In this document: one piece after another, positions 1-64,000 of the stretch
Numbering within the stretch: position 1 is the first letter of the stretch
How the letters are laid out: each line of letters opens with the position of its first letter
The notes under the pieces: generated by a model
What the model saw: the letters and a program-made list of their open reading frames with translations, nothing else
Told to the model about the DNA's origin: nothing
The model's database searches: none
Program-made: the position numbers and the translations under genes
DNA from: Flavobacteriaceae bacterium
GTDB lineage: Bacteria > Bacteroidota > Bacteroidia > Flavobacteriales > Flavobacteriaceae
Assembly: GCA_027082925.1 (NCBI GenBank)
Contig: JALWTD010000017.1
Span: 248,001-312,000, forward strand
DNA length: 64,000 bases
Direction of reading: 5' to 3'

Positions 1-40
1 TCTGTTTATTAAGCACAGATTGCATTTTTTCTGATAACAT
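1..40 (-). CDS. N-terminus of a truncated CDS, possibly ferritin-like (MLSEKMQSVLNKQ...)
   Basis: Reverse complement of 1-40 reads ATG TTA TCA GAA AAA ATG CAA TCT GTG CTT AAT AAA CAG; resembles ferritin N-termini, but only 13 aa are visible. Confidence 0.4.
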   Translation of the reverse strand, partial: MLSEKMQSVLNKQ

Positions 41-54
41 AACGCTTTTTAGTT

Positions 55-936
55 TTATGATTGGTAATTGGCTACAAAGTTACTTATTTTTTTCTTCAAA
101 ACTGAAGATGCTTCCACTAAAGGCAATCTCACATGCGGTGAGCATATTTTTAAAGTCTCTAACATTGTTTTTATACCTGCAGGGTTTCCTTCTTCAAAAA
201 TAAAATCTACCCCATCTATAAACTTGTAAAACTGTGTATAAGCAGCTTTGTTATCGCCTTGCATTGCAAGTCGGATCATTTTTGAAAAAGACTCCGGAAA
301 TGCCTGTCCAATTACCGATATTACTCCGGCTCCTCCCAACAGTGTCATTGGAAGCGCAATCATATCATCGCCTGAAATAACTAAAAATTCATTTGGTACA
401 TCTTTAAGCAATCGCATCGCTTGTTCTATATCTCCGGCAGCTTCTTTTACACCAATTATATTTTCAAAATCAGAGGCCAATCTAACAATTGTGTTTGGTT
501 CTACATTTTTACCTGTTCTACTTGGCACATTATAAATAATAACCGGCACATCACTTGCCAAAGCTATTGCTTTAAAATGCTGGTAAAATCCTTCTTGAGT
601 GGGCTTATTGTAATACGGTGCAACCGAAAGTATTGCGCTAAAATTTGACAAATCTGTCGATTTTATTTCTTCCACAACGGCTGCTGTATTGTTTCCTCCA
701 ATTCCCAAGACCAAAGGAACTCTTTTAGCTGTAACGCTAACAATTGTTTGTTTTACTTGCTCCTTTTCTTCAAGTGTAAGTGTTGCAGGTTCGCCGGTTG
801 TACCCAGCACCACCAAATAATCTACACCTTGCGTAATTTGATAATTTACCAAGCGCTCTAACGCTTCAAAATCAATAGATTTGTCGCTATTAAACGGTGT
901 TACCAAAGCCACACCTGTACCTAACAATTTTTTCAT
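55..936 (-). CDS. dapA: 4-hydroxy-tetrahydrodipicolinate synthase
   Basis: [41 protein letters not shown] and GVKEAAGD motifs. Confidence 0.96.
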
Positions 937-1469
937 TCTATCATTTTTAAAATCCGCAAATATTTTTTTAGTTCTTGATTAAATAAATGCACATTATCCG
1001 GTTTACAATCAATTAATAAATCATAAAACCTATTATTTAAATGTGCAAATCCAACCTTAAATTTAATATTACTTTGCAATAATAATAAGTTACTGTATAA
1101 CGCATCAACTTTACTATAGTTAATTAACAAATCGTATTTTTTTGTTAAAATATGTTTTGCTTTTTCTGATTTTACAGCACCAAACCAACCAAAATCATTT
1201 GGAGAAATAATAGCTGCCTGAAGTGAATTTTCTTTTTGAAGTTTTTGAGGTTTTTCTTGATAGAGAATTGTTTCTAATTTATTTTTAGAAATACCAACAA
1301 TGTCTTGAACGTCTTTTTCAATCAATTCCTTTTCTGAAGCATCGTCTAAAATAATAAGCACTGTTTTTATTAAATTAGAACCCGTTTCTGTTGGTTTATT
1401 AAGTAACTCTGATACTTTTTTGTTAAAAAATATTTGGTTGCTTTTTCGTTTAAATCCTGTAAAAATCAT
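933..1469 (-). CDS. conserved hypothetical protein (DUF6913-like)
   Basis: 178 aa ORF overlapping dapA by 4 nt; family name from memory of flavobacterial dapA neighbourhoods. Confidence 0.6.
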
Positions 1470-1522
1470 CTATATTTACCATTACAATCGCAAAATTAAT
1501 TAAAATCATTAGTATTTAAGCA

Positions 1523-2275
1523 ATGAAAAAAAATATAATTCTTTTTTTAACCTTTCTTTCACTATTGTCATGTGAAAATTCTTCCAAAAAACTCGTTAAA
1601 ATAGAGGGAACTCTCATTCCTATTGATGAAAAAATAGATTCAAAAAAAGAGATAGAAGACTTTGTAGCACCTTTTAAAGCTCAGGTAGAAAGTGAAATGA
1701 ATAAAGCCTTAAGTTACACTCCCATTAATTTAACCTCTACAGATGGAGAATTAGAAAGTACACTAGGCAATTTTATGGCAGATCTTTGCTATCAAAAAGC
1801 AAATCCTATTTTTAATGCTAAAACAGGGAAAAATATAGATTTTGCCATGTTTAATTTTGGCGGGATTAGAGCCGATATTTCTAAAGGTGGAATTACTAAT
1901 TTACATGCTTTTAAACTTATGCCTTTTGAAAATCAATTAGTTGTTGTGGAGCTTAGTGCTAATAAATTAAATGAACTGGTTCATTATTTAATTACAGAAA
2001 AAAAGGCACATCCTTTATCTAAGCAAGTAAAATTAACCCTCGAAAAAAATGGTTATTCCTTCAAAATAAACAATAAAAATATTGACTCTACAAAAACGTA
2101 TTTTGTACTTACTTCAGACTATCTTCAAAACGGTGGTGATCACATGAATTTCTTTAAAAACCCTATAAGCCTTTTTAAAACAGATTATAAATTTAGAAAT
2201 GCAATTATTGATTACCTTAAAGAAACAGATACGGTAACTGTAAGATTAGACGGAAGATTTAGCTACAAAAAGTAA
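1523..2275 (+). CDS. lipoprotein consisting of a 5'-nucleotidase C-terminal domain
   Basis: Signal peptide with lipobox LLSC; ESTLGNFMADL, NFGGIRADI and YLQNGGDHMNFF motifs. Confidence 0.88.
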   Translation: MKKNIILFLTFLSLLSCENSSKKLVKIEGTLIPIDEKIDSKKEIEDFVAPFKAQVESEMNKALSYTPINLTSTDGELESTLGNFMADLCYQKANPIFNAKTGKNIDFAMFNFGGIRADISKGGITNLHAFKLMPFENQLVVVELSANKLNELVHYLITEKKAHPLSKQVKLTLEKNGYSFKINNKNIDSTKTYFVLTSDYLQNGGDHMNFFKNPISLFKTDYKFRNAIIDYLKETDTVTVRLDGRFSYKK

Positions 2276-2281
2276 ACAATT

Positions 2282-3193
2282 ATGAAACGAAGACACTTTA
2301 TACAAACATCTACAGCGGCTACGGCATTTTTAACACTTGGAGGACTCTCATTACAGTCTTTTAGCAAAAAAACTACGAAACACATTACCATTTTACATAC
2401 CAATGATGTGCATAGCCATATAGAACCTTTTCCTAGCAATCATTACAAAACACCTAACAAAGGAGGTATTGCCAGAAGAGCAACGCTTGTTGAAAAAATT
2501 AGAAAAGAAAATCCGAATACACTATTGCTTGATGCCGGTGATATTTTCCAAGGCACTCCTTATTTTAACTTTTACGGAGGCGAAATTGAGTTTAAATTAA
2601 TGAGCTTGCTAAAATACGACGCCGCAACTATTGGTAATCATGATTTTGACAACAGTGTAGAAGGACTTTACAAACAACTACCTCATGCCAAATTTGATTT
2701 TTTATCTGCAAATTACGATTTTAAAAACACGATTTTAAACGGCCATGTAAAACCTTACAAGGTTTTTATAAAAGATACTATTAAAATTGGTGTTTTTGGG
2801 CTTGGTATTGAATTACAAGGACTTGTTGATCCTAAGATGTACAAAGAGACTAAATACCTAGACCCTATTGAAATTGCTCAAGATATGAGTCGAATTTTGA
2901 AAGAAGAAGAAAAGTGCGATTTAATTATTTGCTTATCTCACCTTGGTTACACGTATGACAACAAGGATACTGTAAGCGATTTAATTTTAGCTTCTAAAAC
3001 AAAAAATATAGATTTGATAATTGGCGGTCATACACACACTTTTTTAGATAAGCCAACAGTTGTTAAAAATAGAATAGGAGCCAACGTTTTAGTGAATCAA
3101 GTAGGTTGTTACGGTATTAATGTAGGACGAATTGATTTCTATTTCGATGACGCTAAAAATGTAACTAACAAAGGAGTGAGTATAACTGTTTAA
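2282..3193 (+). CDS. 5'-nucleotidase N-terminal metallophosphoesterase with Tat-like signal
   Basis: KRRHFIQ twin-arginine start; ILHTNDVHSH, DAGDIFQGTPYF, GNHDFD and GGHTHTF metallophosphatase motifs. Confidence 0.92.
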   Translation: MKRRHFIQTSTAATAFLTLGGLSLQSFSKKTTKHITILHTNDVHSHIEPFPSNHYKTPNKGGIARRATLVEKIRKENPNTLLLDAGDIFQGTPYFNFYGGEIEFKLMSLLKYDAATIGNHDFDNSVEGLYKQLPHAKFDFLSANYDFKNTILNGHVKPYKVFIKDTIKIGVFGLGIELQGLVDPKMYKETKYLDPIEIAQDMSRILKEEEKCDLIICLSHLGYTYDNKDTVSDLILASKTKNIDLIIGGHTHTFLDKPTVVKNRIGANVLVNQVGCYGINVGRIDFYFDDAKNVTNKGVSITV

Positions 3194-3205
3194 AAATATA
3201 AAACT

Positions 3206-4240
3206 ATGAGAATAGAATCGGGTATTAAATTAGGGTTTAAAGATGTAATGATTCGCCCTAAACGTTCTACTTTAAAATCTAGATCTGAAGTTTCTCTCAA
3301 CAGAGACTTTACATTTTTACACAGTAAAATACCGTGGAGCGGAGTACCAATAATGGCAGCAAATATGGATACTGTCGGTACTTTTGAAATGGCTAAAGCA
3401 CTGGCCGAACATCGTGTTTTTACAGCCATTCACAAACACTATTCGTTAGATGCTTGGAACCATTTTATGCAATCAAATAACATCTGCGATTACATTGCCG
3501 TAAGTACCGGAATAAGTGATAAGGATTCAGAAAAAACAGCTGCTATTTTTAAACAGCACCCGCAATTAAAATTTATTTGTATTGATGTTGCAAATGGCTA
3601 TTCTGAACGTTTTGTGAATTTTGTAAAAAAAATGCGTGAAAAATATCCAGATAAAGTTATTATCGCAGGAAATGTAGTTACCGGAGAAATGGTTGAAGAA
3701 TTGTTATTAGCCGGCGCCGATATTGTAAAAGTAGGTATTGGACCCGGATCTGTATGCACAACAAGAGTAAAAACCGGTGTAGGATACCCACAACTTTCTG
3801 CAATTATTGAGTGTGCCGATGCTGCTCACGGATTAGGCGGACAAATTGTTTCTGATGGCGGATGTAAAGTTCCCGGTGATATTGCCAAAGCTTTTGGTGG
3901 TGGTGCAGACTTTGTAATGCTTGGAGGTATGTTGGCAGGACACGAAGAAAGCGGAGGTAATAGCATAGAAATTGACGGTAAAAAATACAAACAATTTTAC
4001 GGTATGAGTTCAGAAACGGCAATGAATATACATGCCGGAGGTGTTGCTAATTATAGAGCTTCTGAAGGAAAAACTGTAGAAATTCATTATAGAGGAACTG
4101 TTCAAAATACCATTAAAGATATATTAGGAGGTTTGCGATCTACTTGTACCTATGTGGGTGCTAACAGATTAAAAGAACTGACAAAAAGAACAACTTTTAT
4201 TAGAGTTCAGGAACAACACAATCAAGTGTTCTCAAAATAA
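3206..4240 (+). CDS. guaC: GMP reductase
   Basis: [49 protein letters not shown]. Confidence 0.95.
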
Positions 4241-4243
4241 TTC

Positions 4244-4897
4244 TTACGCCGTGGTTTTTTGAACCATAGAACGGTAAATTAAATATTGAGCTATTATATA
4301 AGTAATCATAATTACACTCTTAAAAATCTCTTTAGAAACATAAAATTTATTAATCGCAAGAATAGAATCTGAAGTGATAAAAAACAACGCTCCAAGTAAC
4401 ATAAATAGCGATTTTGTTGTTCTAGAGGTAATGTAATTTAAAAGAGAAATTGCTCCAAACAAAGAAATAACTACACCGTACACTGTAACCGGTAACAACA
4501 TTTCATTTAAAACATCTTTTAAAGTATATAACAATACAGAAAACGTAATAATAAAAGGTATAAAGGAAATTGCTTTTACCTTTATATCAGATTTTGGAAT
4601 ATCACTAACTACAATCTTAATAAATAATAAATGAGCGATTAAAAAAGAAAGCAATCCCAAATTAAAAAAGAAAGAACCTTCATAAACCAAAAAAGCATCT
4701 CCTAAAAAAGAAAACAATAGAGCTCTAACATACCAATTATTCTTTTCAGAAACCGAAACATGGTACAATAATAGTAATGATAATAAAATAAAAGGTTTAA
4801 AGATGAAAATAAGATATGGAATATGAAAAATTATTCCGGCAATATCTAAAACAGAAACTAGTAAGAATATAAAACTTACAATTTTAACTTTCCCCAC
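4244..4897 (-). CDS. YhhN-family (lysoplasmalogenase-like) membrane protein
   Basis: Multi-TM protein with FSFLGDAFLVYEG and SDSILAINKF patterns typical of YhhN. Confidence 0.75.
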   Translation of the reverse strand: MGKVKIVSFIFLLVSVLDIAGIIFHIPYLIFIFKPFILLSLLLLYHVSVSEKNNWYVRALLFSFLGDAFLVYEGSFFFNLGLLSFLIAHLLFIKIVVSDIPKSDIKVKAISFIPFIITFSVLLYTLKDVLNEMLLPVTVYGVVISLFGAISLLNYITSRTTKSLFMLLGALFFITSDSILAINKFYVSKEIFKSVIMITYIIAQYLIYRSMVQKTTA

Positions 4898-5003
4898 TTT
4901 ATAAAAAAATTAGTTTTACACGGGTAAGATACAATTATTTTTTTATTTATACCATTTAGAATGATTTTTAGTAAATTTACATTCCTTTATAACACAATAA
5001 ATT

Positions 5004-5651
5004 ATGATACCCAAAGAAGTCTTTATTAAAGAAAAATTAAGTGACTACTATTCTCATATTTTTGAAAAAGAACTTGTCCAAGAAATTATAAATGTAGGAG
5101 ATTACAGAACTATTAGAAACGGCGAGTTACTTATAGATATTGGAGATCGTATGACTCATGTTCCTTTAATATTAGACGGTGCTGTAAAAATTATTAGAGA
5201 AGATAAAAATGGAGATGAAATTGCTTTGTATTTTCTAGAAAGAGGTGATACCTGCGCCATTTCTTTTGTAAACTGTATTAACCGAAGTAAAAGTATGTTT
5301 AGAGGTATTGCTGAAAAAGATACAGAAGGTATTTTTATTCCTGTTGATAAAGTAGACGAATGGCTAAAAAAATATGAATCTTGGAGACACTTTATTATTG
5401 ACAGCTATCATATGCGTTTAATTGAAATGGTAGAATCTATTGATAGTTTGGCATTTATGAAACTAGACAACAGATTGTATAAATACTTAACTGATAAGGT
5501 AAAAATAATGAGAGATAACACCTTAATAGTTACACACCAAGAAATAGCAAATGATATTAACACTTCTCGTGTAGTAGTTTCCAGACTCTTAAAACAACTT
5601 GAAAACAAAGGGAAAATTAAAATTAAACGAAACAGAATAATTGTTTCTTAA
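5004..5651 (+). CDS. Crp/Fnr-family transcriptional regulator
   Basis: cNMP-binding-like domain plus C-terminal HTH (VTHQEIANDINTSRVVVSRLLKQLENKG). Confidence 0.92.
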   Translation: MIPKEVFIKEKLSDYYSHIFEKELVQEIINVGDYRTIRNGELLIDIGDRMTHVPLILDGAVKIIREDKNGDEIALYFLERGDTCAISFVNCINRSKSMFRGIAEKDTEGIFIPVDKVDEWLKKYESWRHFIIDSYHMRLIEMVESIDSLAFMKLDNRLYKYLTDKVKIMRDNTLIVTHQEIANDINTSRVVVSRLLKQLENKGKIKIKRNRIIVS

Positions 5652-5656
5652 TTATT

Positions 5657-7783
<2,127 letters not shown>

Positions 7784-7886
7784 TTATATCATATATCTAG
7801 ATTTTAAACTGCAGTAACTTTACATAGAAATTAGAAGCTATGTTAAAGGTACTTAAATTAAATTATTGTTAAATAAAACCAATATA

Positions 7887-9119
7887 ATGAAAAATATACT
7901 TATTCTAGGCGCAGGAACTTCAGGAACAATGATGGCTAATCACCTAAGACCGAAGTTAAAAAAAGACCAATGGAACATTACCATTGTTGATCAATATAGA
8001 ACGCATTATTATCAACCTGGATTTTTATTTCTTCCTTTTGATATATATACTGAAGACCAAGTAAAAAAGGTAGGTAAAAAATTTATTCCAAAAGGTGTTA
8101 ATTACATTCAAAAAAAGATAGAAAAAATTATTCCTACAGAAAATAAAGTAGAATTAGAAGACGAAACTTTAAGCTACGATATTTTAATTATTGCAACCGG
8201 CTCTAAAATTGCTCCGGAAGAAGTAGAAGGAATGAAAGGTAAAAATTGGCACAAAAATGTATTCGATTTTTACACTTACGAAGGATCTTTAGCCCTAAGA
8301 AACAAATTGAGAGAATGGGAAGGTGGGAAATTAGTTGTTCATTTAACTGAAATGCCTATTAAATGTCCTGTTGCTCCATTAGAATTTGCATTTTTAGCCG
8401 ATTCTTACTTCACAAAAAAAGGAATGAGAGACAAAGTAGATTTAACATATGTAACGCCTCTTTCAGGAGCATTTACAAAAGCAAAATCTTCTGAATCTTT
8501 AGGATACTTATTAAAAGAAAAAAACATCAAATTAGAAACTGATTTCGCTATTGAAAGCGTTGATAATGATGGTAATAAAATTATTGATTACGGTGGAAGA
8601 GAAATTGAGTACGATTTACTTGTAACAATTCCAACCAATATGGGAGACGAAGTTATTGAACGCTCTGGAATGGGTGATGACTTAAACTTTATACCTACTC
8701 ACCATAACACTTTACAATCACTAGAACATGAAAATGTGTTTATTATAGGTGATGCTACCAACATTCCTGCTTCTAAAGCCGGTTCTGTTGCACACTTTGA
8801 AGCTGAAACATTAACAGACAACATTTTATTGTATATAGACGGAAAACCTTTAAAAGAAGAGTTTGACGGACACGCAAACTGTTTTATAGAAACAGGTCAC
8901 AATAAAGCATTATTGATAGACTTTAACTACAAACAAGAACCTGTAGAAGGAACATTTCCTTTCCCTGTAGTTGGTCCACTAAAACTTTTAAAAGAAAGTG
9001 TATTTAATCACTGGGGAAAATTAGCCTTCAGATGGATTTACTGGAATATGCTACTAAAAGGAATTGCAATTCCGTTTATAAGCAGAAATATGAGTACAAA
9101 AGGAAAAAAAATTAATTAA
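7887..9119 (+). CDS. FAD-dependent NAD(P)/sulfide:quinone oxidoreductase-like protein
   Basis: ILGAGTSGTMMANHL FAD motif, PIKCPVAPLEFAF Cys motif, VFIIGDATNIPASKAGSVAHFEA; ATG at 7887 preferred over the TTG at 7866. Confidence 0.87.
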   Translation: MKNILILGAGTSGTMMANHLRPKLKKDQWNITIVDQYRTHYYQPGFLFLPFDIYTEDQVKKVGKKFIPKGVNYIQKKIEKIIPTENKVELEDETLSYDILIIATGSKIAPEEVEGMKGKNWHKNVFDFYTYEGSLALRNKLREWEGGKLVVHLTEMPIKCPVAPLEFAFLADSYFTKKGMRDKVDLTYVTPLSGAFTKAKSSESLGYLLKEKNIKLETDFAIESVDNDGNKIIDYGGREIEYDLLVTIPTNMGDEVIERSGMGDDLNFIPTHHNTLQSLEHENVFIIGDATNIPASKAGSVAHFEAETLTDNILLYIDGKPLKEEFDGHANCFIETGHNKALLIDFNYKQEPVEGTFPFPVVGPLKLLKESVFNHWGKLAFRWIYWNMLLKGIAIPFISRNMSTKGKKIN

Positions 9120-9142
9120 AAACAACTATAAATTTAAATATT

Positions 9143-9451
9143 ATGGAAGCAGTATTAGCAGGAATTAAAGTAATGGTTACTGATGACGGTTACTTAACAG
9201 ATTTTTCTCAATGGAATGAAGATATCGCAAGAGAAATTGCAAAAAATGAAGGTATTGAAATGACTGACCGCCACTGGGAAGTTATTAAATGGATTCAAGA
9301 GCAAGTTAAAGCAGGAAACCCTTTATCTGTTAGAGGAATTAAAAAAAGTGGAGTACTTGATATTAAAGAGTTTTACGCTCTTTTCCCAGGAGGTCCTTTA
9401 AAATTATCAACTAAAATAGCTGGTGTACCAAAACCTAAAAGCTGTATCTAA
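9143..9451 (+). CDS. TusE/DsrC-family sulfur-carrier protein
   Basis: W-x-E-x-IA-REIA, PGGPLKLSTKIAGVPKPKSCI C-terminus with penultimate Cys. Confidence 0.92.
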   Translation: MEAVLAGIKVMVTDDGYLTDFSQWNEDIAREIAKNEGIEMTDRHWEVIKWIQEQVKAGNPLSVRGIKKSGVLDIKEFYALFPGGPLKLSTKIAGVPKPKSCI

Positions 9452-9462
9452 AATACAAAATC

Positions 9463-9939
9463 ATGGGAAATACTAAAGTTAAAAAAATGCTTTTTATTTT
9501 ATCAAAAGCATCTATTGAAAACGTATACGCCGCATTTATTATGGCAAATGGAGCAAGAATGGAAGGTATTGAAGCTGAAATATTCTTCACATTTTTCGGA
9601 CTGGAAGCTATTCAAAAAGATAAGCTAGAACATTTACATGTAGCAACTGTTGGAAACCCAGCAATGCACATTCCAACTATAATAGGTGGACTGCCAGGAA
9701 TGGAAGCTGTTGCTACCAAAATGATGAAAAAAGAAATGGAAAAATTAGATATGCCACCTGTAGATGAATTTTTAGAAATCTTATCTGCTTCAGGCGTTAA
9801 ACTTTGGGCTTGTAAATTAGCTGTTGATATGTTCCATTTAAAACAAGAAGACTTAATTGACGACTTAGACGGAATATTAACTATTGGTGATTTTTACAAC
9901 GAAGCCAATGTTGAAGGAACTCAAATGCTATTTATCTAA
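9463..9939 (+). CDS. DsrE/DsrF/DrsH-like (DsrE2-type) family protein
   Basis: Rossmann-like N-terminus, FTFFGLEAI, GVKLWACKLAVDMF with conserved Cys. Confidence 0.88.
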   Translation: MGNTKVKKMLFILSKASIENVYAAFIMANGARMEGIEAEIFFTFFGLEAIQKDKLEHLHVATVGNPAMHIPTIIGGLPGMEAVATKMMKKEMEKLDMPPVDEFLEILSASGVKLWACKLAVDMFHLKQEDLIDDLDGILTIGDFYNEANVEGTQMLFI

Positions 9940-9956
9940 TAATAAATTTGTTACAA

Positions 9957-9992
9957 CAAAAAAGCCAGAACAATAGTTCTGGCTTTTTTTAT
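9957..9992. terminator. bidirectional intrinsic terminator between dsrE-like gene and gapdh
   Basis: AAAAAAGCCAGAAC-aata-GTTCTGGCTTTTTTT. Confidence 0.9.
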
Positions 9993-10003
9993 TAATTGTA
10001 ATA

Positions 10004-11449
10004 CTAATAATACGTATACCTTCTTACTTGCGATATGTACTTGGCCAACCTCATTACTTGATGACTATATCCATACTCATTATCATACCAAACATACAAC
10101 ACAACTTTTGAACCATCATGATTTGATATTGTTGCGTTGCTGTCAAAAATTGAAGGAGCTGAAGTTCCTACAATGTCTGACGAAACCAACTCATTACTTA
10201 AAGAATACTTTATTTGCTCTACCAAATCACCTTCTAAAGCAAATTTTTTCATGACCGTATTTATGGTCTCCTTACTTGCCCCATTTTCTAAATGTAAATT
10301 TAAAATTGCTAAAGAACCATTTGGTACGGGCACTCTAATAGCGCTAGAAGTAAGTTTCCCTTCAAAAGAAGGTAAGGCTTTAGATACTGCTTTACCTGCA
10401 CCTGTTTCTGTTATCACCATATTTAGTGCCGCTGCTCTACCTCTTCTGTATTTTTTATGCATATTGTCAACCAAATTTTGATCGTTTGTGTATGCGTGAA
10501 TCGTTTCTAAATGTCCATTTTTTACGCCAAAATTATCTTCAATTACCTTTAAAATTGGTGTAATTGCATTTGTTGTACAAGATGCTGCTGAAAAAATATC
10601 AACTTCAGCCGGATTATAGTTTTTATGATTAACCCCATGTACAATATTTGGAATTCCTTTCCCTGGCGCTGTTAACAATACTTTTGAAACTCCTTTTGCC
10701 TTCAAATGTTTACTTAACGCTTCTTTATCTCTAAACGCCCCTGTATTGTCTATAATTAAAGCATCTGAAATACCGTACAACGTATAATCAATCTCTTCAG
10801 GTTTATTAGCTGAAATCACATTCACTGTTGTACCGTTTATAATGAGTGCTTTATTCTCAAAATCTACTCTAACGGTTCCGTTAAAATCGCCGTGTACAGA
10901 ATCGTTTCTCAATAATGAAGCACGTTTTTCTAAAACAGTTGCTGTTATTTCTCCGCGTGTTACAATGGCTCTTAAGCGCATTAATTTACCTTTCCCTGTT
11001 CGTTCCATTAACTCACGAGCCAATAGTCTTCCTATTCGTCCAAAACCATAAAGAACTATATCTTTGGGCTTAAAACCATTTATATTTTTAGCACCTTTCA
11101 ATTTCTCTTCAACAAAATCGCTAATCAATGGTTTAGATTCGTCTAAATGGTACTCGTACACCAATTTTCCTATATCTATTTTTGAAGGAGGTAATTGTAA
11201 CTTTTTCAATTCTCCTGCAATTTTAACAGCATCAAAAATTGAAATTGGTTTTTCTACAAAATCGCTAGCATATTCTAAAAGACTTAAAATTTGGCTAACA
11301 TTTCTATCAATTAATTGATTTTTAAATAAAATAAGCTCCACAGTATCGTCATACCAAAGATCGCTTATAATTCGAATAAATTCAACGGTTGCTCTTCTCC
11401 TTTCTGTTTGAAAGGAAAGCTCTTTTTCGTAAAGTTTGCTAAAAGACAT
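10004..11449 (-). CDS. glyceraldehyde-3-phosphate dehydrogenase, long form with about 120-aa N-terminal extension
   Basis: GFGRIGRLLARELM, SAASCTTNAITP, WYDNEYGYSHQVMRL. Confidence 0.95.
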   Translation of the reverse strand: MSFSKLYEKELSFQTERRRATVEFIRIISDLWYDDTVELILFKNQLIDRNVSQILSLLEYASDFVEKPISIFDAVKIAGELKKLQLPPSKIDIGKLVYEYHLDESKPLISDFVEEKLKGAKNINGFKPKDIVLYGFGRIGRLLARELMERTGKGKLMRLRAIVTRGEITATVLEKRASLLRNDSVHGDFNGTVRVDFENKALIINGTTVNVISANKPEEIDYTLYGISDALIIDNTGAFRDKEALSKHLKAKGVSKVLLTAPGKGIPNIVHGVNHKNYNPAEVDIFSAASCTTNAITPILKVIEDNFGVKNGHLETIHAYTNDQNLVDNMHKKYRRGRAAALNMVITETGAGKAVSKALPSFEGKLTSSAIRVPVPNGSLAILNLHLENGASKETINTVMKKFALEGDLVEQIKYSLSNELVSSDIVGTSAPSIFDSNATISNHDGSKVVLYVWYDNEYGYSHQVMRLAKYISQVRRYTYY

Positions 11450-11522
11450 TTTAATTGTGTTGTTTTATTTATTTTTTTGCAAAAGTACCAATTTCAAACG
11501 TTTTCGCAACACTTTTACAAAT

Positions 11523-11557
11523 AAAAAATCCTTCCAATAATTGGAAGGATTTTTTTA
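11523..11557 (-). terminator. intrinsic terminator downstream of htrA
   Basis: AAAAAATCCTTCCAA-taa-TTGGAAGGATTTTTT. Confidence 0.85.
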
Positions 11558-11569
11558 ATTTACTATTGT

Positions 11570-12973
11570 TTATCTAAAAATATAACGCTCTTTTTCTCCT
11601 TTTAAATTGAGCATTTCTATATACAACACATCGCCATCATTTTTAGAGGATACCAACTCGTTTACATCGTCGACGGTATACACTTTTTTATTGTTAATAG
11701 CTGTGATAACATATCCTTCTTTTACACCATAATAGCTTAATTCTTCATTTGAAATGGCTGTAATTTTTACTCCATTATCTATTTTTAACTTTTTAAGTTC
11801 TTTACGGGTCATATTTTTCAATTCAAAACCAAGAGCTGTAATTGCTGTAATTTCATTTTTAATTAAGGTTACATCTGTAGATTTTTCTTCTCCATCTCTA
11901 ATATATGTTACAGTTACAACATCATTTGGTCTTTTTGTTCTTAAAAAACCTGTTAAATCTGCAAAAGTAGAAACTCTTACGTCATTCATTTTTATAATAA
12001 TATCGTCTTTCTGCAACCCTGCTTTATCAGCTCCTGAGTTTTTAGTAACTTCAGAAATATAAAATCCTTCCGTAAAATCAATTCCCAAATTTTCAGAAAC
12101 TTTATCGTTAAGCTCACCTCCCTTAACTCCTAAAATAGCTTTTTGCACATTACCAAACTCCATTAAATCCTCAACAACTTTTTTAGCTATGTTTGATGGT
12201 ACTGCAAATGAATACCCTATAAAAGAACCGGTACGAGACGAAATAGCCGTATTTATACCCACTAATTCACCTCTAACATTTACTAAAGCTCCTCCACTAT
12301 TTCCCGGATTAACTGCCGCATCGGTTTGAATAAAGGAATCAATACTATTGTTTCCATCTAAATCTCTTCCTTTAGCACTTACAATACCTGCAGTTACCGT
12401 AGAAGTTAAATTATAAGGATTACCTACCGCCAATACCCACTCTCCTACTTTAATATTGTCTGAATCTCCAAAAATAATATACGGCAAATCTTCGGCATCT
12501 ATTTTTAACAATGCAATATCGTTTGTAGAATCTGTTCCTATTAATTTTGCTTTATACACCTTTTTATTGTTAAGTGTTACCTCTAAAGAGGTAGCTCCTT
12601 TTACCACATGGTTATTTGTAATAATATAACCATCGGATGAAATTATAACACCGCTTCCTGTACCTATTTGCTGAAACTGTTTCATTCCGCTACCATATCC
12701 GTAAAAGAATTCGGTAAATGGGTCTCTAATTGTTTTAAGTGAGGTATTTTTTACGTGAACAACTGTATTTAAGGCTTTATCAACTGCTGTTGTAAAGTTG
12801 GTATTTTCAATTGTGCTAGCTAAATTTGCATAACCTGTTTGAATTGTCGCAGCTTCCGGAGTTACTGCTTTTTCTATCACAATTTGAGGCTTTTCCAAAA
12901 ATAATTTATAAGCTCCTAAGGTAAGAGCTCCTCCAAGCGCAGAAAATAATACAATGCTAATTATTTTTTTCAT
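11570..12973 (-). CDS. DegP/HtrA (Do-like) periplasmic serine protease with PDZ domains
   Basis: ITNNHVV (His), NDIALLKID (Asp), NPGNSGGALVN (Ser), PDZ repeats. Confidence 0.95.
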   Translation of the reverse strand: MKKIISIVLFSALGGALTLGAYKLFLEKPQIVIEKAVTPEAATIQTGYANLASTIENTNFTTAVDKALNTVVHVKNTSLKTIRDPFTEFFYGYGSGMKQFQQIGTGSGVIISSDGYIITNNHVVKGATSLEVTLNNKKVYKAKLIGTDSTNDIALLKIDAEDLPYIIFGDSDNIKVGEWVLAVGNPYNLTSTVTAGIVSAKGRDLDGNNSIDSFIQTDAAVNPGNSGGALVNVRGELVGINTAISSRTGSFIGYSFAVPSNIAKKVVEDLMEFGNVQKAILGVKGGELNDKVSENLGIDFTEGFYISEVTKNSGADKAGLQKDDIIIKMNDVRVSTFADLTGFLRTKRPNDVVTVTYIRDGEEKSTDVTLIKNEITAITALGFELKNMTRKELKKLKIDNGVKITAISNEELSYYGVKEGYVITAINNKKVYTVDDVNELVSSKNDGDVLYIEMLNLKGEKERYIFR

Positions 12974-13032
12974 CTTTCTTCTTTTTATAAATTAATACTC
13001 AAAATTAAGACATAATTATATTTTATAAAATC

Positions 13033-13064
13033 CATTTAACTGTTTGTTAACGCACATTTAACTG
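13033..13064. repeat. direct repeat CATTTAACTG x2, 22-bp period
   Basis: Identical 10-mers at 13033-13042 and 13055-13064 in the htrA/dapF divergent intergenic region. Confidence 0.6.
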
Positions 13065-13134
13065 ATTTTAACATTTGCTTTTTGGTTTAATTATTGTTAG
13101 CAATAACTATCCTTAATTTACTACATTTGCATTA

Positions 13135-13914
13135 ATGGAACTCGTATTTTACAAATATCAAGGAGCTGGAAACGATTTTATATTAATAGATAATAGAACG
13201 CTCTCTTTCCCTAAAAAAAGCATAGCTATTATAAATAAATTATGCGATAGAAGATTTGGGATTGGTGCAGACGGACTTATTCTTCTTGAGAATGCTAATA
13301 GTAGCGATTTTAAAATGGTTTATTTTAATGCCGACGGAAAAGAAAGTAGCATGTGCGGAAATGGTGGTAGATGTATTGTTGCTTTTGCTAAAAAACTAGG
13401 TATTATTACAAAAGACACTCGTTTTGAAGCTATTGACGGAATGCATTTTGCTTCTATAATAAACGATACCGTAAGTTTACAAATGATTGATATAAACACT
13501 ATAAATTATAAAAAAGAATACTCTTTTCTAGATACAGGATCTCCGCATCATGTAACATTTTTAAAAGATATTTCTTCTATTGACGTAAAGTCTAAAGGTG
13601 CTAAAATACGCTATGGAAAACCTTATCTAGAAGAAGGTACTAATGTGAATTTTGCCGAACAAATAGCTAATGATACTTTTAAAGTTCGTACGTACGAACG
13701 AGGTGTTGAAGATGAAACTTTAGCTTGTGGAACAGGTGTAACTGCCGTTGCCATAGCTGCTAACAATGCAAACATAACAACTGCTAACAACATTAAAATT
13801 GAAGTACTAGGAGGAAACCTTGAAGTTTCTTTTGAAAAAGAGGGTACTCAATATAAAAACGTATTTTTAAAAGGACCTGCACAGTTTGTTTTCAAAGGAA
13901 AAATAACCATATAA
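13135..13914 (+). CDS. dapF: diaminopimelate epimerase
   Basis: KYQGAGNDFILID, MCGNGGRC, ETLACGTGVTA. Confidence 0.97.
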   Translation: MELVFYKYQGAGNDFILIDNRTLSFPKKSIAIINKLCDRRFGIGADGLILLENANSSDFKMVYFNADGKESSMCGNGGRCIVAFAKKLGIITKDTRFEAIDGMHFASIINDTVSLQMIDINTINYKKEYSFLDTGSPHHVTFLKDISSIDVKSKGAKIRYGKPYLEEGTNVNFAEQIANDTFKVRTYERGVEDETLACGTGVTAVAIAANNANITTANNIKIEVLGGNLEVSFEKEGTQYKNVFLKGPAQFVFKGKITI

Positions 13915-14441
13915 TGACAACACTAAAAGGAGAACATATTAAATTAAGAGCTTTAGAACCTGAAGATTTAGAGTTCTTATTTTCGGTCGAAAATAATGAA
14001 CTATTTTGGGAGGTTAGCAGCACCCAAGCTCCTTTTTCTAAATATATTTTAAGCAAATACTTAGAAAATGCACATTTAGATATTTACGAAGCAAAGCAGT
14101 TTCGATTTGTTATTTGTACCCATAACAATACCCCTGTGGGAATGATTGATTTATTCGATTTTAATCCTCAACATAAAAGAGTTGGTGTAGGACTCTTAAT
14201 TTTACCTAAATACCAAAGAAAATATATAGCATTTGAAACTCTAACATTACTTATTAATTATGTATTTACACATTTAGATGTACATCAAATTTACGCTAAT
14301 GTAACCGCTGATAATATAAAAAGTATATCGTTGTTTGAAAAACTAAACTTTAAAAAGGCCGGAGTTAAAAAAGATTGGATTTATTCCAATACTTTATTCA
14401 AAGACGAAATACTTTATCAATTAATAAACAATAATCAATAA
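13914..14441 (+). CDS. GNAT-family N-acetyltransferase (RimJ/RimL-like)
   Basis: LRALEPEDLEFLFSVEN, VGVGLLILPKYQRKYIAFE, overlaps dapF stop. Confidence 0.85.
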   Translation: MTTLKGEHIKLRALEPEDLEFLFSVENNELFWEVSSTQAPFSKYILSKYLENAHLDIYEAKQFRFVICTHNNTPVGMIDLFDFNPQHKRVGVGLLILPKYQRKYIAFETLTLLINYVFTHLDVHQIYANVTADNIKSISLFEKLNFKKAGVKKDWIYSNTLFKDEILYQLINNNQ

Positions 14442-14442
14442 A

Positions 14443-15477
14443 ATGAATATTAAGAAATTTTTCTTACTTCTGTTTTCGCTTCTATTTGTAATTGGAGGTG
14501 TGCTCGTTTTTAATTTTTACAATAAAATATATAAGCCTAATACTATTAAAGAAGGTTTTTTATACATAAAAACCGGCAGTAATTTTAAAGACGTAGAAAA
14601 CAATATAAGACCTTTTTTAAAACGCGTAAAACCGTTTGTATGGGTTTCTGAAAGGAAAAAATATTCAAAAAACATAAAAGCAGGAAAGTACCTTATCTTG
14701 AAAGGTATGAGTAACAACGACCTTGTTAATTTATTAAGAAGCGGCAAACAAACACCTGTTAAGCTATCTTTTAACAACCAAGACACGTTTGAAAAATTAG
14801 CCGGCAGAATCGCTCAACAAATAGAAGCCGACTCAATCTCTTTGCTAAACGCTTTTAAAGATGAACGTTTTTTTAAGGAAAAAGAATTTGATAAGTATAC
14901 CGCTTTAAACATGTACATTCCAAACACTTATGAGTTTTACTGGAATACTTCTGCAGAAGAGTTTAGAAAAAGAATGTACACTGAATACACTAAGTTTTGG
15001 AATTCAAAACGATTGGAGAAAGCAAAAAAACTAGGACTAACACCAAACCAAATAATTACCTTAGCATCTATTGTTCAAAAAGAAACCGCTAATATAAGTG
15101 AAAGACCCATGGTGGCCAGACTTTATTTAAATAGACTGAAAGACCATTGGCCTTTACAAGCAGACCCAACAATAATTTTTGCGCTTAAACAACAACATGG
15201 AGATCAAATTTCTGTAAAAAGAGTTTTAAACAAAGATTTAAAAATAGATTCGCCTTACAATACTTATAAAAATATAGGGCTTCCTCCAGGACCAATTGCA
15301 ATGCCCGATGTTAACACTATTGACGCAGTCTTAAATCCTGCAAACCACAACTACTATTACATGTGTGCCAGCATTACAAAATTAGGAACTCATGAGTTTG
15401 CAAAAACATTAAGACAACACACAAAAAACGCAAAAAAATATCAAAATTGGCTTTCTAAAAACCATATAAAAAGGTAA
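14443..15477 (+). CDS. mltG: endolytic transglycosylase MltG
   Basis: IPNTYEFYWNT, LASIVQKETAN, LQADPTI, SPYNTYKNIGLPPGPI. Confidence 0.95.
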   Translation: MNIKKFFLLLFSLLFVIGGVLVFNFYNKIYKPNTIKEGFLYIKTGSNFKDVENNIRPFLKRVKPFVWVSERKKYSKNIKAGKYLILKGMSNNDLVNLLRSGKQTPVKLSFNNQDTFEKLAGRIAQQIEADSISLLNAFKDERFFKEKEFDKYTALNMYIPNTYEFYWNTSAEEFRKRMYTEYTKFWNSKRLEKAKKLGLTPNQIITLASIVQKETANISERPMVARLYLNRLKDHWPLQADPTIIFALKQQHGDQISVKRVLNKDLKIDSPYNTYKNIGLPPGPIAMPDVNTIDAVLNPANHNYYYMCASITKLGTHEFAKTLRQHTKNAKKYQNWLSKNHIKR

Positions 15478-15682
15478 GCTCCGCCCTTTAAATCCGTTCT
15501 ATTTTTAGATAATTTTAACCAAGTACGTTTATTACATTTCTTTTTTAATTTTTTTATAAAAAAAACACCATTTTATTAAATATTTGTTAAAACAAAAAAT
15601 ATTTTGTAAATTTGCTTTTATATTAAAAAATATAGTTTACATTTGCATCCCGAAATTTACAAGGTATATAAACCTTTAAATT

Positions 15683-16306
15683 ATGAAAAAAGTAATACTA
15701 ATTTTGGGTATAACAACCCTAGGGATTTTTATTTCTGGTTTCTCTAAAGAAGAAAAAGAAGTAAATTATAAACTAAATTTCACTAAAGAAGTTAGTTTTG
15801 CACCCATCGAAAAAGAAGAAGAAGAAAGTCATTTTAATTACAACTTCCCATTTACAGGAAATTCATTTAACGGCTTTAAAGAAGCTATTGCCTTTAAAGA
15901 ATCTCAAGGAAGATATCACATAGTCAATTCAATTGGTTATTTAGGAAAATATCAGTTTGGGAAATCTACTTTAAAGCGTTTTAAAATTTACAACACACAA
16001 GAGTTTTTAAACAATCCTAAACTACAGGAAGATGCTTTTATAGCACTTTGTTCTGTAAACAAATGGATTTTAAGAAAAGATATTAGAAGAAGTGTTGGTA
16101 AAAAAATAAATGGCGTTGTAATTACAGAGTCTGGCATTTTAGCGGCCGCTCATTTAGCAGGAGCCGGAAATGTTAAAAAATATCTTAGATCTGGTGGTAA
16201 ATACCACTTTGAAGATGCTTACGGATCTTCAATTCAACATTATTTAAAACAATTTGCAGGTTTTGATACTTCATTTATTAAAGCTAACAAAAAACCTGTT
16301 CTATAA
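15683..16306 (+). CDS. secreted lysozyme/SLT-like protein
   Basis: Signal peptide; AIAFKESQGRYHIVNSIGYLGKYQFGKSTL and ILAAAHLAGAGNVKKYLRSGG resemble muramidase catalytic regions. Confidence 0.65.
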   Translation: MKKVILILGITTLGIFISGFSKEEKEVNYKLNFTKEVSFAPIEKEEEESHFNYNFPFTGNSFNGFKEAIAFKESQGRYHIVNSIGYLGKYQFGKSTLKRFKIYNTQEFLNNPKLQEDAFIALCSVNKWILRKDIRRSVGKKINGVVITESGILAAAHLAGAGNVKKYLRSGGKYHFEDAYGSSIQHYLKQFAGFDTSFIKANKKPVL

Positions 16307-16327
16307 TTTGAATATTTTGGTTAATAC

Positions 16328-16365
16328 AAAAAAGCCTGATTTTTAAAAAATCAGGCTTTTTTTAT
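16328..16365. terminator. bidirectional intrinsic terminator
   Basis: AAAAAAGCCTGATTTTT-AAAAAATCAGGCTTTTTTT between convergent genes. Confidence 0.88.
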
Positions 16366-17078
16366 TCTTTATGAATAATAAATATGGTTGGTTTTTTATG
16401 TAAATCCGGACTCTTAGATTTCCACTCCTTTATTTCATATGTTTTTATATATTCATCTGGAAGCGTAATATTACAAGCAATACACAATTTAGCAGTAGGT
16501 GTTAACGCTTGCTTCAAATCGGTAAACATTTTTTCGTTTCTATAAGGTGTTTCAATAAAAATCTGGGATTGTTTTTTCTCTTTAGACAGCTTCTCTAAAC
16601 TTTTAATTGCTCTTTTTCTTTCACTAGCATCAATTGGCAAATATCCATTAAATGCAAAGTTTTGACCGTTAAATCCGGAAGCCATCATTGCTAAAATAAT
16701 AGACGAAGGTCCAACCAACGGAACAACTCTAATATTTTTTTCGTGTGCCAGCTTTACTATTTCTGCTCCCGGGTCAGCTATTGCAGGAACACCTGCTTCT
16801 GAAAGTAACCCCACTGAAATACCTTGCTCGCAATCATCTAAATAAGTTCTAACTTCTAACTCATCTGCATACTTATCTAATTTCAATATTTTGAGTGAAG
16901 GCTGTAATTTTCTAGGAGTTATTCTTTTTATAAATCTACGAGCTGTCTTTTCATTTTCAACAATAAAACAATCTAACTCTTCTATTGTTTTTCTTACCGA
17001 CAACGGAAGCACCTCTAAAGGCTCGTTATCTCCCAAAGTAGTTGGTATTAAATATAAAAAACCTTTAGTATTTTTCAT
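16362..17078 (-). CDS. SAM-dependent tetrapyrrole-methylase family protein (RsmI-like)
   Basis: GLLSEAGVPAIADPGAEIVKLAH, PLVGPSSIILAMMASGFNGQ. Confidence 0.88.
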   Translation of the reverse strand: MKNTKGFLYLIPTTLGDNEPLEVLPLSVRKTIEELDCFIVENEKTARRFIKRITPRKLQPSLKILKLDKYADELEVRTYLDDCEQGISVGLLSEAGVPAIADPGAEIVKLAHEKNIRVVPLVGPSSIILAMMASGFNGQNFAFNGYLPIDASERKRAIKSLEKLSKEKKQSQIFIETPYRNEKMFTDLKQALTPTAKLCIACNITLPDEYIKTYEIKEWKSKSPDLHKKPTIFIIHKE

Positions 17079-17532
17079 TAGAATTTATTTTTTTGGCTAT
17101 TACATCACAAGCTCTATCTAACATTGTATACACATTTTTAAATCCGTAATCTCCTCCGTAATAAGGGTCGGGAACATCTAAATTTTCGCCAGGAAACACT
17201 TCATTTAATATCATTTTCACCTTTGCTTTATCAGCCTCATTTCGAGCTAAAGAAATCACATTTTCAAAATTAGAATGATCCATTACATAAATAACGTCAA
17301 ATTCATCAAAATCTTTTACTGAAAATTTTCGAGCTCGTTGTGAAGAAATATCTATTCCGTGTGTTTTTGCAATTGCAATAGAACGACTATCCGGCTTTTC
17401 ACCTTCATGATACGCTCCAGTTCCTGCAGAATCGACAAATGTTTTAAAATTATACGTTTTAGATTTTAAGATACCCTCAGCTAATGGCGAGCGACAAATA
17501 TTACCTAAGCATACCATTAACACTTTAGTCAT
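17065..17532 (-). CDS. low-molecular-weight protein-tyrosine phosphatase
   Basis: VLMVCLGNICRSPLAEG P-loop and VPDPYYGGDYGF. Confidence 0.95.
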   Translation of the reverse strand: MTKVLMVCLGNICRSPLAEGILKSKTYNFKTFVDSAGTGAYHEGEKPDSRSIAIAKTHGIDISSQRARKFSVKDFDEFDVIYVMDHSNFENVISLARNEADKAKVKMILNEVFPGENLDVPDPYYGGDYGFKNVYTMLDRACDVIAKKINSNEKY

Positions 17533-17541
17533 TACTACGTA

Positions 17542-18969
17542 TTAAAAAGTGAGTTTTTTAGTTAAATCCTCGACATATTTTCTGAATTGCTTATCAGTTT
17601 CTGTCAAGTTATCTACTGTTTTACAAGCATGAAGCACTGTAGCATGGTCTCGTTTACCTATTTGATACCCTATACTTGCCAATGAAGCTTTAGTCATTCT
17701 TTTTGCGAAAAACATAGCTAACTGACGTGCCTGTACAATATGACGTTTACGTGTTTTAGATTGCAGCGTAGATACATCTAACTCAAAATAGCTAGAAACC
17801 ACTTTCTGAATGTAGTCTATAGACACTTCACGTTTTGTGTTTTTTACAAACTTATCTACAATTTGTTTTGTTAATGAGAGTGTAAACTCTTTTCTGTTAA
17901 AAGAAGCTTGAGCAATCATAGATATTAAAACACCTTCAAGCTCTCGCACATTTGATTTTATATTTTTTGCGATATACTCAACAATTTCATTAGGCATTTC
18001 AACACCATCTCTAAATAGTTTATTTTGCAAAATAGAAATACGCGTCTCATAATCAGGAGCTTGTAACTCTGCCGATAATCCCCATTTAAATCTAGAGAGT
18101 AAGCGCTGCTCAATATCTTGCATATCTACAGGTGCCTTATCAGACGTTAATACCACCTGTTTACCGTTTTGATGTAAATGATTGAAGATATGAAAGAAAA
18201 CATCTTGCGTACCTGTTTTTCCTGATAAAAATTGCACATCATCAATTATAAGCACATCTATCATCTGATAGAAATGAATAAAGTCATTTCGTGTATTTCC
18301 TTTAACCGAATCAATGTACTGTTGTGTAAATTTTTCTGAAGAAATATACAAAACTGTCTTGTCCGGATATTTATCTTTAATTTCAACACCTATCGCGTGT
18401 GCTAAGTGGGTTTTTCCTAAACCAACACCTCCATAAATAAGCAATGGGTTAAAAGATGTTCCTCCCGGCTTATTTGCAACTGCCATCCCAGCAGAGCGAG
18501 CCAGTCTGTTTGAATCTCCTTCAACAAAACTATCAAAGTTGTAATTTGGATTAAGCTGAGATTCAATTTTAACTTTTTGAATACCTGGAATTACAAATGG
18601 ATTTTTTAATTCTCTTTTATTAAATTCTAAAGGAACTGTAATTCCTTGAGATGTAAGAGGATTTCTATTAGAGCTTGGAATTTTAACCGTGTGTTGTTTA
18701 CTACTGCTGTAGTTGTTTTCCATACGAACATCGTAAATCAGTTTTGCATCTTCACCTAATTGCTTTACCAAAGCAACTCGCAACAATTTAATGTAATGTT
18801 CCTCCAACCATTCGTAGAAAAATTTACTTGGAACTTGAATTGTAAGCGCCTCACCTGATAGCTTAATTGGTTTGATAGGTTCAAACCAAGTTTTATAAGC
18901 TTGCTCTTTGATGTTATCCGCAATAAAAGACAGACATTCCTTCCAAACTGATGATGCAGTTACAGTCAT
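17542..18969 (-). CDS. dnaA: chromosomal replication initiator protein DnaA
   Basis: NPLLIYGGVGLGKTHLAHAIG, LIIDDVQFLSGK, GKRDHATVLHACKTV. Confidence 0.98.
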   Translation of the reverse strand: MTVTASSVWKECLSFIADNIKEQAYKTWFEPIKPIKLSGEALTIQVPSKFFYEWLEEHYIKLLRVALVKQLGEDAKLIYDVRMENNYSSSKQHTVKIPSSNRNPLTSQGITVPLEFNKRELKNPFVIPGIQKVKIESQLNPNYNFDSFVEGDSNRLARSAGMAVANKPGGTSFNPLLIYGGVGLGKTHLAHAIGVEIKDKYPDKTVLYISSEKFTQQYIDSVKGNTRNDFIHFYQMIDVLIIDDVQFLSGKTGTQDVFFHIFNHLHQNGKQVVLTSDKAPVDMQDIEQRLLSRFKWGLSAELQAPDYETRISILQNKLFRDGVEMPNEIVEYIAKNIKSNVRELEGVLISMIAQASFNRKEFTLSLTKQIVDKFVKNTKREVSIDYIQKVVSSYFELDVSTLQSKTRKRHIVQARQLAMFFAKRMTKASLASIGYQIGKRDHATVLHACKTVDNLTETDKQFRKYVEDLTKKLTF

Positions 18970-19132
18970 TCGTTCTCAAATAGTATTTTAGTTAAAATTA
19001 GTTGATTTAGAGAGCTACCTCTAAGAATTTTTTGGTTATACAAAAATGTGAATATTTTTTAGTATAAAAAAATAAAATTAGTATTGATTATTAATTATTT
19101 TTTTCGTAAATAATCACCCGTAATATAAAAAT

Positions 19133-19540
19133 ATGCTTTCAAATACAATTCAATTTAGGGTTAGATACGGAGAAACCGATCAAATGGGTTTTGTTTACCA
19201 TGGTAATTACGCTCAATATTTAGAAATGGGTCGTATTGAATGGCTTCGGAAACTTGGTATTTCTTATAAAAAAATGGAAGAATCTGGCATTATGCTTCCG
19301 GTTGTAAATTTAAGTTTAAATTATCTTAGAGCTGCAAAATATGACGACTTAATAACCCTTAAAACTTTTTTGGTAAAAAAGCCTTCTGTACGTATTGATT
19401 TTAGATATGAACTTTACAATGAAAACAACGAACTTTTAACTACTGCAAAAACTACGTTGGCTTTTATAGACATGAAAACCAATAAACCTACACGACCACC
19501 AAAATATTTATTAGAAAAAATAGCAACACTCAATTACTAA
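19133..19540 (+). CDS. acyl-CoA thioesterase (YbgC/FadM-like, 4HBT)
   Basis: RVRYGETDQMGFVYHGNYAQYLEMGRIEWLR. Confidence 0.92.
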   Translation: MLSNTIQFRVRYGETDQMGFVYHGNYAQYLEMGRIEWLRKLGISYKKMEESGIMLPVVNLSLNYLRAAKYDDLITLKTFLVKKPSVRIDFRYELYNENNELLTTAKTTLAFIDMKTNKPTRPPKYLLEKIATLNY

Positions 19541-20150
19541 GTTCCTTTATTTTTAGACATCTCAAATTTTCAAATATTGTTTTTATTCTAATTGCCTCTT
19601 TTTTTCTTACAGAAAAAATGTACTCACAATTAAGTTCCATCTTTTGACTTATAATTGTTAAGTTATTTTCCTTAACAATTCTCATTACTTTATTTAAGTC
19701 TTTATACTCAAAATTCACTTGAAAATGAATATCAATTGTTTTTTCAACAATGGTAGCTTCTTCTAGTGTTAGTTTTGCAGTTGTTTTATATGCCGTAATA
19801 AGTCCACCTACACCTAATTTCGTTCCTCCAAAATAGCGAACGACAACAACAAGTACATTTGTAAGGTTTTTTGATAAAATTTGACCATAAATTGGCTGAC
19901 CGGCTGTATTGCTTGGTTCACCATCATCATTCACTCTGTATCGCACATTTGCAGCTGTTACTCCCAATCGCCAAGCATAACACCAATGTCTTGCCGAATA
20001 ATGCTTTTTCTTTAACGTTTCTAAATGGATTTTTACAGCTGCTTCTGTTGTAATAGAATACACATACCCTATAAATTTGCTACCTCTATCCTTGTACAAA
20101 ACATCTCCTGTTTGCGCTTCAACTGTTTTATATGTGTCCTTTTCAGAAAT
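19530..20150 (-). CDS. YigZ/IMPACT-family protein; conserved N-terminus extends upstream of the called TTG (20099), apparently from an AUU codon
   Basis: RHWCYAWRLG, NDDGEPSNTAGQPI, VVVVRYFGGTKLGVGGLI; in-frame upstream peptide IISEKDTYKTVEAQTGDVLYKDRGSKFIGY. Confidence 0.85.
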   Translation of the reverse strand: MSEKDTYKTVEAQTGDVLYKDRGSKFIGYVYSITTEAAVKIHLETLKKKHYSARHWCYAWRLGVTAANVRYRVNDDGEPSNTAGQPIYGQILSKNLTNVLVVVVRYFGGTKLGVGGLITAYKTTAKLTLEEATIVEKTIDIHFQVNFEYKDLNKVMRIVKENNLTIISQKMELNCEYIFSVRKKEAIRIKTIFENLRCLKIKELSN

Positions 20151-20227
20151 AATGATTGTATTTTGAACACAAATATATCAAAACCATAAAATAAATTTGA
20201 ATATATTTGATGATTAAATTAATCATC

Positions 20228-21286
20228 ATGAAAAAAATAACATTCCTTTTTTTAACATTTCTCATTCTTATTTCATGCAATGAAGTTGATTCTTCAAAAA
20301 ACACTAAGAAAGAGACCAAGAAAACATTAAACACCTTTGCAATAGTTATTCATGGAGGCGCTGGAGGAATTAGAAGAAAATATATTAATGAGGAGCAACA
20401 AAAAGCATATACCGCAAAATTACAAGAAGCTCTTGATGCCGGATATGCTGTACTAGAAAAAAACGGAAATTCATTAGATGCCGTTCAAGCAGCTATAAAT
20501 GTAATGGAAAACTCTCCTTTATTTAACGCCGGGAAAGGTGCTGTATACAATAGCGAAGGAAACCAAGAAATGGATGCATCTATTATGGATGGTAAAACAC
20601 TAAATGCAGGTGCCGTAGCGGGTGTCAACCATATTAAAAATCCTATTTTGGCAGCTAGAGTGGTTATGGATAGCTCTAAACATGTACTTTTATCGGGAAA
20701 AGGTGCCGAGATTTTAGCAAAAAAATACGGTATCGAAATGGTTGATAGTTCATACTTTTTTACCCAAAAAAGACTTAATCAGCTTCGGAAAATTCAAGGA
20801 ACTGAAAAAACACAACTTGACCATACTGCTTTTTTAATTAAAAATGAATTGATAGATGACCATAAGTACGGAACTGTTGGTGCTGTGGCTATTGACAAAA
20901 ACGGAAACATTGCTGCGGGAACTTCTACCGGAGGTGTTACCAATAAAAAATACGGTAGAATTGGAGACTCTCCTATTATTGGAGCAGGAACATATGCCAA
21001 CAATTTAACTTGTGGTATTTCTTGTACAGGAACCGGTGAATACTTTATGAGAACCGTTGCTGCACATGAAGTTTCTAATTTAATACGCTATAAAGGTCTA
21101 TCTCCTGACAAAGCATTGCACGAAGTAATTTTTAATCAAATTGGAAAACTTGGTGGAAAAGGTGGAATGATTTTGATAGATAAAAATGCTGATATCTTCT
21201 GGGATTTTAACTCAAACGGAATGTTTAGAGGGTATAAAAAATCAAACGGAGAAAGTAAAGTTTTAATGTTTAGAACAAACAAATAG
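20228..21286 (+). CDS. isoaspartyl peptidase/L-asparaginase (N-terminal nucleophile), lipoprotein signal
   Basis: VIHGGAGG, NAGKGAVYNSEGNQEMDASIMDG, HKYGTVGAVAID; ATG 20228 gives MKKITFLFLTFLILISC. Confidence 0.95.
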   Translation: MKKITFLFLTFLILISCNEVDSSKNTKKETKKTLNTFAIVIHGGAGGIRRKYINEEQQKAYTAKLQEALDAGYAVLEKNGNSLDAVQAAINVMENSPLFNAGKGAVYNSEGNQEMDASIMDGKTLNAGAVAGVNHIKNPILAARVVMDSSKHVLLSGKGAEILAKKYGIEMVDSSYFFTQKRLNQLRKIQGTEKTQLDHTAFLIKNELIDDHKYGTVGAVAIDKNGNIAAGTSTGGVTNKKYGRIGDSPIIGAGTYANNLTCGISCTGTGEYFMRTVAAHEVSNLIRYKGLSPDKALHEVIFNQIGKLGGKGGMILIDKNADIFWDFNSNGMFRGYKKSNGESKVLMFRTNK

Positions 21287-22354
21287 TTATTTATTGTAAT
21301 AAATATTCAAAGTATCATCTGAAATTTTTTCGGTTTTAGATGGTGCTTTTTTTATGCTAGGAGATATTAAACCTTCTACAAATTTTGTTTTTCCTATAAA
21401 AACAAATGCTTCGTCCCAAATATTTTCATCTATAAAACTTTGCAATAGCTTTTTACCACCTTCTACAATTACTGACTGAAGATTGTACTGGTACAAAACA
21501 TCACATATTTGAAGTGGTACATTTTTTGAAAAATCTATATTCTCAAAATAAACATTTTGCAATGTTTTTAAAGTTGGCTTTTGTGCTGTTAACACAATTG
21601 TTTTTACAGTACCATCGTATAAATGAGATGTTATAGGTATTCTTAAATTTCTATCTAAAACAACTCTTGTAGGGTTTTTTCCATACCATTTTCTAGCTGT
21701 TAATTTAGGATTGTCATTTAAGGCTGTTGTAGTTCCTATTAAAATAGCCTGCTCTTCGGTACGCATTTTATGCACTAACTGTTGCGAATATTGATTTGAT
21801 ATCCAGTTTGGCATATTTTCAGCGTGTTTATCTCTAAGCTTGTCTATAAACCCATCAAGTGTTTCTGCCCATTTTAAAATAACATAAGGACGCTTTTTCT
21901 CATGAAATGTAAAAAATCGTTTATTTAAAAATTTACATTCAGTTTCTTTAACACCCACTTCTACCTTACAACCTTTGCTTTTTAAATATGTAATCCCTTT
22001 TCCGCTTACTTTACTATTAGTATCAATAGTACCTATTACCACATGTTTTATGCCAGAGTTAACTATAAGATTTGAACAAGGTGGTGTTTTTCCGTAGTGA
22101 GAGCAGGGTTCTAAACTAACGTAAATAGTCGCATTTTTTAATTGCGATTTATCTACAACCGATTGAATTGCATTTACTTCTGCATGAGGTTCTCCTGCTT
22201 TTTGGTGCCATCCTTCACCTATAATTGAATCATGTAAAACAATTACACTTCCAACTAATGGATTTGGATATGTAGCTCCTCTTCCATTTTTTGCTAACTC
22301 AATACATCTATTTATATATTTTTCGTGTATATTCACAACGCAAAAATAACACAA
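21287..22354 (-). CDS. ribD: bifunctional diaminohydroxyphosphoribosylaminopyrimidine deaminase/reductase
   Basis: HAEVNAI, SLEPCSHYGKTPPC, KWAETLDGFI. Confidence 0.95.
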   Translation of the reverse strand: MCYFCVVNIHEKYINRCIELAKNGRGATYPNPLVGSVIVLHDSIIGEGWHQKAGEPHAEVNAIQSVVDKSQLKNATIYVSLEPCSHYGKTPPCSNLIVNSGIKHVVIGTIDTNSKVSGKGITYLKSKGCKVEVGVKETECKFLNKRFFTFHEKKRPYVILKWAETLDGFIDKLRDKHAENMPNWISNQYSQQLVHKMRTEEQAILIGTTTALNDNPKLTARKWYGKNPTRVVLDRNLRIPITSHLYDGTVKTIVLTAQKPTLKTLQNVYFENIDFSKNVPLQICDVLYQYNLQSVIVEGGKKLLQSFIDENIWDEAFVFIGKTKFVEGLISPSIKKAPSKTEKISDDTLNIYYNK

Positions 22355-22358
22355 TAAA

Positions 22359-22850
22359 ATGATTCATAATAACTTTACCATTCGTGAAATAAAAGCTAAG
22401 GACAATTCGAAAATAGCTGCTACAATACGCAAGGTTTTGATTGAATTCGGAGTTCCTAAAGTTGGTACAGCTTATGCCGATAAAATTTTAGATACACTTT
22501 ACGAAAACTACAACACTCAAAATGCTGTTTACTTTGTTGTAGAAAAGGATGGCGCTATTTATGGTGGCGCAGGAATAAAGCAACTTGAAAATTACAACGG
22601 AAACGTTTGTGAACTTCAAAAAATGTATTTCCTTCCGGAAGCAAGAGGTATTGGACTTGGAGAAAAATTAATTCATGTGTGCTTGCAAAAAGCAAAAGAA
22701 TTTGGTTTTAAACAATGTTATTTAGAAACTTTACCTTACATGGAAAGTGCCAGAAAACTTTATAAAAAAGTAGGTTTTAAAGACCTAAAAGAAAGAATGG
22801 GTGACACCGGACATTATTCATGTAATTTGTGGATGCTTAAAGATTTATAA
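22359..22850 (+). CDS. GNAT-family N-acetyltransferase
   Basis: LQKMYFLPEARGIGLGEKLIHVCL. Confidence 0.9.
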   Translation: MIHNNFTIREIKAKDNSKIAATIRKVLIEFGVPKVGTAYADKILDTLYENYNTQNAVYFVVEKDGAIYGGAGIKQLENYNGNVCELQKMYFLPEARGIGLGEKLIHVCLQKAKEFGFKQCYLETLPYMESARKLYKKVGFKDLKERMGDTGHYSCNLWMLKDL

Positions 22851-23699
22851 ATGACCATTCAAAAAATAAAGCGTCTTTTTTATAACGAACTCTCTGAACT
22901 TTACCCTCAGAAAGAAATTCGATCGTTTCTCAATTTATTATCCGAACATAAATTGAATAAAACACGTATAGATTTGGCATTACAACCACAATTACCTCTT
23001 ACTCAAAACCAAACCTCGTATTACCTAGACGCCTTAGAGCGATTAAAAAAACAAGAACCTATACAGTATATTATAGGTAGTACTGAGTTTTACGGACTCC
23101 CTTTTAAAGTAAACAGTCAAGTACTTATTCCTAGACCAGAAACAGAAGAATTGGTAAATTGGATTATTAACGACTGTAAAAACACGCCTAAAGTTAATAT
23201 TCTTGACATAGGTACCGGTAGCGGATGCATTGCCATAACACTAGCTAAACATCTTCCAAATGCTAAAATATCTGCCATCGATGTGTCGGACAAAGCACTT
23301 AAAATAGCAAAAGAAAATGCTGTACTAAATAATGTACCTATTTCTTTCAAACAATTAGATATTCTTACCACATCACAACTCCCCAATCAGTTCGATATTA
23401 TTGTAAGCAACCCTCCATACGTTAAAAATGCAGAAAAACAACAAATACAACAAAACGTGCTAGATTTTGAACCTGCCATTGCTCTATTTGTCAAAAATGA
23501 AAATCCGCTCCTTTTTTATGATAAGATTTCAGAATTAGCCAAACTACATTTAACTAAAAAAGGACGCTTGTATTTTGAAATTAATCAGTACTTAGGCAAC
23601 GAAATGGTACAATTATTAAAATCGAAAAAATTTCAACACGTAACCCTAAAAAAAGATTTCTACAATGTAGACCGAATGGTAAAAGCAATTTTAGATTAA
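22851..23699 (+). CDS. prmC: peptide chain release factor N5-glutamine methyltransferase
   Basis: VLIPRPETEELVNWI, DIGTGSGCIAI, IVSNPPYV. Confidence 0.96.
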   Translation: MTIQKIKRLFYNELSELYPQKEIRSFLNLLSEHKLNKTRIDLALQPQLPLTQNQTSYYLDALERLKKQEPIQYIIGSTEFYGLPFKVNSQVLIPRPETEELVNWIINDCKNTPKVNILDIGTGSGCIAITLAKHLPNAKISAIDVSDKALKIAKENAVLNNVPISFKQLDILTTSQLPNQFDIIVSNPPYVKNAEKQQIQQNVLDFEPAIALFVKNENPLLFYDKISELAKLHLTKKGRLYFEINQYLGNEMVQLLKSKKFQHVTLKKDFYNVDRMVKAILD

Positions 23700-23738
23700 C
23701 AATGTTTATTAAAAACTCTTAATTAGTATCTTTGCAAA

Positions 23739-24416
23739 ATGCGAATTGATATTATTACCGTTTCACCTGAATTAATTAAAAGTCCGTTTGAACATTCTAT
23801 CATCAAACGAGCCATTGATAAAAATTTGGTAGAAGTGCATTTTCACGATTTAAGAAAGTACGCCCTTAATAAATACGGAAAAATTGACGACTATCAGTTT
23901 GGAGGTGGTGCCGGAATGGTTTTAATGATAGAACCTATAGATAAATGCATCACTGCTCTAAAATCTGAACGAGAATATGATGAAGTAATTTACATGACTC
24001 CAGACGCTAAAACACTTAATCAAAAAACAGCTAACAAACTATCTCTTAGCAAAAATATTATTATACTCTGTGGACATTACAAAGGTGTAGACCAACGTGT
24101 ACGCGACTTGCTAATCACAAAAGAAATCTCTATTGGCGACTATGTATTAAGTGGCGGTGAGCTAGGTGCCGCAGTATTGTGCGACAGTATTATACGGTTA
24201 ATTCCAGGTGTTTTAGGAGACGAAACCTCTGCGTTAACCGATTCTTTTCAAGATAATTTACTTTCTCCACCTGTTTATACCAGACCCTCTAATTATAAAG
24301 ATTTAGAGGTTCCTGAAATACTTTTATCCGGTAATTTTCCTGAAATAGAAAAGTGGAGAACAAAAAAAGCTTTAGAAAGAACCAAAAAAATAAGACCTGA
24401 TTTGTTGGAAGACTAA
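23739..24416 (+). CDS. trmD: tRNA (guanine37-N1)-methyltransferase
   Basis: [41 protein letters not shown]. Confidence 0.97.
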
Positions 24417-24426
24417 ACTTTTTTAT

Positions 24427-24434
24427 TAAATTTG
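24427..24434 (+). promoter_or_regulatory. TAnnTTTG -7 element for rplS
   Basis: TAAATTTG. Confidence 0.6.
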
Positions 24435-24442
24435 CACACTCA

Positions 24443-24478
24443 AAATTAACCTCTGACGAAAATCGTGAATGTTAATTT
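24443..24478 (+). promoter_or_regulatory. structured rplS 5' leader (candidate r-protein leader)
   Basis: AAATTAAC/GTTAATTT 8-bp stem enclosing ACGA-AAA-TCGT hairpin. Confidence 0.5.
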
Positions 24479-24504
24479 ATGAAAAACCCATTAAAAAATT
24501 AAAA

Positions 24505-24855
24505 ATGGAAAACTTAGTAAAGTTTGTACAGGACGAATTTGTAACAAAAAAAGAATTTCCTCACTTTCAAGCAGGAGATACTATTACTGTTTATTACGAA
24601 ATTAGAGAAGGTGAAAAAACACGTACACAGTTTTTTAGAGGTGTTGTAATACAACGAAGAGGCTCAGGATCTTCAGAAACCTTTACAATCAGAAAAATGT
24701 CTGGAACTATTGGTGTAGAACGTATTTTTCCAGTAAACTTACCAGCAATTCAAAAAATTGAAGTTAACAAACAAGGTAAAGTACGAAGAGCTCGTATATT
24801 CTACTTTAGAGGATTAACAGGTAAAAAAGCTAAAATTAAAGAAAGAAGACGATAA
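24505..24855 (+). CDS. rplS: 50S ribosomal protein L19 (ATG 24505, not 24469)
   Basis: MENLVKFVQDEF..., FRGVVIQRRGSGSSETFTIRKMSGTIGVERIFPV. Confidence 0.97.
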   Translation: MENLVKFVQDEFVTKKEFPHFQAGDTITVYYEIREGEKTRTQFFRGVVIQRRGSGSSETFTIRKMSGTIGVERIFPVNLPAIQKIEVNKQGKVRRARIFYFRGLTGKKAKIKERRR

Positions 24856-24876
24856 TACGTATTCTTTAAAAAATTA

Positions 24877-24909
24877 CAAACCCATCTTGAGATTCGAGAT
24901 GGGTTTTTT
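24877..24909 (+). terminator. intrinsic terminator of rplS
   Basis: AAACCCATCT-tgagattcg-AGATGGGTTTTTT. Confidence 0.88.
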
Positions 24910-24910
24910 G

Positions 24911-24930
24911 TTATTAACAAATGTTAATAA
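24911..24930. promoter_or_regulatory. palindrome TTATTAACA-AA-TGTTAATAA, candidate operator
   Basis: Perfect 9-bp inverted repeat with 2-nt centre immediately upstream of the putative ncRNA promoter. Confidence 0.5.
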
Positions 24931-24979
24931 ATAACGTTTATATTTTGTTGATAACTAAACAGTTACAAATTTGCAAACT

Positions 24980-25399
24980 AAATTCCTTTTTATTTCATTT
25001 GTATAAGAATTAAGAAACTAAGTGAGTTTAGAATTTTGAAGCATTGTTTTAAAGCACTTTATTTACTTTAAACTTAATTCTAAAAAATGTTCTTGAACAT
25101 CGTTGTTAAAACCTAACTTTAAAAAGTAATGTAAGCCAAGTATTTAGCATGAATAGATGGATACAGGGTTTTAATAACAACCTTTAAAATAACAATAAGG
25201 GTTGTGGTTTTCTATAGAGCTACAGCATAACCTTAATGTTGTTTTGAAAGAAACTATCATCTTTAATAAGAAAGTTGATTTGTAAGAAACAACTTTTCGG
25301 TTTAGAATTTTTAATCAAATTAAAGTCGAAAACTTATTAAAAGAATGTTTCAGCAATAAGCCATAATAACTAGAAATAGCTGTTATGGCTTTTGTTTTT
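24980..25399 (+). ncRNA. putative structured non-coding RNA of unknown class
   Basis: Long ORF-free gap; promoter-like TTTG-N18-CAAATTTG at 24944-24973; stems 25006-25014/25073-25081, 25087-25100 (CUUG loop), 25102-25113/25067-25081 partner at 25167-25181, 25186-25206/25226-25245, 25270-25277/25290-25298; terminator 25359-25399. Confidence 0.6.
25359..25399 (+). terminator. intrinsic terminator of the putative ncRNA
   Basis: AGCCATAATAACT-agaaat-AGCTGTTATGGCT followed by TTTGTTTTT. Confidence 0.8.
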
Positions 25400-25506
25400 A
25401 ATTACTTTTGTTATTCTTTCAATTTTACCCCTTAAATATTGATGTAAACACAAAATACACCCCTGATTTATAACACTTTCAAAGCACTATTTACACCAAT
25501 ATTTCC

Positions 25507-25514
25507 TATCTTTG
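25507..25514 (+). promoter_or_regulatory. TAnnTTTG -7 element for icd
   Basis: TATCTTTG about 25 nt upstream of the icd ATG. Confidence 0.55.
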
Positions 25515-25539
25515 CTCTGCTTAATTTAAATCAATAACA

Positions 25540-26766
25540 ATGGCAAAAATAAAAGTTACAAATCCTGTTGTAGAACTCGACGGAGACGAAATGACTCGTA
25601 TTATTTGGAAGTTTATTAAAGACCAATTAATACTCCCTTATTTAGACTTAGATATAAAATATTTTGACCTTGGTGTAGAATACCGAGATGAAACCAATGA
25701 TCAAGTTACTATTGATGCTGCTGAAGCCATCAATAAATACAATGTTGGTATCAAATGTGCTACCATTACTCCTGACGAAGCTAGAGTTGAAGAGTTTGGA
25801 CTAAAACAAATGTGGCGTTCCCCTAACGGAACCATCCGTAATATTGTAGGAGGAACTGTTTTTAGAGAGCCTATTATTATGAAAAATGTTCCTAGATATG
25901 TACAAGGATGGACATCTCCTATTTGTATTGGACGTCATGCTTTTGGTGATCAATACAAAGCTACCGATGTAGTTACCAAAGGAAAAGGTAAACTTACCAT
26001 GACTTTTACTCCTGAAGACGGAAGCGAACCTAAAACTTGGGAAGTGTATAACTTTGAAGAAGATGGAGTAGCTATGTCTATGTACAATAAAGATTCTTCT
26101 ATCTATGGGTTTGCCAGATCGTGTATGAATACTGCTATTGTAAAAAAATGGCCATTGTATTTATCTACTAAAAACACCATTCTAAAAGCCTATGATGGTA
26201 GATTTAAAGATATTTTTCAAGAGGTTTACGACAATGAATTTAAAGAAAAATTTGAAGCGCTTGGAATTACTTACGAACACCGATTAATTGATGATATGGT
26301 TGCTTCAGCAATGAAATGGAGCGGTGGTTTTGTATGGGCTTGTAAAAATTACGATGGTGACGTACAATCAGATACTGTAGCACAGGGATTTGGATCATTA
26401 GGATTAATGACTTCAACTCTTGTAACTCCTGATGGCAAAACAATGGAAGCAGAAGCTGCTCACGGTACAGTAACTCGTCATTACCGCCAACATCAACAAG
26501 GAAAAGAAACCTCTACAAATCCAATCGCCTCAATATTTGCATGGACTAGAGGATTGGAACACAGAGGTAAATTAGATAATAACCAAGAGCTTATTAATTT
26601 CTGTCATACTCTAGAAAAAGTATGTATAGATACTGTAGAAAGTGGTAAAATGACTAAAGATTTAGCATTGCTAATTCATGGAAAAGATATGACTCGAGAG
26701 CATTATTTAAATACACAAGAATTTTTAGATGCTTTAAAAGAAAACCTAGATAAAGCACTAGCTTAA
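25540..26766 (+). CDS. icd: NADP-dependent isocitrate dehydrogenase
   Basis: [53 protein letters not shown]. Confidence 0.97.
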
Positions 26767-26783
26767 AATTCAATCTTAAATTG

Positions 26784-26866
26784 AAAAGAGTCTGTTTTAA
26801 AAGTCGTATTTTCGTCAAATGAATTTTGACGTTATTTAAAACTTTTAAAACAGGCTCTTTTTTTAT
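26784..26866 (+). terminator. long two-tier terminator of icd
   Basis: 21-nt arms 26784-26804/26841-26861 (one G.U), inner CGTCAAA-tgaat-TTTGACG, then T-tract. Confidence 0.8.
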
Positions 26867-26873
26867 ATTTTTG
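26866..26873 (+). promoter_or_regulatory. TAnnTTTG -7 element 4 nt upstream of murQ ATG
   Basis: TATTTTTG-gaac-ATG. Confidence 0.5.
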
Positions 26874-26877
26874 GAAC

Positions 26878-27696
26878 ATGCACTTTAAAAAAACTACCGA
26901 ACAACCTTCAAAGTACAATCATTTGGAAAAAATGAGTGTAAAAGAACTTTTAAGTAATATTAATGCTGAAGATAAAACCGTTCCTTACGCTGTTGAAAAA
27001 GTGATACCAAGCATTGAAACTTTAGTACTTAAAATTGTTGAACGAATAAAAAAAGGAGGAAGATTATTTTATATCGGTGCAGGTACAAGTGGAAGATTAG
27101 GCATTGTTGACGCTTCTGAATGCCCTCCTACTTTTGGTGTTCCACATGATTTAGTAATTGGACTTATTGCAGGAGGCGATGCGGCTATTAGAGAAGCCGT
27201 AGAATTTGCTGAAGATTCTACCACGCAGTCTTGGGAAGACTTACAATCATATCAAATTAACGATTTAGATACCGTAGTTGGCATTGCTGCATCGGGAACT
27301 ACTCCGTACGTGATAAGCGCTATTGAAAAATGCAACGAAAATAATATTGTAACCGGGTGTATTACTTGTAATGAAGGAAGTCCTTTGGCTAAAGTAGCAA
27401 ACTATCCTATTGAAGTTGTTGTAGGCCCCGAATTTGTTACGGGAAGTTCTAGAATGAAAGCCGGAACTGCACAAAAATTAATTCTGAACATGATTTCTAC
27501 AAGTGTTATGATTCAACTGGGAAGAGTTAAGGGAAATAAAATGGTAGACATGCAGCTAACCAACAACAAGTTAGTTGATAGAGGTGTTAATATGCTTATG
27601 ACTGAGCTAAGAATTAGTAAAAACAAAGCCTCTGAATTGCTATCTAAACACAATAATGTACGAAAAATTATAAACGACTTTAACAATGGGAACTGA
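26878..27696 (+). CDS. murQ: N-acetylmuramic acid 6-phosphate etherase
   Basis: GAGTSGRLGIVDASECPPTFG, GPEFVTGSSRMKAGTAQK. Confidence 0.96.
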   Translation: MHFKKTTEQPSKYNHLEKMSVKELLSNINAEDKTVPYAVEKVIPSIETLVLKIVERIKKGGRLFYIGAGTSGRLGIVDASECPPTFGVPHDLVIGLIAGGDAAIREAVEFAEDSTTQSWEDLQSYQINDLDTVVGIAASGTTPYVISAIEKCNENNIVTGCITCNEGSPLAKVANYPIEVVVGPEFVTGSSRMKAGTAQKLILNMISTSVMIQLGRVKGNKMVDMQLTNNKLVDRGVNMLMTELRISKNKASELLSKHNNVRKIINDFNNGN

Positions 27697-27913
27697 CAAA
27701 AAAGAACTTGTTAGAGGATTAAAATATGAGTTAATTACACTACCGCTTTTACTTGCTGCTCCGATTTTAATTACAATGGGGTTTAAAGCAATAAAACACA
27801 ATAACAATTACCTGTTTTTAATTTTCGGAATCATTTTGGCAATTGCAGCTGTAATTACCGGATTTTTGGGTATTCGAATTATTTTGAATGCGCTATTTAA
27901 TAGAAAACAATGA
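27686..27913 (+). CDS. small two-TM conserved membrane protein (DUF6095-like)
   Basis: 75 aa ORF overlapping murQ and the next gene; two hydrophobic segments. Confidence 0.65.
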   Translation: MGTDKKELVRGLKYELITLPLLLAAPILITMGFKAIKHNNNYLFLIFGIILAIAAVITGFLGIRIILNALFNRKQ

Positions 27914-28962
27914 GTTTTACACAGCTAAAAAAACAATTACATTGGGAGTATTGGCCTCCTTTTATGTTTTATTTACCTGTTGTTCCCTATGCACTATATT
28001 TAGCAGCAAAAGCAAGGAGTTTTGGTTTCTTTTCAGCGGTAAATCCGGCTATTGATGGCTCTGGAAACGGATTAGAATCTAAGTTTAAAACCATTCAGCT
28101 TCTCCCCAAAGAATACAAACCCACATCTCTATTTGTAGAAAAAAAAAGTAATCTAAACACCCTCCTCAAAAAAATTGAAGAAAGCAACCTCAACTTTCCT
28201 TTAATTATAAAACCCGACATCGGATTTAGAGGTCTTCTTGTAAAAAAAATAGACACTGTAGAATCACTAAAAAATTATATAAAAAAGTACAATAGTATTG
28301 ATTTAATTATACAAGAATTTATCAACTACAAAAATGAGTGCGGCATTTTTTTTCACCGACTTCCTCATGAAAAAACGGGAAAAATTACTTCCATCACTTT
28401 AAAAAAATACCTCTCTGTTAATGGCGATGGAAAAAGTACTCTTTTAGAACTTATTGGTAAAGATAAACGTGCCAAACGCTACGTTAATATTATTTCTGAT
28501 ATTAATAAAACCAAGCTCAACACCATTCCAAAAGAAGGAGAAAAAGTAGTGTTAAATATAATAGGAAATCACTCCAAAGGAACACAGTTTATAAATGGGA
28601 ACAACCTTATAACTAAAGAGCTTACCTCTACTATAAACAATGCTATTCACAAAAAAATAAGCGGTTGGTATTTTGGAAGAATTGATTTAAAATACAATAG
28701 TTTTGAAGAACTTATAGACGGTAAAAATTTTAAAATTATTGAAATAAACGGTATTATTTCTGAACCTACACATATTTACGACCCTTCGAAAGGGACTTAT
28801 TTAAAAGCACTAAAATCAATTAAAGACCATTGGTTTTTGATTTATAAAATTGGAGTACAAAACCACAAACTTAAAATAGGAAAATACACCAATTTTAAAT
28901 TTTTATTCGGGATTTTTTTGCGCTATAAAAAATATATGAAAACCATTAAAAAACTAACCTAG
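27910..28962 (+). CDS. ATP-grasp/D-Ala-D-Ala ligase-like protein
   Basis: FPLIIKPDIGFRG, LIIQEFI, GRIDLKYNSFEEL...FKIIEINGI. Confidence 0.75.
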   Translation: MSFTQLKKQLHWEYWPPFMFYLPVVPYALYLAAKARSFGFFSAVNPAIDGSGNGLESKFKTIQLLPKEYKPTSLFVEKKSNLNTLLKKIEESNLNFPLIIKPDIGFRGLLVKKIDTVESLKNYIKKYNSIDLIIQEFINYKNECGIFFHRLPHEKTGKITSITLKKYLSVNGDGKSTLLELIGKDKRAKRYVNIISDINKTKLNTIPKEGEKVVLNIIGNHSKGTQFINGNNLITKELTSTINNAIHKKISGWYFGRIDLKYNSFEELIDGKNFKIIEINGIISEPTHIYDPSKGTYLKALKSIKDHWFLIYKIGVQNHKLKIGKYTNFKFLFGIFLRYKKYMKTIKKLT

Positions 28963-29448
28963 TAACTCTCCTCTAGGTGTAGTGGGATTAAATCCAAAAT
29001 CTTCATCAGGAAATTCAATTCCCAATTGAGAGATTATATAACCAACACTTGCAAAATGATGAATTGCATGACTATGCGCTTGTATTAATATTGCAGCCAA
29101 TGTGTAATTAGCTGAAACAACTCCCAAACCTAAATCATCTGAAACGGTAATTATTTTATCTAAATTTTCTGTTTTTAAAAGTTGTAACTTTTTAATTGTA
29201 GCGTTAAAATAAGCAACGCCCTTCTCTGTATATATCTCTGCTTGATGATTTCTTTTTCTGTTAATTAAATTTATTTCAGCAAAAGGCAAACCTTCAAAAA
29301 CACAATCAAAAACATCTAAAATATGTCGCATGTGACTACCTATACTAGAATAATAAGGAGCTATTGATGTATCGCTATACGCTTCATCAGTAATGCATTC
29401 TAAAAGTTGAATTCCTCTTTGTAAATTTTTCTCAATAGCTTCAATCAT
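28954..29448 (-). CDS. DinB-family protein
   Basis: IGSHMRHILDVFDC, AHSHAIHHFASVGYI His motif. Confidence 0.85.
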   Translation of the reverse strand: MIEAIEKNLQRGIQLLECITDEAYSDTSIAPYYSSIGSHMRHILDVFDCVFEGLPFAEINLINRKRNHQAEIYTEKGVAYFNATIKKLQLLKTENLDKIITVSDDLGLGVVSANYTLAAILIQAHSHAIHHFASVGYIISQLGIEFPDEDFGFNPTTPRGELLG

Positions 29449-29478
29449 ATCTAACTAATTGGGTGAATATATAAAGTA

Positions 29479-30087
29479 TTATAATTTAATAATTGTTAAA
29501 ACTCCAAGCAAAACAAATAATAAGCTCAAAATATAATTAATATTTTTTGCAATAAACGATACTTTTTCTATTATAATTTTAGCGAATGAAATGTAGGTGT
29601 AAAATAATAAAAAAGAACCTAATGCTGCTCCTAATGTAAACATTAAAATATACGGTTGTTCTATTATAATTTTATTTGATGATGCCAAATAAATACTCAT
29701 TCCCAAATAAAATGGTATTGCCAACATATTAACTGACGACATAAACATACCTCTATAAAAATAGCTCCCTTTTTTACCTGAATCTTTTGGATTTATTTTT
29801 TTTTGAGCTTGCATAAAAAAGAATACTGACAATATAAAAAAAACAACAATACCTGCAACTTTTAGCTTTTCAATTACAGCTGGATTTGCTACAAAAAATT
29901 CGGCAAAATACAACGCTATAAACGATTGTAAAAAAACTACCACAGAAGCTCCAACGGCAAATTTAACACTTTCCGTTTTACCAACATTAATTCTTGTTTT
30001 TAAGGCTGTCATATTTAACATCCCAGGAGAGATAAGTCCGAAATAAGCCATGAGAATACCATAAAAAATATGGGTTATAAAAATCAT
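29479..30087 (-). CDS. LysE-family transporter-like membrane protein
   Basis: GLISPGMLNMTALKTRINVGKTESVKFAVGASVV. Confidence 0.8.
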   Translation of the reverse strand: MIFITHIFYGILMAYFGLISPGMLNMTALKTRINVGKTESVKFAVGASVVVFLQSFIALYFAEFFVANPAVIEKLKVAGIVVFFILSVFFFMQAQKKINPKDSGKKGSYFYRGMFMSSVNMLAIPFYLGMSIYLASSNKIIIEQPYILMFTLGAALGSFLLFYTYISFAKIIIEKVSFIAKNINYILSLLFVLLGVLTIIKL

Positions 30088-30261
30088 AATCTTATGCTTT
30101 ATATTTTAAAAAGTTGACAAAATATATTAATCTTTTGTAAACTCGTTGTAACAATAATCACATTTCTTTTTATAAAAATGTAATACTTTTGGTCTGAGAT
30201 TAAATCTAAAAACATATACTGCTAAAAGTTATTAAGTTAATCTTGATTTTTCATAGAATAG

Positions 30262-30295
30262 AACCGCCAAAGTTATCATTTTGGCGGTTTTTTTA
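30262..30295 (+). terminator. intrinsic terminator with T-tract on the + strand
   Basis: AACCGCCAAA-gttatcat-TTTGGCGGTT TTTTT. Confidence 0.85.
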
Positions 30296-30310
30296 TTTAT
30301 ACCTTACAAA

Positions 30311-31777
30311 TTATTCGTTTTTATTTTTAACATTTATGTTTAACAATGTTGATATTTCAGCAGAAATAGCTAGTTTTTTTACTAGTAAAATATAACTGAC
30401 ACTTATTAATACTGTTTTAATTAGGATATTAACAAGTGGATGAAACGAAAAATTCCAAAAATAAAACGAACCAAAAATAATTGATAACACTCCTATTATT
30501 TTAAATGTTTGCTTATTAAAAGGTTGTATTTTTAATTTCATTTTAATATACAACAGTTTTATCATGCTGTAAACTATTACTACTATGAGCGTTGCAATTG
30601 CTGCTCCATTAATTCCCATAAGCGTAATAAGCCATCTGTTAAGTATTATAACACTAATTGCCATGGCAATAGACAAGTAAAAAATAACTTTGTAGTATTT
30701 AGAGTTTGTGAGTATGGCATTACCTGTACCCAATGCTAACTCCATTAATTTTACAATAGAAATAATAAATACTACTGCTATTCCTTTTGTAAACTGAGGC
30801 TTATTAATTACAGCATACAAATCGGTAATATTTAAATTAATTAGTAAAAAAAGAAGTCCTCCTACAACAAGTAAATTAATAGAGGATTGTTTATATAACT
30901 TCTCAACTTCTACAATATTATTACCATTCATTTCTTTTGCAGTAATAGGACTCGTAATTTGTTGCATAGCTCTTGACGGTATAGCAATAACACTTGCTAT
31001 GTAAATACCAACAGAATAATAAGCCACCTCTACAATTTTTTCCATACGAGGAATCATAAATTTATCTATTTCTAACAGTATTCCGGTTGCAGATCCTGCC
31101 ACTATAATATAAATAGAGAATGATAGTACGCTTTTGATATTTGAAGGTAATTTGAAGCTAAGCTTCGGAAAGTAAATATAAAAGGCATATAATTTCATTA
31201 GTAACATTCTAACACCATAAACTACAGCTATTGCATATATAAATTGCTCTTCTGTAATCCATCCGAAATAAACAGAAAACAATAATACAAACGTACTTAT
31301 TCGTGCAAACACTTCTTTTAAAAAGTTACCAAAAACAGACTTTAAATGTACTTTAGACCAAGCGTAAAACAATTCAAAATACCCCATAAAAATGGCGATG
31401 ATAAATATAAGATAGGTGTAATTTTTTATAAGTTTATTTTTAACCGACAGCCACTCCGTTAACTCTTCATAGGCCAAAATACCTACCAAGGCCGTTGGTA
31501 TAATTATAAGTAAAGGAATAAATAATGCTACAGATAAAAATTCATCTTGCTCTTTCTTAGAGTTGTAAGAAGAAAAGAATTTAATAATGGTATGCTGCAT
31601 TCCAAACACTAGCAACGGCAATAATATGTTTGCTGTAGACAGTAAAAAAGTAACCAACCCAAAATAATCGTCTTGTAAAAAATGGGTGAATAAAAACAAT
31701 ACATTAATTCCACCAATGGCAAATCCTAAAAAAATGACCAATGTGTTTATTAAAGACTGTTTAAATACAATTCCCAT
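30311..31777 (-). CDS. polysaccharide biosynthesis flippase (Wzx/MATE-like)
   Basis: 488 aa, about 12-14 hydrophobic segments, EIDKFMIPRMEKIVEVAYYSVGIYIASVIAIPSRAM. Confidence 0.88.
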   Translation of the reverse strand: MGIVFKQSLINTLVIFLGFAIGGINVLFLFTHFLQDDYFGLVTFLLSTANILLPLLVFGMQHTIIKFFSSYNSKKEQDEFLSVALFIPLLIIIPTALVGILAYEELTEWLSVKNKLIKNYTYLIFIIAIFMGYFELFYAWSKVHLKSVFGNFLKEVFARISTFVLLFSVYFGWITEEQFIYAIAVVYGVRMLLMKLYAFYIYFPKLSFKLPSNIKSVLSFSIYIIVAGSATGILLEIDKFMIPRMEKIVEVAYYSVGIYIASVIAIPSRAMQQITSPITAKEMNGNNIVEVEKLYKQSSINLLVVGGLLFLLINLNITDLYAVINKPQFTKGIAVVFIISIVKLMELALGTGNAILTNSKYYKVIFYLSIAMAISVIILNRWLITLMGINGAAIATLIVVIVYSMIKLLYIKMKLKIQPFNKQTFKIIGVLSIIFGSFYFWNFSFHPLVNILIKTVLISVSYILLVKKLAISAEISTLLNINVKNKNE

Positions 31778-32856
31778 TATAATATATTTAGAATTTCTTG
31801 ATATGCTTTTTCTCCAATATTGGTTCCGTATAAATTTTTATCAAAATTTGTAGAGGTGTCTTTAAACATATTAAAAGTATCTACAATTGTTTTGGTATTA
31901 CTACCTACTATTTTTGCAAACCCATTAGAAACCAACTCAATCCATTCTGTCTCTTCACGAGCAATAATACAATGCTTTTTGTTGAAAAAAGCTTCTTTTT
32001 GTAAGCCTCCACTATCGGTAATTACCATATTGCAGTTTTTTAGCAATGCTAACATATCAAAATAACCCACAGGATTAATGGTTGTAATATCAAATTTTAA
32101 ATTATTGTTTTCCAAAATAGCACGGGTTCTAGGGTGCATTGGCAATACGACTTTCTTGTGTTTATTTATTGTTTCTAAAGCTCTAAAAATAGCTTTTAGT
32201 TTTGCCAAATCGTCTGTGTTTTCTTGTCTATGAATAGTCGCCAATACAAACTCATTTTCTTCTAAATCCAATCTTGCAAGAATATCCGATTTTTCATCAA
32301 CCATTTTTCCGTAAAACTCAACGGCATCTTTCATAATATCTCCACATTTTTCAATTTTGATATTAAATTTAGAAAACCCTTCGTTTTCTAAATTTTTAAT
32401 TGCTACGTCTGTTGGACAAAGCAATAAATCAGAAATTCTATCGGTTAAAATTCTATTTATTTCTTCGGGCATTTTCATATTAAACGAACGTAATCCTGCC
32501 TCAATATGCACTACTTTTATGTTTAACTTTTTAGCTGCTAACGCACCAGCAATGGTTGAATTTGTATCTCCGTAAATAACAATTGCATCTGGTTTTTCCT
32601 GAAGTAACACTTCTTCTATTTTAGCCAGCATTTGTCCTGTCATTGCACCATGGCTTAACCCATTAATGGCCAAATTGTATTTTGGTTTTGGAATTTCCAT
32701 TTCTTCAAAAAAAACATCGCTCATGTTTTTATCGTAGTGCTGTCCTGTATGAATAATAACCTCTTCAATAGCATTGTATTTTGAAATTACCCTGCTTAAT
32801 ACTGCCGCTTTCACAAATTGAGGGCGAGCGCCTAAAATGGTTGCAATTTTTTTCAT
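31777..32856 (-). CDS. wecB: UDP-N-acetylglucosamine 2-epimerase (non-hydrolysing)
   Basis: GARPQFVKAAVLS, HTGQHYDKNMSDVFFEE, YGDTNSTIAGALAA, HIEAGLRS. Confidence 0.93.
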   Translation of the reverse strand: MKKIATILGARPQFVKAAVLSRVISKYNAIEEVIIHTGQHYDKNMSDVFFEEMEIPKPKYNLAINGLSHGAMTGQMLAKIEEVLLQEKPDAIVIYGDTNSTIAGALAAKKLNIKVVHIEAGLRSFNMKMPEEINRILTDRISDLLLCPTDVAIKNLENEGFSKFNIKIEKCGDIMKDAVEFYGKMVDEKSDILARLDLEENEFVLATIHRQENTDDLAKLKAIFRALETINKHKKVVLPMHPRTRAILENNNLKFDITTINPVGYFDMLALLKNCNMVITDSGGLQKEAFFNKKHCIIAREETEWIELVSNGFAKIVGSNTKTIVDTFNMFKDTSTNFDKNLYGTNIGEKAYQEILNIL

Positions 32857-34175
32857 ATACTGTTAATAATTTCAGACAATCTTCCTGTCAGTTCTTTTCT
32901 ATGGTATTGAGCTATATTTTCTGGATTAACTTCTAGTTTTCCCTGTTTATATTTAGAATAAAAATCTAAAATAGTGTTTTTTAAGGTTTCTTTAGCTGAA
33001 AATCCTATCGCTATCCCCGATTTTGTTTCTTCAATAATTTTAGCCAAATCTCCATCTGTTGGAGCTATTGCTAATATTGGACGATTGGCTAACAAGTATT
33101 CAAATATTTTACCGGTAACAATACCTTTTGCACTAGGTACGTTATTTATAGCAATTAACAATACTTGCGATTGTTTTTGGTACTGAATAACTTCTTTATG
33201 AGAAACATAATTAATTACCGTTATATTTTCAGAAATTTCATGCTTTTTTACCTCTGCTAAAATAGATGCATCTACCTTACCTATCAGCCTTAATTCAAAA
33301 TCGTTTTTAAAATTTAAATCTTCATGTACTATTTCATCTAAAGCCTCCCAAAGTATTTTGGGGTTTCTGTCGGCATTCATAAGACCAACATGTGTAATTG
33401 AAAATTTAGTATCTGGTGTGATTTCATCATTATTTATTTCTATATCAAAACCATTAGGTATTACCGTTACGTTTGGTGAAATTTTATGATAAGATGCTTT
33501 CATAGTATTGCTCACAACCAAAACCGAATCTGCTTGTTGTAACACTTCTTTTTCTAACTTATAATGTTTTTTAATTGCCTTTTTGGTAAGTGGCAATTGG
33601 TGAAAGTAATCTATTTCCGTCCAAGGATCTCTAAAATCTGCTATCCACTTTATATGTAAACGTTGTTTAAGTTTTAGCCCAATTAAATGCATACTATGAG
33701 GCGGTCCTGTGGTTATTACGACATCTATTTTATGCGTTTTTAAATACGTTGTTAGGTAATTAACCGATGGCTTTATCCAAAATTTTCGAGCATCGGGAAT
33801 AAAAAAATTAGCACGAATATATTGCATTATTCTTCCGAAAAAAGTGGGGTTCGGATTTAAAAATCCTGCACTTTCTCCTTTATTTTTCCCAAAAATTGAA
33901 AAAATAGTATTGGGTTCAAAAATAGGTTTTTGTAATACTTTAACATGCTTAGGAATTTCTTCTGCAAGAGATTTATCTATAATTGGATAATTTTTATTTT
34001 TTACAGTATATACTACCGGTTCAATATCAAAATCGCCCAAATACTTCACAAATTTAAGCCACCGTTGTACTCCTGAGCCTCCTGCCGGAGGCCAATAATA
34101 TGTTATAATGAGTACTTTTTTCACTTGCTTAAATTTGAATATAAATCTATTAATTTTTTTGAGGTTTTTTCCCAA
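32853..34175 (-). CDS. glycosyltransferase (GT4-like); true start may be GTG near 34124
   Basis: YYWPPAGGSGVQRWLKFVKYL, ADFRDPWTEIDYF, VTGKIFEYLLANRPILAIAP. Confidence 0.9.
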   Translation of the reverse strand: MGKNLKKINRFIFKFKQVKKVLIITYYWPPAGGSGVQRWLKFVKYLGDFDIEPVVYTVKNKNYPIIDKSLAEEIPKHVKVLQKPIFEPNTIFSIFGKNKGESAGFLNPNPTFFGRIMQYIRANFFIPDARKFWIKPSVNYLTTYLKTHKIDVVITTGPPHSMHLIGLKLKQRLHIKWIADFRDPWTEIDYFHQLPLTKKAIKKHYKLEKEVLQQADSVLVVSNTMKASYHKISPNVTVIPNGFDIEINNDEITPDTKFSITHVGLMNADRNPKILWEALDEIVHEDLNFKNDFELRLIGKVDASILAEVKKHEISENITVINYVSHKEVIQYQKQSQVLLIAINNVPSAKGIVTGKIFEYLLANRPILAIAPTDGDLAKIIEETKSGIAIGFSAKETLKNTILDFYSKYKQGKLEVNPENIAQYHRKELTGRLSEIINSI

Positions 34176-35314
34176 TAAAATTCATGGGTTACAAACGCTC
34201 TTCCATGTGCACCTAATTGCGCAGCTAATTGAGGATTTTTATACAATGCTATTACTTTTTCAGAAAAATCCAAACAATCTTCTGCTGTATGTACTAAGCC
34301 TGCATTGGCTTTTTGTACTATATTTTTTTGAGCAGTAGCATCGCTTACAAGTAAAGGCTTTCCTAAACTCATATATTGAAATACCTTATTTGCATACGTT
34401 GTATTGTGATGTTTGTTTTTATGCAATGGCGAAATACAAATATGGCTAGCCGCAATATACGACTGAAATGTTGTTTCATTTTGCCAACCTTCAAAAACAA
34501 CAAAATCTGAAATTTTTAGTTCTGCTACCCTATTTTTTAAAATAACATCGTCTGAAGCATTGCTTCCTACAATTACCAATTTAATGTTTTTAATTTTATC
34601 TTTTAAAATTGCAATACCATCAATTGCTGTTAACAAACCTCTCCGCAATCCGGTATCACCTATATAGAGCAATATAAAATTGTTTTTTAGTTTTTTAGTA
34701 ATCTCCGGTTTAATGGTCGTTTTTTGATAAAATGATTTTCGAACGGTATTAGGTACTACACAAATTTTTTCAGGAGCTATTTCTACGGTATCTGTAATTG
34801 CTTTTTTAGCCTCTTGGGTAACTACCAATACGTTTGATGCATTTTTAATAAACAAGCGTTCTTTTTGTTTCCATCTATTTACAGAGATGAGGTATTTTCC
34901 CGGAAAACGTTGTAAATGAGGATAGTGCCTCATAATCTCAGGGCGGTTTTCATGTAAATCTAAAACCACCGGAAGCTTCTTTGTTTTATTAGCTTTAACA
35001 ACAGCTTCTGCAATTTGTATATCGTGAATATGTATGGCTTGAATCTGATTTCTAGTTAAAAAATCTTCAATTTTTTTCGCCATTATTTTTGAGTAAAAAG
35101 GAAATGTATACGCTAATGCCGACAGCTTGTATGTGAGTTTGTTAGATTTATACCTCTTGACCTTTATTTTTGATATAATTTCATCTTTTTCTGAATCGGA
35201 GTATTTTAAACAAAATAAAAAAACTTCATGTCCACTTTTTATCAATGAAACTGCTTCGTTTTCAACTCGTGGATCAGGAGGAAAGGTTTTGTCTAAAATC
35301 ATTCCTATTCTCAT
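34121..35314 (-). CDS. glycosyltransferase family 4 protein
   Basis: FPPDPRVENEAVSLIKSGHEV, VFQYMSLGKPLLVSD. Confidence 0.9.
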   Translation of the reverse strand: MRIGMILDKTFPPDPRVENEAVSLIKSGHEVFLFCLKYSDSEKDEIISKIKVKRYKSNKLTYKLSALAYTFPFYSKIMAKKIEDFLTRNQIQAIHIHDIQIAEAVVKANKTKKLPVVLDLHENRPEIMRHYPHLQRFPGKYLISVNRWKQKERLFIKNASNVLVVTQEAKKAITDTVEIAPEKICVVPNTVRKSFYQKTTIKPEITKKLKNNFILLYIGDTGLRRGLLTAIDGIAILKDKIKNIKLVIVGSNASDDVILKNRVAELKISDFVVFEGWQNETTFQSYIAASHICISPLHKNKHHNTTYANKVFQYMSLGKPLLVSDATAQKNIVQKANAGLVHTAEDCLDFSEKVIALYKNPQLAAQLGAHGRAFVTHEFYWEKTSKKLIDLYSNLSK

Positions 35315-35320
35315 ATCGTA

Positions 35321-35836
35321 CTATTTTTCTGCATAAATAGCATAATATCTTGGTGTAAATTTTCTCAATATAGGCCTAAATCCTATTTTGTTTACAGGAC
35401 TTGTCCATTTCTCTTTCTTCTTTACTTTCCAACCTGTATTTTGTAGTAGCCAATCAAACTGCCAATCTTCAAACTCGTGATAATGTCTATCCCACATATC
35501 CGTTTTACTTCTATAAGCAGGTGTAAACCATAATTTTAAAGGCACTGTAGCTATAATTTTTGGCGCTTCTATTTCTTTTAACACATTAAACGGAGCCAGT
35601 AAGTGTTCAAAAATTTCAAATGCTGTTACAGCATCTACGTGATACTTTTTAACAACATCTGGCAGCAAATCTAAATCTTCTCCTTCGGTATTGTAAACCG
35701 TATATCCGTTTTGCTCCATAACTTCAGTAAACGGATTTCGAACACCCAAATCTAAAATAGTAGCCGGAGCTGGCAACACACTTTGTAAAAATTTTAAGGT
35801 ATGTGCATAACGCTTATGCGGTAGTTTATGATACAT
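35321..35836 (-). CDS. class I SAM-dependent methyltransferase
   Basis: ATILDLGVRNPFTEVMEQNGY, AFEIFEHLLAP, DRHYHEFEDWQ. Confidence 0.82.
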   Translation of the reverse strand: MYHKLPHKRYAHTLKFLQSVLPAPATILDLGVRNPFTEVMEQNGYTVYNTEGEDLDLLPDVVKKYHVDAVTAFEIFEHLLAPFNVLKEIEAPKIIATVPLKLWFTPAYRSKTDMWDRHYHEFEDWQFDWLLQNTGWKVKKKEKWTSPVNKIGFRPILRKFTPRYYAIYAEK

Positions 35837-38255
35837 TCTTTTTCCTTTTATCTATAAAAAACCAACCCAATGAAATTAGAATAAGAAGTACAAATGATAC
35901 AAGTGTTATTGTAGTTCCTGTTTTAATTACCGTTGGTTCAAACTTAAATTCAATAATATGCTCTCCTGCCGGTATTTCCATACCTCTTAAAACATAGTTA
36001 ACTCTAAAGTGTGGTGTTAGCTTGTGGTCTATATACGCATTCCATCCATCTTTATAATAAATTTCGGAAAACACTGCAAATTGATTGGTTGCCGACTTGG
36101 TTTTATAAACCAGTTTGTTAGGTTTATAAGAAATTAGTTTTATAGTTGCAGTAGTATCTTTTGCATAACTTGTTTTAAAGTTTTCTGAAACAAATCTCTT
36201 ATCTATAACTGCTTCATTTTTTGTTTTTAAGCTATCTAAAGCTAAAATTTCTTCATTTGCATTGGCAACAACATTAATTTTTTGCACAAACCAAGCATTG
36301 CCATTAGCATCCGGATTTAATTGTACGGTTTCACGCTGATTGCCATCTTCAAAAATAAAATACTTGGTATTTAACATATTTAATACCTCTATATTATTTT
36401 TAGCAATTTGATAGTCGTATAACTCTTGGTAACGTCTTAATTTCGCTGCATGATACCCTCCTATTGATTTATGAAAATAGGAAGTGCTCCCATCATTCAT
36501 AGGGTTTACCATAAAATTACCAACTCTGTAATACGTAGTATCTTTAAGCAATTGTTTGTCTATTGCAGAAGCTATATAAGGTTTATCTATTTTCCTGGCA
36601 GATAAAAAATCATCATTATTTACATAGCGTCTATCTACCGAAACCAAGTCAAATAATATAAATGCTGTTAAACTGATAATGGCTATATTTTTGCTTAGTT
36701 TTTCTTTTAAAAACAACCATAACACACCTGTTGCTATTGTTACTAAAATGACTGTTCTTAAACTGTCTGAAAAAAAGATAGCTTTTCTATCTGCAATAAT
36801 TGCTTCTAAGAGCTCCCCTTCCATAATTGGTTTGTAATTTCCATCTACAAGTCCTTCAAATGAAAATAAACTCGTTCCAAATAAGGTGAATGCCAATGCT
36901 ATTCCTCCAGAAATATAAAATGCCTTTTTAAGAGCTTCCAATTTAATATTTATGGATTTTTTGCTATAAAACAGTTCCTTTAATGCTAAAACCGCAAGTA
37001 TAGGAACAACCATTTCTGCAATAACTTGAATTGAAGAAACAGCCCTAAATTTGTTATACATAGGAACATAATCAATAAAAAAATTGGTTATAAAATCTAA
37101 ATTTTTTCCCCAACTGAGTAGTATTGAAAAAGCAAAAGCTCCTACCAACCATTTTTTTAATTTTCCATCTACTAAAAAAATACCCAAAACAAATAAAAAC
37201 ATAAGAATTGCACCTATGTAAGCAGGTGCTTCAACAATAGGCTGATTTCCCCAATACATAGGGGCGTACTTTGTAAATTCTCTAACTTGCTTTGGATCTA
37301 TTTTTCCGTGTAAAAATTGATATATGTTTGAATCTGTTCCTACATCTTCTCTATTACCTCCTCCCATAAAACGAGGTATTAACAAATTAAATGTTTCTAA
37401 AAGTCCGTAGCTATAAGTTGTAATGTATTCTTTAGATAAACCGTCTACTGCTTTTTTTGGAGCTCCTTCAGGAGTAATTGTTAGTTCACTTTTGCCTCGT
37501 GTGCTGTATGCTGCATATTCTTTGGTTGCCAATAAACTTGTTGCGTTAACTCCTATGGCCAACACAACTGCAGCTGTTAAAATACCAATACTTTTAATGT
37601 AAACAGTTAATTGCTTCTCTTTAAAAGCATCTATAAAATAAACAATTCCCAAAATAAGAACACAAAACAATAAATAGTAAGTCATTTGTGGGTGACTTGC
37701 ATTAATTTCGAGAGCCATAGCAAGAGCTGTTAACAAGAAACCTTGCAAGTATTTTTTTTGAAACACACGTAAAATACCTGCTAATACCAGAGGCATATAA
37801 GCAATGGCGTGCGCTTTGGCATTATGACCAACTCCCAAAATAATAATGTAGTAAGTAGAAAACCCAAAAGCCAGTGCGCCTAAAATTGCGAGTTTATAAT
37901 CTACTTTTAATACCAGTAATAATATAAAAAAACTTAAAAAGTAAAGAAACAAATAATCAGCCGGACGAGGTAAAAATCGTACCAACGTATCTACCTTTTT
38001 TATATAGTTATTTGGGTACAATGCACTTAAACTATATGTAGGCATTCCTCCAAAAGCGGCATTGGTCCAGTATGGCTCGGTATGATTTTCTTTTCTAAAA
38101 TCGTTGGTTTCTTTTGCCATTCCTATAAAATGCTTAATATCATTTTGGAATATCTTTTTTCCCTCTAAAACAGGTGAAAAATAGACTACAGACACCAAAA
38201 CAAAAATGACAATAGCAATTAAAAACGGAAGTGCTTTTTTTATGGGTAAATTCAT
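35826..38255 (-). CDS. YfhO-family multi-TM membrane protein
   Basis: 809 aa; FKKENHTEPYWTNAAFGGMPTYSL-like N-terminus, YYKDGWNAYIDHKLTPHFRVNYVLRGMEIPAGEHIIEFKF C-terminus. Confidence 0.85.
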   Translation of the reverse strand: MNLPIKKALPFLIAIVIFVLVSVVYFSPVLEGKKIFQNDIKHFIGMAKETNDFRKENHTEPYWTNAAFGGMPTYSLSALYPNNYIKKVDTLVRFLPRPADYLFLYFLSFFILLLVLKVDYKLAILGALAFGFSTYYIIILGVGHNAKAHAIAYMPLVLAGILRVFQKKYLQGFLLTALAMALEINASHPQMTYYLLFCVLILGIVYFIDAFKEKQLTVYIKSIGILTAAVVLAIGVNATSLLATKEYAAYSTRGKSELTITPEGAPKKAVDGLSKEYITTYSYGLLETFNLLIPRFMGGGNREDVGTDSNIYQFLHGKIDPKQVREFTKYAPMYWGNQPIVEAPAYIGAILMFLFVLGIFLVDGKLKKWLVGAFAFSILLSWGKNLDFITNFFIDYVPMYNKFRAVSSIQVIAEMVVPILAVLALKELFYSKKSINIKLEALKKAFYISGGIALAFTLFGTSLFSFEGLVDGNYKPIMEGELLEAIIADRKAIFFSDSLRTVILVTIATGVLWLFLKEKLSKNIAIISLTAFILFDLVSVDRRYVNNDDFLSARKIDKPYIASAIDKQLLKDTTYYRVGNFMVNPMNDGSTSYFHKSIGGYHAAKLRRYQELYDYQIAKNNIEVLNMLNTKYFIFEDGNQRETVQLNPDANGNAWFVQKINVVANANEEILALDSLKTKNEAVIDKRFVSENFKTSYAKDTTATIKLISYKPNKLVYKTKSATNQFAVFSEIYYKDGWNAYIDHKLTPHFRVNYVLRGMEIPAGEHIIEFKFEPTVIKTGTTITLVSFVLLILISLGWFFIDKRKKNVS

Positions 38256-38316
38256 TATTACGAAATTATTTTTTTATAAAAACACAACAAAGTGTGTTAA
38301 ACTATTTTAAACTTTT

Positions 38317-38571
38317 TTACTCATCTACCTCCTCATAATCAATATACTCACCTAAATCTTTACGAGATTGTGTATTATCTGAAGGTTTTTTATCTATAAT
38401 GGTTTCTCCAACATTTTGAGGTTCATTTTTATAAGCATTTTGCTGTTCATTAAACCTTCGTTCAACATCTTTCATCATTTTTCTTAAAAATATTGGTGCA
38501 ATATATCTACTAAAAAACTTGAAGATATAATAAATAATCATCAAGATAACGATTGTTCTTAACAAGCCCAT
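38317..38571 (-). CDS. DUF4834-like small membrane protein
   Basis: 84 aa, N-terminal TM then charged tail. Confidence 0.65.
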   Translation of the reverse strand: MGLLRTIVILMIIYYIFKFFSRYIAPIFLRKMMKDVERRFNEQQNAYKNEPQNVGETIIDKKPSDNTQSRKDLGEYIDYEEVDE

Positions 38572-38673
38572 TTCTAACAGTTTTATTTATTTCCCAAAAA
38601 TAACAATTTGAGTATAACTAAACCGTTTAATTAGATAAAATCTTATATTTGACATTGTAATAACCTCTTTATT

Positions 38674-39672
38674 ATGAAAAGATTTTTTGTAGTGTTTCTA
38701 ATTATTAGTGCCATTTACACCTCAAGCGCACAATATACAGAAGTCATAAATTCTAAAAGACCTGGGTTTTCTGAAAGCCCGTACAGTATAGGCACAGATG
38801 TTTTTCAGTTTGAAACAGGGCTATTTTATAAAAGTAGTAGCAATGAATATTTAACCGCATACCCTAACACATACGGAGGCGAGCTATTTTTTAGATATGG
38901 TAAATTTTTAGAGAAATTAGAGCTTGACGTTAAAATAACCTACCAGAGTGATGAGGTGAAAAATCCGTTTGGACCAAATTATAGAATTGGAGGGTTAAGC
39001 GAACTAACCATTGGCGGTAAATACCTTATATACGAACAAAAGTACACCGATAAGTCTAAAGAAATTAGAAGTTGGAAACGCAAAATGGCGTTTGACAAAA
39101 AAAGATTAATTCCTAGTGTAGGTGTATATGTGGGCGTAAACACAAATTTTTTAGGAAACGATTACAAAGAAGACAACTTGAGTTTTAAAGCTGCCGTTTT
39201 ATTGCAAAATGATTTTACAGATAGGCTCGTATTACTAACAAACATTATTGCCGATAAAATTAGCTCTCAAAATAACTATTACTCGTATATTTTAACAATG
39301 ACGTATGCGATTAACCAAAACTGGTCGTTTTTTGTAGAAAACCAAGGCGTATTTAAAAGTACCGATGCTCCTAAATTTCACTTTGGTACCGGTGCTGCTT
39401 ATTTATTTTCTGAAGATTTACAAATTGATGCTTCTATACGCTCTATTTTCTTTCAAAATTATTCGTTTGCCTATTCTTCGTTAGGTGTTGCTTGGAGACT
39501 AGATAAGCATCAAGATAAATTAGTTAGAGACAACTCTGTCAATGCTAAATCGGGCAAATCGTATCGAAAAAAAGGAAATTTCTTCTCTAGAATTTTTAAG
39601 CCTAAAAACAATATCAAAAAGAGAAGAAAGAAAATGAAGAAAGCCAGAAAGAAACGAAAAAAAAGAAATTAA
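38674..39672 (+). CDS. outer-membrane transporter/porin-like beta-barrel protein
   Basis: Signal peptide; RPGFSESPYSIGTDVFQFETG, alternating aromatic strands; basic tail. Confidence 0.72.
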   Translation: MKRFFVVFLIISAIYTSSAQYTEVINSKRPGFSESPYSIGTDVFQFETGLFYKSSSNEYLTAYPNTYGGELFFRYGKFLEKLELDVKITYQSDEVKNPFGPNYRIGGLSELTIGGKYLIYEQKYTDKSKEIRSWKRKMAFDKKRLIPSVGVYVGVNTNFLGNDYKEDNLSFKAAVLLQNDFTDRLVLLTNIIADKISSQNNYYSYILTMTYAINQNWSFFVENQGVFKSTDAPKFHFGTGAAYLFSEDLQIDASIRSIFFQNYSFAYSSLGVAWRLDKHQDKLVRDNSVNAKSGKSYRKKGNFFSRIFKPKNNIKKRRKKMKKARKKRKKRN

Positions 39673-39678
39673 AATCAT

Positions 39679-40797
39679 ATGATTACCATCAAAGAAGTAT
39701 TTTCTAAAAAGGAAATGAAAAAATTTGTACTGTTTCCTTTTAAACTTTACAGTAAAAATCCTTACTGGGTACCACCTATAATAAATGACGAAATAGAATC
39801 GTTTGACAAAACCAAAAATCCTGTCTTTACCCATGCGGTTGCACGCTTTTTTTTAGCAATTAAAAATGATGAAATTGTAGGTAGAGTTGCCGCAATTATA
39901 AACTTTACCGAAATTAATCAGCAAAAAATAAAAAAAATGCGCTTTGGTTGGTTCGATTTTATTGATGATTCCAACGTTTCTGAATTACTACTAAAAAAGG
40001 TAGAAGAAATTGGTAGAGAAAACCAATTGGAGTATATGGAAGGACCTATGGGATTTTCTAACCTCGATAAAGTTGGTGTACTAACTTATGGCTTTGATCA
40101 TATTGGAACCATGATTACCTGGTACAATCATCCTTATTATAAAAACCATTTAGAAAAGCTAGGCTTTAGCGTAGAAAAAGAATACATTGAGAGTAAGTTT
40201 CCTTTTAAAAATGTAAAACCAGAACCGCTTGTAAAAGCCAGTAGAATTATTAAAAAAAGATACAAGCTCACAGCTTTAAACTTTACAAAAACAAAAGACC
40301 TCTTACCTTTAGTAGATGAGATGTTTGATTTGTTTAATGAAAGTTACGCCTCATTACCTTCTTTTGTACCCATATCAGATGTTCAAAAAGAATATTTTAA
40401 GAAAAAATACATTAGCTTTATTAATCCTGAGTACATAAAATTTGTAATGGATGAAAACAAACGCCTTATTGCCTTTGCCATTACAATGCCTTCATTTTCA
40501 AAAGCACTTCAAAAAGCAAAAGGAAAACTTTTTCCGACGGGAGTATTTCATCTATTAAGAGCTAAAAAACATAGTAAAGACATTATTTTTTACCTTATAG
40601 GAATTCATCCAAAATACCAAAACAAAGGTGTTACCGCTATTATTTTTGAAGAATACCAAAAAACTTTTGCTGAAAAAAATATTCAAACTTGTATTAGAAC
40701 ACCTGAGCTTGCCAGCAATATAGCTATTGCTAATGTGTGGAAAAACTTTGATCCGGTAATATATAAAAAGCGATGTACCTATAGAAAAGACTTGTAA
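39679..40797 (+). CDS. GNAT-superfamily protein (YghO-like)
   Basis: PFKLYSKNPYWVPP, GRVAAIIN, GIHPKYQNKGVTAIIFEEY. Confidence 0.75.
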   Translation: MITIKEVFSKKEMKKFVLFPFKLYSKNPYWVPPIINDEIESFDKTKNPVFTHAVARFFLAIKNDEIVGRVAAIINFTEINQQKIKKMRFGWFDFIDDSNVSELLLKKVEEIGRENQLEYMEGPMGFSNLDKVGVLTYGFDHIGTMITWYNHPYYKNHLEKLGFSVEKEYIESKFPFKNVKPEPLVKASRIIKKRYKLTALNFTKTKDLLPLVDEMFDLFNESYASLPSFVPISDVQKEYFKKKYISFINPEYIKFVMDENKRLIAFAITMPSFSKALQKAKGKLFPTGVFHLLRAKKHSKDIIFYLIGIHPKYQNKGVTAIIFEEYQKTFAEKNIQTCIRTPELASNIAIANVWKNFDPVIYKKRCTYRKDL

Positions 40798-41508
40798 ATG
40801 CAACTGTTTTATAACCCAAAAATAACGTCTAAAACCACACAAATTACTTTCGATAAAATTGAGAGTAAACACATTGTGAGAGTACTTAGAAAAAAAGAAG
40901 GAGACACCGTATATATTACCAACGGACAAGGACAACTGTTTTTATCAAAAATAGCAGTAGCAAGCGATAAAAAATGTTTGGTAAGTATAAATACTGTTAA
41001 AAACAATGCAAAACCTTGGTCTTATTACTTGCATATTGCTATTGCTCCAACCAAATTAAATGACCGATTTGAGTGGTTTTTAGAAAAAGCAACAGAAATT
41101 GGAATTGACGAGATAACACCTATCATTTGCGACCATTCTGAACGAAAAATTGTGAAAATAGAACGAATGAAGAAAATAATTCACGCTGCAGCAAAACAAT
41201 CTCTTAAGTTTCATTTTCCAAAAATAAATGAACCTATCTCGTTTAAGTCGTTTATACAAAATGATGTAACTGTTGAGCAAAAGTTTATTGCACACTGTGA
41301 AGATACTTCAAAAAAAACATTAAAATCTGTGCTACAACCACATAAAAAAACACTGATTCTTATTGGTCCGGAAGGAGACTTTTCTTTAAAAGAAATTCAA
41401 CAAAGTTTGGAACATAATTTTATTCCTGTATCTTTGGGAGAAAGCCGATTAAGAACGGAAACAGCAGGAGTTGTTGCTGTTCATAGTGTCGCTTTTATTA
41501 ACGAATAA
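40798..41508 (+). CDS. rsmE: 16S rRNA (uracil1498-N3)-methyltransferase
   Basis: HIVRVLRKKEGD, LIGPEGDFSLKEI, SLGESRLRTETAGV. Confidence 0.94.
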   Translation: MQLFYNPKITSKTTQITFDKIESKHIVRVLRKKEGDTVYITNGQGQLFLSKIAVASDKKCLVSINTVKNNAKPWSYYLHIAIAPTKLNDRFEWFLEKATEIGIDEITPIICDHSERKIVKIERMKKIIHAAAKQSLKFHFPKINEPISFKSFIQNDVTVEQKFIAHCEDTSKKTLKSVLQPHKKTLILIGPEGDFSLKEIQQSLEHNFIPVSLGESRLRTETAGVVAVHSVAFINE

Positions 41509-41528
41509 ATAAAATAGCAGATTTTAAA

Positions 41529-42197
41529 TTGAAAAAACAATCCAACATCTATAAAGCCTATTTTTTATACCCACTCTTTTTATTGTTTCTACCGTTATTT
41601 ACTGTAGCTCAAGAAATTGCAATTTTAAAATATAACGGCGGCGGAGATTGGTATGCAAACCCAACTGCACTTCCCAATTTAATTCGTTTTTGCAACAAAA
41701 ACATTGGCACAAATATAGCTGCCAAACCCGAAACAGTAGAAGTTGGAAGTACTGCCATTATGAATTATCCTATTGTTTTTATGACCGGACATGGAAATGT
41801 ACTTTTTAGTAATAATGATGCACAAAATCTTAGAAACTATCTTATCTCAGGAGGATTTTTACATATTTCAGATAATTACGGCCTTAATAAGTATATTAGA
41901 AGAGAATTAAAAAAGGTATTTCCCAATACAAATTTTCAGGAAATACCATACAATCACCCTATATACCATCAAACCTTTGAGTTTAAAAATGGATTGCCAA
42001 AAATTCATGAACACGACAATAAAGCTCCCCAAGGATTTGGCATATTTTACAAAGGAAGGCTTGTTTGCTATTACGATTATGAATCTGATTTAAGTGATGG
42101 ATGGGAAGATAAAGAAATACATCATGATGATGATGAACTTAGGCTTAATGCTTTAAAAATGGGTGCAAATATTGTAGAATACGCTTTTAAAAATTAA
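41529..42197 (+). CDS. DUF4159-family protein, TTG start
   Basis: YNGGGDWYANPTALPNL, FMTGHGNVLFS, HISDNYG. Confidence 0.85.
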   Translation: MKKQSNIYKAYFLYPLFLLFLPLFTVAQEIAILKYNGGGDWYANPTALPNLIRFCNKNIGTNIAAKPETVEVGSTAIMNYPIVFMTGHGNVLFSNNDAQNLRNYLISGGFLHISDNYGLNKYIRRELKKVFPNTNFQEIPYNHPIYHQTFEFKNGLPKIHEHDNKAPQGFGIFYKGRLVCYYDYESDLSDGWEDKEIHHDDDELRLNALKMGANIVEYAFKN

Positions 42198-42199
42198 GT

Positions 42200-43102
42200 A
42201 TGTACGAAAATTTAGATTCTGTAAAAATAAATTTTGACGCAAACGGATTGTGGGCGCTAAATGTAACTTTAGCCATCATTATGTTTGGAGTAGCTCTAGA
42301 TATTACTACCAACGATTTTAAAAGGTTATTAAAATCTCCTAAAGTATTTTTTATTGGTATTTTCTCTCAGTTTATTCTTCTTCCGTTTGTAACTTTTTTG
42401 TTTATAAAGCTAGTAAACCCTATGCCAAGCATTGCTTTGGGTTTAATTATGGTAGCGGCTTGTCCGGGAGGAAATGTTTCAAATTTCGCTACCAAAATGG
42501 CTGGAGGAAACGCCGCACTATCTGTAAGTTTAAGCGCCTTTGCTACTGCAGCTGCAGTAATTATGACTCCTTTAAATTTAGAAATTTATGGGAATATGTA
42601 CGCTCCTACTGCTCAAATTTTAAAAAGTGTAGAGCTAAACCCTTATGAACTTTTTAAACTTGTACTTGTAATTTTAGGAATTCCTTTAATAATTGGCATG
42701 AGTGTTCGAAAAAAGTATCCTAAAACAGCACATAAAATGTCTGTTTTTTTAAAACCAACATCACTTATTATTTTCTTAATTTTTATAGCAGTTGCATTTT
42801 ATAATAATTTAGACATTTTTGTAAATTACATTCAGTATGTATTTTTACTGGTTGTTGCTCACAATTTAATAGCTTTAGTACAAGGGTTTTACGTAGCTAA
42901 GTTTTTTGGATTGTCTAAAAAAAATCAAATTACAATTAGTATGGAAACCGGTATCCAAAACTCCGGGTTAGGCCTATTACTTATTTTTAGTTTTTTTGAT
43001 GGTTTAGGAGGCATGGCCTTACTCGCTGCCTTTTGGGGAATTTGGGATTTAGTTTCTAGCCTATTATTAGCAAGTTACTGGTCTAAACAAGAATTTAAAT
43101 AG
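42200..43102 (+). CDS. bile acid:sodium symporter family protein
   Basis: MVAACPGGNVSNFATKMAGGNAALSVSLSA, METGIQNSGLGL. Confidence 0.92.
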   Translation: MYENLDSVKINFDANGLWALNVTLAIIMFGVALDITTNDFKRLLKSPKVFFIGIFSQFILLPFVTFLFIKLVNPMPSIALGLIMVAACPGGNVSNFATKMAGGNAALSVSLSAFATAAAVIMTPLNLEIYGNMYAPTAQILKSVELNPYELFKLVLVILGIPLIIGMSVRKKYPKTAHKMSVFLKPTSLIIFLIFIAVAFYNNLDIFVNYIQYVFLLVVAHNLIALVQGFYVAKFFGLSKKNQITISMETGIQNSGLGLLLIFSFFDGLGGMALLAAFWGIWDLVSSLLLASYWSKQEFK

Positions 43103-43110
43103 CACACCTA

Positions 43111-44163
43111 TTGAAAAAAATTTGGTATCATATTATTAAAATTATTGTAAAAACAGGTCTTTTATTTTTATTAAAAAAAATAAAAGTATTTGGGAAAGAG
43201 CATATTCCTAAAAAAGGAGCAACACTGTTTATTGCAAATCATCAAAATGCACTTATTGACGCTATTTTAATTCCCACAACCAACAACAGAGAAACCTATT
43301 TTTTAGCCAGAGCCAGCGCGTTTAAAACTAAAATTGCTGACAAATTATTACGCTCTGTAAATATGATTCCTATTTATAGGTTTAGAGATGGTTATGGCAC
43401 TATTGAAAAAAATTACGAAATTTTTAACCAGTGTACTCATATTTTAAAAGAAGAAAAAGCAATACAAATTTTTCCTGAAGGAGAACACCATCTCGAGCGA
43501 AAAATAACATGTTTTAAAAAAGGGTTTACCCGAATTATTTTAGGAACACTATCAAAATATCCCGAATTGCCTATTAAAATTGTTCCCGTTGGAATTAATT
43601 ACGATTCGCATCTAGAATATCCTGGTAGCGTTTCTATTTATTACGGAAAAGTCATAAGTGCCAATCGTTACTTCAACAAAAATACAAAAGAGCTCAACGT
43701 TAAAAGCATTCTAAAAGATACTTCTGAGGCACTCAAAAAATTAACACTGCATATTGAAGAGGATAAGTATGAGCAAACACTTATGAAATTACAACAATTA
43801 GGTGTAGATTTTTTAAATCCGGTTGAGGCAAATACACTTTTAAAAAATATAAATAATGTAGCTGTTACAGAAAAACACATTCACAAAAAAAATATAAATT
43901 GGTTAGCTCCTATCTATTTTTTAGCAAAAATAAACAGTATTTTTCCTTTTGTAATTTGGAAGTTTTTGAAGTCTAAAATTAAAGATGTTATCTTCTACAA
44001 CACCTACCGATTTGCAGTAATAATGACACTGTTCCCTTTATTTTACCTTATACAAACAAGTATAATTTATTTTTTATTCGGAATAAATTGGGCAGCTATT
44101 TACCTTGCATTTACAATGGTGCTAGGTATTATTACTACCAAAACAAAAACGGTTCACTTATAA
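43111..44163 (+). CDS. 1-acyl-sn-glycerol-3-phosphate acyltransferase-like
   Basis: FIANHQNALIDAILIP, IFPEGEHH; TTG start. Confidence 0.87.
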   Translation: MKKIWYHIIKIIVKTGLLFLLKKIKVFGKEHIPKKGATLFIANHQNALIDAILIPTTNNRETYFLARASAFKTKIADKLLRSVNMIPIYRFRDGYGTIEKNYEIFNQCTHILKEEKAIQIFPEGEHHLERKITCFKKGFTRIILGTLSKYPELPIKIVPVGINYDSHLEYPGSVSIYYGKVISANRYFNKNTKELNVKSILKDTSEALKKLTLHIEEDKYEQTLMKLQQLGVDFLNPVEANTLLKNINNVAVTEKHIHKKNINWLAPIYFLAKINSIFPFVIWKFLKSKIKDVIFYNTYRFAVIMTLFPLFYLIQTSIIYFLFGINWAAIYLAFTMVLGIITTKTKTVHL

Positions 44164-44640
44164 AAATCGCTTATGCCAACTATTGGCTGCTGTCACTTCC
44201 CAATTCTTTTCAAAACCGTCTTTTGTATTAACCATATTATTAAAAACTATGGTTGCTGAAGTAATTTTACCCTGTTTAATATATTCTTTAAAGTGAGCCA
44301 TTGAAACGACATTAATATTGTCACCATCTTTAAAAGAAATGTTTAATTTATTTGTTAAGTCTACCGAGAATTTAGCTTCAAGTTGCTTTATCAAATTTAC
44401 AGAAGCATCAATAGAACATCCAGATACTTCATTAAAATCTTCATCTACCAACAATACAATAAATTGATTGTATTTAATTAGGTACGAAGCTTTTAAATCT
44501 TCTCCGTGTCGTTTCCAAGAATTTATAAATTGAGTTAGCTGTTCTTCAATTTCAACAACCTCATCTGGCTCAAAAGCTCTATTTGACTGATAAACCCATA
44601 CTTTTGAAGTGGCTGGTAAAGTATTATACGCAACTAACAT
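44158..44640 (-). CDS. conserved hypothetical protein
   Basis: 160 aa ORF, YQSNRAFEPDEVVEIEEQLTQFINSWKRHGEDLKASY; no Walker motifs, overlaps convergent neighbour by 6 nt. Confidence 0.7.
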   Translation of the reverse strand: MLVAYNTLPATSKVWVYQSNRAFEPDEVVEIEEQLTQFINSWKRHGEDLKASYLIKYNQFIVLLVDEDFNEVSGCSIDASVNLIKQLEAKFSVDLTNKLNISFKDGDNINVVSMAHFKEYIKQGKITSATIVFNNMVNTKDGFEKNWEVTAANSWHKRFL

Positions 44641-44642
44641 AT

Positions 44643-45461
44643 CTATAATTTTTGATTAAATTTATTTTTTAAATCTTCAAGTGTACTTGAAGACTTTTTT
44701 GAGTTTATTTTTCGTTTTATTTCTGCCAGAACTTTTTTAGTGTAAAGCGGAAACTCTGCATTTTGTATCCACGAAAAATAGCCTTTATCTTTTGCCAGTA
44801 CATCTACTACCTTTTGCCCTTTATACTTTCCAAAAGTAAATATTTCATCTCCTTCTTCATTAAAAACAACAAAACCGGCAAAGTCTGCTCTTTTTGAAAA
44901 GGTAGAGTACTCATTTAAAAAATTAATATCATTTTCTAAATCGTTATACTTATCTAGTTGTGCTTTTAATATTTCGTAAGTCGCATTTGTATCGGCTTCT
45001 GCAGAATGTGCATTTTCTAAACTCTTACCGCAATAAAATTTATAAGCTGCACTTAATGTACGTTCTTCTTTTTTATGAAATATAACTTGTACATCAACAG
45101 CAACTCTATTGTTCATATCAAAATCTACACCGGCTCTCAACATTTCTTCGGCCAGCAAAGGAATATCAAACCTATTTGAGTTAAACCCTGCCAAATCGCA
45201 ACCTTCAATCATTTCGCTAACTTTAGTAGCTAACTCTTTAAAAGTTGGTTCGGTGACTACCTGTTCGTTTGTAATTCCATGAATATCAGAAGCTTCTTTA
45301 GGAATTTCAATCTCTGGGTTTACTAGCCAGGTTTTACTTTCTTTATTTCCGTTAGGAAATATTTTAAGTATTGAAATTTCTACAATTCTATCTTTGGCTA
45401 TATTAATACCTGTTGTTTCTAAATCGAAAAAAACAATAGGTTTGGTTAGTTTTAACTCCAT
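44643..45461 (-). CDS. 3'-5' exonuclease (DnaQ/epsilon-like)
   Basis: VFFDLETTGINIAKDRIVEIS, GFNSNRFDIPLLAEEM, HSAEADTNATYEI. Confidence 0.92.
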   Translation of the reverse strand: MELKLTKPIVFFDLETTGINIAKDRIVEISILKIFPNGNKESKTWLVNPEIEIPKEASDIHGITNEQVVTEPTFKELATKVSEMIEGCDLAGFNSNRFDIPLLAEEMLRAGVDFDMNNRVAVDVQVIFHKKEERTLSAAYKFYCGKSLENAHSAEADTNATYEILKAQLDKYNDLENDINFLNEYSTFSKRADFAGFVVFNEEGDEIFTFGKYKGQKVVDVLAKDKGYFSWIQNAEFPLYTKKVLAEIKRKINSKKSSSTLEDLKNKFNQKL

Positions 45462-45485
45462 TGGGTTTGTTTAAAAATTTAAGGG

Positions 45486-46649
45486 TTATTTATTTGCGAA
45501 AAGCTTTACGTCTTCTTTCGAAATCTCAGCAGAACCCAAAATAAGTAACCTTTCAACTACGTTTCTTAGTTCTCTAATATTCCCAGTCCAATCGTATTCT
45601 TGTAATAATTTAATGGCTTCTTTAGAGAATTTTTTAGGACTCATTCCTTGCTCTTCAATAATTTTATTTGAGAAGTAGTTAATAAGCAATGGAATATCTT
45701 CTCTACGCTCGTTTAGCGATGGTACTTTTATTAAAATTACCGCTAACCTGTGATATAAATCTTCTCTGAATTTTCCTTCAGAAATCTCTTTTTTAAGATC
45801 TTTATTTGTAGCTGCAATAACACGTACATTTACTTTAATATCTTTATCGCTTCCTACTCTAGAAATTTTATTTTCTTGCAAAGCTCTTAATACTTTTGCT
45901 TGAGCAGAAAGGCTCATATCTCCTACCTCATCTAAAAAAATAGTTCCTCCATTTGCTGCTTCAAATTTACCGGCTCTGTCTTTATTTGCTCCTGTAAAAG
46001 ACCCTTTTACGTGACCAAATAATTCGCTCTCTATCAATTCTGAAGGAATTGCTGCACAATTTACCTCAATAATTGGTGCTTTTGTTCGTTCGCTTTTTTC
46101 GTGTAACCAATGTGCAACCAATTCTTTTCCTGTCCCATTGGCTCCTGTAATTAAGACTCTGGCATCGGTAGGTGCTACTTTTTCAATTATATTTTTAATA
46201 TGAGTAATGGCTTCGCTCTCACCAATCATTTCATATTTTTTACTCACTTTTTTCTTTAAACGTTTATTTTCTACTATCAGTTCTTTTTTCTCTAAAGCAT
46301 TTCTAACCGTATTTAAAAGTCTGTTTAAATCTGGTGGTTTAGAAATATAGTCAAATGCACCCAATCGCATAGTATTAACAGCCGTATCTAAATCGCCATG
46401 ACCTGAAATCATGACTATAGGTATTTCGGGTTTTATTTTTTTTACACGCTCAAGCACTTCAACACCATCCATCTTTGGCATTTTAATATCGCAAAGCACC
46501 AAATCGTAATCGTCTTTCATTATCTTTTCTATTCCTTCTAACCCATCTTCTGCTTCTTCTACTTGGTATAAGTCATTGTCTTCAGAAATGATTTTTTTCA
46601 ACACTCTTCTAATTGCTGATTCGTCTTCAATAATCAATATTTTCTTCAT
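45486..46649 (-). CDS. sigma-54-interacting NtrC-family response regulator
   Basis: Receiver DLVLCDIKMPKMDG; AAA+ GANGTGKELVA, GSFTGANKDRAGKFEAANGGTIFLDEVGDMS. Confidence 0.95.
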   Translation of the reverse strand: MKKILIIEDESAIRRVLKKIISEDNDLYQVEEAEDGLEGIEKIMKDDYDLVLCDIKMPKMDGVEVLERVKKIKPEIPIVMISGHGDLDTAVNTMRLGAFDYISKPPDLNRLLNTVRNALEKKELIVENKRLKKKVSKKYEMIGESEAITHIKNIIEKVAPTDARVLITGANGTGKELVAHWLHEKSERTKAPIIEVNCAAIPSELIESELFGHVKGSFTGANKDRAGKFEAANGGTIFLDEVGDMSLSAQAKVLRALQENKISRVGSDKDIKVNVRVIAATNKDLKKEISEGKFREDLYHRLAVILIKVPSLNERREDIPLLINYFSNKIIEEQGMSPKKFSKEAIKLLQEYDWTGNIRELRNVVERLLILGSAEISKEDVKLFANK

Positions 46650-46682
46650 AATAAATCTCTTCTTAGCTCGCTTTTAAACTTA

Positions 46683-47996
46683 CTAATATTTTAGCCATTT
46701 ATACAATTCTTTATAGCTTGGTTTTTTACCGTACATTAAAATTCCTACTCTGTAAATTTTTGCGGCAAACCAAACAATTCCTAAAAAGGTAACCAATAAT
46801 AATGCCATAGAAATAGCAATTTGCCACCAAGGAACTCCAAAAGGAATTCGCATAAGCATTACAATGGGCGATGTTAATGGAAATATTGAAAATCCTACAG
46901 CTATGGGACCATGAGGGTTTTCTATTATAGAAAATCCGACATAAATAGCAATAATTAGAGGCAACATAACGGGCATCATAAACTGTTGCGTATCGGTTTC
47001 GCTATCAACAGCAGCTCCAATTGCTGCATAAATAGAACTGTAAATTAAATAACCTCCTAAAAAGTAAATTATGAAGGAGAAAAACATGGTTAGTATTGGC
47101 ATGTTTTTTATTTCTTGCAAAGCTATTTGCAAATCACTTGTTGAGGCTTGTTGCATTTGCTGAACCATTTCTGGGTTCATTTGCCCCATTGCGGTGCTTG
47201 AACTTGTAGCTTCTACTCCAAATATGGATGTAATAATAAACATTAAAAATCCGGCAGATATCATCCAAATAACAAATTGTAAAATTCCAGCTAAGGCATT
47301 TCCAAGTATTTTACCAAGCATTAACTGAAAGGGTTTTACTGAAGAGATAATAACCTCAATAATTCTACTTGTTTTCTCTTCTATAACACTTCGCATTACA
47401 GAAGTACCGTAAATAATAATAAACATAAATATTAAATACCCAAATCCGCCACCGGCAGCCATACGTAATAAACTACCTATTTTAGATGATTTTTCTCCTG
47501 AAAAATTTTCGGTAACAATATCAACATTTGTCTCTGTTGCTTTTATTTTTTCTACATCTATTTGTAACTGAGCTATTTTTAAATTTCTAATTTTATTTTC
47601 AAGCTTACTTTCAATACTATTTAACAGTGTTATACTTGGAGAGTCTGCCGAGAAAAATTCAATACCTTCAGAAAGGTATTGAATACTATCGTTTTTAGGA
47701 ATATAAATTAAGCCAAAATAAGTAGTTTCGGTTTTTTTCTTTGCTTCTTCTAAGCCTAAGGCTGTTAAATCTACATAGTGAATCGATTTTGAGTTTTCGA
47801 ACACTGTTGCCAGCTGCCCCGATTCATCTACATAAGCTATTGTTTTAATATCTGAACTGTTCTTATCGTTTAAAAATATAATTAGCATTACTAAGCCAAC
47901 CATTAAAAGCGGACTTAAAATGGTCATTACTATAAATGACTTGTTTTTAACTTTTGCTAAAAATTCTCTTTTAATAATTAATTTTAATTTATCCAT
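46683..47996 (-). CDS. ABC transporter permease (NatB/YhaP-like)
   Basis: IKREFLAKVKNKSFIVMTILSPL, MRSVIEEKTSRIIEVIISSVKPFQLMLGKILG. Confidence 0.92.
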   Translation of the reverse strand: MDKLKLIIKREFLAKVKNKSFIVMTILSPLLMVGLVMLIIFLNDKNSSDIKTIAYVDESGQLATVFENSKSIHYVDLTALGLEEAKKKTETTYFGLIYIPKNDSIQYLSEGIEFFSADSPSITLLNSIESKLENKIRNLKIAQLQIDVEKIKATETNVDIVTENFSGEKSSKIGSLLRMAAGGGFGYLIFMFIIIYGTSVMRSVIEEKTSRIIEVIISSVKPFQLMLGKILGNALAGILQFVIWMISAGFLMFIITSIFGVEATSSSTAMGQMNPEMVQQMQQASTSDLQIALQEIKNMPILTMFFSFIIYFLGGYLIYSSIYAAIGAAVDSETDTQQFMMPVMLPLIIAIYVGFSIIENPHGPIAVGFSIFPLTSPIVMLMRIPFGVPWWQIAISMALLLVTFLGIVWFAAKIYRVGILMYGKKPSYKELYKWLKY

Positions 47997-48918
47997 TATT
48001 AGCTACAGCTTTTATAAATATATCGTTAGCACTTGGTATAATCTCCGTAAAATGTGTTATTTGAGCTTTGTTATTAAGGTATTTTATCAAATCTGTTGAA
48101 GTTTCGTTTTTACCTAATGTTACCACAACTTTTAAATCGGCATTAAATGTGGCAGAAATATTATCGTCCACTTCAAATTTTGATTTAATTTCATTCAATA
48201 GCATTTCTTTATCATCGCACAGCAAACCAATTTCAAACTGATTTGTTTTAAATTGCTGTTTAACATCGCTTAATTTTCCATCAAGTATTTTATTTGATTT
48301 GTGGATAAGTGCAATGTAATCACATAATTCTTCAACAGATTCCATTCTGTGGGTAGAAAAAATAATACTTGCTCCTTCATCTCTTAATTTTAAGATTTCG
48401 TCTTTAATTAAATTTGCATTAATTGGGTCAAAACCACTAAAAGGTTCATCAAATATTAGTAATTTAGGACTGTGCAATACGGTAACTATAAATTGTACTT
48501 TTTGCGCCATTCCTTTTGATAATTCTTGAATTTTTTTGTTCCACCAATCGGTAATTTCAAATTTTTCAAACCAGTACAATAATTTTTTCTTTGCCTCTTG
48601 TTTGCTCATCCCTTTAAGTTGAGCTAAATACAATGCTTGCTCTCCTACTTTCATACTTTTGTAGAGGCCTCTTTCTTCAGGTAAATAACCTATTTGATGC
48701 ACGTGATGAGGTTGTAATTTCTCGTTATCTAGGTAAATTGTTCCCGAATCTGGTAACGTAATTTGATTAATGATTCTTATTAATGATGTTTTTCCTGCTC
48801 CGTTTGGACCTAGCAGCCCAAACACACTCCCTGAAGGTACAGAAATTGAAACGTTGTTAAGTGCCGTAAAACCACCATAGGTTTTACACACATTTTCAAT
48901 CGTTAATATATTACTCAT
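47989..48918 (-). CDS. ABC transporter ATP-binding protein
   Basis: GLLGPNGAGKTSLIRI, LSKGMAQKVQ, LLIFDEPFSGFDPIN. Confidence 0.95.
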   Translation of the reverse strand: MSNILTIENVCKTYGGFTALNNVSISVPSGSVFGLLGPNGAGKTSLIRIINQITLPDSGTIYLDNEKLQPHHVHQIGYLPEERGLYKSMKVGEQALYLAQLKGMSKQEAKKKLLYWFEKFEITDWWNKKIQELSKGMAQKVQFIVTVLHSPKLLIFDEPFSGFDPINANLIKDEILKLRDEGASIIFSTHRMESVEELCDYIALIHKSNKILDGKLSDVKQQFKTNQFEIGLLCDDKEMLLNEIKSKFEVDDNISATFNADLKVVVTLGKNETSTDLIKYLNNKAQITHFTEIIPSANDIFIKAVANNG

Positions 48919-48988
48919 TGTATATCATTTGATTTTAAATGACGAAAATAAGCCTATTTTATTACATATTCTACAGTTAAAGTAAAGA

Positions 48989-49681
48989 TTATTGTAATTT
49001 TTCAACATATTTATGTTGGACTTGTTTTAAGAATTCTATTGTAGCTTTTGGTTTAATAATTCGCAGTATCTCTGTAATGCCTTCGTTTACATAAAAAATC
49101 CCTTTGGCAATATCGTAACTACTGTCTGAAATGTTATTTTTAATCTCGAAAGTAATTGTCTTAAAAAACTCCCACTCCATATACCTAGGCACTTCAACAT
49201 AAAAAACATCGTTTTCATTTTGAGATTTGTAAATGCCTTCGGCAATTTCTTCTATTTCAAAAAAACGATTTACTCTAATTAAGGCTTCTGCATTTTCGTA
49301 TTTTTCATTCTTCGCAAAATCAAAACCTGCATCGCCATAGTACTGCTGAATTTGAACAATATCAGTATATCTATTGATGCCTTTTACTCTAATACCGTTA
49401 AATTTTCTGGAGTTAATAGCTACTTCACATTTTGCTCCGTTTAATTGTAAATTGTATGTGCTATTTATTTTTCTGGTAACCCGTAAAATATTTTCAAAGG
49501 AGTTTGCCTTCTTGGTTACAAAAATAATTGATGTAGGCTTATTAATATCTGTAAACCTACTATAATACGATTTGTACGGATCTGGAACATTAATTACAAA
49601 GGTTTTCGGAATTTTATTTTCTTCTAGTGTAGTTATATTTTCTTGCAAAATTATTTTGCCTATTAATTCTACTTTCCCCAT
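48989..49681 (-). CDS. conserved hypothetical protein
   Basis: 230 aa ORF with no family I recognise. Confidence 0.6.
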   Translation of the reverse strand: MGKVELIGKIILQENITTLEENKIPKTFVINVPDPYKSYYSRFTDINKPTSIIFVTKKANSFENILRVTRKINSTYNLQLNGAKCEVAINSRKFNGIRVKGINRYTDIVQIQQYYGDAGFDFAKNEKYENAEALIRVNRFFEIEEIAEGIYKSQNENDVFYVEVPRYMEWEFFKTITFEIKNNISDSSYDIAKGIFYVNEGITEILRIIKPKATIEFLKQVQHKYVEKLQ

Positions 49682-49776
49682 AATTAATAAATTTTAGATT
49701 TGTTGTTCTTAAACTTATCCAATTTTTTCATAAAAAACAAGTAAATCATATCTAAGAATTTATTTTTTTAATAATT

Positions 49777-49794
49777 TACTATGCACGCATAGTA
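49777..49794. promoter_or_regulatory. 18-bp palindrome TACTATGC-AC-GCATAGTA, candidate MarR operator
   Basis: Perfect 8-bp arms, 9 nt upstream of the TATATTTG element and marR ATG. Confidence 0.65.
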
Positions 49795-49814
49795 TTTTTT
49801 TATATATTTGACCA

Positions 49815-50255
49815 ATGCAAAAAGAACAAACAATAGATCACGCGCTAAGAGCAACTTGGCAAGCTGTTGCTAAAATGTATAATGAGCAGGCTGTAAAATA
49901 TGACAGTTCAATGGCAATGGCTTTTGTTTTATTAAATGTAGATATTGATAAAGGGACTCCATCAACAGCATTAGGACCTCAAATGGGAATGGAACCTACA
50001 AGCCTTTCTAGAATTTTAAAAAGTATGGAAGAGAAAGGTGCCATATACAGAGAGAAAAATCCTGATGATGGTAGAGGTGTTCTAATTAAACTTACCGAGT
50101 TTGGTAAAGAAAAACGTAAAATATCACGTGAACATGTTATCAAATTTAATGAAACTGTAAAAAAGCATGTCTCTGAAGAAAAAATTAAACATTTTTTTGA
50201 AGTTACTCAAACCATAAACACACTAATTAATAATAAAGAAATATTTAAAAAATAA
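49815..50255 (+). CDS. MarR-family transcriptional regulator
   Basis: MEPTSLSRILKSMEEKGAIYREKNPDDGRGVLIKLTEFG winged helix. Confidence 0.93.
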   Translation: MQKEQTIDHALRATWQAVAKMYNEQAVKYDSSMAMAFVLLNVDIDKGTPSTALGPQMGMEPTSLSRILKSMEEKGAIYREKNPDDGRGVLIKLTEFGKEKRKISREHVIKFNETVKKHVSEEKIKHFFEVTQTINTLINNKEIFKK

Positions 50256-50276
50256 ACCCAACTAAATTTATACAAT

Positions 50277-52676
50277 ATGAAAAGACCAATAAAAAAAGTA
50301 GCGGTAATTGGATCTGGTATTATGGGATCTGGTATTGCATGCCATTTTGCAAACATTGGTGTTGAAGTTTTGTTGCTTGATATTGTTCCTCGTGAATTAA
50401 ACGACATGGAAAAAGCAAAAGGACTTACACTTGAAAGCAAAGTTGTTCGCAATAGAATTGTAAATAACAGCTTAAAAGCTGCCTTAAAATCTAAACCTTC
50501 ACCTATCTATAGTCAAAAATTTGCAAGTAGAATTACTACTGGAAATTTAGATGACGACTTAGCTAAAATTAAAGATGTAGATTGGGTTATTGAAGTTGTT
50601 GTTGAGCGACTTGATATTAAAAAACAAGTTTTTGAAAAAATTGAAAAATACAGAAAACCGGGAACCCTAATTACCTCTAACACTTCCGGTATTCCAATTA
50701 AGTTTATGAACGAAGGAAGAAGTGAAGACTTTCAGCAACATTTTGCTGTAACGCATTTTTTCAATCCTCCTAGATACTTAAAACTTTTTGAAGTAGTACC
50801 AGGACCTAACTGTAAACAAGATGTAACCGACTTTTTAATGATGTACGGAGAAAAGTTTTTAGGAAAAACATCTGTTTTAGCTAAAGACACACCTGCATTT
50901 ATTGGAAATCGTGTTGGTATTTTTGGAATTATGAGCTTATTCCACCAAGTTAAAGAACTTGGCTTAACTGTTGAAGAAGTAGATAAATTAACCGGACCTG
51001 TAATTGGACGACCAAAATCGGCTACATTTAGAACAGTCGATGTTGTTGGTTTAGACACATTGGTGCACGTAGCCAACGGTATTTACGAAAACTGTCCCGA
51101 TGATGAAGCTCACGAATTGTTTAAACTTCCTGATTTTATAGAAACCATGATGAAAAACAAATGGTTAGGAAGCAAAACAAAACAAGGATTTTACAAAAGA
51201 ATTGTTGAAAATGGTAAAAAAACCATTGTTTCTTTAGACTTAGATACACTAGAATATAGACCTAAGAAAAAAGCCAAATTTGCAACACTAGAGCTTACAA
51301 AAACAATTGATAATGTAATAGACCGATTTAAAGTATTGGTTAAAGGAAAAGACAAAGCTGGAGAATTTTACAGAAAAAATTTCGCTGCAATGTTTGGGTA
51401 TGTTCAAAATAGAATTCCTGAAATTTCTGACGAACTATACCGATTAGATGACGCCATGAAAGCCGGATTTGGATGGGAACACGGACCTTTTGAAATTTGG
51501 GATGCTATTGGCATTGAAGAAGGAATAAAATTAATGGAAGCAGAAAATATTCCTGTTGCAAAATGGGTAACCGAAATGCTTGAAAGTGGAAACAAAAGTT
51601 TCTATACGGTAAAAGATGGTGCAAAATATTACTACGCTATTCCTTCTAAAAAACAAGAAAAAATACCTGGACAAGATAGTTTTATTATTCTTGACAATAT
51701 TAGAGAAGCTAAAACCATTTGGACCAACTCAGGTGCTGCAATTCAGCATTTAGGCGATGGGGTTTTAAATGTTGAGTTCAAATCTAAAATGAATACGCTT
51801 GGAGGTGAAGTATTACAAGCTATTAACAAAGGAATTGATTTAGCCGAAACAGAATATGAAGCTGTAATTTTAGGAAATCAAGGTCCTAACTTCTCTGTTG
51901 GAGCAAATCTAGCTATGGTATTTATGATGGCGGTTGAACAAGAATACGACGAGTTAAATTTCTCTGCCAAATATTTCCAAGATACCGTAATGAGACTTCG
52001 ATATTCTTCATGTCCTACAATAATTGCTCCTCACGGATTTACCTTTGGAGGTGCTTGTGAAATGAGTATGCACGCCGATAAAGTAGTTGCTGCTGCCGAA
52101 ACATACATTGGTTTGGTTGAATTTGGTGTAGGTATTATCCCTGGAGGTGCCGGATCTAAAGAAATGGCCGTTAGAGCTTCTGAAGGTGTACTAAAAGACG
52201 ATGTAAAACTAAATAAACTTAGAGACTACTTTATCAATGTTGCAATGGCAAAAGTAGCTACTTCTGCACATGAGGCCTACGATTTAGGATTCTTTAAAGA
52301 ACATAAAGATATTGTAGTCGTTAACAAAGACCGTCAAATAGCCACTGCAAAACGTCATGCTATTCAAATGTTAGAAGATGGCTATACACAACCTACTCCT
52401 AAAGAAGTTCTTGTTTACGGACAACAAGCCTTAGGAATGTTTTTGGTAGGAACAGATAGCCTTGAAAAAGGACATTATGCTTCTGAACACGATAAAAAAA
52501 TAGCTAATAAGCTAGGTTACGTAATGGCTGGAGGAGATTTATCTGAGCCTACATACGTTTCAGAACAGTATTTATTAGATCTTGAACGTGAAGCTTTTAT
52601 GAGCTTATGTACAGAACGTAAAACCTTAGAACGCATTGAGCACATGTTAAAAACAGGTAAACCATTGCGTAATTAA
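50277..52676 (+). CDS. 3-hydroxyacyl-CoA dehydrogenase/enoyl-CoA hydratase fusion
   Basis: AVIGSGIMGSGIACHFAN, SNTSGIPI, HFFNPPRYLKLFEVV; C-terminal crotonase GGACEMSMHADKVVAAAETYIGLVE. Confidence 0.95.
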   Translation: MKRPIKKVAVIGSGIMGSGIACHFANIGVEVLLLDIVPRELNDMEKAKGLTLESKVVRNRIVNNSLKAALKSKPSPIYSQKFASRITTGNLDDDLAKIKDVDWVIEVVVERLDIKKQVFEKIEKYRKPGTLITSNTSGIPIKFMNEGRSEDFQQHFAVTHFFNPPRYLKLFEVVPGPNCKQDVTDFLMMYGEKFLGKTSVLAKDTPAFIGNRVGIFGIMSLFHQVKELGLTVEEVDKLTGPVIGRPKSATFRTVDVVGLDTLVHVANGIYENCPDDEAHELFKLPDFIETMMKNKWLGSKTKQGFYKRIVENGKKTIVSLDLDTLEYRPKKKAKFATLELTKTIDNVIDRFKVLVKGKDKAGEFYRKNFAAMFGYVQNRIPEISDELYRLDDAMKAGFGWEHGPFEIWDAIGIEEGIKLMEAENIPVAKWVTEMLESGNKSFYTVKDGAKYYYAIPSKKQEKIPGQDSFIILDNIREAKTIWTNSGAAIQHLGDGVLNVEFKSKMNTLGGEVLQAINKGIDLAETEYEAVILGNQGPNFSVGANLAMVFMMAVEQEYDELNFSAKYFQDTVMRLRYSSCPTIIAPHGFTFGGACEMSMHADKVVAAAETYIGLVEFGVGIIPGGAGSKEMAVRASEGVLKDDVKLNKLRDYFINVAMAKVATSAHEAYDLGFFKEHKDIVVVNKDRQIATAKRHAIQMLEDGYTQPTPKEVLVYGQQALGMFLVGTDSLEKGHYASEHDKKIANKLGYVMAGGDLSEPTYVSEQYLLDLEREAFMSLCTERKTLERIEHMLKTGKPLRN

Positions 52677-52751
52677 AAACCAAAAGTGATACAGTTTATA
52701 GGTTAGAAATAATAAAGCTAATCGTAAATGAAAACTTAAAATTTTGAATAA

Positions 52752-53936
52752 ATGAAAACAGCATATATAGTACAAGGATATAGAACAGCAGTAGGAAAAG
52801 CTCCAAAAGGCGTTTTCAGGTTTAAAAGACCTGATGAGCTAGCTGCAGAAACCATAGAACATTTACTAAATAACGTTCCTCAATTAGATAAAAAAAGAAT
52901 TGACGATGTTATTGTTGGTAACGCCATGCCAGAAGCAGAACAAGGACTCAATATGGGACGATTAATTTCTTTAATGGGATTAAAAATTGAAGATGTACCG
53001 GGAGTTACCGTTAATCGTTATTGTGCTTCAGGACTTGAAACCGTTAGTATAGCCGTAGCGAAAATACAATCTGGAATGGCAGACTGTATTATTGCCGGAG
53101 GTGTAGAAAGTATGAGTTATATTCCAATGGGAGGATACAGACCTGTACCTAATTATAAAATAACCAAAGAAGGACACGAAGATTATTACTGGGGAATGGG
53201 ATTAACAGCTGAGGCCGTAGCTCAACAATTTAAAGTTTCTCGTGAAGATCAAGATGAATTTTCATACAACTCTCACATGAAAGCTTTAAAAGCTCAGGCT
53301 GAAAATAAATTTGATGACGATATTGTTCCTATTAATGTAGAGCAGGTCTATTTAGATGAAAATGGCAAAAAACAAACAAAAAACTATACTGTTACTACAG
53401 ATGAAGGCCCTAGAAAAGGAACTTCGTTAGAAGCACTAGCAAAGTTAAGACCTGTATTTGCTCAAGGAGGATCTGTTACTGCAGGAAACTCTTCACAAAT
53501 GAGTGATGGAGCTGCATTCTTATTAATCATGAGCGAAGAAATGGTAAAAGAACTTAATATAGAACCAATTGCTAGAATGGTCTCTTTTGCTGCTGTAGGT
53601 GTTGAGCCTCGTATTATGGGAATTGGACCTGTTAAAGCAATTCCAAAAGCACTAACCCAAGCCAATTTAACCCTAAACGATATTGATTTAATTGAATTAA
53701 ATGAGGCATTTGCCTCTCAATCGTTAGCAGTTATCCGTGAGCTTGGCTTAAATCAAGATATTGTAAATGTTAACGGTGGAGCTATTGCTCTTGGACATCC
53801 TCTAGGCTGTACAGGTGCAAAGCTTTCTGTTCAACTTTTTAACGAAATGCGTCGCAGAAAAAACAAATACGGTATTGTTACCATGTGTGTTGGTACCGGA
53901 CAAGGAGCTGCAGGTGTATACGAATTATTAAAATAA
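52752..53936 (+). CDS. acetyl-CoA C-acyltransferase (thiolase)
   Basis: VNRYCASGLETVSIA, GGVESMSYIPMGG, NVNGGAIALGHPLGCTGA, CVGTGQGAAGVYE. Confidence 0.96.
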   Translation: MKTAYIVQGYRTAVGKAPKGVFRFKRPDELAAETIEHLLNNVPQLDKKRIDDVIVGNAMPEAEQGLNMGRLISLMGLKIEDVPGVTVNRYCASGLETVSIAVAKIQSGMADCIIAGGVESMSYIPMGGYRPVPNYKITKEGHEDYYWGMGLTAEAVAQQFKVSREDQDEFSYNSHMKALKAQAENKFDDDIVPINVEQVYLDENGKKQTKNYTVTTDEGPRKGTSLEALAKLRPVFAQGGSVTAGNSSQMSDGAAFLLIMSEEMVKELNIEPIARMVSFAAVGVEPRIMGIGPVKAIPKALTQANLTLNDIDLIELNEAFASQSLAVIRELGLNQDIVNVNGGAIALGHPLGCTGAKLSVQLFNEMRRRKNKYGIVTMCVGTGQGAAGVYELLK

Positions 53937-53960
53937 TAAAATTAAAAATCATTTAACAAA

Positions 53961-55754
53961 ATGGAAGCAATTAAAGGTGGTGAATTTGTAGTTAAAGAAT
54001 CAAAATGTGATGATATTTTTATCACTGAAGAATTTACCGAAGAACAACAAATGATGAAAGAATCGGTAATTGAATTTATCGATCGTGAGATTTGGCCTAA
54101 CAAAGACCGATTTGAGAATAAAGATTATGCGTTTACCGAAGAAAGTATGCGCAAACTGGGAGAAATGGGATTATTAGGAATCTCTGTCCCTGAAGAATAC
54201 GGAGGTTTAGGAATGGGATTTGTATCTACAATGTTAGTGTGCGACTACGTATCTGCAGCATCAGGATCATTAGCAACAGCTTACGGTGCACATACCGGTA
54301 TTGGAACTATGCCAATATTATTGTACGGTACAGAAGAACAAAAACAAAAATACATACCTAAATTAGCAACCGGAGAATGGTTTGGAGCTTATTGTTTAAC
54401 CGAACCTGGTGCCGGATCTGATGCAAACTCTGGTAAAACAAAAGCAGTGCTTTCTGAAGATGGAAAATCTTATAAAATTACAGGACAAAAAATGTGGATT
54501 TCCAATGCAGGATTCTGTAATTTAATGATTGTATTTGCACGAATTGAAGATGATAAAAATATTACCGCTTTTATTGTAGAGTACGATAAAAACAATCCTA
54601 ATGGAATTACATTGGGTGAGGAAGAGAAAAAATTAGGTATCAACGCATCATCTACTCGACAAGTATTTTTTAACGATACTGTTGTACCTGTTGAAAACAT
54701 GCTCTCAGGAAGAGGTAAAGGGTTTAAAATTGCACTAAACTCTTTAAATGTAGGACGTATAAAATTGGCTGCTGCAGGTTTAGATGCTTCTCGTAGATTA
54801 ATTACAGAATCTGTAAAATACGCTAACGAACGCATACAATTTAAAACACCTATTGCTAATTTTGGTGCTATTAAATACAAATTGGCAGAAATGGCTACAA
54901 AAACGTATTCAAACGATGCTACCAGCTATAGAATTGCCAAAGACATCCAAAATAAAATAGACGCTTTAAAAGCAGAAGGAAAATCGCACCAAGAAGCAGA
55001 ATTACAAGGTGTAGAAGAATTTGCTATAGAATGTGCTATTGCAAAAGTATATGCCTCAGAAAGTGTACAATACGTTTCTGATGAAGGAATTCAAATTTTT
55101 GGAGGAATGGGATTCTCTAAAGATACTCCTATGGAGTCTGCTTGGAGAGATGCTCGTATCGCTAGAATTTACGAAGGAACTAACGAAATAAACAGACTAT
55201 TAACTGTTGGAATGTTACTCAAAAAAGCATTCAAAGGAGAAATTGATTTAATGACTCCTGCAGTAGAAGTTGGTAAAAGTCTAATGGGAATACCTTCATT
55301 TGATACTCCTGACTATTCTGAATTATTTTCTGAAGAAAAAGAACTTATTAAAAATCTTAAAAAAGCATTTTTAATGGTTGCCGGAAAAGCGGTAGAAACC
55401 TTTGGAATGGAGTTAGAAAAGCAACAACAACTTGTAATGAATGCCGCAGAATTAATGATTGATATTTATGTGGCTGAGAGTACTATTCTTAAAACTGAAA
55501 AACTGGTTAAACGCACTTCTGAAAGTGAGTGTGAAGCTCAAATAGCAATGGCAAAATTAAATTTGTTTAATGCTACAGAAAGTGTAATCAGAAATGCAAA
55601 AGAAGCTATTTTTTCTTTTGCAGAAGGAGATGAACAAAGAATGATGCTCATGGGACTTAAACGTTTTACAAAATACACAAATAACCCAAATATTATTGAG
55701 TTAAGAAGAACAATAGCCGATAAAGTTATTGCTGAAAATAAATATTGTTTCTAA
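53961..55754 (+). CDS. acyl-CoA dehydrogenase with C-terminal extension
   Basis: YCLTEPGAGSDANSGKT, GQKMWISNAGFCN, IFGGMGFSKDTPMESAWRDARIARIYEGTNEINR. Confidence 0.96.
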   Translation: MEAIKGGEFVVKESKCDDIFITEEFTEEQQMMKESVIEFIDREIWPNKDRFENKDYAFTEESMRKLGEMGLLGISVPEEYGGLGMGFVSTMLVCDYVSAASGSLATAYGAHTGIGTMPILLYGTEEQKQKYIPKLATGEWFGAYCLTEPGAGSDANSGKTKAVLSEDGKSYKITGQKMWISNAGFCNLMIVFARIEDDKNITAFIVEYDKNNPNGITLGEEEKKLGINASSTRQVFFNDTVVPVENMLSGRGKGFKIALNSLNVGRIKLAAAGLDASRRLITESVKYANERIQFKTPIANFGAIKYKLAEMATKTYSNDATSYRIAKDIQNKIDALKAEGKSHQEAELQGVEEFAIECAIAKVYASESVQYVSDEGIQIFGGMGFSKDTPMESAWRDARIARIYEGTNEINRLLTVGMLLKKAFKGEIDLMTPAVEVGKSLMGIPSFDTPDYSELFSEEKELIKNLKKAFLMVAGKAVETFGMELEKQQQLVMNAAELMIDIYVAESTILKTEKLVKRTSESECEAQIAMAKLNLFNATESVIRNAKEAIFSFAEGDEQRMMLMGLKRFTKYTNNPNIIELRRTIADKVIAENKYCF

Positions 55755-55787
55755 TTTATTAAACTTCAAATAAATTTAATTACAACA

Positions 55788-55819
55788 AAAGGCTACAATT
55801 TTAAATTGTAGCCTTTATT
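55788..55819. terminator. intrinsic terminator between convergent genes
   Basis: AAAAGGCTACAATTT-taAATTGTAGCCTTTATTT. Confidence 0.85.
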
Positions 55820-55821
55820 TA

Positions 55822-57096
55822 TTACACAACGCTTAATAACGTTTTTCCTATTTCACAATGCAAACAGTTTAATTTAGAACAATACTCTTTTTTTAACTGC
55901 AACAAAGCCTGCGATTCAAATGCATTTGAACTTCTAAATCCCAGTGCTGAAAATTTAGAAATAATGGCATTTTTTTCAGGGTTTAATTGTTTCATATAAT
56001 TCATTATAGCCAAATTTTTAGAAATACCTGATTTTCTGTAATACAAAAATTGAAAAGGAAAAATTACATTAATAAGCAATAAGTCTATAAAAGCTTTAGT
56101 TAATCTTTTGTCGCTTTTCTTAGAAATCTTATCAAACGTATAATGATTTTTCCAATAAGAAGTAGCTGCTATTTGAAAAAGCGCATAATAATCTTCTAGA
56201 CAACGTGCAGCTACTATTTTTGAAACCAAATTTTGATGCTTATGATACAACATTGCCAACTGTGACAATCTTATGGTAGGAAAATTAGTAGGACGAAGTC
56301 TAAAAAATTGAATTTGGTTTTCTTTAATAGATTGAAGGTTAAATTTGATTTTTAAATAACGGTACTCACCTTGTAGCGTTTTAAAATAATCCGATTCATA
56401 ATTCTTGCTCAACAATCCCGATTGTCCAAAAAAAAGAGCTTCTAAACTCAGTATGTTAGCCGACTGTTTTCTAATCACCGAAAAATCAAGTGACTTTGCA
56501 AAATTCATAAAAGCTTCTGCATTTACTGTAAGCCCAAAATTTTTAGCTACTAAAATAAAAAGCACTGATTCCCAATCATTTGCATATACTTTTAAAAGCT
56601 GCTCAATAACAATCATTTTTTGTTCCAAACGTTCAAAATATAAACGCTCTAACCAATGATTCATCACAAATGAATCTGTACTGGAAAACAACTGTTCACA
56701 ATTAATCCAATTTTTACGTCCTTTAAATAATTTTGTGTAATTGGTTAATACCGATTTTGATACGTATTTCTTAAGTTCTAGTGTTACTACTGGTTGGTTA
56801 TTACTTCTAAAAACAGTTACATCATGTTCCCAAACTACATGTAAAATTACAGTATCGTAACGCTTATCTTGCTCGTGATTATGAATATACCAATCTGAAG
56901 AGTTTACGTGAATTTCAACATTACCTGCCCATAACTGATTTCCAATTTTAATTTTAGCATTAAAAAAATCGGGACCGGAGTTTAAATTCTCTACGCCTAC
57001 TGATTTTATTACAATTTTTTCTCCTTCAGTAGTTGCTAATTCATTCACTAAAAACAACTTAAGTTTCCAGATATAAACAAGAAAATTTTCTTTCAT
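55822..57096 (-). CDS. DUF2851-family protein
   Basis: NSGPDFFNAKIKIGNQLWAGNVEIHVNSSDWYIHNHEQDKRYDTVILHVVWEHD. Confidence 0.88.
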   Translation of the reverse strand: MKENFLVYIWKLKLFLVNELATTEGEKIVIKSVGVENLNSGPDFFNAKIKIGNQLWAGNVEIHVNSSDWYIHNHEQDKRYDTVILHVVWEHDVTVFRSNNQPVVTLELKKYVSKSVLTNYTKLFKGRKNWINCEQLFSSTDSFVMNHWLERLYFERLEQKMIVIEQLLKVYANDWESVLFILVAKNFGLTVNAEAFMNFAKSLDFSVIRKQSANILSLEALFFGQSGLLSKNYESDYFKTLQGEYRYLKIKFNLQSIKENQIQFFRLRPTNFPTIRLSQLAMLYHKHQNLVSKIVAARCLEDYYALFQIAATSYWKNHYTFDKISKKSDKRLTKAFIDLLLINVIFPFQFLYYRKSGISKNLAIMNYMKQLNPEKNAIISKFSALGFRSSNAFESQALLQLKKEYCSKLNCLHCEIGKTLLSVV

Positions 57097-57211
57097 AGCT
57101 TTTTTTAATATAAATTTAAAATTTAACTTTTAATTAAAAAAATTGAAAAATAAAAAGTGTAAATTCACAACCCTTTAAGGACAATTTATTTTTTACTGAA
57201 TTTATACAAAA

Positions 57212-57844
57212 ATGGATATACTTAACAGCTTGAAATGGAGGTATGCAACTAAAAAATTCGACTCCAAAAAGCAACTAACAAGTCAACAAATTGGAACACT
57301 CAAAGAAGCCTTCAATTTAACCGCAACTTCTTTTGGATTACAACCTATAAAAATGCTCGTTATTAGCAATAAAGAAATTCAGCAAAAAATGCTCGAATAC
57401 GCTTATTTTCAGAAACAGGTTGTAGATGCCTCTCACGTACTTGTTCTATGCATTAAAACAGATATTACAGCCAATGACATAAATGCGTATTTTGATTTAG
57501 AAAAAAAAGTGCGAGGTGTTGATGAAGAGGTGATATCTAAATTTAGAAATCAGCTTTTAGATATGTATAAAAACAAATCATTAGAAAGCAAACAAGCCTC
57601 TGCCAAACAACAAGCATATTTAGCATTAGGTAATTTACTTACGGTGTGTGCTGTCGAAAAAATTGACGCTTGCCCTATGGAAGGATTTATTCCTGAAAAA
57701 ATTGATGCACTTTTCAACCTAAAAGAACAACACTTACAATCTGTTTTACTGCTTCCGGTAGGTTTTAGATCTGATGATGATTTTATGAGCACTATGGAAA
57801 AAGTAAGAAAACCTATTTCCGAAACTACAATAGAAATTAACTAA
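57212..57844 (+). CDS. NAD(P)H-dependent oxidoreductase, nitroreductase family
   Basis: LKWRYATKKFD, ATSFGLQPIKMLVIS, PMEGFIPEKID. Confidence 0.93.
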   Translation: MDILNSLKWRYATKKFDSKKQLTSQQIGTLKEAFNLTATSFGLQPIKMLVISNKEIQQKMLEYAYFQKQVVDASHVLVLCIKTDITANDINAYFDLEKKVRGVDEEVISKFRNQLLDMYKNKSLESKQASAKQQAYLALGNLLTVCAVEKIDACPMEGFIPEKIDALFNLKEQHLQSVLLLPVGFRSDDDFMSTMEKVRKPISETTIEIN

Positions 57845-57855
57845 ATTATACAATA

Positions 57856-59313
57856 ATGAATAAAGATATAGAATCACTAGAACCAAAAATTCTTTGGCAG
57901 CATTTCTCAAATTTAAATGCAGTACCAAGAGGGTCTAAAAAAGAAGAGCGCGTTATACAATTTATGGTCGATTTTGGAAATAGCTTACAATTAGAAACTA
58001 TTGTAGACGCTGTTGGCAACGTGATTATAAAAAAACCTGCTACAGAAGGAATGGAACATAAAAAAACAGTGGTATTGCAATCGCATTTAGATATGGTGCA
58101 TCAAAAAAATAGCGATACCGAGTTTGACTTTGATACTGAAGGTATTAAAATGTTTGTAGACAGAGATTGGGTAAAAGCAAAAGGAACTACTTTAGGTGCC
58201 GACAACGGTATTGGTGTGGCTGCCATTATGAGCGTTTTAGCCTCTAAAGACATTAAACACCCTGCGATTGAAGCCTTGTTTACTATTGATGAAGAGACCG
58301 GAATGACTGGAGCTATGGGATTACAAGCTGGTTATTTAGATGGAGAAATTCTACTGAATTTAGATACTGAAGAAGACGATGAAATAGATATAGGTTGTGC
58401 CGGAGGAATTGACATTACCGCTAAAGACACATACAACGAAGTAACTACACCCGTAAATAGTATTGGTTTTTCTGTAACTGTTTCAGGATTAAACGGAGGA
58501 CACTCTGGAATGGATATTCACAAAGGGCTAGGTAATGCCAATAAAATTATGAATCGCCTTTTATTTGAAACACAAGATTTTATTCGAATTTCACAAATTA
58601 ACGGAGGAAGTTTACGAAACGCCATTCCTAGAGAAAGTTTTGCCTCTATTGCTGTTCTTAAATCTCAAAAAGAAACATTTTTAAAAACCATTGCTAAAAT
58701 TTCAGAAGCAATAAAAGACGAATTAAAAACCGTAGACCCTCATTTAACTATTTTGGTAGCAGAAACTTCAATTCCAAATAAAGTTATGACTACTATAAGT
58801 CAAGCTGCCTTACTCAAAAGTATTTATGCAGCACATAATGGTGTTTACAGAATGAGTCCAGACATAAAAGATTTGGTAGAAGCTTCAAATAACATTGCAA
58901 GAGTAATTGTAAACAACGAAGAAATAATCATTCAATGTTTAACAAGGTCATCTGTAGAATCTTCTAAAATGGATTTGGCAAATATGTTAAGAGCTACGTT
59001 TGAACTAAGTGGATATCAAGTTACCTTATCTGGATCGTATCCGGGTTGGAAACCAAATGTAAACTCCCCTATTCTAGGTGTTCTTACAGAAACTTATCAA
59101 AAGTTATTCAATTCAAAACCAAAAGTAGTTGCTTGTCACGCAGGATTAGAATGTGGTATTTTAGGAACTAATTATCCCGATATGGATATGATTTCTTTTG
59201 GACCAACCATTGAAGGAGCTCATTCTCCAGATGAAAGAGCCAATATAAAATCAGTTCAAAAATTTTGGAATTATTTGATAACTATTTTAGAAAATATTCC
59301 TTCCAAAGCTTAA
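57856..59313 (+). CDS. pepD: aminoacyl-histidine dipeptidase (PepD-like, M20)
   Basis: NAVPRGSKKEERVIQFM, LQSHLDMVHQKN, GTTLGADNGIGVA, HAGLECGIL. Confidence 0.94.
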   Translation: MNKDIESLEPKILWQHFSNLNAVPRGSKKEERVIQFMVDFGNSLQLETIVDAVGNVIIKKPATEGMEHKKTVVLQSHLDMVHQKNSDTEFDFDTEGIKMFVDRDWVKAKGTTLGADNGIGVAAIMSVLASKDIKHPAIEALFTIDEETGMTGAMGLQAGYLDGEILLNLDTEEDDEIDIGCAGGIDITAKDTYNEVTTPVNSIGFSVTVSGLNGGHSGMDIHKGLGNANKIMNRLLFETQDFIRISQINGGSLRNAIPRESFASIAVLKSQKETFLKTIAKISEAIKDELKTVDPHLTILVAETSIPNKVMTTISQAALLKSIYAAHNGVYRMSPDIKDLVEASNNIARVIVNNEEIIIQCLTRSSVESSKMDLANMLRATFELSGYQVTLSGSYPGWKPNVNSPILGVLTETYQKLFNSKPKVVACHAGLECGILGTNYPDMDMISFGPTIEGAHSPDERANIKSVQKFWNYLITILENIPSKA

Positions 59314-59317
59314 CAAA

Positions 59318-59352
59318 TAAAAAGAGGTTGTTAAATTTCAATCTCTTTTTAT
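59318..59352 (+). terminator. intrinsic terminator downstream of pepD
   Basis: AAAAAGAGGTTG-ttaaatt-TCAATCTCTTTTTATTT. Confidence 0.75.
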
Positions 59353-59428
59353 TTCCAAGAGTATAATAAACTTTTAAAAATCATAAATAATTGTATTTTT
59401 ACAACATTAAATAATTCTTGAGTCTTTT

Positions 59429-60211
59429 ATGGGAAAAATTATTGCAATTGCCAATCAAAAAGGAGGTGTAGGAAAAACAACAACAACAGTAAATTTAGCT
59501 GCAGCTCTAGGTGTATTAGAAAAAAAGGTACTGCTAATTGATGCAGACCCACAGGCAAATGCATCATCAGGGTTAGGTGTAGATGTTGAAGAAATTGAAA
59601 AGGGAACTTATCAGCTTCTTGAACATGCCATTACAGCAAAAGAAGCCATTGTTTCCACAAATTCTCCAAATGTAGATTTAATACCTGCACATATTGATTT
59701 GGTTGCTATCGAAATTGAATTGGTAGATAAAGATCATAGAGAATTTATGCTTAGAGAGGTTTTAAAAAGCGTAAAAGATGAGTACGATTATATTTTAATT
59801 GACTGTGCGCCGTCTTTAGGCTTAATAACATTAAACGCTCTTGTAGCAGCAAACTCTGTTATTATTCCTATTCAATGTGAGTATTTTGCACTAGAAGGAC
59901 TTGGAAAATTATTAAATACCATTAAAAGTGTTCAAAAAATACACAACCCTAATTTAGATATTGAAGGCTTATTGCTTACTATGTACGACTCTAGATTGCG
60001 TTTATCTAACCAAGTGGTAGAAGAAGTAAAAAAGCACTTTCAAAATATGGTTTTTAAAACCATTATACAACGAAATGTGAGGTTAAGTGAAGCTCCTAGC
60101 TATGGAGAAAGTATTATTGCATATGACGCTACTAGTAAAGGCGCTGTAAATTATATTAACTTAGCCAACGAAATTTTAAAACAACATAATAAGGATGGCA
60201 AAAGCAACTAA
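59429..60211 (+). CDS. parA: chromosome partitioning ATPase ParA/Soj
   Basis: IANQKGGVGKTTTTVNLAAAL, IDCAPSLGLITLNAL. Confidence 0.96.
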   Translation: MGKIIAIANQKGGVGKTTTTVNLAAALGVLEKKVLLIDADPQANASSGLGVDVEEIEKGTYQLLEHAITAKEAIVSTNSPNVDLIPAHIDLVAIEIELVDKDHREFMLREVLKSVKDEYDYILIDCAPSLGLITLNALVAANSVIIPIQCEYFALEGLGKLLNTIKSVQKIHNPNLDIEGLLLTMYDSRLRLSNQVVEEVKKHFQNMVFKTIIQRNVRLSEAPSYGESIIAYDATSKGAVNYINLANEILKQHNKDGKSN

Positions 60212-61097
60212 GAAACAAGCGCTAGGAAGAGGATTATCGGCCTTATTAAAAGACTCGAGTTCAGACATTACATCTGCCAATGATAAAAATGCCGATAAAC
60301 TTGTTGGAAATATTATTGAAATAGAACTAGAACATATTGATGTAAACCCTTACCAACCTAGAAGTTATTTTAATGAAGAATCGTTACGTGAATTAGCCAG
60401 CTCTATTAAAGAGTTAGGTGTTATTCAACCTATTACGGTTAGAAAATTAGAAGGACATAAATTTCAATTGGTTTCAGGTGAACGAAGATACAGAGCTTCG
60501 AAACTTATAGGTAATAAAACCATTCCTGCGTACATTAGAATTGCAAACGATCAAGAAATGCTTGAAATGGCATTGGTTGAAAACATTCAACGTAAAGATT
60601 TAGATCCTATAGAAGTTGCGCTTTCATATCAACGTTTAATCGATGAAATTGATTTAACACAAGAAGAAATGAGTGCAAGAGTTGGTAAAAAAAGATCTAC
60701 CATTACCAATTATTTACGTCTTCTAAAATTAGATCCTATTATTCAAACAGGAATGCGTGACGGGTTTTTATCAATGGGGCACGGAAGAGCTTTAATTAAT
60801 GTTGAGAATACAGATGTACAGTTGAGCATTTACGAAAAAATAATTCAAGAAAAATTATCTGTAAGACAAACCGAACAACTTGTTAAAGAAATTAAAGAAG
60901 AAAATACCGGTACTAAAAAAACAAAAAAATCGAAGGCTGCTGAAGTTCCAAATTTTGTAGCAAATGGTTTAAAAATATTTAGTGAATACTTTGGTCACAA
61001 AATAGATGTTAAACTTGCAGGAAAAGATAAAGGGAAAATAATTATTCCTTTTCATTCTGAAGAAGATTTCAATCGAATTAAAAAATTATTAGAATAG
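60195..61097 (+). CDS. parB: chromosome partitioning protein ParB
   Basis: LGRGLSALL, NPYQPRSYFNEESLRELASSIKELGVIQPITVR, LVSGERRYRAS, VENIQRKDLDPIE. Confidence 0.96.
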   Translation: MAKATKKQALGRGLSALLKDSSSDITSANDKNADKLVGNIIEIELEHIDVNPYQPRSYFNEESLRELASSIKELGVIQPITVRKLEGHKFQLVSGERRYRASKLIGNKTIPAYIRIANDQEMLEMALVENIQRKDLDPIEVALSYQRLIDEIDLTQEEMSARVGKKRSTITNYLRLLKLDPIIQTGMRDGFLSMGHGRALINVENTDVQLSIYEKIIQEKLSVRQTEQLVKEIKEENTGTKKTKKSKAAEVPNFVANGLKIFSEYFGHKIDVKLAGKDKGKIIIPFHSEEDFNRIKKLLE

Positions 61098-61678
61098 TGT
61101 TTTACAAGTATCTTACTACCTTATTTATCACTCTATTTCTACTGGTAAATCCTATTTTTTCTCAAAAAAAAGATAGTTTTATTAAGGTAAAAGATACCGT
61201 AGCCGTATCGGCAAATTTATACAATCCTTTATCTCCTGCAAAAGCGGCATTTTACTCTGCTGTTTTACCAGGATTAGGACAAGCATACAATAAAAAGTAT
61301 TGGAAAGTACCCATTGTATATGCTGCACTAGGTTCTAGTATTTATTTTTATAGTGCTAATAACGATTTATATAAAAAATACAGAGCTGCTTATAAACTTA
61401 GAATTAACGATAAACCCGATAATTACGATGGCTTAAACGGAAACCCCTACCTTTCTACAGATGCGCTTATTAATGCTCAAAAATCGTATAAAAAAAATAG
61501 GGATTTATCTCTTTTAGTAACCGTTGGATTGTATATATTACAAATTGTAGAAGCAAGTACCAACGCACATTTATTACAACATAATGTTGATAATAACTTA
61601 TCAATTAGTCCAAAGTTAATTCAACAATCAGCAACAGACAAAGCTATTGTTGGCGCTACTATTAATTTTAAATTTTAG
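61097..61678 (+). CDS. DUF5683-like membrane protein, GTG start overlapping parB stop
   Basis: PAKAAFYSAVLPGLGQAYNKKYWKVPIVYAALG. Confidence 0.85.
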   Translation: MFYKYLTTLFITLFLLVNPIFSQKKDSFIKVKDTVAVSANLYNPLSPAKAAFYSAVLPGLGQAYNKKYWKVPIVYAALGSSIYFYSANNDLYKKYRAAYKLRINDKPDNYDGLNGNPYLSTDALINAQKSYKKNRDLSLLVTVGLYILQIVEASTNAHLLQHNVDNNLSISPKLIQQSATDKAIVGATINFKF

Positions 61679-61680
61679 CC

Positions 61681-62385
61681 ATGAAAATTGCTTTATTAGG
61701 ATATGGTAAAATGGGAAAAGCAATTGAAAAAATTGCACTAAAAAGAGGACATCAAATCGTTCTAAAAGTTGACACAAAAACACCTGAGTACGATATTACA
61801 AAATGTGATATTGCAATAGACTTTAGCACCCCTAAAACAGCATTTTCAAATATTTTAAACTGCATAAACAATCACATTCCCATTGTGAGTGGAACTACAG
61901 GATGGTTAACTCAATTTAATGATATCACAGAGCTTTGTAACAAAAATAAAGGTGCTTTTATTTACGCTTCTAATTTTAGTTTAGGGGTTAACATTTTTTT
62001 TGAACTAAATGAATATTTAGCGAAAATGATGCGTCAACTAAAAGAATATCAAATAGATATAGAAGAAATACATCATACCAAAAAACTTGACAAACCCAGT
62101 GGAACTGCTATAACTTTAGCTGAAGGAATTATTAAAAACTCAACTAAAAATAAATGGGTGTTAGACAAGACAGCTACACCCAATGAAATCCCTATAACTG
62201 CTAAAAGAATTGAAAATGTTCCCGGAACACACACTGTACAATACAATTCTAATATAGACTGTATAGAAATTAAACACACTGCACATAGTAGAGATGGTTT
62301 TGCTATAGGAGCAATTATTGCGGCAGAATGGCTAGTAAATAAAACAGGAGTCTATACCATGAAAGATGTTTTAGACTTAAATTAA
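61681..62385 (+). CDS. dapB: 4-hydroxy-tetrahydrodipicolinate reductase
   Basis: LLGYGKMGKAIEKIA, SGTTGW, EIHHTKKLDKPSGTAI. Confidence 0.96.
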   Translation: MKIALLGYGKMGKAIEKIALKRGHQIVLKVDTKTPEYDITKCDIAIDFSTPKTAFSNILNCINNHIPIVSGTTGWLTQFNDITELCNKNKGAFIYASNFSLGVNIFFELNEYLAKMMRQLKEYQIDIEEIHHTKKLDKPSGTAITLAEGIIKNSTKNKWVLDKTATPNEIPITAKRIENVPGTHTVQYNSNIDCIEIKHTAHSRDGFAIGAIIAAEWLVNKTGVYTMKDVLDLN

Positions 62386-62404
62386 ACTTAAAAAATATTA
62401 TATT

Positions 62405-63946
62405 ATGACAATGTTAGAGTGGTTTTTCTTTTTTTTAATAATTCAAATAGTTCATTTTGCAGGAACTTGGAAATTATACAAAAAAGCAGGAAGAAAATCG
62501 TGGGAAGCAATAATACCTATATACAATGCTGTTGTATTAATGCAAATAATTAGCAGACCTAAATGGTGGGTAATTTTATTATTTATACCTGTTATAAACT
62601 TGTTAATGTTTCCCGTAATTTGGGTTGAAACAATAAGAAGTTTTGGTAAAAACACAACTGTAGACACCTTTCTAGTTATTTTTACACTAGGTTTTTACAC
62701 CTACTATGTGAATTACGCTTTAGACGTTAACTATATTGAAGATAGAAGTTTAAAACCTAGAACCGAACTAGGAGAATGGGTAAGTTCTGTTGTATTTGCT
62801 ATTGTTGCGGCTACACTTGTTCACACCTACATTATGCAACCATATACCATTCCTACCTCATCGTTGGAAAAATCGTTATTAGTTGGTGATTTTCTTTTTG
62901 TAAGTAAGTTTCATTACGGAGCCAGAATTCCAATGACAACCATTGCTGCACCAATGGTACATGACTCATTACCTCTAATTAAAGCCAAATCGTATTTAAA
63001 AAAACCTCAACTACCTTATTTTAGACTTCCGGGGTTTCAAAAAATAAAACGTAACGAAATTGTTGTTTTTAGTTGGCCTGCCGATACTGTTCGCTTCTTT
63101 AGAGACAAATCGGGAATACACGTAGATAAACCTATAGATAAAAAATCTAACTATGTAAAACGCTGTGTAGGAATACCTGGAGACTCGTTAGAAATTATAA
63201 ATGGGTATATTTATATAAACGGTAAAAGAACAAAACTTCCGGATAGAACAAAAACACAGTACTTTCACCGTGTAATAGTAAAAGATGGCTTTAACCCAAA
63301 CAGCTTAATTAACAGGTATGGCTCTACTGAACTAGGAGGTGGCCAAAATGGAGAATACTTTGTAAACCTAACCGATGAAAATGCACGAAAACTAAAAAAC
63401 AATCCGCTTGTAAAAAGTGTTGTCAAAGAAATCTCGCCTAAAGGGAATTTTAACAAAGCGATTTTTCCACACAACAAACAGTATCCGTGGTCTATTGATA
63501 ACTACGGACCAATATACATTCCCGAGGAAGGTAAAACCGTAGCACTTAATACAAAATCACTTCCGTTTTATAAAAGAATTATTGAAGAATACGAACACAA
63601 TAATTTAACTGTAAACGGAGATGAAATTTATATCAACGGAAAACTTGCTACAAGTTATACTTTTAAGCAAAACTATTACTGGATGATGGGTGATAACAGA
63701 CAAAATTCTGAAGATGCACGCTATTGGGGATACGTTCCTTTTGACCATATTGTAGGAAAACCTGTTTTTATATTCTTTAGTTGGGATAGCAATGCACAAG
63801 GTATCGCAAATAAAATAAGATGGGAGCGTGTATTTACTACAGTTCACGGCTCAGGAAAACCGGTTTCGTATTTAAATTACTTTTTAGCCTTTTTAGCACT
63901 TTGGTACGGCTTTAGTGTGTATCGAAAACGTAAAAGAGAAGAATAA
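62405..63946 (+). CDS. lepB: signal peptidase I with N-terminal multi-TM extension
   Basis: IPTSSLEKSLLVGDFLFVSK, NYVKRCVGIPGDSLEI, YWMMGDNRQNSEDARYWGYVP. Confidence 0.94.
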   Translation: MTMLEWFFFFLIIQIVHFAGTWKLYKKAGRKSWEAIIPIYNAVVLMQIISRPKWWVILLFIPVINLLMFPVIWVETIRSFGKNTTVDTFLVIFTLGFYTYYVNYALDVNYIEDRSLKPRTELGEWVSSVVFAIVAATLVHTYIMQPYTIPTSSLEKSLLVGDFLFVSKFHYGARIPMTTIAAPMVHDSLPLIKAKSYLKKPQLPYFRLPGFQKIKRNEIVVFSWPADTVRFFRDKSGIHVDKPIDKKSNYVKRCVGIPGDSLEIINGYIYINGKRTKLPDRTKTQYFHRVIVKDGFNPNSLINRYGSTELGGGQNGEYFVNLTDENARKLKNNPLVKSVVKEISPKGNFNKAIFPHNKQYPWSIDNYGPIYIPEEGKTVALNTKSLPFYKRIIEEYEHNNLTVNGDEIYINGKLATSYTFKQNYYWMMGDNRQNSEDARYWGYVPFDHIVGKPVFIFFSWDSNAQGIANKIRWERVFTTVHGSGKPVSYLNYFLAFLALWYGFSVYRKRKREE

Positions 63947-63963
63947 AGTTTGCCAAAAAAGAA

Positions 63964-64000
63964 ATGATTGTACTTCAACCAACATACTTTGCTCCAATAA
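63964..64000 (+). CDS. N-terminus of a WbqC-family protein (truncated by window end)
   Basis: ATG ATT GTA CTT CAA CCA ACA TAC TTT GCT CCA ATA = MIVLQPTYFAPI, in the conserved position after lepB. Confidence 0.7.
   Translation, partial: MIVLQPTYFAPI

Follow-up and report, generated by a model that had tools for sequence, protein, structure and literature searches.

The gap between rplS and the isocitrate dehydrogenase gene (icd) encodes a single-copy structured RNA that has no match in Rfam. It lies in the window, the whole 64,000-nt stretch of DNA that was analyzed, whose genus is Lutibacter, where trmD and rplS are followed by the RNA region and then by icd around a gap at 24856 to 25539. 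The existence of a conserved, structured noncoding RNA (ncRNA) at this locus is highly probable. Our main reading, to which we give a probability of roughly 0.6, is that of an autonomous and stable ncRNA, transcribed under boxA-dependent antitermination, that works in trans in the form of a folded RNA or a ribonucleoprotein (RNP). The original prediction had described a ~420-nt structured ncRNA that it could not place in any known class and had proposed an Rfam scan and a check of relatives. Both were run, and the description stood, since the region has no Rfam match and the relatives show conservation as well as covariation. Beyond that prediction, we found that the RNA is family-wide and that a boxA-like motif is present.

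Architecture and covariation of the RNA in Lutibacter

The elements of the gap are listed in Table 1. As predicted, the gap holds no open reading frame (ORF) of at least 40 amino acids on either strand between 24856 and 25539. The longest ORFs do not go beyond those of dinucleotide shuffles, which ruled out a small protein. At the sequence level, the RNA region has its own promoter and intrinsic terminator and no coding potential.

Table 1. Sequence elements in and around the RNA region (window positions)
Element	Positions	Strand	Description
rplS intrinsic terminator	24878-24906	+	13-bp stem and T run; kept in all relatives; bounds the upstream unit
Operator-like 20-bp inverted repeat	24911-24930	+	TTATTAACAAATGTTAATAA; degenerate pattern TTATKAACANNTGTTMATAA
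Promoter region	24944-25001	+	TTG...(C/T)AAATTTG (24966-24973) and/or AAATTTG (24967-24973)...TTCATTTG (24994-25001); conserved in Lutibacter and other genera
5' domain	25006-25081	+	closed by AGAATTAAG (25006-25014) / CTTAATTCT (25073-25081); weakly conserved in the genus
5-bp hairpin	25087-25100	+	ATGTTCTTGAACAT; invariant in the genus save single changes; counterpart of the boxA-like motif
P2	25102-25181	+	GTTGTTAAAACC (25102-25113) / GGTTTTAATAACAAC (25167-25181); near-invariant loop GTATTTAGCATGAATA (25140-25155)
P3, long hairpin	25186-25245	+	25186-25206 with 25226-25245
P4 domain	25250-25351	+	GAAAC (25250-25254) / GTTTC (25347-25351); TTTAATAAG (25262-25270) / CTTATTAAA (25333-25341)
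P4 inner hairpin	25270-25298	+	GAAAGTTG / CAACTTTTC
Intrinsic terminator	25358-25400	+	AAGCCAT...ATGGCTTTTGTTTTT; nearly invariant in Lutibacter; same terminator in 26 further genera

The promoter consensus of Bacteroidota is TTTG / TAnnTTTG. A promoter had been predicted at TTTG...CAAATTTG (24944-24973); the promoter region is indeed conserved, but the assignment of the -33 and -7 boxes may be one register off. By comparison with other genera, AAATTTG aligns with their -33-like TTTG and the downstream TTCATTTG with their TAnnTTAG/TTTA, while positions 24966 to 24973 read TAAATTTG in most Lutibacter genomes, a sequence that would serve well as a -7 box and is found before tmRNA too. Because two promoter registers fit the alignments, the transcript is predicted to start at about 24980 or about 25007, with a predicted length of about 390 to 420 nt.

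The plus strand of 24976 to 25400 folds at -105.5 kcal/mol, with a z score of -7.4 against dinucleotide shuffles, compared with -2.2 for the minus strand; removal of the terminator left the plus-strand z score at about -6 to -7. For 26 Lutibacter-type sequences, z averages -3.7 on the plus strand versus -1.5 on the minus strand. Every inverted repeat listed in the original prediction was found in the sequence.

BLAST with the region recovered it in 34 of 36 other Lutibacter genomes; the remaining two, both fragmented assemblies, gave one chance-level match and none. Wherever trmD and rplS are present on the contig, the copy comes right after them, in the same orientation. The most conserved parts in the genus are the promoter region, the 5-bp hairpin, the P2 loop, and the terminator. 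In alignment A1, built from 26 nonredundant Lutibacter-type sequences with helices called by RNAalifold, 96% of the cells in the core are paired and 16 of 41 pairs show changes on both sides. There are 57 both-side-change cells versus 18.5 in shuffled alignments (0 of 500 shuffles as high), and the covariation score is 0.246 versus at most 0.113 when the structure was slid; as the helices were called on the very sequences in which the pairs were counted, only the excess over these controls counts as evidence. The secondary structure is thus conserved, with compensatory changes beyond the controls. Within the genus, changes on both sides were seen in 4 of 13 pairs of P2 and in 12 of 23 pairs of P3 (helices 3 to 5 of A1), and in P4 variation at the alignment pairs 312-476, 318-471, and 324-464 leaves the pairing largely intact. 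In genome G172, from another genus, the P2 pairing is rewritten as AUUUUUCAAACU/AGUUUGAAAAAU.

The palindrome between the rplS terminator and the promoter may be an operator or protein-binding site, one that has not been described. Its degenerate pattern was present in 7 of the 12 genomes tested; each of these has a single copy, which invariably falls in the gap downstream of rplS. In one relative (G084), the sole exact copy lies in the stretch ~370 to 700 nt after rplS, past the RNA terminator and before a dimeric isocitrate dehydrogenase (IDH) gene, possibly in a duplicated control region. These properties bear on the idea that the locus is a DNA element, such as a replication origin, instead of an RNA. 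Not only is the palindrome unique in each genome where it was found, but its half-sites resemble DnaA boxes, DnaA-box-like 9-mers are packed more densely here than anywhere else in the window, and dnaA is 6 kb away. We nevertheless hold this explanation to be extremely improbable, because strand-specific folding and covariation argue for RNA. An origin at this locus was rejected on GC skew, which has no inflection here on the 436-kb contig; in a complete genome it changes sign near 0.1 to 0.2 Mb and about 2.1 Mb, with the locus at 2.517 Mb.

Spread in Flavobacteriaceae and relation to isocitrate dehydrogenase

Outside Lutibacter, the genus covariance model (R1) detected syntenic relatives in two genomes of other genera, including G172. 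A further match, in G164, was rejected as false, because it is not near rplS and its surroundings look coding. We then inspected the gap downstream of rplS in ~60 genera and found it to be mostly 500 to 870 nt without a long ORF, and in other genera it holds a longer relative of the RNA, of about 380 to 550 nt. A terminator of the form AGCCAT..ATGGCTTTTG, the promoter region, and the 5' block are shared by 27 genera. The main subtypes are A (~450 to 550 nt), B (~380 to 430 nt), and C (Lutibacter and near relatives, ~390 nt), and further variants exist. Covariation is again strong in alignment A3 of 18 subtype A genera, with both-side changes in 66 of 111 pairs, 244 both-side-change cells versus 76.8 shuffled, and a score of 0.423 versus at most 0.087 when slid.

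A model of the subtype A 3' domain (R2) matches 98 of 301 family genomes, in 81 of 237 genera, with one copy each in nearly all. A model of the subtype B 3' end (R3) matches a different set of about 41 genomes at E < 1e-10; matches weaker than E of about 1e-9 were left out, because the common terminator hairpin alone can yield them. Together, R2 and R3 place the RNA in at least 139 of the 301 sampled family genomes. R2 matched none of 198 genomes sampled across the order outside the family, and the rplS locus lacks the RNA in other families of the order and in genus g147 (probably Flavobacterium), whose sampled genomes have just 166 to 271 nt after rplS.

The interiors of the three types are too different for a single good alignment, so that the grounds for their proposed homology are the shared locus, promoter, motif, and terminator together with one helix. 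The long-range helix after the 5' motif encloses ~55 nt in Lutibacter versus ~215 alignment columns in subtype A. It seems that the Lutibacter RNA is a reduced form, a homology that we infer from its position.

The frequent neighborhood of the RNA and an IDH gene raises the question of a cis-acting leader or attenuator, a folded RNA that senses something and controls read-through into icd. Of 35 Lutibacter loci, 34 have an IDH gene after rplS (32 monomeric, 2 dimeric), as do 52 of 65 loci in the family, and this notable association survives the swap of one IDH family for another. However, a strong conserved terminator and then a separate icd promoter stand between them, the RNA occurs without an adjacent IDH gene at six loci (L046, L053, L063, L066, L107, and L117), and IDH follows rplS without the RNA at others (L057, L072, L109, L120, L125, L129, and L135 to L138). 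A leader or riboswitch that always precedes its regulated gene was therefore rejected. Because the RNA without IDH and IDH without the RNA both occur, the RNA is not simply an icd leader, and control of icd from this position is highly unlikely. The predicted autonomy from icd is supported by the three downstream contexts of the RNA (monomeric IDH, dimeric IDH, or neither), with IDH directly after rplS where the RNA is absent.

As a separate observation, the window's own gene after the RNA (25540 to 26766) encodes a dimeric IDH (TIGR00127), as does that of locus L011, while 32 other Lutibacter loci have the monomeric enzyme (TIGR00178); apparently, one enzyme has been replaced at this position by a different one with an equivalent function. 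Just 3' of icd there is a long near-perfect inverted repeat (26779 to 26863), probably a terminator or repeat, which gives weak chance matches to eukaryotic miRNA models.

The boxA-like 5' motif and a proposed mode of action

The most widespread sequence element across the subtypes is a boxA-like motif near the 5' end, GTTCTTTA..ATTG, in which AACGTTCTTTA is usually followed by ATTG; the 5-bp hairpin of the window RNA corresponds to it. The gammaproteobacterial boxA consensus is GYTCTTTAANA, from a survey that lay outside noncoding RNAs (PMC5725501). In our family, the rrn leaders of 6 of 6 genomes carry GTTCATT..ATTG, one base apart from the ncRNA core GTTCTTT. The composite GTTC[AT]T[TG]..ATTG is present in 23 of 27 RNAs, where chance would give 0.008 per RNA, as well as in the 6 rrn leaders. 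Since this pattern was written after seeing the RNAs and rrn leaders, the independent evidence consists of held-out gaps and the tmRNA leader alone. In 16 held-out gaps, GTTCTTT was found in 12 on the plus strand and in none on the minus strand, versus 1.1 in shuffles, and the tmRNA leader of the window's genome has a boxA-like AAAGTTCTTTGAAGTATTG just before the mature 5' end (locus L187, about 1483 to 1502). The RNase P RNA of the same genome is without the motif. In Lutibacter, boxA function may be lost, because there the motif is degenerate, a self-complementary hairpin without the ATTG half. On this sequence evidence the motif is boxA-like, and the case for a boxA function in the family appears evenly balanced.

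According to the main reading, which includes our inference that the RNA is transcribed, antiterminated, and stable, RNA polymerase would start at the RNA's own housekeeping promoter just past the rplS terminator, transcribe ~400 nt (380 to 550 nt in relatives), and stop at the RNA's own intrinsic terminator; the product would be untranslated and strongly folded. Near the 5' end, the boxA-like signal most likely recruits the NusB-S10 antitermination complex, which would prevent Rho from ending the untranslated transcript and would aid folding. Once mature, the product, a stable structured RNA or an RNP, most likely works in trans, like the ModT/raiA, 6S, and OLE RNAs.

The conserved sequences could also serve other functions. 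A base-pairing small RNA would act through short single-stranded seeds, either the ACGUUCUUUA strand or the GUAUUUAGCAUGAAUA loop. Both are near-invariant, and a relative provides a precedent in Rfp18 of Flavobacterium psychrophilum, which controls protease mRNAs (PMC9723704). We consider this unlikely, because the large size, the many covarying helices, and the conserved junctions point to a folded scaffold, and a match to the rrn and tmRNA leaders accounts better for the most widespread strand. Alternatively, the RNA might be a Nus-factor decoy that binds NusB-S10 through boxA and tunes antitermination of the rRNA operons. Such a decoy would fit a boxA-like motif that is more widespread than any other element of an otherwise highly variable RNA, a place next to a ribosomal protein gene, and the regulation of other genes by boxA sites outside rrn in gammaproteobacteria (PMC5725501). 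But a decoy needs no hundreds of bases of covarying structure, and the Lutibacter motif is degenerate, so that we give this possibility very little credence.

Coming back to a stable RNA that acts in trans, our confidence in any particular cellular role is low. As a speculation, and quite an unlikely one, it could be a Flavobacteriaceae-specific stable RNA that its boxA-like element draws into the control of ribosome synthesis, transcribed like rRNA and binding NusB-S10 or another ribosome assembly factor so as to couple rRNA output to growth; its ends would be fixed and its body fast evolving. A large, covarying, single-copy RNA at a fixed locus, absent from Rfam and present in a major marine family, marks a gap in the catalogue of bacterial stable RNAs, and with the covariance models it can readily be annotated. 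The motif also raises the question of whether, in Bacteroidota, boxA antitermination serves stable RNAs besides rRNA.

Comparison with known RNAs

We found no Rfam match in the region even at E values up to 10. No match above the gathering score was obtained in the window RNA region, and none assigned the RNA at 20 loci in relatives. The sole Rfam family identified anywhere in the window is the L19-Flavobacteria ribosomal protein leader (RF03130) at 24447 to 24474, upstream of rplS as expected; in one relative, a Flavo-1 RNA (RF01705) lies near rplS (L067, 2022 to 2165, minus strand). SRP, OLE, GOLLD, ROOL, raiA, and all other Rfam families gave no covariance model match above the gathering score. 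6S, tmRNA, and RNase P were rejected as identities, as they have their own copies elsewhere in the genome (tmRNA at G000 C13, 6S-Flavo and RNase P at C14); these are likewise autonomous stable RNAs, differing in location and giving no match here. Our search of the open-access literature found nothing on an rplS-linked RNA of Flavobacteriaceae. Judged by Rfam and that literature, the RNA forms a new family within a known kind, the large structured bacterial ncRNAs.

Among the nearest systems, the boxA of rrn leaders with its Nus antitermination complex (PMC5725501) resembles the 5' motif, with GTTC[AT]TT..ATTG in the rrn leaders of six genomes and GTTCTTT in the RNA's relatives. The likeness is one of sequence, and here the motif precedes a nonribosomal RNA and is degenerate in Lutibacter. 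Rfp18 and the other Rfp RNAs of F. psychrophilum (PMC9723704), compared by description, are also structured, Rfam negative, and from Flavobacteriaceae, but they are described as conserved in the genus Flavobacterium, and g147 has only the short stretch noted above after rplS. OLE, GOLLD, and ROOL (PMC12286853) share a length of several hundred nucleotides, a multihelix untranslated nature, and a function at first unknown; the window RNA is smaller, single copy beside rplS, and matches no Rfam family. The raiA-motif RNA, or ModT, of Bacillota and Actinomycetota (PMC11706538) belongs to other phyla and another locus and has no covariance model match to the window RNA, yet it is equally a conserved, structured, and autonomous bacterial RNA, and ModT acts in trans.
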